Shown here: positions 1-37,060 of the stretch, piece by piece | How the letters are laid out: every line of letters starts with the position of its first letter | Position numbering within the stretch: the stretch's first letter is position 1 | Assembly (NCBI GenBank): GCA_025358925.1 | Contig: JANYHT010000009.1 | Coordinates: 1-37,060, forward strand | Direction of reading: 5' to 3' | DNA: 37,060 nt | Origin: Gemmatimonadaceae bacterium | GTDB taxonomy: Bacteria; Gemmatimonadota; Gemmatimonadetes; Gemmatimonadales; Gemmatimonadaceae | Position numbers and translations under genes: made by a program | Notes under the pieces: generated by a model | Told to the model about the DNA's origin: nothing | Databases searched by the model: none | What the model saw: the letters and a program-made list of their open reading frames with translations, nothing else

Positions 1-1137
1 CGTGGTTTGGTAGTCCTTGAACATGCCCTTCTCGATGATCAACCACTTATCAGCGGCGACACCCTCATCATCCCAGGCGACCAGCGCTAGTGATTGTGCT
101 TGCGTGCGGTCGGCCTGAATGTTCATTAGTTCGGTGCCGTATTTCAGTTTGCCAATTTGCTTATCGGGCGGTGCGACGAAACTTGTGCCCGCATAGTTCG
201 CTTCGTAGCCCATCGCGCGATCAAGCTCGGTGGGGTGACCAATCGATTCGTGAATGGTGAGCCACAAGTTTGTGGGATCGAGAATGAGATCGTAGCGCCC
301 TGGATCAACACTCTTGGCACCAACCTTTTCCACGGCCAGCGCGGCCCACGATGCAGCATTGCCCGGCATATTGAGTGACTGGATGTATTCCCATCCCGCG
401 GCACGCGGTGCCAGTTCTTCACTGTACGATTGAAAGCCACCCTTGCCCGCCGCGGTCGCGTCAAACGACGGACCAACGCGAATGAATGTCTGCGTCGTCT
501 CAGTGCCTTCAGAATTTACATACGTTTTGATCTCGCGCAGCAACTGCAGGCCTGACGTGACAAATCGGACGCCCGGTGTTTTAAGTGCCGCCTCGTTGGC
601 CGCGAATAACAGCGCAACTTTCTCTTCGATCGGCACGTCGAGCGGATCGCGCGTAACGGGCGTCATCCATGTGCCCTTCACCGACGGCGTGGGTGCGAGT
701 TCGACCGGACGCTTCTGCACGGACCTCGCGGCTTTCGCGATACGTGCGGCTTCGCGTGCCGTTTTGACGACGCTGTCTTTCGACATGTTACTTGTTGCGG
801 CAAAGCCCCACGAACCGTTCACCAGCGTGCGAATACCGATGCCGTACGACTCGGAATCAGAAACGCCCGTGATCTGCCGTTCGCGCGTATTGACGGACTG
901 GCGACGATAGCGCCCGATGCGCACGTCGGCATAGGACGCGCCGGCATCCTTCGCTGCGCTCAACGCCTCTGCGGCGAGTTCCACCGCATAGACATCGGCG
1001 TACGTGGCAGCGATAGGCGCCTTGAGGTACGGTGACGAAAGCAGTCCTGATGGCGATGCGGACAACAGTCGCGGTCCGGCAAGTGTCGCGGCAGCAGCAG
1101 CGGCACCCGAAACCAGAAAATCGCGGCGAGTGGTCAT
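1..1137 (-). CDS. TldD/PmbA family metalloprotease, N-terminal part (cut by left edge)
   Basis: The minus frame stays open from an ATG at 1137 through base 1, giving 379 codons; the C-terminus lies outside the window. The N-terminus TTRRDFLVSGAAAAAATLAG is a Tat-type leader (RRDFL followed by an Ala-rich hydrophobic stretch), so export or membrane delivery in folded form is likely. Residues 60-130 match the first PmbA/TldD domain (ASYADVRIGRY, SYGIGIRTLVNGSWGFAAT). The zinc-binding HExxxH motif is seen as HESIGH at residues 296-301, which places the protein in the catalytic TldD branch. In this family TldD/TldE proteins cleave unfolded or modified peptides. A partner TldE would be expected to the left of the window. 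The gene diverges from the S9 peptidase. The family is certain; the substrate is not known. Confidence 0.9.
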   Translation of the reverse strand, partial: MTTRRDFLVSGAAAAAATLAGPRLLSASPSGLLSSPYLKAPIAATYADVYAVELAAEALSAAKDAGASYADVRIGRYRRQSVNTRERQITGVSDSESYGIGIRTLVNGSWGFAATSNMSKDSVVKTAREAARIAKAARSVQKRPVELAPTPSVKGTWMTPVTRDPLDVPIEEKVALLFAANEAALKTPGVRFVTSGLQLLREIKTYVNSEGTETTQTFIRVGPSFDATAAGKGGFQSYSEELAPRAAGWEYIQSLNMPGNAASWAALAVEKVGAKSVDPGRYDLILDPTNLWLTIHESIGHPTELDRAMGYEANYAGTSFVAPPDKQIGKLKYGTELMNIQADRTQAQSLALVAWDDEGVAADKWLIIEKGMFKDYQTT

Positions 1138-1312
1138 GAGTCGGCCTGAAGAATGTGAGAGAAGCCGAGAGGCTACGATTGGTATTACGCGCTGTCAATC
1201 GCAGTGCTGGGAATACACGGAACGCCCGCCCACAGCGTCTTCCCTGCTCGGACGTAAGACTATTGATTGGTCCCAAGCCGCCGTTTCCACCGCGCCCCGC
1301 ATCCGAGCCCGC

Positions 1313-3997
1313 ATGTCCCCCATTGTTCGCCCCACTGCGCTGACGATATCCGCGACGATCGCTCTTGCGCTCGCCGCCGCCCCCTTGGCCGCGCAGTCCA
1401 ACGCCGCTTGGAATCCGTTGGAGATTCTGAAGACGGAGACCTACGTCCGTCCTCCCTCCGACGTCGAGAAAATGATTCTCACGCCGCGCACCGACATTTC
1501 GTTCTCATCGCCAAGCCCCGACCAAAAGTGGTTTTTGCGCGCGACGTCGATGGACCGCGGCGACATCCAAGATTACGGCAAACCGCACATTTATTTGGGT
1601 GGATTGCAAGTCGACACGAAGGCGAATCGTGCGCGTTCGCTGACGACCAGCACACATCACGGCTTGTCGCTGGTCGATCCGCACACTGGCATCACGCGCG
1701 CGCTTGACACGCCAAAGGGCGCCTCGATTTCCGCGCAGACTTGGTCGCCGAGTGGTGCGTCGGTGGCGTACATCGCCAACTTCGATGATGCGTCGTATGT
1801 GTATGTCGCGGATGTGGCGAGTGGGAAGTCGGTGCAAATCAACAAAGTGGCGTTGCTCGCGACGCTCAACACAACGATCGAGTGGACGGCTGACGGCAAG
1901 AGCATTATCGCATTGCTCGTGCCGGATGGACGCGGTCCGATGCCGACGCATGGGAAGAACGGTGTTGAAGATGGTCCGCAAGTGCGGCTCACTAACTCAA
2001 AAGCTCTGCCGCAGGCCGTGCATGCCAGCCTGTTGGAAGATCCTCACGATAAAGCGTTGCTCAAGTACTTCAGCACAGGCCAACTCGTCTTACTCGATGT
2101 GAAGACGAAAGCTGTGCGGAAAATTGGCGCGCCGAAAATGATTCGCGCGGTCGATGCGTCACCCGATGGTCAGTATTTCCGCGTCACGCAAATGACTGAA
2201 CCGTTTTCGTACATTGTGCCAATGTCAAATTTTGCTTCAGTACAAGAGTTGTGGGACGCAACCGGTAAAGTGATTGCGACCCTTAATACGACGCCACTGC
2301 GTGAAGGCGCGCTGCCCGATGGCGTTGATGCGCCGCCCACTGGTGGTCGTGGTGGTGCTGCGCAAACGGCGGCCGACACCGGCAAGCGCAACATGCAATG
2401 GAATCCGGTTGGTCCAGGGCTCGTGTATTTGCAATCGATATTTGCCGCGAATGGAGCAACGCCAACAACGCCACCGTCCGGTGGTGCGGCAAACGGTCGT
2501 GGTGGACGCAGCGCTGGTGGTGCTGCTGCTGCACGAACGCAGCCCACAAGCGTGCGCTACATGAATTGGCTGCCGCCGTTTGGTCCGAGCGACATGAAGG
2601 TCTTGTACGAAGGAGGACCGCAGACGGGCACGATCGCGTTTAGCGCTGACGCGAAAACAATGTTCGTCAGCGATAGTGGCATGGTCATCGCGATGCACAC
2701 CGCGGCACCAACCAAGCGATATAACTTGGGCAAAAGTGTCACGCTGCCCGCCGGTGGATTAGGTGGACGCCGTGGTGGTGCAGGTGGTGCGGTCAATGAC
2801 ACTGCGTCGACTGGCGCGTTGGCCATGACACGCGGCCCGAACGGTCAGCAATTTGTCATCGTTGGGAGCGACGGTAAGACGGTCGCCTTGAGTGGTTCGC
2901 GCGCGCCGGGTGCGAAGTGGAGCACGCAAGCGCCGCGTCCATGGCTTGACAAACTCGACATCGAAACGGGAACGCGCGCGCGCATTTTTGAAAGCCCAGC
3001 CGAAGCGTTTGACGAGTTTGTGGCGCCACTCAACAACGACTACACGCAATTTATTTACACGCATGAATCGCCAACCGTGATTACCGATGCGTACCTGCGC
3101 GATGTGTCGGCAGGTACGAGCAAGAAACTCACAAGCAACGTCGACATCGGACCCAGCGTCTCGCTCGCAATCGTCAAACGTTTTCAAGTTGTACGTCCGC
3201 GCGACGGCCTTAAAATGTGGGTGGACGTCACACTGCCGCGCGACTGGAAACCGGGCACAAAATTACCAGGCATCATCTGGTTTTATCCGCGTGAGTTCAC
3301 GTCGCAAAACGAATATGATCGGTCACGTTTTACCACCAACATCAACAAGTTTCCGGAAGTCCCGTCGTCTCGTCCCGCGTCGTCAACCAAAATTTGGGTG
3401 AGCCAAGGCTACGCGCTCATCGAACCCGACATTCCAATTTTCGGCGACACGGGCAAGATGAATGATCACTACACGCGCGACCTGAAAGAAAATCTCGACG
3501 CCGTACTCGACGCCGTGGTCGACTCGGGTTTCGTGTCACGCGATAAGATGGGCATTGGTGGGCATAGCTACGGGGCATTCAGCACCGTGAATGCGCTCAC
3601 GCTCACGCCGTATTTCAAGGCCGGCATTGCAGGTGACGGCATGTACAATCGCAGCCTGACGCCATTTGGCTTTCAAACAGAACGTCGTAACTTTTTTCAA
3701 GCGCAGGATACGTATCTCGATATGTCACCATTTTTTCGCGCCGATAAAATTGCGGGCGCGTTGCTGATGTATCACGCCACGGAAGATCAGAATCAGGGCA
3801 CCGCGCCCATCAGCTCCATTCGCATGATGCAAGCCCTTCAAGGACTCGGCAAACCCGCTGCGCTGTACATGTATCCGTACGAGGATCACAGCGTGGCAAC
3901 GTATCAGAGCGATCTCGATTTATGGGCGCGCTGGCTCGCGTGGTTCGACGTCTATGTCAAGAATCCGAAGGGCGACACTAAAGCGTTGGTGCCGTAG
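1313..3997 (+). CDS. Secreted S9 family serine peptidase (prolyl oligopeptidase-like)
   Basis: The frame is open from 1004, but ATG 1313 is chosen because it begins a clean signal peptide ending APLAAQS; this gives 894 residues. The middle of the protein looks like a beta-propeller with three Gly/Arg-rich low-complexity insertions (for example TGGRGG and GGLGGRRGGAGG). The C-terminal alpha/beta-hydrolase domain carries GHSYG with Ser752 as nucleophile, a probable Asp825 (ATEDQNQG) and a probable His859 (YEDHS). S9 peptidases of this kind hydrolyse short peptides in the periplasm. The upstream gene on the opposite strand encodes a TldD-type protease. The stop codon overlaps the GTG of the DUF1080 gene (TAGTG), so the two are probably translated together. 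The exact substrate specificity cannot be read from the sequence. Confidence 0.92.
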   Translation: MSPIVRPTALTISATIALALAAAPLAAQSNAAWNPLEILKTETYVRPPSDVEKMILTPRTDISFSSPSPDQKWFLRATSMDRGDIQDYGKPHIYLGGLQVDTKANRARSLTTSTHHGLSLVDPHTGITRALDTPKGASISAQTWSPSGASVAYIANFDDASYVYVADVASGKSVQINKVALLATLNTTIEWTADGKSIIALLVPDGRGPMPTHGKNGVEDGPQVRLTNSKALPQAVHASLLEDPHDKALLKYFSTGQLVLLDVKTKAVRKIGAPKMIRAVDASPDGQYFRVTQMTEPFSYIVPMSNFASVQELWDATGKVIATLNTTPLREGALPDGVDAPPTGGRGGAAQTAADTGKRNMQWNPVGPGLVYLQSIFAANGATPTTPPSGGAANGRGGRSAGGAAAARTQPTSVRYMNWLPPFGPSDMKVLYEGGPQTGTIAFSADAKTMFVSDSGMVIAMHTAAPTKRYNLGKSVTLPAGGLGGRRGGAGGAVNDTASTGALAMTRGPNGQQFVIVGSDGKTVALSGSRAPGAKWSTQAPRPWLDKLDIETGTRARIFESPAEAFDEFVAPLNNDYTQFIYTHESPTVITDAYLRDVSAGTSKKLTSNVDIGPSVSLAIVKRFQVVRPRDGLKMWVDVTLPRDWKPGTKLPGIIWFYPREFTSQNEYDRSRFTTNINKFPEVPSSRPASSTKIWVSQGYALIEPDIPIFGDTGKMNDHYTRDLKENLDAVLDAVVDSGFVSRDKMGIGGHSYGAFSTVNALTLTPYFKAGIAGDGMYNRSLTPFGFQTERRNFFQAQDTYLDMSPFFRADKIAGALLMYHATEDQNQGTAPISSIRMMQALQGLGKPAALYMYPYEDHSVATYQSDLDLWARWLAWFDVYVKNPKGDTKALVP

Positions 3998-4740
3998 TGA
4001 ACCGTCGTTTTGCAGGTAAACAACTGTTCGTGCTCGCACTCATTGCGTCCTGCGCATCCGTTACGGGTGCGCAGTCGCCATCGCTCAACACGCTCACTGC
4101 CGCCGAAAAAGCGGCCGGTTGGCGATTGTTGTTTGACGGCACCAGCATGAGCGCGTGGCGCGGCTACAAGATGCCGGATATGCCGCCGGAGTGGTCGGTG
4201 GTGAATGGCACCCTCACCAAAACAAAGACCACCGAAGACATCGTCACACGCGAGCAGTTCAGCGACTTCGAGTTGTCGATTGACTGGAAGGTGGAGCTGC
4301 GTGGGAACTCCGGCATTTTTTATCGCGCAACCGAAGAAGAATCGCGTGTCTACTGGAGCGCACCCGAGTATCAATTGGCCGAAGACTCGCTAACGCCCGA
4401 TAGCAAAAACATCATGACAGCGGTGGGTGCCGTGTACGGCTTCTATCCGTCGATTCGAGGCGTTGCACATCCAGCCAACGAATGGAATGCAACACGCATC
4501 GTGGTGAAAGGCGCGCATGTGGAGCATTGGCTCAACGGTCGTATGCTCTCACAGTACGAACTCTGGTCGCCCGAGTGGAATCGCAAGCTGCACGGCGATC
4601 CAAGGGACTCGACCCAGCGGCCGCTTAAGTTCGCGCCGTATCCGAATTTTGCGCTCGCCAAATCTGGGTACATCGCCATTCAGGGCGACCACAATGGTGC
4701 GCTGTCACTACGCAACATCAAGATTCGCGCGCTGAAGTGA
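3997..4740 (+). CDS. Secreted DUF1080 (3-keto-disaccharide hydrolase-like) protein
   Basis: This 247-residue protein starts at a GTG that shares one base with the stop of the S9 peptidase gene. Residues 1-25 form a signal peptide (VLALIASCASVTGAQS). The rest is one DUF1080 domain: the typical opening GWRLLFDGTSMSAWRG, a central ELRGNSGIFYRA and a concluding GYIAIQGDHNGALSLRNIKI are visible. The fold is a concanavalin-like jelly roll. Characterised members act on 3-keto-glycosides and many members are uncharacterised, so a sugar-related role is known for the family but only inferred here. Translational coupling to a peptidase suggests joint use in extracellular degradation. Confidence 0.9.
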   Translation: MNRRFAGKQLFVLALIASCASVTGAQSPSLNTLTAAEKAAGWRLLFDGTSMSAWRGYKMPDMPPEWSVVNGTLTKTKTTEDIVTREQFSDFELSIDWKVELRGNSGIFYRATEEESRVYWSAPEYQLAEDSLTPDSKNIMTAVGAVYGFYPSIRGVAHPANEWNATRIVVKGAHVEHWLNGRMLSQYELWSPEWNRKLHGDPRDSTQRPLKFAPYPNFALAKSGYIAIQGDHNGALSLRNIKIRALK

Positions 4741-5100
4741 CGCACAGGTACGGTGCAAACGCTGCTCCTAAAGCGCACCTCGACAGCGATCCCAGGGTGT
4801 GCGGTGTTAGCGCGCGAAGCGTGTTTCACCTGCAATCGTTTTTATCGTGACGGACACTCCGAATCTCCCAAGGGGTGGAGTGGTTTAAGAATAGCACGTT
4901 CAGAAGCCACGACTCACGAGACTAACGCGTCGGCGCACAATCGACCCAGAATCGACGCGCGCCGTTAGCCGAGCACGCTTCAAATATGATCAATGCTGCG
5001 CCAAGCTACCGCAGGCTACGAAGAAACTAGACGGCGTACACGACGCCATCGCGTAACCGTGCGGTGATCGCTCGTTACTCAACGATTCAACTCTCGAACG
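4741..5100. other. Gene-free region between convergent genes
   Basis: No credible reading frame is seen in these 360 bases; the short frame at 4753-4968 has no recognisable features. The region separates the plus-strand DUF1080 gene from the minus-strand YeaQ-like gene, so it should hold their transcription ends. The only visible structure is an imperfect inverted repeat at 4922-4968. Confidence 0.6.
4922..4968. repeat. Imperfect inverted repeat between convergent genes
   Basis: CTAACG at 4922-4927 is matched by CGTTAG at 4963-4968. The flanking inner GC-rich bases (CGTCGGCGC against GACGCGCGC) can pair in part, leaving a loop of about 20 bases. There is no T-tract, so it is not a classical intrinsic terminator. 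It may serve as a bidirectional end signal for the two convergent genes. Its CTAAC/GTTAG ends recall an attC site but the inner boxes do not match those at 32.7 and 36.8 kb. Confidence 0.4.
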
Positions 5101-5358
5101 TTACATCACGACTCTCCGCCGCTTCGCCACCAGATGCAGGATCAGCAGCAGCACCACTGCACCCACGAATGCCGTGAAGATGACGCCCGGCAGTCCGCTG
5201 AACGGCGTGGCGACGCCGAGCTGACGGAAGATCCAGCCGCCCACGAACGCGCCGACGATACCGACGACGATGTCACCGATAAGCCCAACGCCGCCAACGA
5301 GCAATGATGCGAGAACGCCGGCAACCAGACCGACCACAAGCCAAGTAATGAGGTCCAT
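5101..5358 (-). CDS. GlsB/YeaQ/YmgE family small membrane protein
   Basis: An 85-residue, highly hydrophobic protein. The frame opens further upstream, but ATG 5358 is chosen because AGGAGG lies a few bases before it and the family starts exactly here (MDLITWLVVGLVAG). Three transmembrane helices alternate with Gly-rich turns (LLVGGVGLIGDIVVGIVGAF), then a short basic tail KRRR. Transglycosylase-associated/YeaQ proteins are linked to general stress responses in enterobacteria; the molecular function is unknown. It lies 93 bases downstream of the DUF6496 gene on the same strand and may be transcribed with it. Confidence 0.9.
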   Translation of the reverse strand: MDLITWLVVGLVAGVLASLLVGGVGLIGDIVVGIVGAFVGGWIFRQLGVATPFSGLPGVIFTAFVGAVVLLLILHLVAKRRRVVM

Positions 5359-5451
5359 GAACGGGCCCTCCTGATTGAATGTTTGAGCGGAACTCCGTGT
5401 TATGTCCAGCCACTCATGCAACGTTCACGCCACTGTGGGCGGCGCTGCGCT

Positions 5452-5667
5452 TCATGCTCGCTTTTTCGGCACCTTATCGCCTTCGGCGCGCGCTTCAGAA
5501 ATTCCTATCGCGATGGCCTGCGCGCGGCTTTTCACTTTTCCGCCAGTGCCGCCTTTGCCGCTCTTGAGCGTACCACCTTCGAATTCCTTCATCACTCGGC
5601 CAATCTTTTTGCTAGCTTTAGCGCTGTATTTGCGTCCGCCTTTTTTTGCGGCTTTCTTGGCAGTCAT
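5452..5667 (-). CDS. DUF6496 small basic protein
   Basis: 71 residues, starting at ATG 5667 with GGAGAA upstream. The Lys/Ala-rich N-terminus (MTAKKAAKKGGRKYSAKA) is followed by the family core KIGRVMKEFEGGTLKSG and the ending RAQAIAIGISEARAEGDKV. The composition suggests nucleic acid binding, but no function is established for the family; similar short proteins occur widely in soil bacteria next to stress genes. Its neighbour downstream is the YeaQ-like membrane protein, which fits a stress-related pair. Confidence 0.8.
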   Translation of the reverse strand: MTAKKAAKKGGRKYSAKASKKIGRVMKEFEGGTLKSGKGGTGGKVKSRAQAIAIGISEARAEGDKVPKKRA

Positions 5668-5980
5668 GGTGAATGTTCTCCATACCCGGGTTTGAATTGA
5701 ACAGGATTTTCTTCGCTACTCACGACGCCGTCGAGTGTTCCACGCAGCGAGGCTGCAAGCGGTGTGCGCGGTGATTTTTCGGAGAGATTCGGAGAAGCTG
5801 TGCTTGCGGAAGGGCGAACTCTCGTGCGAGTGTTGCGTGAGATCGATGCGTGACACGAAAGTCCAGATCATTCGCGTCTTCCGCACTCGCCCGTTTCCCC
5901 CACCAACGTCTGCCATGCTATCGGTACCCTCCTCCTCCGTGGCCTCGCATCGGACGTATGAATTCAGCAGTCTGCGTTCG
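5668..5980. other. Divergent intergenic region upstream of the beta-lactamase-like gene
   Basis: This stretch separates the minus-strand DUF6496 gene from the plus-strand hydrolase. The plus frame of the hydrolase stays open back to 5735, but the encoded N-terminal residues are Arg/Cys-rich and unlike a protein start. I see no clear promoter hexamers. An alternative start for the hydrolase lies at ATG 5915. Confidence 0.45.
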
Positions 5981-7579
5981 ATGACGCGACGGTGGCGGTC
6001 GTGTGCACTGGTGGTGTGGCTCGGACTCTGGTCGACCGTCGCGACCGCACAAACACCATCCGGCAAACTCTCCAGCGTTGCGCCGCCTGCAAGATTCAAC
6101 GACGCCAATCGCGCGACAAAACTTGGCAACGCGTTTCCGGACATTGATCGCCTGATGTCCGCGTTCGCCGAACGTTCGACTGTGCCCGGGATGGCGTATG
6201 GAATCATCATCGACGGTAAACTGGCACACGCCGGTGTGTCTGGCTTGCGCGACGTTTCGCCAAAGTCGCGTGTCGACACGTCGAGCGTATTTCGCATTGC
6301 GTCGATGACGAAAAGTTTTACGGCGTTGGCCATCATGCAGTTGCGCGACGCGGGCAAACTTTCCCTTGATGCGTCGGCCGAACGCTATGTACCGGAGTTA
6401 GCGAAGCTGCGATACGCCACGTCGGATGCACCGCGCATTACTGTGCGTGATCTGATGTCGCATTCGGCCGGTTTTCCGGAAGACAATCCGTGGGGTGATC
6501 AGCAACTTGCGGCCACCGATGCGCAATTGTCGCAAATGATTTTGCGCGGTATTCCGTTTTCGACATCGCCCGCTACTGGGTACGAATATTCAAACTTCGG
6601 CTTCGCGATTCTCGGTCGTATCGTGCAAAATGTTGGCGGCATGCCGTACCCGCGCTATATCCGCACGATGGTGTTGCTACCCCTTGGCATGACGGTCACA
6701 ACACTGCAATCGTCCGATGTCAAACCATCGCTGCTCGCGCACGGATATCGTCGCCAAGATGGCGCTTGGCTGGAAGAAGCACAGTTGCCCGACGGTGCGT
6801 TTGGTTCGATGGGCGGGATGCTCACGTCCGTGAGTGATCTCAGCAAATGGGTGGGCTTCATGCTCAGTGCATGGCCCGCGCGCGACGGACCAGAAGCCGG
6901 GCCGCTGAAACGATCGTCACTGCGCGAAATGCAGCAGGTCATTCGCTACAATGGCGGCACCGCCGTGCGCGATGCATCGGGTGCGCCGATGCTCAGCGCA
7001 GGCGGATATGGGTATGGGCTTGGCGTGCGTCAGAGCTGTGGGTTCCGCACTACGATTGCGCACTCGGGCGGACTGCCCGGATTCGGTTCGATCATGAAGT
7101 GGTTGCCAGACTACGGTGTAGGTATTGTCGCGATGGGCAATCTCACGTACACGAGCTGGGGCGCGGTAAGTGATCACGCATTGGAGATACTGGCGCAAAC
7201 TGGTGGCCTACAGGCGCGTGCGCCGCAACCGGCACCGGTCTTACTGGAGCGGCGCGACCAAGTGTCGCGACTGATTGCGAACTGGAACGATACGCTCGCG
7301 GATAGTCTGGCAGCGATGAACCTTTATCTCGACGAGTCAAAACCGCGTCGTCGGGCCGCGATGCAAGCGTTGCGCATCGCGGCGGGCGATAACTGCAAGC
7401 AAGAGGGCGACATGGTGGCCCTGAATGCGTTGCGGGGTAGCTGGCGCTTGCGCTGCGCGACGAGTGATCTGCGGGTGACGATCACGTTGGCACCAACCGA
7501 ACCAGCGGCAGTACAGGCGTTGACGGTGTCGAGTATGAAGCGCGAGGAGAGTCTTGATGCGCTGCCGGTGTGTCGGTAG
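5981..7579 (+). CDS. Secreted serine hydrolase of the beta-lactamase (class C/esterase) family
   Basis: The start at ATG 5981 (532 residues) is preferred because it opens an Arg-rich signal peptide with cleavage after VATAQ; ATG 5915 is possible, and neither has a strong ribosome binding site. All three signatures of the family are present: SxxK as SMTK (Ser108, Lys111), YxN as YSN (203-205), and HSGG (361-364). The region after about residue 420 is a C-terminal extension of the kind found in penicillin-binding-protein-like esterases. Such proteins hydrolyse D-amino acid peptides, esters or beta-lactams; which applies cannot be decided here, and an antibiotic resistance role should not be assumed. 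It stands alone between oppositely oriented genes. Confidence 0.92.
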   Translation: MTRRWRSCALVVWLGLWSTVATAQTPSGKLSSVAPPARFNDANRATKLGNAFPDIDRLMSAFAERSTVPGMAYGIIIDGKLAHAGVSGLRDVSPKSRVDTSSVFRIASMTKSFTALAIMQLRDAGKLSLDASAERYVPELAKLRYATSDAPRITVRDLMSHSAGFPEDNPWGDQQLAATDAQLSQMILRGIPFSTSPATGYEYSNFGFAILGRIVQNVGGMPYPRYIRTMVLLPLGMTVTTLQSSDVKPSLLAHGYRRQDGAWLEEAQLPDGAFGSMGGMLTSVSDLSKWVGFMLSAWPARDGPEAGPLKRSSLREMQQVIRYNGGTAVRDASGAPMLSAGGYGYGLGVRQSCGFRTTIAHSGGLPGFGSIMKWLPDYGVGIVAMGNLTYTSWGAVSDHALEILAQTGGLQARAPQPAPVLLERRDQVSRLIANWNDTLADSLAAMNLYLDESKPRRRAAMQALRIAAGDNCKQEGDMVALNALRGSWRLRCATSDLRVTITLAPTEPAAVQALTVSSMKREESLDALPVCR

Positions 7580-7939
7580 GGGTTTGTCAGATTTCGCGCT
7601 CCCGACGGCTATGCCGCGTTCATCCCAGCGCCGCTGCCTCCCTCGCCTCAACTTGACCTATCTGGTCGACTCGCCGGATTGCTCGAACGCGCCAGCTGTT
7701 CGCTCGGACGTCTCGATGAGAACGGCGAATCGACGGGAATGCCCGTCGAGGATGTCCAAGAGGTTTCGCGATACGTCAGCACGCTTCGATACGGAGTCGA
7801 ATCAGGTGCCGAACACACCTATCGGCTGATTCGCGACTATGCGGCCCAAAGAATCGGAGGCGCCATCGATGCAGCCATCCGATGTCGCCATTCCGATATG
7901 GGGATCCTGCCGCTGGCCGGAGCGGCCGTTGTGGAGCCG
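7580..7939. other. Region without a recognisable gene between convergent genes
   Basis: Short open frames cross these 360 bases on both strands (for example the plus frame from 7679 that runs antisense through the SnoaL-like gene), but none shows family motifs, a ribosome binding site or a signal peptide. No hairpin followed by a T-tract was found. Confidence 0.5.
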
Positions 7940-8332
7940 CTACGGCATCAGCCGCGCCCACTGCGCGGAGTCCGTGTACTGCTGGAACGACACGATCCGG
8001 TCACCTTTGAAGTGGTAGACATGGCAGAACGGCGCGTCCAGCTTAGCGCCGCTGTGCTTCATCGCACCGCCGTAGTGGCCGAGCACGATGACGTCGTCAC
8101 CGCCGTCGATGAAGCGCTCGGGCGCCGCAGAGAAGTTGTCAATGGCGGCGAGCAAGCGGCCGAACACGCCTTCGCCAATCGCTTGTGCGCCGACGTAGGG
8201 ATTGCGGTCGGCCAGCGGATTGCCCTGCGCTTCGTTCCATTGGATGTCGGGCGCCATGGCGCCGAACAGCACCGAAGGATCGTTGTTCGCGAAAGCGGCA
8301 TAGGCCGCCTGAATGGTCTGCACACTCGACAT
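7940..8332 (-). CDS. SnoaL-like / nuclear transport factor 2-like protein
   Basis: 130 residues from ATG 8332, which has AGGAG about seven bases upstream; the longer frame to 8371 lacks that support. The NTF2-like fold is recognisable from the helical opening TIQAAYAAFANNDPSVLFGA, the segment APDIQWNEAQGNPLADRNPY, and the closing strands CHVYHFKGDRIVSFQQYTD. These proteins form a cone-shaped pocket and act as small isomerases, dehydratases or binding proteins; this branch has no assigned substrate. It is a single gene, divergent from the oxidoreductase. Confidence 0.85.
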   Translation of the reverse strand: MSSVQTIQAAYAAFANNDPSVLFGAMAPDIQWNEAQGNPLADRNPYVGAQAIGEGVFGRLLAAIDNFSAAPERFIDGGDDVIVLGHYGGAMKHSGAKLDAPFCHVYHFKGDRIVSFQQYTDSAQWARLMP

Positions 8333-8455
8333 CAAACGCTCCTGCGGGGATAGGAAATCCAATCGGGCCACGCGTCATGTAACGCCGGTTCGCGCGCACG
8401 GCAAGTCAGAGACGAGCGGGATCACCGCGCGGTTTCACTGGCAACGAAGGAAGCG

Positions 8456-8507
8456 CCTAGATTCGCATTTTGCGCGAGCGCGTCGTGCCGTCTCGTCCTA
8501 GATTCGC
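8456..8507. repeat. Direct repeat CCTAGATTCGC, two copies
   Basis: The 11-base sequence occurs at 8456-8466 and again at 8497-8507, 41 bases apart start to start, in the divergent intergenic region between the SnoaL-like gene and the oxidoreductase. TAGATT inside each copy resembles a -10 element. The repeat may be a pair of regulator or promoter sites, or chance. Confidence 0.35.
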
Positions 8508-8619
8508 TCCATTGCTCGGGGCATGACGCAGGCGTAGACGTCATTGCGAGCGTCCGTCGGCGAAGCCGGAACCGGGCTGTACTTTTCAGATTTACATCCG
8601 CCTTTCCGGAGACTGTCCG

Positions 8620-9216
8620 TTGAGAGTTCTCGTCGTCTACTGCCATCCCCATTCCCAAAGCTTCTGTCGCGCGCTGCTCGACCACGTCGTAGCCGGTCTC
8701 GCCGTCCACTGTCACGACGTCGATGTGCTGGACCTGTACGCCGAAGGGTTCGATCCTGTGCTTCGCGAAGGCGAATGGCTGGACTACATCAACAATCCGC
8801 AGCAGAGCGTCGACGGCGTCATGGCCGACCATGTCCGGCGGATTGCGCGTGCGGAAGGCATGGTGTTCGTGTTCCCGACTTGGTTTTTTGGATTGCCCGC
8901 GATGCTGAAAGGCTGGTTCGATCGCGCGTGGCTTCCGGGCGTGGCGTTCGATATTCCAGAAGGCGGTGGCGTTGCGCAATCACGAATGCGGAGAATCCGG
9001 TTTCTCGGAGCCGTTACCACGACCGCACTGCCGTGGATTGCGCTGCAGACGCTGGGATATCCCGGCCAGCGACTGATCAGGCGATGCATTCGCGTTGGAC
9101 TGGCATTGCGATGCAAGCAAGTGTGGATGGGCCACCATTCCATCGAGACTTCCACCCTTGAACAACGTCAACGATTCCTTGCCAAAGTTGAGCAGCGCTT
9201 CGGCAACGTGAAGTGA
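8620..9216 (+). CDS. NAD(P)H-dependent oxidoreductase, flavodoxin-like fold (NQO/KefF family)
   Basis: 198 residues starting at a TTG with GGAGA about seven bases upstream. The first strand and phosphate loop (MRVLVVYCHPHSQSFCRALL), the FPTWFFGLPAMLKGWFDRAW segment, and the F...VTTTA strand are diagnostic of the NAD(P)H:quinone reductase type of flavodoxin-fold protein that binds FMN or FAD. It likely reduces quinones or similar electrophiles in the cytoplasm. The patatin gene starts 33 bases downstream on the same strand, so the two may form a short operon. Confidence 0.9.
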   Translation: MRVLVVYCHPHSQSFCRALLDHVVAGLAVHCHDVDVLDLYAEGFDPVLREGEWLDYINNPQQSVDGVMADHVRRIARAEGMVFVFPTWFFGLPAMLKGWFDRAWLPGVAFDIPEGGGVAQSRMRRIRFLGAVTTTALPWIALQTLGYPGQRLIRRCIRVGLALRCKQVWMGHHSIETSTLEQRQRFLAKVEQRFGNVK

Positions 9217-9249
9217 CGGCGCTGAACGCGGCGTTGGAGTAGACGCCAA

Positions 9250-12075
9250 ATGCTCCAGCATTCGCGTAACGCGCTGCAGTCGGTGCTTGGCGACCTTGGT
9301 GCGTGGGAGCAGCTCGGCAGCCAAGTGACTCTCGAATCGTTTGCACCAGATGCGTCGGTTCGCGAGGTCGGCGAAACCGTGCACGATATTCTTATCGTGG
9401 AGTGTGGCGTGTTTGCGGTAGTCACGCCCGGTGAACCGCCGCGATGGGCGACCGCCGGGGCCATCATCGGACTTGCGGCATCATTGTCGGCAGCGCGTTC
9501 AACGGTTGCCGTCACCGCCGTGCGTCACGGACGAATTGCGCGCGTTCGTGCGCAGGCGTTGTGGAATCAACACAGTGATGTGCACGCCTCGGTCAACATG
9601 ATCGCCGCGTTGGCGCAACGCCCCGACCACGAGCTGCGCACACTGCCGCCGGACCCCCTCGTCATCACGGCGTTGCTAGAGAGTTGCGACGCAGCCCTCG
9701 AGACAACCATTACCAAACATCTGCAGGAAGCGGTGAATGCGCTCGACGGATGGCGTCTGGTGTGTGTCCCTTCAACCGCGCCTGCGTCGGCTCAAGTCCT
9801 TGCGGACGAGTTGGCGAATCATGAGTCGGGTGACCTCCGTTCCGTCGTCTACGTTGTGCGTGGCGCCGACGGTAATCGGGCAGCAGACATTGTTGCGCAC
9901 GCCGATCGCGTGATCATCTTCCAGCCGTTCGGTGTTGCCACCGACGGTTCGGCCGCACTCGCAATCGCCTGCGACGATTCGCCGCGACGTCGCACCGAAC
10001 TCGTGGTGGTGCATGGGCAACAACAGTCGGCCACAGACCAGACGCGACGCGTGAAGTTACCACCAAAAGTACGGCGCGCTCACCTGCTTCCCGATCCGTC
10101 ACCTGCACAGTTGGTATCACTCCTCATCGAGTTGCGCAGCAGCGCTCGGGACCATGAAGCACTGCGTGAATTCAGTGTGTTCGGCAACCTCACCGATCAA
10201 GAACTCGCCTGGATTCAAACGGCGTTGCGATGGGAGCGTCTGGACGGCGGCAGCATTCTGCTCCAACAGGGAGAAAAGGCCGAAGACGCCTGGCTCATTC
10301 GCGCAGGCCGGTTACAGGAGGTACGCACGACGTCGGCCGGTGAACGGCATGTGTCATGGCGTGTTTCCGGCGAAGTGGTTGGTGAGACGTCGCTCCTCAG
10401 CGGCGGGAAGCGTACGACATCGGTGCGCGCGGTGCGCGACAGCACGGTGGCACGTCTCGACCGGCAGACATTCGATGCGCTGCTGGCACGATCCCCCGGA
10501 TTTGGCAGCGCCGTTGCTCGGCAAATTGCCATGCGATCTGCAGGCAGTCCCGCTGACGCAAGGCGTCGTGCGCGCTTCTTCGCCGTGGTGCCGCTGACGA
10601 TGCGTGCACGCGTTGACCAGTTCATCGCGGCGTTGGCAACCGCGTGCGATGAGGCAGGCCTCGACGCCACCGTCGTGGATACGGCACGTTTGAATGCGAC
10701 GCTCGGCCCAAAGGCTTCGAGCACGCGTCGAGGTGACGCCGGCGACAGCGAAATTATCCGTTGGCTTGATCGATTAGAACGGCAACACGACGCGGTCGTC
10801 CTTGTATGCAGCGAACCCTTGGATACTTGGACGCGACGCGCCATACGTCAGTGCGACAACTTGCTGCTGGTGGCCGATGGCACCGGCTCGCCCGAGTTGC
10901 GTCCTGTTGAACTCGAACTGGCCCGAGTTGCGGCGGAGAACCCGTCGAATGCGCCCACAACACGTACCGACAGCGCACTCGGGCTTACCGGCATCCGCCA
11001 TCTTGTGCTGTTGCAGCCCAATGGAATTGCCGAGGCCACCGGCACTGGCGGGTGGCTGGCGCTTCGCCCTCGGCATGCACACCATCACGTACGCGACGGC
11101 GATCGTGGAGATGTCGCTCGTCTCGCGCGCCGACTCACTGGACGCGCCGTCGCGCTGGCCCTGAGCGGAGCGTCCTCGCGGGCGCCGGCACACTTTGGTG
11201 TCGTGCGCGCAATGGACGATTTCGGATTGCCAATCGACATTGCAAGCGGTAGCAGTTCCGGTGCCGGTGTGGCGGCGCTGCTGGCCGCCGGGCTCCGTGC
11301 GGACGAAGGGCTGGCCAGCGCCATTGCGATCATTACCACGGGATCGCCGCGGCTTTCCCAGTTCCAGCCACCCATTACGTCACTCATCAGCGGCGCCGCT
11401 GCCGATCGGTCGCTGCAGGCCGTGTTCGGAAACCGGCAGCTTGAAGATCAGTTAATTCCTGCTGTGCTTACGGCGGTGGACATCCGTCGCCATCGTGCCG
11501 TCCATCTGACGCGCGGTCCCTTGTGGAAGCTGGTGCGGGCCAGTGGATCGCTCCCGTTGTTGTGGCCACCCGTCTGGCACGAGGATGACCTGTTGGTCGA
11601 CGGTGGCATCCTCAATTACCTGCCGGTGGAGGTGTTTGGTGACCAGGCAGACGACGGACTGATTATCGCCAGTAATCTTGATGCCACGGCGGGACAAGGC
11701 GCGCCATCGTTCGCTGGTACGCTGGATTATGGTACGGTCATGAACAGCTGGGGAGAACTGGCGCGCCGCGTAAGCCGCTCCAAGGCGCCGCAGCCGGCTG
11801 GACTGATCGACATACTGTTCCACACCATGGCGATTCCGAGCTTCCAGCAGCAGGAAGGACTGGCTGCACTTGCCGAACGGGACAACGTGTGTGTCCTGAC
11901 CCCGCCACTTGGCGCGTTCGGTCTGTTCGAAGTCAATGCCGAGATCGGCCGAAAGCTCGAGGCGGCATCATGGCTATACGCGCGGCAGGAACTCAAGGGT
12001 GTCGCCGCCCAGTGGCACTCGCGACTTGAATGGCACGTGCCGAAAGTAAACAGTTCAGCCCAGCTTGCGTTATAA
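9250..12075 (+). CDS. NTE-like patatin phospholipase with two cNMP-binding-like modules
   Basis: 941 residues from ATG 9250. The order is: a degenerate cyclic-nucleotide-binding-like module (about 5-110), a Rossmann-like linker (about 165-290), a clearer cNMP-binding module (about 303-430, SVFGNLTDQELAWIQ, GEVVGETSLLSGGKRTTSVRA), a second linker of the NTE type (about 440-630, CSEPLDTWTRRAIRQCDNLL), and a patatin domain (about 630-850). The catalytic dyad is Ser669 in GSSSG and Asp784 in VDGG. The glycine-rich oxyanion motif, usually GGGGARG, is here SGASSRA, so activity may be reduced or altered. Family members are lysophospholipases that act on membrane lipids under control of the sensor modules. 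The two module-linker units look like an internal duplication. The gene follows the oxidoreductase closely. Confidence 0.93.
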   Translation: MLQHSRNALQSVLGDLGAWEQLGSQVTLESFAPDASVREVGETVHDILIVECGVFAVVTPGEPPRWATAGAIIGLAASLSAARSTVAVTAVRHGRIARVRAQALWNQHSDVHASVNMIAALAQRPDHELRTLPPDPLVITALLESCDAALETTITKHLQEAVNALDGWRLVCVPSTAPASAQVLADELANHESGDLRSVVYVVRGADGNRAADIVAHADRVIIFQPFGVATDGSAALAIACDDSPRRRTELVVVHGQQQSATDQTRRVKLPPKVRRAHLLPDPSPAQLVSLLIELRSSARDHEALREFSVFGNLTDQELAWIQTALRWERLDGGSILLQQGEKAEDAWLIRAGRLQEVRTTSAGERHVSWRVSGEVVGETSLLSGGKRTTSVRAVRDSTVARLDRQTFDALLARSPGFGSAVARQIAMRSAGSPADARRRARFFAVVPLTMRARVDQFIAALATACDEAGLDATVVDTARLNATLGPKASSTRRGDAGDSEIIRWLDRLERQHDAVVLVCSEPLDTWTRRAIRQCDNLLLVADGTGSPELRPVELELARVAAENPSNAPTTRTDSALGLTGIRHLVLLQPNGIAEATGTGGWLALRPRHAHHHVRDGDRGDVARLARRLTGRAVALALSGASSRAPAHFGVVRAMDDFGLPIDIASGSSSGAGVAALLAAGLRADEGLASAIAIITTGSPRLSQFQPPITSLISGAAADRSLQAVFGNRQLEDQLIPAVLTAVDIRRHRAVHLTRGPLWKLVRASGSLPLLWPPVWHEDDLLVDGGILNYLPVEVFGDQADDGLIIASNLDATAGQGAPSFAGTLDYGTVMNSWGELARRVSRSKAPQPAGLIDILFHTMAIPSFQQQEGLAALAERDNVCVLTPPLGAFGLFEVNAEIGRKLEAASWLYARQELKGVAAQWHSRLEWHVPKVNSSAQLAL

Positions 12076-12639
12076 CTCGAGGAGGGACAGCGGGACGCCG
12101 ATTCAGCACCGGCCAACTTTATGACCGCTTGACTGTTTCTTCTGCGTGCCACTCATCCGGGACAGACAATGGCGCTTTGGCTGTGTCTTTATCGTTCCGA
12201 GGCTCACTCGTGGCGGGAGGACGAAATTGAACTGGGGTGCGAACTGACCGCGCGCATCTGGACCCGACTGGAACGGCTGCGGACAGAGGAAGCATTGTGT
12301 GAATCTCAACGTTTTTTGCGGTCATCCCTCGATGCTTTGTCGGGTCACATTGCCGCCCTCGATGAAAGCGGCAACATTTTGGAAGTCAATGAAGCGTGGC
12401 GCCGATTCGCCGATGAAAATCAGTTGACAGTTCGCGACTATGGCGTCGGGTCCAGTTATCTCCAGGATTGCGAGAAGACGTTGCCGCAGGAAAGCGAGGC
12501 ACCCGCATACGCACGGGGAATCGAAGACGTCATCGCTGGACGACAATCGTATTTCGAGATCAAAAAGGAAACCAACGAACTCTACATTCAGAGAGGCCAG
12601 CCGGCGCGGTATCCGCTTGACTTCGAGCACGGCAAGTAG
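12076..12639 (+). pseudogene. Fragment of a sensor kinase: end of GAF domain plus truncated PAS domain
   Basis: The frame from ATG 12169 to 12639 encodes the last part of a GAF domain (LYRSEAHSWREDEIELGCEL) and then a PAS domain (SSLDALSGHIAALDESGNI, EVNEAWRRFADEN). The PAS domain stops being recognisable after YFEI near 12563, and the last 25 residues look unrelated. Upstream of about 12180 the GAF-like text continues in a different frame (TDNGALAVSL), so there is also a frameshift. The beginning of the protein is absent. The next fragment follows after seven bases, and both belong to the same kinase locus. I read this as the decayed 5' part of that locus. Confidence 0.7.
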
Positions 12640-12646
12640 ACGACCC

Positions 12647-13741
12647 ATGTCCAAACTGCCCCCGGTAAAGAACCGTCCGAAAACCCCTCGCATGACGAAT
12701 GAAAGTTCGCACCCGGCCAATCCGGGCTTTCTGCGTAGCGACAGCGAAATGGCGCGGCTCATTGGCGAGTTCGATTGGTCAGGCTCTCCGGTCGGGCCAA
12801 TCGAATCATGGTCTCCCGCACTGCGGTCGATGTTGAGCATTCCTTACAGCCCAGTGCCCGATGAGAGCGTGCCGGGTAACATCGGGGGCGTGCTGACCAC
12901 CGTCCACGAAATTACGGACAAGGTTATTGGTAAGCGGCGCATGGTGGTTTTACATGACCTTGCGGCGGAATTGATCGAGTTGCAGAGCGCAGAGGAGGTA
13001 TGTCGCGACGTGGCACAGTCTCTTTCGGCTCACCCCACGGACGTTCCCTTCGCGTTGCTTTACCTGATTGGGGCCGACACGACGCTTGCGCAACTTGCCG
13101 GAGCTGCGGGCGTCGCCGCGGGTGGTTTGGTCAGTCCATCGACGATCGAACTTGTACAGGACGCGAGCGAGCGGCACAAATGGCCGGTGGACGCGACTGT
13201 ACGCACCAAAACCATGCATACGGTCGAGGATTTGGCGGAACTCTTCGGCGACCAATTGCCACCGCGCCCGTGGTCGGATGGTCCGCACCAAGCAGTGATC
13301 GTGCCACTGGGAACGCAGGGCGCTCAACCTCTCACCGGCTTCCTGATTCTTGGCGTCAGTTCACGTCTGAAGCTGGACGAGAACTACCGCAATTTCGTCG
13401 AGCTGATGGCGTCCCAGATTTCCATCGGAATCGCCACCGCGCACAATTACACAGAAGATCAGCGGCGCGCCGGAGTGCTGTCTGAACAAACCCTGGAAAC
13501 TCAGAATGCCCGCCGGGCCGCGCTCAACTTGATGGAAGACGCGGTTCAATCCGAACGGATCGCGGAAGCGCTCAACGTGCAAGTGCGCAAAAACGAAGAG
13601 CGCTACCGCGGTTTGTTCAATTCGATGGACGAAGGCTATTGCACCATCGAGATGATTTTCGATGAACAAGGGAAACCGGTCGATTACCGCTATCTGGAAA
13701 TTAACCCGTCGTTCGAGAAACTTAGAATCAGCTTCTCGTAA
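12647..13741 (+). pseudogene. Fragment of a sensor kinase: PAS start, GAF domain and PAS start, with internal deletion
   Basis: The 364-residue frame begins near ATG 12647 (or 12692). Its N-terminus has the characteristic opening of multi-PAS kinases (MARLIGEFDWSGSPVGPIES), but after LRSMLSI it jumps directly to YSPVPDESVPGNIGGVL, which normally ends that PAS domain; about 90 residues of PAS core are missing near 12840. A complete GAF domain follows (about residues 105-290), then a coiled coil, then the start of another PAS (RYRGLFNSMDEGYCTIEM). The frame ends at 13741, just after LEINPSFEKL, where the rest of this PAS is missing. No start has a good ribosome binding site. The gene is likely non-functional alone. 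Confidence 0.7.
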
Positions 13742-13752
13742 GCCGAAACTGG

Positions 13753-15552
13753 GTGCGTGATGAGGAGTCCAGCATTGAGGGAGAACTGAGCCTTTTCGAT
13801 TTTGGAGGCATCGAGTGGTGGCGTGAGTTTGCCAGTGGCGATTTCATCATGGAAGACGTTGCCACGAATCCGCTGACGCAGGCGAACAGCGACAACTATC
13901 GCGCAGTGGGCGTCCCTTCCTATGCCGTCCAACCTTTTCGGCGGGACGTCGACTGGACCGTATGTCTCGCCGTCACAGAAAAGTCGCCGCGAAAATGGAC
14001 GGCCTACGACTTGCGCGTTTTAGCTGATGTGGTGGCTCGCGTTTGGCCGATGGTGGAACGCGCGCGGACCGACCGTGGACTGGGCGAAAGTGAAGACGAG
14101 TTGCGCCTTGCGCTTGAGTCGGTTGAACTGGGGTCTTGGCACCTCGACGCGTCGTCTAATTCATTCTCCGCGGACGAACGATTTCGAGCTATCTTCGGAG
14201 TTACCGCAGAGACATTTTCGCACGAGCACGCATTCACCTTGGTACACGGGGAAGACCGAGCGCGAGCCAATGACGCGATGGCCGCAGCGACGCGGCTTGA
14301 CAACCCTGTGGCTTACGAAGTCGAATATCGTGTGGTGCATCCAGACGGGTCGCTCCACTGGAAGTTTGTCAAAGGACGCGCGAACTTCGAGAATGGTCCG
14401 GCGGGACGAAGGCTGCTGAGCTTCGACGGCACCATTGCCGACATCAACGGGCGCAAGCTTGCGGAGGAAGCTTTGCGCGAGTCAGCGCAAGCGTTGGCCG
14501 ACCTAGACCGCCGCAAGGACGAGTTTCTCGCGATGCTCAGTCATGAGTTGCGCAACCCGCTCGCCCCCATCGCAAACGCCTTGCACATTTTGCGTCTGCA
14601 GAAAAACGAAGATCCGCTTCAGCAACAGGCCCGCACGATTTTAGAGCGCCAGGTGGGGCAACTGAACCATCTCGTGGATGATCTGCTCGAAGTCTCGCGC
14701 ATCACGACCGGCAGAGTGCAGCTTCGCCAAGACCGAATCGCCATGAGCGGCATCGTGGAGCGCGCGATGGAGACGACTCACCCGCTTTTCGTGCAACGTG
14801 GACATGAACTGACGGTTTCGGTGCCACTGCAACCCCTCTGGGTGCATGCCGACGCCGCTCGGTTAGAGCAAGTGCTCGTATACCTGCTCACCAACGCCGC
14901 CAAATACACCGACGAGGGTGGCCACATCTGGCTCACCGTCCAACACGAAGGCGACTCTGCAGTGCTGAAGGTGCGAGATACTGGCATCGGCATCTCCCCC
15001 GAACTTCTGCCTCACATTTTTAATCTGTTCACGCAGGGAGAACGATGCCTCGATCGCTCGCAAGGCGGGTTAGGCATCGGTCTGAGCCTCGTGCAACGGC
15101 TGGTAGATCTGTCGGCGCCGACCGAGTCGTCCCTGACGTCCCTGACGTCTGCAAAATGCTATCGGGTCGTAGTGGTAGATGACAACGTGGATGCGGCACA
15201 AAGTCTGTCGATGTTGCTCAAAATAGCCGGACACGATGTTCACTTGGCGTACGACGGGCCGAGTGCACTGGAAGCAGCCCTTGCGGTGCGGCCAGACGTC
15301 ATGCTGCTGGACATCGGCTTGCCGGGACTTACCGGTCATGAAGTCGCGAGGCGCATTCGCGAGCACGCCACGCTCAAGAACATCGTGCTAATCGCGATGA
15401 CCGGATATGGGCAGGAGGCTGACCAACAATCTTCGCGAAACGCCGGGTTCGATTATCACCTAGTCAAGCCCGCCGACTTCGCCCAGGTGCAGAGAGTCTT
15501 GGCAGCGATCGGCGCGGGGACGCGCGTTACCCCGCCGGAGTGCTCACTTTGA
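13753..15552 (+). CDS. Hybrid histidine kinase with receiver domain (truncated GAF, PAS, HisKA, HATPase, REC)
   Basis: 599 residues if the GTG at 13753 is used, but the frame is open back to 13726 and reads as the middle of a GAF domain (SRNWVRDEESSIEG), so the start is artificial. Visible are the GAF remainder (1-115), a PAS_3 domain (about 120-240), HisKA with the phosphorylated His264 (SHELRNPLAPI), HATPase with DTGIGIS and GGLGIGLSLVQ, and a receiver domain with Asp520 (MLLDIGLPG) and Lys (VKPAD). The ATPase ends abruptly at VQRLVDL and joins SAPTESS, lacking the usual final strand block. The enzyme should sense a cytosolic signal and phosphorylate its own receiver, but the missing ATPase end makes activity doubtful. 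Confidence 0.75.
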   Translation: MRDEESSIEGELSLFDFGGIEWWREFASGDFIMEDVATNPLTQANSDNYRAVGVPSYAVQPFRRDVDWTVCLAVTEKSPRKWTAYDLRVLADVVARVWPMVERARTDRGLGESEDELRLALESVELGSWHLDASSNSFSADERFRAIFGVTAETFSHEHAFTLVHGEDRARANDAMAAATRLDNPVAYEVEYRVVHPDGSLHWKFVKGRANFENGPAGRRLLSFDGTIADINGRKLAEEALRESAQALADLDRRKDEFLAMLSHELRNPLAPIANALHILRLQKNEDPLQQQARTILERQVGQLNHLVDDLLEVSRITTGRVQLRQDRIAMSGIVERAMETTHPLFVQRGHELTVSVPLQPLWVHADAARLEQVLVYLLTNAAKYTDEGGHIWLTVQHEGDSAVLKVRDTGIGISPELLPHIFNLFTQGERCLDRSQGGLGIGLSLVQRLVDLSAPTESSLTSLTSAKCYRVVVVDDNVDAAQSLSMLLKIAGHDVHLAYDGPSALEAALAVRPDVMLLDIGLPGLTGHEVARRIREHATLKNIVLIAMTGYGQEADQQSSRNAGFDYHLVKPADFAQVQRVLAAIGAGTRVTPPECSL

Positions 15553-15561
15553 TGATGAAGG

Positions 15562-15579
15562 CGCTCAATTTTTCGAGCG
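15562..15579. terminator. Small hairpin between convergent genes
   Basis: CGCTC and GAGCG form a five-base-pair stem around an AT-rich loop in the 33 bases between the kinase and the minus-strand PD40 kinase. The stem is short and there is no full T-tract, so this is only a candidate shared end signal. Confidence 0.3.
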
Positions 15580-15585
15580 GCGAGC

Positions 15586-18261
15586 TTACCGGGCTAATAT
15601 CTGCGCGACAAAAATGTCGCTCTGCCGGTTTTCGACGGGGAAGTAAAATCGCTTGCCATCCGTGGTAAAGAACGGGCGATTCGATTGCCAACTCGCGTCG
15701 TCGAATCGCACCAACAAGCGCGGCGTTCCTCCTGCCGACGGTATCGACCAGAACGACGTTTGCCCGTGCACGTCGTGCGCTTTGAAAAAGAGTGTCTTGC
15801 CGTCTCGACTCCAGATGATCTTGGAGGCCGCAGGAAGCCCCGGCGTGCCACCATACACCTTTCGCTCCGTTCCACCGACCGCGGGCACAACATAGATATC
15901 GGTCGCAACCGTGACCCCCGTACCCGAGCTAAACGCGATCTCTCGGCCATCGGGAGACCACTGCGGAAGCACACCGATTAGCGCTGAGACCATCGTTGGA
16001 GCGGACCATCCTCCAGCAGGCTTCCGCCGCACGACGAACACGCCGTACGGCGGCAGCTGGTCGAAGTAGGTGAGAGCGTTTCCATCTGGCGACCACGCCG
16101 GAAAGCTCGCTTGGCTCGGCCCCGCAACAACGTCCTCGATTGCCCCGCCGTCGAGCGATTTTACTACCACATCGCGCGTGCCACGTCGCCACGTGTGAAA
16201 CGCGACAGATCGTCCGTCGGGTGAGAGATCCGGTCCGAATTCGGCCGCAGAATCGCTAGTCAATTGTTCTGCGGGTCCGCCCCCAATCGGCATGCGATAA
16301 AGATCGGCATTGCCCTTGAGATCAGAGTCGAAGAGCAGCCACCGTCCGTCATGCGAGATCGTTAAATACTCCACGACCTGATGGCTGGTGGTCAACTGCG
16401 TCGCGCCTTGGGTGTTCGTGGGAGCACCCGTTGGTACTGGAAGGGACCAGATATTTGCCTGTACAAAATACACGGCGTACACCAGTCGCTTTCCGCGCTC
16501 GGTGAGCGAAATGGAAATCGCGCCGAGCCCTGTTGTCATGCGCACCGGCGCACCATTGGGTTTACCGGATGATGACAGCGACAACGCGTAGACGTCACGC
16601 GGTCCATCGCGATTCGAAACGAACAGAATCCGCCGACTATCGTCGGTCCACACTGGACTTTGCGTGAAGTCGTGCGATGGAAACAGTGTGGTTGCTGCTC
16701 CACCAATCGCCGGAAAGAGCACGAGTCTGCTCGGCGCAATGTTGCTGAAGCCCGGACCCGGAAACACGCTCTCGGAGTTGCCGGCGATGCACGCGATCCA
16801 CCGACCATCGGGCGACCATGCCGCCGAATGCAGTTCGTACGGACCGGTGCCGACGAGGCGCGCGGCACCACCGTCGACCGGGCTCACTAACACCGAGTCG
16901 TTCCGGATGAACGCAATCTCTCGCCCATCGGGCGACCAAGCGGCGCTCGTGACGAAATGGACATCGGTTCCGGAAATGATTGCGTTTGACGTTCCTCCCA
17001 ACGCTGGCGCAACTGAAACGCCGTTGCGCGCAAGGAACAACAGACTCGAGCCGTCGGGCGACCAACGCGGGTGCGTCTCTACTGCGGTGCTGTCGTCCGA
17101 GAGAGGAATCGTTCGTCCGCCACCGACTGGCCGGATGAACACGCGCATCCGCGCCGAATTACCGGACGCATACGCAACCAACTTTCCGTCGGGCGAGATG
17201 GCCGGTTGAATCTCTAACCCCAGCTCGGCCGTGAGTTGATCGGAGCGTCCAAGCTCAAGCCGAGGTGCGGGTTTGTTATACCAAACCAGAAAGAGGATTG
17301 CGGCGACGCTTGTTACTGCGACAAACCATGGTGCCGCCTTCCTCCACGTCGTCGCCGACGCGAACGAAGGATGGTTGGATGGTTTTCTTTCAGCGTTGTC
17401 GTTCGCGTCGAGCGCCTTCACGAATTCTGCGGTGCTGGCGAAGCGATCTGCGGGCACTTTCGAAAGCGCTTGTTCAACGGCGCGGTTGACGCTTTCCGGT
17501 ACGGTGTTTCTGACAACGCGAAGACTGATAGGCTTCTCCGTTAACAGCTTCGCGATCATCGCCTGCGCGTTCGGACCTGTCACCGGCGGTTCGCCCGCGA
17601 GCATTTCGTACAGCACGGCCGCCAGTGAGTAGATGTCGCTACGCGCCGTGGGCTGCCGTTCGCCGGTGGCTTGCTCTGGACTCATGTACTGTGGTGTGCC
17701 CAGCGAAAGTCCCGTCTCGGTGAGACGCGATCCACCCGCTTCTTTTACGGCGAGCGCGATACCGAAGTCGGCCAGCATCGCTTCGCCTTCATGCAGCAGA
17801 ATGTTTTCGGGCTTGATATCGCGGTGTATGACGCCCTGCTTGTGCGCGTGATCCAGTGCGCTCGCCACTTGCCGTGTTATGGCGAGTGCTTCCGGAATTG
17901 AGAGTTGTTGTTCGCGCGTGAGCTTGTCGCGGAGTGATTCGCCGCGAACGTACGGCAGCACATAGTACAGCACGCCGTCGACATCACCCGAGTCGATTAG
18001 GGTGAGGATGTGCGGGTGGTCGAGCCGCGCGGTGATCCGAATCTCAGCGAGAAATCGTTCTGCACCGAGCACGAGGGCGAGCTCAGGACGCAACACCTTG
18101 AGCGCAACCTGTCGATCGTGCTTGATGTCTCGCACGAGATAGACGGTGGCCATTCCACCGGCGCCAAGCTCGCGTTCAATTTCGTAACGATCGGCGAGCG
18201 CGGGACGTAATGTGGCGAGAATGTCGGACACGGAGCTCGTTCGTGAGAGAGCGTCAAACAT
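15586..18261 (-). CDS. Membrane-anchored Ser/Thr protein kinase with C-terminal PD40/TolB-like propeller
   Basis: 891 residues from ATG 18261. The PknB-type kinase domain (26-285) has all key residues: the loop GAGGMATV (33-40), Lys55, Glu73, HRDIKPEN (146-153) and DFG (165-167), so it should be active. One transmembrane helix (about 311-328) separates it from an extracytoplasmic beta-propeller made of repeated SPDG motifs (SPDGKLVAYAS, SPDGREIAFIR, SPDGRSVAFHT and others). The design suggests that a periplasmic signal bound by the propeller controls phosphorylation inside the cell. This fusion is typical of Gemmatimonadota and Acidobacteriota. The gene stands alone; no Shine-Dalgarno sequence is obvious. 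Confidence 0.95.
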   Translation of the reverse strand: MFDALSRTSSVSDILATLRPALADRYEIERELGAGGMATVYLVRDIKHDRQVALKVLRPELALVLGAERFLAEIRITARLDHPHILTLIDSGDVDGVLYYVLPYVRGESLRDKLTREQQLSIPEALAITRQVASALDHAHKQGVIHRDIKPENILLHEGEAMLADFGIALAVKEAGGSRLTETGLSLGTPQYMSPEQATGERQPTARSDIYSLAAVLYEMLAGEPPVTGPNAQAMIAKLLTEKPISLRVVRNTVPESVNRAVEQALSKVPADRFASTAEFVKALDANDNAERKPSNHPSFASATTWRKAAPWFVAVTSVAAILFLVWYNKPAPRLELGRSDQLTAELGLEIQPAISPDGKLVAYASGNSARMRVFIRPVGGGRTIPLSDDSTAVETHPRWSPDGSSLLFLARNGVSVAPALGGTSNAIISGTDVHFVTSAAWSPDGREIAFIRNDSVLVSPVDGGAARLVGTGPYELHSAAWSPDGRWIACIAGNSESVFPGPGFSNIAPSRLVLFPAIGGAATTLFPSHDFTQSPVWTDDSRRILFVSNRDGPRDVYALSLSSSGKPNGAPVRMTTGLGAISISLTERGKRLVYAVYFVQANIWSLPVPTGAPTNTQGATQLTTSHQVVEYLTISHDGRWLLFDSDLKGNADLYRMPIGGGPAEQLTSDSAAEFGPDLSPDGRSVAFHTWRRGTRDVVVKSLDGGAIEDVVAGPSQASFPAWSPDGNALTYFDQLPPYGVFVVRRKPAGGWSAPTMVSALIGVLPQWSPDGREIAFSSGTGVTVATDIYVVPAVGGTERKVYGGTPGLPAASKIIWSRDGKTLFFKAHDVHGQTSFWSIPSAGGTPRLLVRFDDASWQSNRPFFTTDGKRFYFPVENRQSDIFVAQILAR

Positions 18262-18394
18262 GCAGTGCAGCGCAACGATGAGATACTGAGAGCGTACCGC
18301 CTTCTACTAGTTTGCTCCTAGTTTCTCCAAATTTAGTACCTAGGCATTACATAGGTTTCCGACAACTCGGCAACAACCAATTGGTCGCAATCGT

Positions 18395-18728
18395 TTACCA
18401 ACGAGTAGAGAACTGATAGATCGCACCCGACTGTGGGTTGACCACGAAGTACCATACGGACGTATTGATTGAATCGCAGAGCGAGCTGGTGTCGACGACT
18501 TGCACACTATCGCGAGCATACGTTGATCCCCGCAAGTCCGCGAAGTGCACTCGCGTTCGAATCGGCTGCGATCCATTTCGCGCGCGTCAATAGCAAATCC
18601 CTATCGCCGTTCGACATTACTCGGCATCCTGACGAACTACTAATACGTTCGGATGGCAAGATTGCGCTTCTCAGAGGTGTCATGGTCATCAGAAGCGCGC
18701 TAACAAAATTCATTACGGTCTCGAGCAT
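18395..18728 (-). pseudogene. Remnant of a small exported protein
   Basis: In the otherwise gene-free stretch between 18262 and 18773 one minus-strand frame (open from 18586, first GTG at 18550) ends in a protein-like C-terminus: DSVQVVDTSSLC, then WYFVVNPQSGAIYQFSTRW and a stop at 18395. No ATG lies in that frame. Another frame from 18728 supplies a possible hydrophobic start (MNFVSALLMTMTPL), so the gene seems split by a frameshift. I do not recognise the family. The rest of this 512-base gap shows nothing else that I can support. Confidence 0.4.
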
Positions 18729-18773
18729 GATGCAGCCCTCGGAAATGAAACGTAAGCGTATCGTGTCGCTGAA

Positions 18774-21038
18774 CTATTTCGGAGGACCAAGCGCCGCGAA
18801 CGATGCACGAATTCTCGCAACAGTTGGCTGCAGTTCCGCGTCGGCCTCGACCCACAGATCGAGCACACGCCCGTACCACACACGCGCCTCGTCGCGTTGA
18901 CCTGCGGCCAACGCGAGATCGGCGCGCATCAACATCATGCGCGGCCACAACGGAGCACCGTTCGCTGTCACGAGGCCGTTGTTGATGAAGAAACTGGCAA
19001 TATTCATGAATGCCATTGAACTGTCCACGAAGAAACGCGCCGTCCGCAGTGCCGCCGTTGAATCGCCGAGTGCGAGATAGGCATCGGCGGCGATGACGGA
19101 ATTGGCTTCTATTTCGGCTCTGCTAGTGCGCGAGCGTGCCGTGGTGTCGAGGAAAATTGCCGCTCGTCGGAGTTGCGCGGTGTCGCGAGCGGCCAGCGCT
19201 CGTGCAGCGTCGATCCAAGCGACAGTACTATCGCGTGCGACAAGCGACGCCAGCGCCACACCCGGTACGTGTAACGAATAGTTCAGCGTCACATTTGCGC
19301 GATACACCCGACATTCGTCGTTGCATGCAGCGACGGGAATCGACGCGACGAACGCCGCCTCATCGCGGGCGAGGCCGTCCCTCGGCAGACCCAGTAGTGC
19401 GCGGCCCACATGGCGCAGGTATACAGTGACTTCCGGGCGAATGCGCGCACCAGCCGCCGCGGCGGCGACATCATAGCGCGCCAATCGACCAAACATCAGA
19501 TCGATCGACCCGCGGTTCAATGCATTCGCCGGATTGTCCGGTGCCGATTTCACCAGCGAATCGAAAATCGCGCGCGCCAGTGTCCCTCGCCCTCGCTTGG
19601 CGGCGACTTCCATCATCATGCGCAATTGCATGGTGTTGTCTCCGCCCACTCGCGGCGTCACGCGCTGCAATTGCGTATCCGCCATCGTCAGATCACCGCG
19701 CATGAGCGCGGCTGTCATCAGACCGAATCGAGCGCTTTGCGAATTGGGGTCGGCATCGACCCATCGCCGTGCAATCTGCACCGCTAAATCGTGACTGGCG
19801 ATCAATGGTTTTTCTTTGGCGAACCGCTCCCGCTGCGACCGGAGCGCGAGCGTATCGCCATCATGTATGGGAACGATGTCGAGCGTGTCGCTACTGCGCA
19901 GGACCCAAGAGGAGCCACGACGCGTGCGCTGCAACATCTGGATGACGTGCTCGAACGCGCCGAGGTACGTCGGGTCGAGTTCGATGACGCGTTCAAACGA
20001 ACGAATGGCGGTGTTCCAGTTGCCACGAAATTGTCCGACGGTCGAATCAGCAGCGGACCACTGCACACCGTCGTCATGGAACGAGCATTCGCCAAGGAGA
20101 AAGTGTCCTTGAATGTCTAATGAGTCTTGGGCGATGAGCGAACGTGCGATCGTGCAGACACGCGCGTAGTCCTCGCTGGCATGCGCGACACCGGCATCGA
20201 TGAGTGTCCGCTCGCGACGCGGCAGCGCAGTACCAAATCGCCGTGCGGCGAGCGCGTGCGACTTCGCCTGCGCGCGCTCCGCCGAGAGTTCGCCCCATTC
20301 GAGGAGAATTGAGAATTGCAGATGCGCCAGCGCAAACGTCGAATCGAATTTGAGCGCAACGGTTAATTGCTTGCGGGCTTCGCCCAGATCGAAACGATTG
20401 AACGCTTTCACGCCAAGCAGATATGCTTGGTACGCGTCGAGACTCAGCGTGCCGACATCGCCAGTCTTTGCGTCGACGGGTGGTGATACCGCGAGCACAG
20501 CCCGAGCAAGTTGGCCAAATGACGAGAGTAACGAGTCTCGTTCTGTCGACTGCTCGGTCACTGTGCGCAGTTTCAGGCCGGTGCGCACTTCGAAAACATT
20601 CGCAACAACGCGCGCGCCTTGACCGAGACGGAAAAAATCTCCCATCACGAGCATTCCCGCTCCGGCTCGTCGTGCGATCGCAATGCCATCGTTGAGGGTG
20701 AGCGCGTTGGCACTTCTGTTGGCCGGGAGCTCGCGCACGAGATCACTGACGCGTTTGTCGGGGATGACGTTGACGTCGGTCCACCGGCTCATGTCTAACG
20801 TGAGCAGGTTGACGCTCGCATCGCGCAGCCAGTCGAGGTCAGGCGACTTGGTGATGTTCCCGAACGGAACGACAATCCACGCGCGCGGGTTCAGCGCGGG
20901 ATTTATTCGTCGCGCAATCATCGTTGACCCCGCACCACGACACGGTGGCGGCGTGCCGTCCGGACACTGCGCGTTGGCCGACGCGGTGCACGCGGCAATC
21001 AACGCGGAGCCCACTACGTGTCGCAACACAGTGCGCAT
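18774..21038 (-). CDS. Secreted TPR protein with TolB/FlgO-like N-terminal domain
   Basis: 754 residues from ATG 21038, with a signal peptide ending ASANAQ. Residues 50-165 resemble the TolB-N/FlgO type domain (WIVVPFGNITKSPDLDWLRDAS, then AGAGMLVMGDFFRLGQ), a module often found before TPR arrays. From about residue 195 the protein is helical repeats (LDAYQAYLLGVKAFNRFDLG, VIELDPTYLGAFEHVIQML, and a final unit ending ADAELQPTVARIRASFAAL). The architecture parallels the C-terminal half of the BTAD regulator at 25.1-27.9 kb, so the two may be paralogous in that part. A periplasmic scaffold or sensor role is an inference. The gene diverges from the XRE-nucleotidyltransferase pair. Confidence 0.85.
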   Translation of the reverse strand: MRTVLRHVVGSALIAACTASANAQCPDGTPPPCRGAGSTMIARRINPALNPRAWIVVPFGNITKSPDLDWLRDASVNLLTLDMSRWTDVNVIPDKRVSDLVRELPANRSANALTLNDGIAIARRAGAGMLVMGDFFRLGQGARVVANVFEVRTGLKLRTVTEQSTERDSLLSSFGQLARAVLAVSPPVDAKTGDVGTLSLDAYQAYLLGVKAFNRFDLGEARKQLTVALKFDSTFALAHLQFSILLEWGELSAERAQAKSHALAARRFGTALPRRERTLIDAGVAHASEDYARVCTIARSLIAQDSLDIQGHFLLGECSFHDDGVQWSAADSTVGQFRGNWNTAIRSFERVIELDPTYLGAFEHVIQMLQRTRRGSSWVLRSSDTLDIVPIHDGDTLALRSQRERFAKEKPLIASHDLAVQIARRWVDADPNSQSARFGLMTAALMRGDLTMADTQLQRVTPRVGGDNTMQLRMMMEVAAKRGRGTLARAIFDSLVKSAPDNPANALNRGSIDLMFGRLARYDVAAAAAGARIRPEVTVYLRHVGRALLGLPRDGLARDEAAFVASIPVAACNDECRVYRANVTLNYSLHVPGVALASLVARDSTVAWIDAARALAARDTAQLRRAAIFLDTTARSRTSRAEIEANSVIAADAYLALGDSTAALRTARFFVDSSMAFMNIASFFINNGLVTANGAPLWPRMMLMRADLALAAGQRDEARVWYGRVLDLWVEADAELQPTVARIRASFAALGPPK

Positions 21039-21123
21039 GTCGTGATGGCGAAAAAGAGAGTGACGTGTGCGTGTGACTAATGATATCGGACGCGTGGCTG
21101 TCGATGGGCATCACACATAAAGG

Positions 21124-21147
21124 GGTTGCCGAAGGGTTTTCGGAACC
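21124..21147. promoter_or_regulatory. Inverted repeat upstream of the XRE gene (possible operator)
   Basis: GGTTGCCGAA at 21124-21133 pairs with TTCGGAACC at 21139-21147 over nine base pairs with one bulged G and a five-base loop. It lies in the 157-base divergent region 49 bases before the likely XRE start. About ten bases further on is TATCCTGATA (21154-21163), a short TATC/GATA palindrome like those bound by HipB-type regulators. Either could be the autoregulatory operator of the XRE protein; the hairpin could instead be a transcription stop. Confidence 0.45.
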
Positions 21148-21195
21148 TCATATTTATCCTGATACGGTAAGAAAACGTTGACACGGGGGTTCCGT

Positions 21196-21672
21196 TTGCG
21201 AGTCGATCAAATCGCGAAAGCACTTCGGCAGGGGCGACTTGCCCGTGGCGAGACGCAACAGGAATTGGCAGGTCGCGTAGGCGTGAGCGCGAGGCTGTGG
21301 GCGGAGGTAGAACGGGGGGAGCGCCCCAATGTCAGTTTGGAGACAGCGCTTCGGTTATTGGCGGCCGTGGGCATTCGTGTGCAGTTAAAGGGACCAACAA
21401 GCGCGCCGCGCGACGGGGATGAGCGTGACGCGGATGAGCGTGACGCTGCACTCGCTCGTGCCGCACATCGACGGGCGACGTGGACGGGCGGGCGGGCACC
21501 GCTCGGTGCAGCGCATGAGCCACGGGTCGACAATCTGACTACGTCGGAGCGGATGGGCGCTGTCGCCCAGATATCGCAGCTCGCGTACGCGGTTGCGAAC
21601 GGGGCTGACAGCGGTGCTTCTGCTGAACGTGCACCACGCACTGCAATTAAGCGTCACCGCCGCACACCGTGA
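21196..21672 (+). CDS. XRE-family HTH regulator, probable antitoxin of a nucleotidyltransferase pair
   Basis: The start is taken at TTG 21196 because GGGGG lies seven bases before it; TTG 21178 is the alternative. The protein is 158 residues. The helix-turn-helix occupies about residues 6-60 (RLARGETQQELAGRVGVSAR, LWAEVERGERPNVSLETALR). The C-terminal 100 residues are Arg/Ala-rich and contain a tandem DERDA duplication from a 15-base repeat at 21418-21447, then a short helical segment (TTSERMGAVAQISQLAYAV). The stop overlaps the GTG of the nucleotidyltransferase gene by four bases (GTGA). XRE genes in this position usually encode antitoxins that repress their own operon; this is family knowledge, not shown here. 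Confidence 0.85.
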   Translation: MRVDQIAKALRQGRLARGETQQELAGRVGVSARLWAEVERGERPNVSLETALRLLAAVGIRVQLKGPTSAPRDGDERDADERDAALARAAHRRATWTGGRAPLGAAHEPRVDNLTTSERMGAVAQISQLAYAVANGADSGASAERAPRTAIKRHRRTP

Positions 21673-22154
21673 CCGCACACGCGCTCTCCCTACCGCGGGA
21701 CTTCGAAGATTTTGTGGCGATCCTTAATCAACATGGGGTCGACGTCGTGCTGGTTGGCGGATACGCGTTGGGTGTACACGGCTTCGTTCGCGCGACAGCC
21801 GACATCGATTTCCTTTACCGATGCACGGTTGCGAACGTGGACCAACTGTGCACGGCGCTCACGCAGTTCGGAGCCCCGCCGCATTTGATTAACGCGACCG
21901 CGCTGCTCGATCCCGACAGCGTCACGTTTTTTGGTGTGCCGCCGTTGCGTATCGACTTGCTGTCCTCGATTTCCGGTGTCGACAGTGAGATGGTGTTTCT
22001 CACCGCGCTGGAATCTCACGTGGCCGGGCTTCGCATGCTTGTCATCGGTCGACAGGCGCTCGAGCTCAACAAGAAAGCGTCCGGTCGTGTCAAAGATCGG
22101 CGCGACCTTCGCGCACTGTCTAATATCGACCGGAAACGAGCTAAGTCATCGTGA
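21669..22154 (+). CDS. Minimal nucleotidyltransferase (DUF6036/AbiEii-like), probable toxin
   Basis: 161 residues from GTG 21669, overlapping the XRE stop by four bases. The polymerase-beta-like core is complete: VGGYALGVHG with Gly30-Gly31, RATADIDFLY with Asp45 and Asp47, and the third acidic residue Asp96 in PLRIDLLSSI. The closing segment KKASGRVKDRRDLRAL is typical of the group. Related proteins transfer a nucleotide to tRNA or protein and act as toxins in bipartite systems such as AbiE and MenA/MenT. The intact catalytic residues suggest an active enzyme. Its target is unknown, and a housekeeping role cannot be excluded. Confidence 0.87.
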   Translation: MTAHALSLPRDFEDFVAILNQHGVDVVLVGGYALGVHGFVRATADIDFLYRCTVANVDQLCTALTQFGAPPHLINATALLDPDSVTFFGVPPLRIDLLSSISGVDSEMVFLTALESHVAGLRMLVIGRQALELNKKASGRVKDRRDLRALSNIDRKRAKSS

Positions 22155-22317
22155 ACCGTCCGCCAATCGGTGACGCGTCTTAGTTCAATGTCTCGCCGTT
22201 ACCGCTGTCAATAACGCGACTCGCGCAATGCAGTAACACACGGTTCTCACTCTGCCGGCTGCGGTGACGCATCGACGTCTGTCGGCTGTCTCCCGCGCAA
22301 CTTCCGCCGTGGAGACC

Positions 22318-23466
22318 ATGTCACACTTCCTTGCCACACGCGCGATTGTCGTTGTCGCTGTCGCGCTTAACGCAGTGGCGCTTAACGCAGTGGCGCTCAA
22401 CGCTACAGCGGGCTCGCCGCCTGCACCCGTGGTACCGCTCGTTACCGGACTCACGGTCGTCACCGCCGTGAGCAACGCGCCCTTCGGCGACTACGAATCG
22501 GTCAAGAGCGTGACCGGCACGAGTACCAACGATGGCATGACGGTCACGATCACAGGCGAAATGCCGAGCATCGATTCGAAAAAGAAAGAACACGTGAATG
22601 TCACGCGACACGTGCTCGCCGTCGATCTGAAGAGCAGCCACTCGTTCAAATTCCTCTTTACCACGGGCGACCCACTGGAGTTTTCCGGAACAACCGCGAT
22701 CACCGCCTCAGCGGCAATTATCGCCGACATCCGTCGCGGTGGAAAAACGGAATTCGCAGTGAATGGCGAGGCGCAAGGCATCGGCGGACTTGTGAGTGCG
22801 GTTTTCGGTGCGATGACAAGCGGCGATAAATCGCACGTGCTGAGCCTCGGTCCGAACGCATCGGGCACGTTGTCTGTTATCGAGCAACAACCCGTGCCAT
22901 TCGCGGTGCTGCTGAATGGTGAGCGGGTCAACCTGCAAGCGTGGCATCTCAAGGGATTGCTCGAGGAGGGCGACAATCCGGTGAGCGTGGAGTGTTGGAT
23001 TCTGGACGATCCCGCCAATCCGCTCATGCTGCGCTACCTCATTGACAAACAGAAATTGCAAGTGGTGCGCATTGACGTGCCGACTGCGGACAATGGCAAG
23101 GCAATCGAGAGCGCATTGTCGACCGAAAAACGCGCCGTGTTGTACGGCGTCTACTTCGATTTCAACAGCGCAGAACTCAAACCACAATCGGCGGCTGTGC
23201 TCAAGCAAGTTGCCGACATCATGCAGCGCGAGCCATCGTGGAAGCTTCGCATTGAAGGACACACCGACAGCGTTGGTGGTGACGCCGCAGCGAACAAAGC
23301 GCTGTCGGCGCGTCGTGCAGAGGCGGTGAAAGCGGCACTCGTTGAGCGAGGTGTGCCGTCTGCGCGTCTCGACACGCAAGGATTCGGTTCCGCAGCACCG
23401 CGAGAAACGAACAACACATTGCCAGGGCGCGCACGCAATCGTCGCGTCGAGTTGACCCGTGAGTAA
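22318..23466 (+). CDS. OmpA-like peptidoglycan-binding envelope protein
   Basis: ATG 22318 is preferred over the upstream GTG 22264 because it starts a signal peptide and has GGAG just before it; the product is 382 residues. The hydrophobic core of the signal is made of three near-identical VALNA units. Residues 35-270 form an unrecognised exported domain rich in beta strands. Residues 277-382 are an OmpA C-terminal domain (VYFDFNSAELKPQSA, EGHTDSVGGDAAAN, LSARRAEAVKAAL) that binds peptidoglycan. The stop overlaps the start of the next lipoprotein gene by eight bases, so the two are probably made together and may form one envelope complex. Confidence 0.92.
   Translation: MSHFLATRAIVVVAVALNAVALNAVALNATAGSPPAPVVPLVTGLTVVTAVSNAPFGDYESVKSVTGTSTNDGMTVTITGEMPSIDSKKKEHVNVTRHVLAVDLKSSHSFKFLFTTGDPLEFSGTTAITASAAIIADIRRGGKTEFAVNGEAQGIGGLVSAVFGAMTSGDKSHVLSLGPNASGTLSVIEQQPVPFAVLLNGERVNLQAWHLKGLLEEGDNPVSVECWILDDPANPLMLRYLIDKQKLQVVRIDVPTADNGKAIESALSTEKRAVLYGVYFDFNSAELKPQSAAVLKQVADIMQREPSWKLRIEGHTDSVGGDAAANKALSARRAEAVKAALVERGVPSARLDTQGFGSAAPRETNNTLPGRARNRRVELTRE
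22363..22407 (+). repeat. 15-base tandem repeat inside a signal peptide
   Basis: GCGCTTAACGCAGTG occurs at 22363-22377 and exactly again at 22378-22392, with a diverged third copy at 22393-22407. It encodes the repeated VALNA of the OmpA-like protein's signal peptide. Repeat number changes would lengthen or shorten the hydrophobic core by five residues without shifting the frame. Confidence 0.85.
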
Positions 23467-25027
23467 CCGCGCGCGGGTTACACTCATTGCAGCGATCTTG
23501 TGCGTTGTCAGTTGCCGAGATCGCCAGAAGTCATCGTCCGACTCTGCAAATCCATCGGCGACGAATCCAACAGGTTCGGCAAGTTCAGCTGGCGGCACAA
23601 ATCCCACGGTAACCCCGTCCGCTCAACCCGCACTCGCGAGCAAGCTTACGCCGGCTGAACGCAAATGGGGCGCATCGGTTGTACCAGATCGCCGAGTGAC
23701 GTATCAGCCAAACGTGCTCGTACTACCACATGGCGCCGATGCCGTGCGTGCAATGGGATCGAACGGTTTCACGTGGACCATCGACAGTAACGCAGAGGGC
23801 GCGAAAGACATCAAGATCGGCAAAATTCTTTTCGCCACGGGACGCGTCGTTGGTCGCGTGCTCGCAATGTCGAATTCGGGTGCAGAACTCAGCGTCACGC
23901 TTGGGCCGGTCGAAATCACCGACGTGATCAAAGAATGCAACATTACCACGGACATTCCGGTCGACTTGAGCCAAGCGCTTGCGTACGCAGCGCCAAAGTA
24001 TCCGGGAGCAGTGGTCGATCAACCGCACGAAGCTCAAGACGGCACACCGCCGGCCAACGATCAAATCGAGGCCGTGTACTATTCCGAACAATCGCGTCTG
24101 TCGCCGTTCACACCGTTAAGTCAGTACGCAAGTTTTCATCGCGAATTAATTGCACAGCAGACGTCGCCGATTGACGGTTTTCCACTCGACATTGGAAGCT
24201 TCAGGCAAATCGCGTTCTGCTGCGGCGGACTTGGCATCAAGCTCATGCACGACGGCGACGACGCGAAAATCACAGCGTACGCCGTCATTCACCTCGATAA
24301 TCCAAATCTTCATTTCAACCTGTTCATCTCAGGCGGACAGGTGAAAACTGCGGAAGTTACGCTGAATGGCGCAGCCGGACTTACCGTGCATTTCGAAGCA
24401 GCAACTGCGGTGGGCGCGAGTGGCAACATTGACAAAGTGTTCTTCGTGCCAGTCGACCTGTCGCTACCGATTTCCGGATTCGGCGTGCCTTTTGCCGTCA
24501 CGTTTCGCCAAACGATGGTGCTCACCACCGCATTTACCGCACAAAACGGTGTGATCAGCGCAACTGGCGACTATTCGTTCGGCGGTTCGTTCTCGATGGG
24601 ACTTCGCGATGGCGGGTGGGGCGTTGCCGGACCGTCATCATTCACGCCGAAACAGAAACTGCTCAGCGGCATCAACGGCGCGTCGCTCGGCGTGAACGGA
24701 CTCACGTTTGCGTACGGTGGAAAGGTGATGGTGGGCATTGGTGCATTCGGTTTTGTCACCGGTCCTTACTTCGGTTACAACACAACGGTGGGCACCGTAA
24801 AGGGATCATCGATGACTGTTGCAGGATCACCGCCCTGTCGGCGCGCCATTCTCGACATCACGATGCGCGTCGGTGTCGGTTACATGATTCCGCAAGCTGT
24901 TACGAACGCCATCAACTTCATCCTCACCAGGCTTAACTTGAAAGCCATTCCCAGCTCGGCCGGACTCGCGCATTCGGAGACGCTGATCACGCAAAACGAC
25001 GTGTTCCCTGCCGGTTGTGGCACATAG
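23459..25027 (+). CDS. Unrecognised lipoprotein coupled to the OmpA-like gene
   Basis: 522 residues from GTG 23459, overlapping the previous gene by eight bases. A lipoprotein signal ends at VVSC with Cys19, followed by a long Ser/Asn/Thr/Gly linker to about residue 55. The rest is a beta-rich domain with Gly-rich strands (GDYSFGGSFSMGLRDGGWGV, GGKVMVGIGAFGFVTGPYF) that resemble barrel-like or amphipathic strands, and two cysteine spots (CCGG; CRR). I do not recognise the family. The overlap with an OmpA-type peptidoglycan-binding protein suggests that both work at the outer membrane, where this lipoprotein would be anchored. Confidence 0.8.
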   Translation: MSNRARVTLIAAILCVVSCRDRQKSSSDSANPSATNPTGSASSAGGTNPTVTPSAQPALASKLTPAERKWGASVVPDRRVTYQPNVLVLPHGADAVRAMGSNGFTWTIDSNAEGAKDIKIGKILFATGRVVGRVLAMSNSGAELSVTLGPVEITDVIKECNITTDIPVDLSQALAYAAPKYPGAVVDQPHEAQDGTPPANDQIEAVYYSEQSRLSPFTPLSQYASFHRELIAQQTSPIDGFPLDIGSFRQIAFCCGGLGIKLMHDGDDAKITAYAVIHLDNPNLHFNLFISGGQVKTAEVTLNGAAGLTVHFEAATAVGASGNIDKVFFVPVDLSLPISGFGVPFAVTFRQTMVLTTAFTAQNGVISATGDYSFGGSFSMGLRDGGWGVAGPSSFTPKQKLLSGINGASLGVNGLTFAYGGKVMVGIGAFGFVTGPYFGYNTTVGTVKGSSMTVAGSPPCRRAILDITMRVGVGYMIPQAVTNAINFILTRLNLKAIPSSAGLAHSETLITQNDVFPAGCGT

Positions 25028-25112
25028 GCGATTCCGACGGTAACATGTTGCATACGGCTGACTGACACTCAGAGGTCGCCGGCAGGTTCTGCAAAACGGA
25101 ACGGAGATAATC

Positions 25113-27926
25113 GTGATTCACCTGCGAACGCTCGGCCGCTTCGAGCTCGTCGCAGGTGAGGCGCCCGCCATTCGCGTCGTGGCCGCGCAACCGAAGCGAC
25201 TTGCCTTGCTTGCTTATCTCGCGCTCGGAACGCCCAGCGGCGCGCATCGGCGCGACGCGTTGCTTGCGCTGTTCTGGCCCGAGCTCAACACCGAAGAAGC
25301 GCGGCGTGCATTGCGGCAGGCGTTGCACGCAATTCGACAGTTTTTCGACGACGGAACGCTTGAGTCGCGCCGAGACGACCAAGTAGCGATCGCGAGCGAC
25401 CGTGGTTGGTGCGATGTCGTTGCATTCGAACGAGCGCTCGAAGCACAGCATTTTGAAGAAGCACTCGCGCTGTACCAAGGCCCGTTTCTCGACGCCGTTT
25501 TTATTTCAGACGTCTCCGCTGAGTTCGAGCAATGGGTCGGTAACACGCGAAACCGTTTGAGCACGAGTGCGATGCATGCCGCCACAACACTTGCGGGACT
25601 CGCGCGCGCGCGCGGCGACCACACATCTGAAGTTCGCTGGGCGACAACGGCGTGTCGGCTCGCGCCAGATGACGAAGCAAGTGTGCGGTTGTTGATGCAA
25701 GCATTGGCCGACAGTGGCGATCGGCCCCAAGCGCTTCGCGTATTCGACACATTTCGCGCGCGATTGCTGAGCGAGTTAGGCGCAAAACCAGCGAACGAAA
25801 CCACGGCGCTGGCAACGATATTGCGCGCGGCACCGATTTCCACGGTTACGCCTGTTGTTTCTACCACGGTTGAAGAACCAAAAACGTCCGGCGTTGTACA
25901 CACGATTGCACAGACGCCTGTTCATGCGCATGCGAATCAGCCATTCCGGCGCCAGCGATGGTCAATCGTTGTCGGCATGGCCATCACACTCGTACTCTCG
26001 GCCAGTTGGTACGTGTTCAGAGAATCGCGACTCGATTCCGCTGGTGCGGCCGATCGTATTCTCATTGCCGACTTTCAGAACGCGACGCACGATTCGCTAT
26101 TGGCCATTGCCGTCACGGAGGCGTTGCGCGCTGACTTCTCGCAGTCACGCCGCGCGCACATCCTAAGTCGCACGCAGGTACAGAGTGCGCTGCAACGTAT
26201 GCAGCAGCCCGGCAGCGCAATACTTTCGGAAACACTCGTGCGCGAGATGGCCGAACGTGAAGGCGTGAAGGCGTTTGTTACTGGGGAAATTGCTGCGCTT
26301 GGTACTGGCTTCTCGGTATCGGCGGCGCTGGTTTCCGTCGTGCACGGCGACGTGCTCGCATCGGTTCGAGAAGTTGCGATCGATTCCACTGGTCTCATTG
26401 CGGCCGTCGGTCGCGTGTCGAACGCGCTTCGACGCGGCACTGGTGAATCACTGTGGACGGTTCGCGCAAGCCCGTCGCTTGAGCAAGTCACGACGTCGTC
26501 GCTCGAGGCGCTCCGACTGTATTCGCACGCAGTGAAAGTCGGCGACCAAGATGGTGATCGCGCCGGCGCTATTCAGTTATTGCAGCAGGCTGTTGCTCGC
26601 GACACGATGTTTGCCATGGCGTGGCGCAAACTTGGCGCGTACCTCGGCGGAATTCGCGCGCAGGCCAGTGCAGACGACGCATTGCGGCACGCGTTGCGAT
26701 ATCGCGACCGGTTGCCCGTCACCGAACGTTATCTCACACTTGGTGCGTACTACGATCAGTCCGGATTGCCCGACAGTGCGCTTGTGGCGTATCGCGCACT
26801 GCTGCAGCTCGATCCGCGCAACACGGTCGCGCTGAATAACACCGCGGCGCAGTACGTCACGTTGCACGACTTTCACAAAGCGCAGCAGTTTCGTCGTCGC
26901 GCGCTCGAAACCGATTCGAGCATGTCCGTACTCTACACGAATCTCGCGAACGATCAGTTGAATTCTGGCGAACTCGATGCAGTGGAACAAACGTTGAACG
27001 CACGCAGTCACCGTTTTGCGCCGCAACTGGATTCGGATGTGCTTCGCATTTCACTAGCCATGGCACGCGGCCAGTTTGTAGATGCGGAGCGATTGACGCG
27101 ACTGTTGTTGACAGAGGCAGGAGCCGATCTTGACCGCCAATCGTCGCCGCTTCGCATGCTCGCACTTGAAGTGCTGCTCGCAGGCAGGCTGTCGGAGGCG
27201 GAACAACTGATGCAACGGTACATGGATGGACAAGCGAAACTCGAATCACCGAGTGGCTATGTTGAGGGTGCAATTCTGCTTGCCTTTGAGCAAGTGGAAT
27301 ATCGTCACGACGCTCTGCGAAGCGTGAAGGTGATTGATGAAGCGCTCGCGCGTTTTCCACTCGTGAAAATGCCAGCGCTCGACCGTCCGTACGCATTTCT
27401 CGCGTACGTGCTCGCGCTCGCGAACCAACCGGCGCGAAGCCGCACGCTGCTGAGCACATTCCGCGCGAACGATGCGACAACGCCTGGCAGTTCAGCCATT
27501 CGTGACGAGGGCGACTATCTGCGTGCGGAAGGCGCGGTGTTTACGGCCGAGCATCGCTACAACGACGCAATCGCGTCACTCGCGCGTGCGGGTATCGCGA
27601 TGAACAACTACGTCTGTCCTGTCTGTGCACTGCCCGATCTTGCGAACGCGTACGACAAGGCGAATGAGCCCGACAGCGCCATTGCCGTGTATCGACGATA
27701 CGTCACAACGCCTTGGTCGGACTGGATGACCTCGAATGGCGAATTCCGTTCGCTCGCGTGGCGCCGGCTCGGCGAATTGTACGAAACGCAAGGCGACACG
27801 CGCCGCGCCATCCTTGCGCTGCAAACGGTGGCCGGGCTGTGGGAGCATGCGGATGCTTCCGTACAACCCGACCTCGCCGATGTGCGCGCGCGGCTCGTGC
27901 GCTTGCGCGCGCTGACGTCGCACTGA
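25113..27926 (+). CDS. BTAD-type transcriptional regulator with transmembrane helix and TPR domain
   Basis: 937 residues from GTG 25113, with GGAG six bases upstream. Residues 1-90 are a winged-helix OmpR-like DNA-binding domain (HLRTLGRFELV, LALLAYLAL, RDALLALFWPEL). Residues 95-240 are the bacterial transcriptional activation domain (ISDVSAEFEQWVGNTRNRLS, ALADSGDRPQALRVFDTF). A single transmembrane helix at about 283-302 is followed by a TolB/FlgO-like domain (ILIADFQNATHDSLLAIAVT) and TPR repeats to the end. The DNA-binding part would be cytoplasmic and the TPR part periplasmic, giving a one-component membrane regulator. It lies 85 bases downstream of the OmpA-lipoprotein pair and is a plausible regulator of it. 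Such proteins are abundant in Gemmatimonadota. Confidence 0.92.
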   Translation: MIHLRTLGRFELVAGEAPAIRVVAAQPKRLALLAYLALGTPSGAHRRDALLALFWPELNTEEARRALRQALHAIRQFFDDGTLESRRDDQVAIASDRGWCDVVAFERALEAQHFEEALALYQGPFLDAVFISDVSAEFEQWVGNTRNRLSTSAMHAATTLAGLARARGDHTSEVRWATTACRLAPDDEASVRLLMQALADSGDRPQALRVFDTFRARLLSELGAKPANETTALATILRAAPISTVTPVVSTTVEEPKTSGVVHTIAQTPVHAHANQPFRRQRWSIVVGMAITLVLSASWYVFRESRLDSAGAADRILIADFQNATHDSLLAIAVTEALRADFSQSRRAHILSRTQVQSALQRMQQPGSAILSETLVREMAEREGVKAFVTGEIAALGTGFSVSAALVSVVHGDVLASVREVAIDSTGLIAAVGRVSNALRRGTGESLWTVRASPSLEQVTTSSLEALRLYSHAVKVGDQDGDRAGAIQLLQQAVARDTMFAMAWRKLGAYLGGIRAQASADDALRHALRYRDRLPVTERYLTLGAYYDQSGLPDSALVAYRALLQLDPRNTVALNNTAAQYVTLHDFHKAQQFRRRALETDSSMSVLYTNLANDQLNSGELDAVEQTLNARSHRFAPQLDSDVLRISLAMARGQFVDAERLTRLLLTEAGADLDRQSSPLRMLALEVLLAGRLSEAEQLMQRYMDGQAKLESPSGYVEGAILLAFEQVEYRHDALRSVKVIDEALARFPLVKMPALDRPYAFLAYVLALANQPARSRTLLSTFRANDATTPGSSAIRDEGDYLRAEGAVFTAEHRYNDAIASLARAGIAMNNYVCPVCALPDLANAYDKANEPDSAIAVYRRYVTTPWSDWMTSNGEFRSLAWRRLGELYETQGDTRRAILALQTVAGLWEHADASVQPDLADVRARLVRLRALTSH

Positions 27927-27929
27927 ACG

Positions 27930-28763
27930 TTACTCGGGTTTCTTGCCCGCGTTCATGGCTTCGAACATCGAATCGATCTTCTTGTAGCCGGCCGGCACTT
28001 GAAAAATACTCGCATTAAATTTTTCGTTCTTGAAGTTTGACACGTTCATTGTTGTGGCGCGATTGCGTGCCTTTCCGCCCTCTCCCGATGCACTCGTGGT
28101 GACCATTCGGAGCATCACACCCGGCTTGAATTTCGCATACGCCGCGGTCGTCGCGTCTATCAATTCTTTCATCATGGCGTTCGTGCTCGCGGGATGTGAA
28201 CCAGGATTCAGATTGCCCGTTAACGCTGGTGCGATCCAAATTTCAGACACCGAGTGCTCTTTCGTGTCGCGGTTGTGACCGAGCATCGTCATGCGCATCG
28301 TGTAGCTCTGGGTGACACGGTATTTCAGCGTGGCGTATCCTTCAATCGTTTCGCCGACGCCCAGGTCTTCCACACTAACATGAACATCAACGACGGACAT
28401 TTTCGCCACGCCAGAAATCGCGCTCTCCATCTCAGTGGCGTCCGCGGCCATCTCCTTAGTATTCATTTCGTAGTACTGTTGTTTTGCCGGGTCGACAAAG
28501 GTGGTAATCCCGGTTGAGCCGACGGCGAGCATGTACGTGCCTTTGCCCATCATGCCACCGCGCGCCGGCGACTCGATGATGTCAATGCGAGTGAAATCCT
28601 TTTCCCAGCGTCCGTGCGATACCGCCATGACTTGCACGGTACCGTTGCGCGGATCTGTGCCGGAACTGGTGACGTCGTAGCTGTGGCCTTGTGCGCCAGC
28701 TGCACTGAGCGCGGGGGCGAGCGCAAACATCGCGGTGGCGGCGAATCGAGCGAGCTGATTCAT
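27930..28763 (-). CDS. Secreted DUF4412-like protein
   Basis: 277 residues from ATG 28763, chosen because AAGGA precedes it and it opens a signal peptide ending SAAGAQ; the frame is open to 28844. The mature part shows the pattern of DUF4412-type proteins: a stretch describing an exported beta-rich domain (GRWEKDFTRIDI, YMLAVGSTGITTFVDPAKQQ, YYEMN) and a C-terminal Lys-rich tail (FQVPAGYKKIDSMFEAMNAG). No enzymatic motif is visible. It is 28 bases downstream of the DUF3558-like lipoprotein gene on the same strand, so the two are likely one operon. It ends three bases from the BTAD regulator gene, which converges on it. Confidence 0.75.
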   Translation of the reverse strand: MNQLARFAATAMFALAPALSAAGAQGHSYDVTSSGTDPRNGTVQVMAVSHGRWEKDFTRIDIIESPARGGMMGKGTYMLAVGSTGITTFVDPAKQQYYEMNTKEMAADATEMESAISGVAKMSVVDVHVSVEDLGVGETIEGYATLKYRVTQSYTMRMTMLGHNRDTKEHSVSEIWIAPALTGNLNPGSHPASTNAMMKELIDATTAAYAKFKPGVMLRMVTTSASGEGGKARNRATTMNVSNFKNEKFNASIFQVPAGYKKIDSMFEAMNAGKKPE

Positions 28764-28791
28764 AATCGAAATCCTTGATGGTGAGTGAACG

Positions 28792-29406
28792 CTACAGCTT
28801 GGAGAGCGCGAGGCGGGCAATTTCCTTTTCCTTCGCAACCACACTGATGACGAACGTGCTATCCGTCATCAGTTTCATCATGTCCGCCGGATAGATCTGC
28901 ACCATCACGGAGTAGTCGCCCTTTCGTGCGGTGAGCAACAGCAGGTTCTGTGTCGCTTCGTCGCCGACACCCTCGACTGGTCCACTCCGCAACCCCGGCA
29001 TACTCGCGCCACCAAGAGTCTGACTCACCAGCGAGCCGCCCAGCTTCGCACCACCAATCATTGCCTTCTGCATCGTTGCATGCTCAGCGGCGTTTGAGTA
29101 GTCGCGCGGCGTGATCCAGGAGATGTTGAGCGAAATGCCGGCCGGATTCGTCGACGTTGTGTATTGGCACCCCGATTCACTCGCCTTGCCATCGTCATGC
29201 GACTCGGCGGTTGTGTAGACGTCGCCGGTGATTCGGTTGATCTCCTCCTTCGGCATCAACGTGCAGGCGGAAATCTTTGTTGCTGCGGACGCCTCGGCGG
29301 TCTTTTTTGATGCACTTGAGCCGCCGCAGGCGCCCAGCACCACGGCGCAGCCGAGCAACGCACGGCGGCAGATATCAGTCAGTACGGTTTTCGGTAGATC
29401 GTCCAT
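28792..29406 (-). CDS. DUF3558-like lipoprotein
   Basis: 204 residues from ATG 29406, preceded by GAGAAG; the longer frame to 29466 has no support. The lipobox is LGAC in a signal of the form RRALLGCAVVLGACGG. The core opening ISACTLMPKEEINRITGDV followed by GCQYTTS recalls DUF3558-type domains, which bind unknown ligands at the cell surface. The C-terminus (VISVVAKEKEIARLALSKL) is helical. It is the first gene of a two-gene minus-strand operon with the DUF4412-like protein. The function is unknown. Confidence 0.78.
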   Translation of the reverse strand: MDDLPKTVLTDICRRALLGCAVVLGACGGSSASKKTAEASAATKISACTLMPKEEINRITGDVYTTAESHDDGKASESGCQYTTSTNPAGISLNISWITPRDYSNAAEHATMQKAMIGGAKLGGSLVSQTLGGASMPGLRSGPVEGVGDEATQNLLLLTARKGDYSVMVQIYPADMMKLMTDSTFVISVVAKEKEIARLALSKL

Positions 29407-29489
29407 TTGTCTTCTCTCGGCGCGGTTGGTGAAACATCCAAACGTCTTGTCCGAGAAGTTTTGCATGGGCGTGTTACTTGGGCCGCATC

Positions 29490-29821
29490 ATTGTGTTACC
29501 GCCGTTAGTAACGCCGTTTGTAACGCCGTGCGAGCATCGATAGCCGGTATGGCCGACTCGGTACTCGCGCAATACGAAGTGTATCGCCGTACGCCCACGG
29601 GCTCACGACCTCGCTGAGGCCCCGATCTGCTGATGTCTGCGCGCAGCGTGCTCGCGCTTGCACGCATTTACGATGAACGCGCTGACACGGTGCGTGCGAT
29701 CGCCACGTACCGCGACTATGTAAAAAAATTCGAGCGAGCGGACCCCGAACTGCAGGTGCGTGTGCAGGCCGCGCAACGACGTCTCATGGAGTTGACGCCG
29801 GTTGAACGCGCCCGTCGTTGA
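29490..29821 (+). pseudogene. Remnant of a TPR C-terminal region, interrupted by an in-frame TGA
   Basis: One plus-strand frame reads MADSVLAQYEVYRRTPTG, meets a TGA at 29615-29617, and goes on in the same frame as GPDLLMSARSVLALARIYDE, ATYRDYVKKFERADPELQ and RRLMELTPVERAR. This is the usual last TPR unit of large kinase or BTAD/TPR proteins of this phylum; compare the end of the BTAD gene here (YETQGDTRRAILALQTV, ADASVQPDLADVRARL). The rest of such a gene is absent. The 62-residue frame from ATG 29633 is therefore unlikely to be a real gene. Confidence 0.65.
29494..29529 (+). repeat. Three tandem copies of a 12-base unit
   Basis: TGTTACCGCCGT (29494-29505), TAGTAACGCCGT (29506-29517) and TTGTAACGCCGT (29518-29529) follow each other directly at the left end of the TPR remnant. 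They mark the point where recognisable coding sequence stops. Confidence 0.7.
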
Positions 29822-29845
29822 ACGCGGAGCGTCGTCGTTGAGAGC

Positions 29846-30061
29846 TTATGCGGCGATCTCGATATACGTCGCCGCAGTCCCGCCTTCGGGGATGGGCGCA
29901 CCGTCGGCCCGCAGCCCGTCGACGTGAAACGCAATCGCCTCGCGCATCGCTTGCTCGGTCTCAAGTTGCGAGGCGCCAGTCGCGATACAGCCTGGAATAT
30001 CCGGCGAGTACGCGGAATAGCCCATCGACGTCGGCTCGAGAATGATCAGATACCGATGCAT
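29846..30061 (-). CDS. hicB: HicB-family antitoxin
   Basis: 71 residues from ATG 30061, with AGGAG about seven bases upstream. The HicB partial RNase H fold is clear: RYLIILEPTSMGYSAYSPDI, PGCIATGASQLETEQAMREA, then IAFHVDGLRADGAPIP. It lacks a C-terminal DNA-binding extension, as in the short HicB-like group. HicB neutralises HicA, an mRNA interferase normally encoded directly upstream. Here only a 23-codon tail of HicA is left upstream, so the antitoxin seems to have outlived its toxin or to act on a HicA encoded elsewhere. Confidence 0.88.
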   Translation of the reverse strand: MHRYLIILEPTSMGYSAYSPDIPGCIATGASQLETEQAMREAIAFHVDGLRADGAPIPEGGTAATYIEIAA

Positions 30062-30064
30062 GAT

Positions 30065-30142
30065 TTACTCCTGTCTGGGACGCTTGAGTCCTGCCTGTTG
30101 AAATACGCTATTCACCGTACCGGGCGCGAGGTCGTCGAGATA
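30065..30142 (-). pseudogene. C-terminal remnant of a HicA toxin gene
   Basis: The minus frame directly before hicB reads YLDDLAPGTVNSVFQQAGLK and stops at 30065. DLAPGTVNSVFQQAGL is the well-conserved end of HicA (usually DL-x-PGT-x-x-x-I-x-x-x-AGL). The preceding two-thirds, with the double-stranded RNA-binding-like fold and catalytic His, are absent: a stop lies at 30143-30145, which is also the stop of the ankyrin gene. The hicB ribosome binding site lies inside this remnant, preserving the operon layout. Confidence 0.7.
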
Positions 30143-31147
30143 CTACTTCGCCTTCGTTTTACGCGCCTCCAACGCCGCAACAAACGCATCATACCCAGGC
30201 TCCATCGGGCGCTGTTGCGACTGATACTCCCGCACGCCCTTCGCCAACTCGTCCTGCATCGTCCCTCCGTCTGACGCCGCAATGTCAGGGTCAACGCCCT
30301 GCTGCAAAAAGTACAACGCTTGAGGAAATTTCTTGAAGCGCACCATGTTGAACAGCGTGGTCTCACCGCGCTCGTTCACTACGTGTACATCCGCACCGTG
30401 TTGTACGAGTAGCTGTAATTTTGGTACGCTCAACTCGTAACTCATGATGACCGGATACCGATCACGACGCGCCTGCTGTTTGGCATCGGCACCAGCATCC
30501 AATGCAATGGCTGCGATCTCGAAAAATTTGTCGGGCACGCCCGTAATGGCTTCGAAACTCCAGTCTTCACCAACGTGCTTCGCATCGGCGGCGTATGGCG
30601 CACCGTTGTGCAACAGTATGCGAAGCGCCGCGACTTTGTCTATCGTGCCCTCGTAGTCCATTGCCCGCGTTGCCGCAAAACCCAACAGAGTCGCACCGGC
30701 ACGATCACGCTCCGTATAGTTCAGCGCGGTGCCGTTGGCCTTGTACGACGACAGCAACGTTTGCAGCGCGGTTGTGTCGCCGGCATCAATAGTTTTTGCA
30801 ATTGAGTTCAGCGTTGCATCAGTAAATTGCCCATGTTCGGCGTTCTGTGCGTCGACCTGCGCATTCTCGCGCATCTGCTTGAGTCGGCCCTGCGCGAGCA
30901 AAATGAAGGGCAGCGCGACCATCACCGTGCCGCTCAACGTTCCGAATTTTGAACCCGATTTTGTACTCCAGTACAACAACCCACCCGCTGCCAGCAGAAT
31001 CGGGAGCAGCATCAGACCCCAACCGCGACCCAGTCCGCGCCCAGCCGCGTCAGTGCCCGCGTCACGAATAACAAGGAGCGCAACAACAAAGGCCGTGTCG
31101 AGTGCGAAACAAATCCATCCGAGAATCGAAATAATCTTGAATATCAT
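30143..31147 (-). CDS. Membrane protein with ankyrin repeats
   Basis: 334 residues from ATG 31147. Three transmembrane helices lie at about 3-27, 42-60 and 70-88 (LMLLPILLAAGGLLYW; TVMVALPFILLAQG). From residue 110 on there are ankyrin-like helical pairs (AALRILLHNGAPYAADAKH, FEIAAIALDAGADAKQQ, LQLLVQHGADVHVVNERGET, ALYFLQQGVDPDIAAS). Ankyrin repeats bind other proteins; the membrane part anchors them at the inner face. Only two bases separate it from the upstream secreted-protein gene, so the two form an operon. The partner is unknown. Confidence 0.85.
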   Translation of the reverse strand: MIFKIISILGWICFALDTAFVVALLVIRDAGTDAAGRGLGRGWGLMLLPILLAAGGLLYWSTKSGSKFGTLSGTVMVALPFILLAQGRLKQMRENAQVDAQNAEHGQFTDATLNSIAKTIDAGDTTALQTLLSSYKANGTALNYTERDRAGATLLGFAATRAMDYEGTIDKVAALRILLHNGAPYAADAKHVGEDWSFEAITGVPDKFFEIAAIALDAGADAKQQARRDRYPVIMSYELSVPKLQLLVQHGADVHVVNERGETTLFNMVRFKKFPQALYFLQQGVDPDIAASDGGTMQDELAKGVREYQSQQRPMEPGYDAFVAALEARKTKAK

Positions 31148-31149
31148 TT

Positions 31150-31827
31150 TTACTTTGCCTTAGCTGCAGCCGGTGAGGCCAGCAGCTGCAGCGTCATTTC
31201 ATCAAACAGAGGTGTATCCTGACCAACGCGCACAAACAGCACACGTCGAACGGCGCTCGTTGGCCACACTGCAAAATATTGCTGACCATCTGGTGCCATT
31301 CCCCAATCGCCACACGGCGGATCCGGCACTTCGTTGGGATCTTGTTTCGCCTTGAGCAATTTCTCATATGCCGCATTGGGCACAAACGTCAATCGTTTCA
31401 TACCGACGGGTGCCTTATCCAGCGTGTACGGCGCCATCACACACTTATCACGAATGGCCTCCGTCGTATGCGCGAAATAGACGCGTCGTACGCCCGCATC
31501 CGTCGTCTCATTGGGCTGCAACGCAAACGATTCGATCAGGGTATCTGCCGTTGCGCCACCATCACTGTACTGCTGCATGAGCGCATGGCCTTTGATGAAC
31601 AAATGAATTGTGCGCGTGCCGTAGTCGCACCGTTCCACCCACGCGGCAAACCCGGCGATTTTATCAGACACGCGTTCCCACTTGCACCCTTTGTCCGACG
31701 CGCGCGACGGTGCAGCGGTTTGTGCACTCGCTGTTTTTGTCGACGCCATGACGGCACTCAGCGTCAGCAGCGCGCAGAATACTGTTGCTAGTACAGTGTT
31801 ATTCCGATGTTGATCAACTGCTCGCAT
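31150..31827 (-). CDS. Secreted protein of unknown function, upstream of the ankyrin gene
   Basis: 225 residues if ATG 31827 is used; this start opens a signal peptide (VLATVFCALLTLSAVMA, cleavage near ASAQT), whereas the longer frame to 32043 has an Arg-rich unlikely start. No strong ribosome binding site is seen. The mature protein has four cysteines that could form disulfides (GCKWERV, WVERCDYG, KCVMAPY, PPCGDWG) and no known catalytic motif. I do not recognise the family. It is the first gene of the two-gene operon with the ankyrin membrane protein, two bases apart, and may provide its periplasmic partner. Confidence 0.75.
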   Translation of the reverse strand: MRAVDQHRNNTVLATVFCALLTLSAVMASTKTASAQTAAPSRASDKGCKWERVSDKIAGFAAWVERCDYGTRTIHLFIKGHALMQQYSDGGATADTLIESFALQPNETTDAGVRRVYFAHTTEAIRDKCVMAPYTLDKAPVGMKRLTFVPNAAYEKLLKAKQDPNEVPDPPCGDWGMAPDGQQYFAVWPTSAVRRVLFVRVGQDTPLFDEMTLQLLASPAAAKAK

Positions 31828-32152
31828 TGCGGACGCTGCGTCTGGGTGAATGACGCGAGTGCGCGTCAGATGGACGAAGCTACTGCGTGAGTGCGCCACC
31901 GCCACCCTGTGCATCCCATTCACAGAGACGCACGCAAAAGCGGAGCACAATGTGCGACTCATATTTTTGCGTCGCGTCATTTTACGTTCCGTCAGCACGG
32001 CGACGTTCAAACACGAGACGACGTAGTGCCGCCAGTTCTGCACTCCGAAAGCCGCGGGATTCGGCGAGCGTGACGTCCGAGCGGAGGTGCTCCAAACATC
32101 GCGTGATCCCCTTTACAAAAACACTCTCTGAGCAGAACGACGCAAAACGATT
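31828..32152. other. Intergenic region with no supported gene
   Basis: These 325 bases hold only short frames without family features (including the N-terminal extension of the secreted-protein frame). No attC-like boxes, hairpin terminator or tRNA is visible. It should contain the promoter of the minus-strand ankyrin operon. Confidence 0.5.
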
Positions 32153-32488
32153 TCAGTGCTTGCGCCCCACTCCAATCACGAATTCACCGGGGATTGCGTA
32201 TCCGTCACCGCGGCGGAAGGCGTCGATCGAGGCCAAGTACTCGACGCGTACCTCATCCTTAACCTGTTCGTCGAAGCGGGAGTAGGCCAAAGCAACGGGG
32301 CCGCCGTCAAAGGCCGCACCGCACGCGTCGTCAGCAGAGGCGTACATCAACCGCGTCTCGAGCCGTTCCGTCGTCACCTGCGTAAGCCCCGCCGCCTCCA
32401 TTTCCCAGTGCAGGGCGTCGTCGCCGCCGAGTCGGTAGAACATAGGGCAAACCTCCGACGCGACGCGCGCATCGACGAATCGCTTCAC
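32153..32488 (-). pseudogene. C-terminal fragment of a SAM-dependent methyltransferase
   Basis: The frame reads FVDARVASEVCPMFYRLGGD, LHWEMEAAGLTQVTTERLE, then ASADDACGAAFDGGPVALAY and DGYAIPGEFVIGVGRK before the stop at 32153. This is the final third of a class I methyltransferase of the UbiE/ubiquinone type, where the residues after VCPMFYRLG follow the SAM-binding core. The core itself (the glycine-rich first strand) is missing. Upstream, another frame (FIDLRATAQGEAIRR) suggests further coding debris and a frameshift. It probably has no activity. Confidence 0.6.
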
Positions 32489-32741
32489 CCTGCGCGGTCG
32501 CACGCAAGTCGATGAATAGTGGAAACTCTGTTGTCTGGTGCACAACATTTTTAACTTGCACATGCGGGCTACGCGGCGTAAACGGTGCAGGCGTGACGTG
32601 CGCATTGGTGCGCCAATCGCCGTTTCGCAGGCTGCGCGGATGCAGGATGCAATTACTTAATCTTTTCCACTCAGTGTCTCAAAATCGTTGACAGGTTCCG
32701 TGAAGGCCGTCGAAGAGTCCAACAGCTGGATGTCTGCGGCT

Positions 32742-32855
32742 GCTCGCTAACCGCCGCGTTCTGCTGCAGGGTCTTGCAACAGGATGCACGCAGCGAGCGA
32801 AGCGAGGGAGCGTGCAGTCGTTGAAAGCCCTGCCGGCAACGCGAGGTTAGCGAGC
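32742..32855 (-). repeat. attC site of an integron cassette array (site B)
   Basis: An exact 11-base inverted repeat, GCTCGCTAACC at 32742-32752 and GGTTAGCGAGC at 32845-32855, encloses a long imperfect stem: CGCGTT, GCAGGG and TGCACGC on the left pair with AACGCG, CCCTGC and GCGTGCA on the right, around an 18-base loop with unpaired bases between blocks. On the minus strand the outer boxes are CGCTAAC and GTTAGCG (AAC and GTT cores as in attC). The inner boxes match site A (GCGTTC-N-GCTGCAG; GCAACG-N4-GTTAG). It follows the Ig-like lipoprotein stop by about 90 bases. The R boxes deviate from the strict RYYYAAC/GTTRRRY consensus. Confidence 0.65.
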
Positions 32856-32948
32856 ATTCGCCGCGCCCTTGAGCGCGGATGCGGGCCGCACGTGCGACAG
32901 TCGTCGCGATTTGAGCACTTGGGGCGTCAATCGCTGTGCGCACTCCGG

Positions 32949-33353
32949 TTACGGCACCACCGTCACAGTGACTGTGACTATGCCTACGACCGGGTCGGTG
33001 CTGATGACGTTCAAGCTGGTGAGGCCCTGCACCGTCGCGGTGCCAGCCGCCAAGCCGGTGGTACGCCCGGTCGCCGAGTCGACGCGCACAACGGCGGCGT
33101 CGGGGGTTCTCCACGACCAAGCTTCCGACCTATTTTTGTCGCGGCAGGGACTCGCGTCTGTAGCGACTGGCGTGAAGGACTGACCGACTCGCAGGGTTGT
33201 TGTTCGAGGGTCGACACGGAGCAGAATGCTCGTCTCACACCCACATGCCGTCGTTGCGAGCGCGAGCGCACTTAGCGCTCCGGTAGCAAACGACCGTTGG
33301 CTAATCGACCATCGAGACGTGGCGCTTGCAATGCATAGGTTCGACAGCATCAT
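32949..33353 (-). CDS. Lipoprotein with bacterial Ig-like (BIG2) domain
   Basis: 134 residues from ATG 33353 (a second ATG follows directly); GGAGAG is about nine bases upstream. A signal peptide with lipobox TTAC leads to an Ig-like domain of the BIG2 type: LLRVDPRTTTLRVGQSFTPV, WSWRTPDAAVVRVDSATGR, TTGLAAGTATVQGL and the ending VTVTVTVVP. Such domains mediate adhesion or simply form spacer units at the cell surface. The gene is followed by attC site B, so it is the best example of a cassette gene in the window. The function is unknown. Confidence 0.8.
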   Translation of the reverse strand: MMLSNLCIASATSRWSISQRSFATGALSALALATTACGCETSILLRVDPRTTTLRVGQSFTPVATDASPCRDKNRSEAWSWRTPDAAVVRVDSATGRTTGLAAGTATVQGLTSLNVISTDPVVGIVTVTVTVVP

Positions 33354-33495
33354 GGGCGGTGCTCTCCATGCGTGGAAACCGGATGTGTTGGGCATTGGGT
33401 GGCACCCGCAAATGCAGATCGCGTACGGTTACGTCACCAGTGCCGAAGCCAGGAACATCACCGGGCGCGTCGTGGAAAAACGACGTTCCCTTGCG

Positions 33496-35199
33496 TTACG
33501 GAGCGAGCCAAAAGTTGATGGAATTAGACGTCGCACCCGACTCGGTGGCGCTCATCGGCCGCACCTGATACTTGATGTAGCCTTCGGTGGAAAACGTCGG
33601 TGTGCTCGCACCGGTGTACGCGTCGACCGAAAGATTTGGATCGATGAACGTGTTGGAATTGACAATGAACAACTCCCAACCGTTGGATCCCGCGCCGGAC
33701 GCGTAGCGATACCATTGGCGGTACACGCGATATAGGTCGCCCCCGCTACCGACGCCCAGGCCACCGTTGGCACTTGTCCGGCCAGACTTCCAGAAATGAC
33801 AGGAGTCGTCAGCGTCGCGGCACGTCTGGCGTCGAGCCCAGCGCCCAATTCACTAACAATGCTCGAGTATTTAGAGACGACGAGTCCTTGGTACCGAACC
33901 GAGGTGATGCCTGCGAGGGTTACTCTCGAGTCGCCTTCCGTATGGATGTAGAACACCGGCCCACCGCTGTCGCCTAGGTCGGTCAGCGCATCCGCTTTGT
34001 ACGCACACTTTATTGGCGCGGCAGGACCCGGCGCGTTGTTCGAATTCTGGCTGGACACAATATCAAAGCAAGTACTATTGATTGCCCCCCATGTCCATCC
34101 AGTTGTCATGCCGACTTTGTCGACCGCAAGGCCAGCGTAGAGATTGTTTTGTTCGACCGCGTCGACGACCCAGTAGGGATTGAGCTGGTCCCAATCTGTC
34201 GTGGTGGGCAAACCATAGGTGCCGCCCCCGTTCCGCACTTGCGTTCGCGCGAGGAGCCCGACTTCCGCGCTAACGTTGGGAGCCAAGCTGAACAACGCGG
34301 CGTCGCTGTTGCGACACCAAAACCAAGGCAGAAAATATACCGAGCACGAAAATCCGACTGGATCCAGTATTTCGGTACCAATGAGGTTTGAGCCAGTAAA
34401 CGGCTGGAACACGTTCGCGCCGTCCAGGAAGTACTTGATTCCGGTGCAGTGCGAGGCGGTGACAAATCTTGTCGTCCCCGCGAGCTTCGCGAGAAAGCCA
34501 AGCGTGCATCCTCCTGCGTATTGCCCCGAGCTCCAGCCGATCGAGACACCTCCGACAAGCGGCGACGCAACGGAGTTGATGTTCGGTGGCGCCATCTTGG
34601 CGCGTCTAACTCGCATGTCCTCGATTCGTGCAGCTGGTTGAAGTAGGACGGCCTCCGGATCGACCCCCAGTGTTTCAATGGCCCGCCGTGCTGATGCAGG
34701 ATCCCCATCGACATCAAGGCGCACCCGAATGGTGATTTCGTCAACGTCGAGCGCTCGGATGCCCACGAATTTGTTCTCAACCGCATATGCAAAGAGTCGT
34801 TCTCGCCACAACGACAGTTGGCTAAATGTGTACTTGCCGCGCTCCCGTCACGATCACTGGAACCTTTCCTCTTGCGCCGAGCATGCGACCACTGCTGAAC
34901 TGTTCACGAACCGCCGCAATGGCATTTGCCTCTTGAACAGATGATGTAACCCATACATGCAATGTTCCCTTGCTGTCCGCGAAGTATCCGCCGAACCCCG
35001 GTGCCGCAAGCTCAACGTCAGCGAGATAGGCTTCCTCGGCGCGCGATTCGCCAACAGGCGCCGCAGTTACGGCAGCTGCTGCTTCGCGCGGCGCGGCACT
35101 CTCGCTTGGGAATCGGTCGCGGCAGGCGACCACGAAAACCGCCGCTAGAACAGCTACGCCACGCAGTCGTTGCCGTGCTCTTTCAGTCTTCCTATTCAT
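33496..35199 (-). pseudogene. S1 trypsin-like lipoprotein protease with Fn3-like tail, broken by two frameshifts
   Basis: Three frames together spell one protein of about 565 residues. ATG 35199 starts a lipoprotein signal (VAVLAAVFVVACRD) and a pro-region (APGFGGYFADSKGTLHVWV) that stops at 34822. The next frame, 34811 to 33552, continues the pro-region (YTFSQLSLWRERLF) and carries the trypsin fold with His (TASHC), Asp (NSDAALF) and Ser (GDSGGP). The C-terminal Fn3-like domain begins in that frame (TPVISGSLAGQVPTVAW) and ends in a third (YRQWYRYASGAGSNGWELF) at 33496. The shifts lie near 34820 and near 33730 (a CGCG dinucleotide). With intact catalytic residues, sequencing error is as possible as real decay. 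Confidence 0.75.
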
Positions 35200-35640
35200 G
35201 GATTCACCCTCAATCGAGTGGTCAGTGCCGGCGCACGACACGGTCTACAGGGACCTGACACGTGCTCAATGTTGTCCCTCCTAACGACAACGTGTGCGAC
35301 TCCATCCCACGCTGCGCGTATTTTGAATGTGCGTGCGGCGTGCGCGAGCGACAAATGCAGAATGTGACGCACGTCCGACAAGCTGCGGTCGCCGTGAGGC
35401 AGCAGGAGTACCGTGCCAGCGCAATGCATCCCTGGCGATTCGCCAACACTGCGAATGCCGAACTGTTGCATGCTGCCAGCCCATTCGCTTGGGCCACATG
35501 GATCTCCAATTAGGTTGCCGGCGTGGCATGGGCAGCAATCGCGCATTCAGGTGATGCTATGCAATAGTTGCGAGTTTGAAGTCCGTCATGTTCGGATCCT
35601 CGTCTACAGTATGCTCTCACAGCCGATTCGTAGCGCAAGG
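35200..35640. other. Region without a recognised gene inside the cassette array
   Basis: A minus frame at 35196-35546 (116 codons) is open and includes HCAGTVLLLPHGDRSLSDVR, but I see no family, no convincing ribosome binding site and no signal peptide. No clear attC site was found, although GCAAGGCTAGCG near 35637 faintly resembles the inner right half of sites A and B. The region probably holds decayed cassette material and the promoter of the protease gene. Confidence 0.4.
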
Positions 35641-36141
35641 CTAGCGTGCTGGCGGAAGGGGTAGCGTAACGTCATAGCGGAGCGGCGAATCACCCGGCTG
35701 CTGGACCAGCAAATGTACCGTGCGCGGGGGTGTGTTCGGGATTGAATCCACGTACTTCAGCAAGTACGGGCTCTGAAGGCAGTTACCGTTGTCCTGTCGC
35801 CCAATGAACCTGACCCGGAGCGTGTCGGCTTGCAATTGCTCTCGCTCAACTCTGACGAGCAATGCGCACGAGTTGCCGCCGATCACTCCAAAATAGGTCG
35901 CCTTGACCGCACCGTTGGCCTGCGCTGGAGGCGCCACCGCGACGCTATCTACTCGCACCACATACTCGCTGCTCGAGTTGAGTCCACATCCGCCGAGTGT
36001 GGCGCAAAGGCAGACGAGAAGCGCAGTACGGCGCTTCGACTTCTGGCCAGTCGCAGTTGCAATCTGGGCACTAAGCGGTGCGGAGCACCGCGAAGTGACA
36101 CAGCGTACCTCAATGCCTTTGTCTGCAGCAACGCTCGTCAT
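35641..36141 (-). CDS. Small lipoprotein with an unusual N-terminal extension
   Basis: 166 residues. The only start codon in frame is ATG 36141, which overlaps the DUF4926 stop by four bases (ATGA). A 38-residue stretch precedes a normal lipoprotein signal (SKRRTALLVCLCATLGGCG), which is abnormal for a lipoprotein. The mature part is unrecognised: YVVRVDSVAVAPPAQANG, VRVEREQLQADTLRVRF, LVQQPGDSPLRYDVTLP, with two cysteines that may pair. The extension coincides with a degenerate attC-like sequence (36045-36145), so I suspect that the original start was lost and the present frame was created by cassette insertion. Confidence 0.65.
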   Translation of the reverse strand: MTSVAADKGIEVRCVTSRCSAPLSAQIATATGQKSKRRTALLVCLCATLGGCGLNSSSEYVVRVDSVAVAPPAQANGAVKATYFGVIGGNSCALLVRVEREQLQADTLRVRFIGRQDNGNCLQSPYLLKYVDSIPNTPPRTVHLLVQQPGDSPLRYDVTLPLPPAR

Positions 36142-36145
36142 GCCG
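36045..36145 (-). repeat. Degenerate attC-like sequence (site C), weak
   Basis: The right half on the plus strand, GCAGCAACGCTCGTCATGCC (36126-36145), aligns with site A (GCAACG-N4-GTTAGGC) and site B (GCAACG-N4-GTTAGCG), with GTCATGC in place of the GTT box. To its left is a strong hairpin, GCGGTGC-GGA-GCACCGC. A matching left half with an AAC box is not evident. It lies exactly at the end of the DUF4926 gene, where the attC of that cassette would be expected. I regard it as a decayed site. Confidence 0.35.
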
Positions 36146-36380
36146 CACCCTGGCGCCGCGCGGGACGCACTGCGAGGAGGTCGTCATCACGCACGGCGCG
36201 CACGTCGGTGCCGCGCAACGTCAGGAGCGCCTGCGTGCGCCCCGAGGCCGTGACGAATTCGACTTCCACGGCATCCGTCAAATAGAGCTGGACGACGGCG
36301 CCGATATCGCCAGCACACAGACCGACGTCGGGCAGGTCGTGTGTGAGCACGACCGTATCGAGTTCTCGAAAAGCAGTCAT
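36138..36380 (-). CDS. DUF4926 protein, second gene of a coupled cassette pair
   Basis: 80 residues from ATG 36380, whose first bases overlap the DUF6883 stop (ATGA). The fold appears to be a small beta barrel of SH3-like type: LDTVVLTHDLPDVGLCAGDI, GAVVQLYLTDAVEVEFVTAS, then TLRGTDVRAVRDDDLLAVR. DUF4926 proteins are commonly found next to DUF6883 or other small proteins, often in integron cassettes. The function is not known to me. The tight coupling and small size suggest a two-protein unit, possibly toxin-antitoxin or toxin-immunity, but that is only an inference. Confidence 0.85.
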   Translation of the reverse strand: MTAFRELDTVVLTHDLPDVGLCAGDIGAVVQLYLTDAVEVEFVTASGRTQALLTLRGTDVRAVRDDDLLAVRPARRQGAA

Positions 36381-36718
36381 CGCCGGCTTCCTGGGTGCGC
36401 TGTGATGAACCGGGGTACGCTCTCGCCGGTCAGAATGATCCAAACGGTCACGAGGAGCGCCGTCTCGCCGGTGGGACCTTGGATAATACCACGGACCTCA
36501 TACTTCTGTCCAAACACCGACGTAGCGGCCAACTCCGCGTCGCCGTCTCGACCCAGCTGGAGCAGCGCGGACTGGAGAGCCGGCCATTCGGCGCGCGTGA
36601 AACCGAGGGACTCGAAGAATCGCGCCTTCGAACGCCCCACCGGATGTTCGCGCGATAGCAAGTAATCCTGCACTTTCGCCGCGTCGCAAATCGAATAGTC
36701 GGCGTCGGGGAGCTTCAC
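36377..36718 (-). CDS. DUF6883 protein, first gene of a coupled cassette pair
   Basis: 113 residues from GTG 36718, which begins 26 bases after the attC site A, a spacing usual for cassette genes. The domain is recognised from MKLPDADYSICDAAKVQDYL, HPVGRSKARFFESLGF, and the strands FGQKYEVRGIIQGPTGETAL followed by VTVWIILTGESVPRFITAHP. No catalytic motif is known to me for this family; Arg/His/Lys residues in HPVGRSKARFF are conserved-looking. It overlaps the DUF4926 gene by four bases, so the two are translationally coupled. Upstream ATG codons near 36725 are in other frames. Confidence 0.87.
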   Translation of the reverse strand: MKLPDADYSICDAAKVQDYLLSREHPVGRSKARFFESLGFTRAEWPALQSALLQLGRDGDAELAATSVFGQKYEVRGIIQGPTGETALLVTVWIILTGESVPRFITAHPGSRR

Positions 36719-36743
36719 GTGTCATCCATTCGTCGTGGGTGCG

Positions 36744-36840
36744 GCATAACGCCTAGCGTTCAGCTGCAGCCGAATCAAATAGGAGCGCGCCAAGCGCGCG
36801 CACAATAGCTCGGCTGTCAGACTGCAACGGTTTGTTAGGC
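36744..36840 (-). repeat. attC site of an integron cassette array (site A)
   Basis: Read on the minus strand, the site starts with GCCTAAC (R'' box, exact RYYYAAC) followed by a half CCGTT-G-CAG-T-CTG-A-CAGCCGA, and ends with TCGGCTGCAGCTGAACG and GTTATGC (R' box). The halves pair perfectly apart from three single extra bases in the 5' half, the hallmark of attC extrahelical bases that fix orientation. Between them is a variable loop with the palindrome GCGCGC-TTGG-CGCGC. Length is 97 bases. It begins 13 bases after the stop of the 36853 gene and 26 bases before the DUF6883 start, so it sits exactly at a cassette junction. Confidence 0.82.
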
Positions 36841-36852
36841 ATCACAGAGGCG

Positions 36853-37060
36853 TCACTCAGAGATTCTGACGTTTGATGGCCAGTCTCGAGTTCGCCTACA
36901 GGTGAGTGCGCTCTCGCAGGCCGATTGATAACTGGCCCAATCCTGCGCGCTCATCGCGAGCAAGTCGCCCGTGTTCATTGTCAGGTTGTCAGCGTCAAAT
37001 AGCTTGAACTCAAATGCAACCGACGCTGATTGATCCGCAGGAGACCACAAGCTAATCTGC
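36853..37060 (-). CDS. Partial cassette ORF at the right edge
   Basis: The minus frame is open from the right edge to a TGA at 36853; about 69 codons are visible (SLWSPADQSASVAFEFKLFD, NTGDLLAMSAQDWASYQSA, CESALTCRRTRDWP). A TTG at 37050 could be a start, but nothing supports it and the gene probably begins outside the window. I recognise no family. It ends 13 bases before attC site A, as a cassette gene should. Confidence 0.55.
   Translation of the reverse strand, partial: QISLWSPADQSASVAFEFKLFDADNLTMNTGDLLAMSAQDWASYQSACESALTCRRTRDWPSNVRISE

What the first reader, a model, noticed from the sequence alone, without database searches (positions are those of the whole stretch)
36138..36718. DUF6883-DUF4926 as a coupled two-gene cassette
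The genes overlap by ATGA, the first starts 26 bases after an attC site, and no other gene lies between the attC and the decayed site that follows. Two-gene cassettes kept together across mobile arrays usually encode interacting proteins, such as toxin and antitoxin, which stabilise arrays. Neither family has a function known to me, so this pair is a candidate undescribed system.
Basis: partly seen in the sequence, partly recalled or inferred. Interest (0 to 1): 0.68.

Follow-up and report, generated by a model that had tools for sequence, protein, structure and literature searches.

The report
Toxin-antidote pair carried by integrons
Two neighbouring genes of unknown function look like a small RNA-cutting toxin and its antidote, a pair that phages and bacteria also use as weapon tips and that integrons in several bacterial phyla carry as one movable unit.

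Summary
The pair is real: DUF6883 (PF21814) and DUF4926 (PF16277), minus strand, ATGA overlap, 25 bases after a good attC site. The "decayed site" behind it is weak but sits where an attC belongs. The families keep together: DUF4926 lies directly downstream in 16 of 17 DUF6883 places of 249 genomes of the phylum and in 41 of 42 loci of a cross-phylum scan (the other runs off its contig). attC sites flank the pair in 10 of 68 other loci, from six phyla. DUF6883 folds (pLDDT 95) like BECR-type RNase toxins; the best match by far is the tRNase toxin CdiA-CT of Klebsiella 342 (6CP9, Z 11.8), whose catalytic residues have conserved counterparts. Relatives are tips of phage proteins (one a MuF head protein) or lie in a toxin-tip array, with DUF4926 downstream in two of three. 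Where pairs decay, DUF6883 breaks and DUF4926 stays (10 loci against 0). Best reading: an undescribed toxin plus immunity-type antidote, circulating as a promoter-poor two-gene cassette. Toxicity, neutralisation, RNA target and array stabilisation are untested; the predicted interface is undecided.

The parts
36377..36718 (-). DUF6883 gene (GTG start, 113 aa): predicted BECR-fold RNase toxin
   Evidence: PF21814 E 4.5e-29; AlphaFold pLDDT 95.4; 6CP9 toxin Z 11.8, rmsd 2.0, 100 aligned
36138..36380 (-). DUF4926 gene (ATG start, 80 aa): predicted antidote, SH3/KOW-like barrel
   Evidence: PF16277 E 3.3e-19; fold of the DUF4926 half of the L045 fusion model; immunity position in relatives
36740..36843 (-). 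attC site of the preceding cassette (R'' GCCTAAC ... R' GTTATGC)
   Evidence: covariance models, 114 and 91 bits; conserved family in relatives
35982..36146 (-). candidate decayed attC of the pair itself
   Evidence: 7.5 bits, E 0.037 in a 211-base search; start 8 bases inside the DUF4926 stop as in L008, L054, L075; not significant on its own
36853..37059 (-). end of an ORF of the preceding cassette, cut by the contig end
   Evidence: open frame; no family
35641..36141 (-). 166-aa ORF with a lipoprotein-like signal, start overlaps the DUF4926 stop (ATGA); probably not part of the pair
   Evidence: no Pfam family
32741..32855 (-). second attC-like site about 3.4 kb downstream
   Evidence: 30 bits, E 3.6e-6 in 7 kb
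36483..36512 (-). promoter-like hexamers (10 of 12, extended -10) inside the DUF6883 gene, ahead of DUF4926
   Evidence: 0.3 expected by chance; weak

Best explanation
DUF6883 is a small BECR-fold ribonuclease toxin of the colicin D / CdiA-CT Kp342 type, most likely a tRNase using the conserved Lys15, Tyr19, His25 and Thr106 (Arg103 in most). DUF4926 is its antidote, a globular SH3/KOW-like barrel made from the overlapping downstream gene, which probably binds the toxin and blocks its active site. The same pair is used as tip plus immunity gene of phage and polymorphic toxins. In the window it stands alone as a two-gene integron cassette, so the toxin acts, if at all, inside the cell that makes it. 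Shown here: pairing, fold, conserved residues, toxin-tip contexts, attC flanks, one-sided decay. Inferred: toxicity, RNA target, binding, benefit to the carrier.
For: Pairing: 16 of 17 and 41 of 42; distances within pairs correlate, Mantel r 0.71 on 54 pairs, 0 of 5000 permutations as high; one natural in-frame fusion, L045. Fold: only the four chains of 6CP9 pass E 0.001 in the PDB; 6CP9 Z 11.8, then 6CP8 Z 8.1, BrnT 3U97 Z 7.0, RelE 1WMI Z 6.0. Residues among 58-59 distinct sequences: K15 58/59, Y19 58/59, H25 53/59, K31 59/59, R103 47/58, T106 54/58 with 4 Ser. The published active site of CdiA-CT Kp342 is K157, Y160, H170, R252, T255 (PMC9086364, passages); the aligned ranges (model 9-110, chain 151-259) put K15 at 157, R103 at 252 and T106 at 255. 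Contexts: C-terminus of a Phage_Mu_F protein; C-terminus of a phage protein after terminase and portal, followed by DUF4926; array of displaced tips with a thrice repeated linker beside Imm74; viral minor capsid proteins by fold. Decay: in the phylum 13 loci intact, 6 with broken DUF6883 and intact DUF4926, 0 with intact DUF6883 lacking DUF4926. Cassette: attC starts -8 to +14 bases from the DUF4926 stop in 9 loci, 0.17 expected.
Against: No toxicity or binding was tested. The relative position of the two domains is uncertain (pTM 0.68). No residue-level alignment to 6CP9 was available: the catalytic match is arithmetic on aligned ranges, and Tyr19 falls one residue from Tyr160. R103 is replaced in 11 of 58. 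DUF4926 has no DNA-binding family, unlike usual type II antitoxins. Exceptions to pairing: Rhizobium plasmid (L157, DUF6883 after a restriction endonuclease, no annotated DUF4926), Streptomyces (L159) and the similar viral contig L033, the MuF case L021 (an unrelated small ORF instead), and L018 (broken DUF6883, no DUF4926). Reversed order in L031, L032, L155, L160.
Confidence: 0.75

Rival explanations
1. Classic addiction module: the pair is a type II toxin-antitoxin cassette whose toxin kills cells that lose it and so stabilises the array.
For: Toxin-antitoxin cassettes are common in integrons (PMC7370490, passages) and become toxic when excised (PMC11023631, passages). The pair is a recurrent cassette.
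Against: Known integron toxin-antitoxin cassettes carry their own promoters (PMC11023631); here only 25 bases separate attC and start codon, and 21-52 in four of the five other loci with an attC close upstream (477 in L038). The only promoter-like match is inside DUF6883. DUF4926 shows no DNA-binding family. Toxin decay with antidote kept shows that the hold is escaped often.
Confidence: 0.3
2. Antiphage defence: phage infection frees or activates the tRNase, which stops translation; the cassette is a stored defence expressed when it moves to first position.
For: Promoter-poor cassettes would be expressed only near the integron promoter; papers that treat integron cassettes and phage defence appear in a search listing. 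One DUF6883 lies behind a restriction endonuclease (L157).
Against: No PADLOC model matches either protein; no phage trigger is visible in the sequence.
Confidence: 0.25
3. Orphan toxin-immunity tip: the stand-alone pair is spare ammunition or protective immunity against related polymorphic and phage toxins, with DUF4926 the selected part.
For: Intact DUF4926 outlasts DUF6883 in 6 loci of the phylum and 4 of the cross-phylum scan, 3 of the former with only C-terminal remnants. Displaced-tip array in L024.
Against: Most copies keep an intact DUF6883 with conserved active-site residues (13 of 19 phylum loci that hold an intact DUF4926).
Confidence: 0.25
4. A harmless RNA-processing enzyme and its regulator that merely share a fold with toxins.
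For: A shared fold proves no function; DUF6883 lies next to a restriction endonuclease in L157.
Against: Toxin-tip positions in MuF, portal-linked and arrayed proteins, patchy distribution (15 of 249 genomes), conserved catalytic constellation, one-sided decay.
Confidence: 0.1

Closest known systems
CdiA-CT / CdiI of Klebsiella pneumoniae 342 (PDB 6CP9), BECR tRNase of contact-dependent inhibition
   Same: Fold over nearly the whole domain (Z 11.8, rmsd 2.0, 100 residues); Lys, Tyr, His, Arg, Thr constellation; small beta-rich antidote (CdiI is mostly beta-strands)
   Different: Stand-alone 113-aa protein without delivery domain; about 23% identity and no sequence-level match; DUF4926 is an SH3/KOW-like barrel, and I did not compare it with CdiI itself; the tRNA-Ile target is not shown
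MuF polymorphic toxins of temperate phages (PMC5576092, passages)
   Same: DUF6883 is the C-terminal domain of a Phage_Mu_F protein in L021
   Different: L021 carries a different small ORF downstream; the window copy has no head-protein part
Integron toxin-antitoxin cassettes (HigBA, BrnTA, RelBE; PMC7370490, passages)
   Same: Two-gene toxin-antidote cassette between attC sites; BrnT and RelE share the BECR fold
   Different: The antidote lacks a DNA-binding family; little room for an own promoter; different protein families

Membership tests
Integron gene cassette | attC site upstream, in the gene orientation | tested here: met
   36740-36843 minus, 91-114 bits
Integron gene cassette | own attC directly downstream | tested here: inconclusive
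   7.5 bits in the window; present in 9 other loci
Integron gene cassette | integron integrase in the genome | tested here: met
   G000:C23:30352-31296, 425 bits; on another contig, so linkage is unseen
BECR superfamily (colicin D / CdiA-CT Kp342 type) | fold | tested here: met
   Foldseek E 3e-4, Z 11.8
BECR superfamily (colicin D / CdiA-CT Kp342 type) | active-site Lys, Tyr, His, Arg, Thr | tested here: inconclusive
   Conserved residues at matching offsets, but no residue-level superposition; Arg not strict
BECR superfamily (colicin D / CdiA-CT Kp342 type) | RNase (tRNase) activity | not testable with these tools
   needs an assay
Polymorphic toxin / immunity systems | toxin domain shared as C-terminal tip of delivery proteins, immunity gene downstream | tested here: met
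   in relatives: L164 with DUF4926, L021 with another small ORF, L024 array
Polymorphic toxin / immunity systems | delivery domain on the window protein itself | tested here: not met
   113 aa, DUF6883 covers residues 2-110
Type II toxin-antitoxin module | overlapping two-gene operon, small proteins | tested here: met
   ATGA overlap; conserved pairing
Type II toxin-antitoxin module | antitoxin with DNA-binding domain and autoregulation | tested here: not met
   DUF4926 covers residues 6-60 of 80, no DNA-binding family; autoregulation itself not testable; not all accepted modules have this feature (recalled)
Type II toxin-antitoxin module | toxicity and neutralisation | not testable with these tools
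   needs expression tests

The most novel reading that the evidence does not exclude
One lineage of a phage/contact-dependent tRNase tip with its immunity protein has become a promoter-poor two-gene integron cassette that circulates among at least six phyla: an exchange between the toxin-tip pool of phages and polymorphic toxins and the cassette pool of integrons, with the antidote retained as standing immunity after the toxin decays.
Probability: 0.45. Interest if true: 0.72.

Novelty: new variant of a known kind. Interest (0 to 1): 0.62.

Why it matters
Two widespread families without a known function get a testable one, and the prediction names the catalytic residues. It links three mobile pools (phage head and toxin proteins, polymorphic toxin tips, integron cassettes) through one toxin-antidote pair. 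It also offers an integron toxin cassette apparently without its own promoter, which questions whether toxin cassettes always serve to stabilise arrays.

Tried and rejected
Sequence search for a solved relative of DUF6883 found nothing credible; the kinship to 6CP9 is by fold only. For DUF4926 the sequence profile matched splicing-factor RRMs at E 5e-4; the predicted fold is an SH3/KOW-like barrel, so I treat those as chance. PADLOC and NCBIfam gave no match for the pair, PHROGs none for the window proteins, Rfam none in the window. The phage collection held no tblastn match to either protein. A simple regular-expression search for attC ranked other inverted repeats beside the true site and was replaced by covariance models. 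An alignment of both families around the fusion L045 misaligned (A8) and was not used. The viral scan with the MuF-type domain found no relative. P0002, the small ORF after the MuF toxin, shows no relation to DUF4926. The complex was modelled only as the natural fusion L045; pTM 0.68 leaves the interface open. The promoter-like match inside DUF6883 was not pursued.

Limits: the cross-phylum scan used patterns from close relatives of the window protein, so 41 of 42 is for this subfamily, not the whole Pfam family. Of 18 plasmid records with DUF6883, three (H9, H11, H17) were not examined; of the 15 others, 12 have DUF4926 adjacent (2 in reversed order; 5 of the 12 judged from hit coordinates alone), 3 do not. 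Model R2 was trained on some of the attC sites it then found; R1, trained only on sites of the window's relatives, had already found sites beside the pair in L008, L035, L037, L038, L043, L048, L063 and L075 (E 3e-10 to 0.02). The tree is a quick one (SH-aLRT only).

Full report
What is there. The window is a whole contig, G000:C64, of a 4.0-Mb genome in 72 contigs. Two genomes of the same class hold pairs identical to those of records titled Gemmatimonas sp. and Gemmatimonadota bacterium, so I take the window to be from Gemmatimonadota (inference). On the minus strand lie DUF6883 (36718-36377, GTG start) and DUF4926 (36380-36138), sharing ATGA. An attC lies 25 bases upstream: the repeat matches at E <= 0.01 in 9 of 41 related genomes, aligns over both arms, and the covariance model built from 13 copies finds a long array of it in a relative (L126). 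The genome has a full integron integrase on contig C23, ending 151 bases before that contig's end, and a decayed one on C7 beside two more attC sites. In G252:C351 the nearest attC lies on the 3' side of the integrase and in its direction, so the window may be the far part of an array that starts at the end of C23 (inference).

The site after the pair. With the model run without filters, 35982-36146 scores 7.5 bits (E 1.2 in 7 kb; 0.037 in 211 bases). That is not significant alone. Its start, 8 bases inside the stop, is the same as for the clear sites in L008, L054 and L075. A second, better attC-like site lies at 32741-32855 (30 bits).

Do the families keep together? In 249 genomes of the phylum, DUF6883 occurs in 15, at 17 places; a DUF4926 frame follows directly at 16 (the exception L018 has a broken DUF6883). 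A scan of the collection of 84,980 species with a tight alignment gave 42 loci; DUF4926 follows in 41, and the other ends at its contig edge. On plasmids, 12 of 15 examined of 18 records have the two genes adjacent, 2 of them in reversed order. Of 8 viral loci, 5 have it downstream, 2 have a weak DUF4926 upstream, 1 has none. Distances within 54 distinct pairs correlate, r 0.71, against a maximum of 0.21 in 5000 permutations. One locus, L045, fuses the two in frame.

Is it a recurrent cassette? Model R1, trained only on attC sites of the window's relatives, found attC sites in the gene orientation beside the pair in other phyla. Model R2 and the measured distances give: 9 loci with an attC starting -8 to +14 bases from the DUF4926 stop (L008, L035, L037, L038, L043, L047, L048, L054, L075), against 0.17 expected by chance, and L063 with one ending 21 bases upstream. 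That is 10 of 68 sources searched, three of which repeat others. By record title or kinship they are Gemmatimonadota, Acidobacteriota (five), Planctomycetota, Desulfohalobiaceae, Polyangiaceae and Acidimicrobiia; the phyla of the last three are from knowledge or from the tree's labels. In a quick tree of 54 DUF6883 domains all 8 attC-flanked full-length copies, the window's among them, fall in one group of 16 (support 88, not starred; label changes 6 against 7.7 in shuffles, 23 of 500 as low). So the pair is mostly not in integrons, but one lineage is there repeatedly.

What the proteins look like. The window DUF6883, with 41 relatives, is predicted with pLDDT 95.4 as three helices and a four-stranded sheet. 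In the PDB only the four chains of the CdiA-CT toxin of K. pneumoniae 342 reach E < 0.001; structural alignment gives Z 11.8, rmsd 2.0 over 100 residues, then CdiA-CT of E. coli 3006 (Z 8.1), BrnT (7.0) and RelE (6.0). These are BECR-fold toxins. CdiA-CT Kp342 cuts tRNA-Ile in the anticodon loop, and its active site is K157, Y160, H170, R252, T255 (PMC9086364, passages; PMC6851490, passages). In DUF6883, K15, Y19, H25, K31 and T106 are nearly invariant and R103 is common, and the aligned end points put K15, R103 and T106 on K157, R252 and T255. The spacing of K15 and Y19 is that of K204 and Y208 in the E. coli 3006 toxin. DUF4926, modelled in the fusion L045, is a five-stranded barrel like NusG KOW and other SH3-like domains. 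The fusion model (pTM 0.68) does not settle the interface.

Toxin contexts. DUF6883 is the C-terminus of a Phage_Mu_F protein in an Anoxybacillus prophage-like plasmid region, the MuF class of polymorphic toxins (PMC5576092, passages). In L164 it ends a 371-aa phage protein after terminase and portal genes, with DUF4926 next. In a Subdoligranulum plasmid the pair follows a 789-aa protein and an Imm74 gene, and the linker DSQSPAGDNGGNASAE occurs in the big protein, before DUF6883 and before the next fragment, as in arrays of displaced toxin tips (the comparison to such arrays is recalled). A Streptomyces protein with DUF6883 has a SUKH (SMI1/KNR4) gene next to it. Two viral minor capsid models match by fold.

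One-sided decay. Taking both phylum searches together, 13 loci have both genes intact, 6 have intact DUF4926 with DUF6883 interrupted or cut down to its C-terminal end (L008, L016, L017, L138, L142, L146), none has an intact DUF6883 without DUF4926, one (L018) has a broken DUF6883 alone, five places hold only weak or partial DUF4926 (L147, L148, L149, L152, L154; L148 with a weak DUF6883), and one is a second, degenerate pair (L153). In the cross-phylum set the counts are 37 intact, 4 broken DUF6883 with intact DUF4926 (L055, L063, L073, L075), 0 the other way, 1 cut by its contig. Some of these may be assembly errors, but they all fall on one side. That is the pattern expected if DUF6883 is harmful and DUF4926 protects. 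The orphan DUF4926 of Thermus plasmid pTT27 also has a DUF6883 remnant before it; the one on a Mycobacterium avium plasmid has none.

How it probably works. Shown: pairing, fold, residue conservation, toxin contexts, cassette flanks, one-sided decay. Inferred: DUF6883 cuts RNA, most likely tRNA; DUF4926 binds and blocks it. Because the room for a promoter is small (25 bases here, 21-52 in four of the five other loci with an attC close upstream, 477 in L038) while integron toxin-antitoxin cassettes are described as carrying their own promoters (PMC11023631, passages), I think array stabilisation is only one of three possible benefits, beside defence and standing immunity.

Novelty. Papers naming DUF6883: none; DUF4926: one, a mention in a cyanophage survey; Pfam accessions PF21814 and PF16277: none (one open-licence library). 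Fold class and cassette type are known kinds; the families and the promoter-poor, immunity-type pair shared with phage toxins are new as far as these searches go.

Noticed in passing
G000:C7:1-9000 (L123): A decayed integron: attC sites at 432-535 and 2842-2943 and integrase fragments at 4100-4835, in the same genome as the window.
   Followed up: partly
window 35641-36141 (-): A 166-aa ORF with a lipoprotein-like signal starts on an ATGA overlap with the DUF4926 stop, inside the candidate decayed attC; its real start is unclear.
   Followed up: no
L157:1-1821: In Rhizobium etli plasmid pRsp8C3b a DUF6883 gene overlaps the end of a BPTD_3080 family restriction endonuclease gene, without an annotated DUF4926; possibly a defence use of the same domain.
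   Followed up: no
L045:2157-2735: Natural in-frame fusion of DUF6883 and DUF4926 in a Gemmatimonadetes MAG.
   Followed up: yes
L008:1630 and L055:5136: DUF6883 is interrupted by a stop at nearly the same position (profile 44-47) in two loci from different phyla.
   Followed up: no
L138, L142, L146, L022: DUF4926 genes preceded only by the last 14-29 residues of DUF6883; the remnant always reaches the junction with DUF4926.
   Followed up: partly
L126 (G252:C213): A 13-kb contig of a relative carries an array of about 15 attC sites of the same family.
   Followed up: partly
L011 / L052 / L153: A second, degenerate DUF6883-DUF4926 pair lies in tandem behind the intact one.
   Followed up: no

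Follow-up and report, generated by a model that had tools for sequence, protein, structure and literature searches.

In integrons, the bottom strand of a recombination site folds, the integrase binds it, and the strand is cut. The attC sites of class 1 and Vibrio integrons have an R''-L''-L'-R' layout, extra bases on one arm, and recombination through the folded bottom strand (PMC3053210). Known attC sites range from 57 to 141 bp and carry two extrahelical bases, both on the same side; the best IntI1 substrates have them as T-N6-G or T-N6-C (PMC3053210). An arrangement with an inverted integrase has been described for Treponema (PMC3607928), the group has been named (PMC10500605), and integrons of Gemmatimonadota have already been listed (PMC8618304). 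Clusters of attC sites without an integrase (CALINs) are counted from a threshold of two sites (PMC9024848). Here, we describe an attC site near the right end of a Gemmatimonadaceae contig, C64. The window, i.e., the whole stretch of DNA that was analysed (37,060 bases), is the entire contig, and the genome assembly to which it belongs (G000) consists of 72 contigs.

The attC site at 36744 to 36840

A first-pass annotation, made by eye on the raw sequence, had called an attC site on the minus strand at 36744 to 36840, with outer boxes GCCTAAC and GTTATGC and paired inner boxes. The coordinates proved exact, and both sets of boxes were found as described. Read along the minus strand, the site runs GCCTAAC-AAAC, the L'' arm, the loop, and then TCGGCTGCAGCTGAACG-CTAGGC-GTTATGC. 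The R'' box (GCCTAAC) occupies 36834-36840, the L'' arm (CGTT-G-CAG-T-CTG-A-CAGCCGA) 36810-36829, the variable loop 36774-36809, the L' arm (TCGGCTGCAGCTGAACG) 36757-36773, and the R' box (GTTATGC) 36744-36750. The outer boxes follow the RYYYAAC and GTTRRRY patterns apart from one base of R', they pair at six of seven positions with one C-T mismatch, and at 97 bp the site lies within the known size range. The L'' and L' arms form 17 pairs, interrupted by three single unpaired bases (36825, 36821, and 36817), exclusively in the L'' arm. The three bulges had thus been read correctly, but had been taken as standard for attC, whereas two are usual (PMC3053210).

As proposed, the site was searched with an attC covariance model, for which we used our own model, R1. 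It was trained on 19 attC sites that lie close to integron integrases in congeneric genomes, with the genome of the window excluded. In the alignment of these 19 sites, 92.4% of the cells of the common structure were paired and 16 of the 23 pairs had changed on both sides. The covariation score was 0.379; shuffles gave 0.136, and sliding the partners gave 0.085 at most. The structure was drawn from the same 19 sequences, which favours its covariation somewhat, yet the gap is large. The R1 structure was therefore backed by covariation. R1 matched 36744-36840 with 67.1 bits (E 8.3e-16) on the minus strand, while the opposite (plus) strand was unreported. The minus-only report and the restriction of the extra bases to the L'' arm set the orientation of the site, which is that of the genes, as the annotation had read from the bulge side. 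The suggested folding of the bottom strand (the plus strand of the window) gave a predicted −29.1 kcal/mol (z −2.7), compared to −26.5 kcal/mol (z −2.0) for the top strand.

A palindrome arising by chance, or a terminator between two genes on the same strand, would also fold, and the site does lie between two minus-strand genes. On a home-made score that combined boxes and arms, 1 of 600 dinucleotide-shuffled windows attained the score of 36744-36840, so that the attC shape alone is uncommon by chance, though it does occur. However, the boxes, the placement of the extra bases, and the strand preference all fit a model built from other genomes (E 8e-16), and near copies of the site are found elsewhere with different flanks. 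For example, it shares 86% identity with the attC next to the G007 integrase, whereas the surrounding sequences are dissimilar. Because of the covariance score, the palindrome or terminator reading was rejected as very improbable, and the homology to attC sites adjoining intI genes refutes it. A scan of 30 to 37 kb of the window against Rfam gave no match, and a search of the genome with a strict attC pattern returned a single match (C43), which does not fit. We conclude that 36744-36840 is almost certainly a true attC, belonging to an integron or to its remnant.

Probable cassette genes and worn attC sites in the window

The site had been placed between the stop of one minus-strand gene and the start of the next, and this was borne out. 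On its right is the end of a minus-strand open reading frame (36853..37060, 68 codons) whose start lies beyond the contig end and whose stop, at 36853, is 12 bases ahead of R''. A search of 58 other genomes from the family revealed no relatives of this frame, and it had no Pfam match. The first gene after the attC, starting at 36718, encodes a DUF6883 protein (36377..36718, minus strand; PF21814, 101 bits) and is a probable cassette gene. Its distribution is patchy, with DUF6883 found in 5 of 59 genomes, its own included, and in G083 the homologue directly precedes an attC of the same orientation. The lack of relatives of the upstream frame, the patchiness of DUF6883, and its place before an attC in G083 match the behaviour of cassette genes. 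A DUF4926 gene (36138..36443, minus strand; PF16277, 67.6 bits) is probably the partner of DUF6883 in one cassette.

Two further traces of attC sites were found in the window, both on the minus strand. A second, weaker and decaying attC lies at 32746..32851 (R1 36.6 bits, E 1.3e-07), and half of a decayed site, comprising the R''/L'' side and the start of the loop, lies at about 36089..36138, with 44 of 50 bases identical to those of an attC in G020. The full R1 model missed this half site because its other half is gone. Between the two attC sites, a minus-strand open reading frame of 419 codons (33552-34811) shows a weak trypsin-type similarity that does not reach the Pfam cut-off. Farther left, in the block of minus-strand genes, a HicB-like antitoxin frame (29846-30061, minus strand) has no evident attC. 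The window thus has one good attC, its nearest neighbour being the weak site 3.9 kb off. The first-pass annotation had claimed a cassette array; with one good site, a weak one, and half a third, this claim is borne out in part. Given the weak site and the half site, the last 4 kb on the right side of the window are either the worn remainder at the end of a cassette array or a cluster of attC sites that has no integrase.

Integrases elsewhere in the genome and their relation to the site

The annotation had also advised a search for intI to the right of the contig, and an intact integron integrase was found in the same genome on a separate contig, at the right end of C23 (C23:30286-31308; TIGR02249, 425.6 bits with a cut-off of 265). 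An attI-like GTTAGGC box lies at C23:31377, 68 bases past the integrase stop, and C23 terminates 64 bases beyond it. Two other integrases are decayed: that of C7 (L019:4085-4836) is in two pieces in different frames, and that of C56 (L020:4105-4699) consists of fragments with stops. Each is followed, at its 3' end, by attC sites pointing the same way. An IS transposase gene (L019:1102-2691) in C7 separates the first attC of the broken integrase from the next cassette. Genome-wide, R1 found 16 places at E up to 1, 14 of them at E <= 1e-4, and four of these 14 are on the small contig C49. An attC score, an integrase in the genome, and further attC sites, whose absence had been named as grounds for giving up the call, are therefore all present. 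Of 30 genomes from the genus, 28 contain attC sites, which fits a chromosomal (sedentary) status, a candidate status for C64.

Whether the site is part of the array of the C23 integrase was approached from the contig ends. C64 terminates 220 bases right of the site, and its tips share no words of 18 or more with C23, C49, or C7; joining any of these three contigs to C64 through overlapping tips was rejected, as there were no such overlaps. Comparison of the flanks of the window and of C23 with complete relatives revealed no common neighbourhood around their integrons. We give about even weight to the reading that 36744-36840 is part of the array served by the integrase on C23. The possibility that it is instead part of a CALIN, i.e., a small cluster of attC sites remaining, or inserted, away from any integrase, falls slightly short of an even chance. 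In addition to the lack of overlap between C64 and C23, the worn appearance of the attC sites in the window favours a CALIN, as do the attC sites scattered over C45, C46, C50, C53, and C56 of the same genome and the clusters located hundreds of kilobases from intI in complete relatives, e.g., G028 and G029. A CALIN is defined by two or more attC sites with no integrase close by, and the two of the window, separated by 3.9 kb on a contig that is cut, may make one. However, C64 and C23 both end in or beside cassettes, with matching directions, as one split array would, and draft genomes are known to inflate CALIN counts through split arrays (PMC9024848).

In the favoured reading, the site ends an integron cassette with its genes directed leftward along the minus strand, and the right-hand 4 kb would be the old end of an array, its remainder lying beyond the contig end. 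The plus (bottom) strand of the window is predicted to form a hairpin, and the integrase, possibly the intact IntI of C23, would bind its R and L boxes. IntI would then cut between A36749 and C36750 and join the cut strand to attI or to another attC, thereby moving the cassette.

Contig C49 (L169:1-3437) has four attC sites spaced 660-1234 bp apart. Its genes comprise a DUF2442 gene, a membrane protein gene, a MazE/PemK pair, and a PF09720 antitoxin gene with its neighbour, and three of its four cassettes are toxin-antitoxin-like. The ends of C49 are identical over 56 bases, a sequence with no other occurrence in the genome, and closing them gives a circle of 3381 bp with four cassettes, which keeps an open reading frame open up to its attC. 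In the related G006, three near-identical tandem cassettes of 606 bp (L144:13975-15792; 99.7-100% identical) as well as near-identical 509-bp units were observed, which suggests recent cassette amplification in that species. Since such tandem cassettes exist in the genus, C49 could be a tandem repeat assembled as a loop. It is therefore unlikely that C49 is a free, closed circle of four cassettes, excised and abundant enough to assemble beside the chromosomal arrays, including the attC of the window.

Inverted integrases and a third extrahelical base

In all 17 readable related genomes (12 from the same genus, 3 from the family, and 2 from the order, counted by hand, with readable meaning that intI and nearby attC sites were retrieved together on a single stretch), attC sites lay 3' of intI and on its strand. 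The broken integrases of C7 and C56 showed the same inverted arrangement, while the contig of the window has no intI. Among named loci, this layout recurred in Gemmatimonadota, Acidobacteria, Rokubacteria, Krumholzibacteriota, and others, whereas proteobacterial loci mostly had the usual divergent layout. The layout of the lineage, with the integrase directed toward attI and the array, is the known inverted-integrase arrangement, and an integrase would therefore be predicted to the right of the site, on the minus strand. Integrons of the Treponema denticola type share the inverted integrase but belong to another phylum, and on the window's own contig intI is absent.

The integrons of the same genus (G004, G006, G007, G008, G012, G016, G017, G020, G021, G025, G028, and G029) have the same boxes as 36744-36840, as well as the CGTTGC...GCAG...AACG arms, the side of the extra bases, and the direction relative to intI. 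The R''-L''-L'-R' layout and the one-arm extra bases are also common to the class 1 and Vibrio sites. The difference lies in the third extra base: sites of the genus mostly have two, and class 1 and Vibrio sites typically have two in the form T-N6-G, whereas the bottom strand here reads T-N3-A-N3-C. The extra middle base is also present in the attC of G007, at C7:2846-2940, and, in a different form, at C56:30086-30181, and it is a lineage variant found in a few relatives. Given this base and the off-consensus base in R', the activity of the site may be altered.

The site at 36744-36840 confirms an attC call made by eye and is a solid, if unexceptional, example of a familiar type of system. It adds a clear case, with the integrase pointing toward the array, for a little-studied lineage, in a single genome that holds one intact and two decayed integrases. 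The attC subfamily with a third base could serve to examine how much alteration of the extrahelical bases an integrase will accept.
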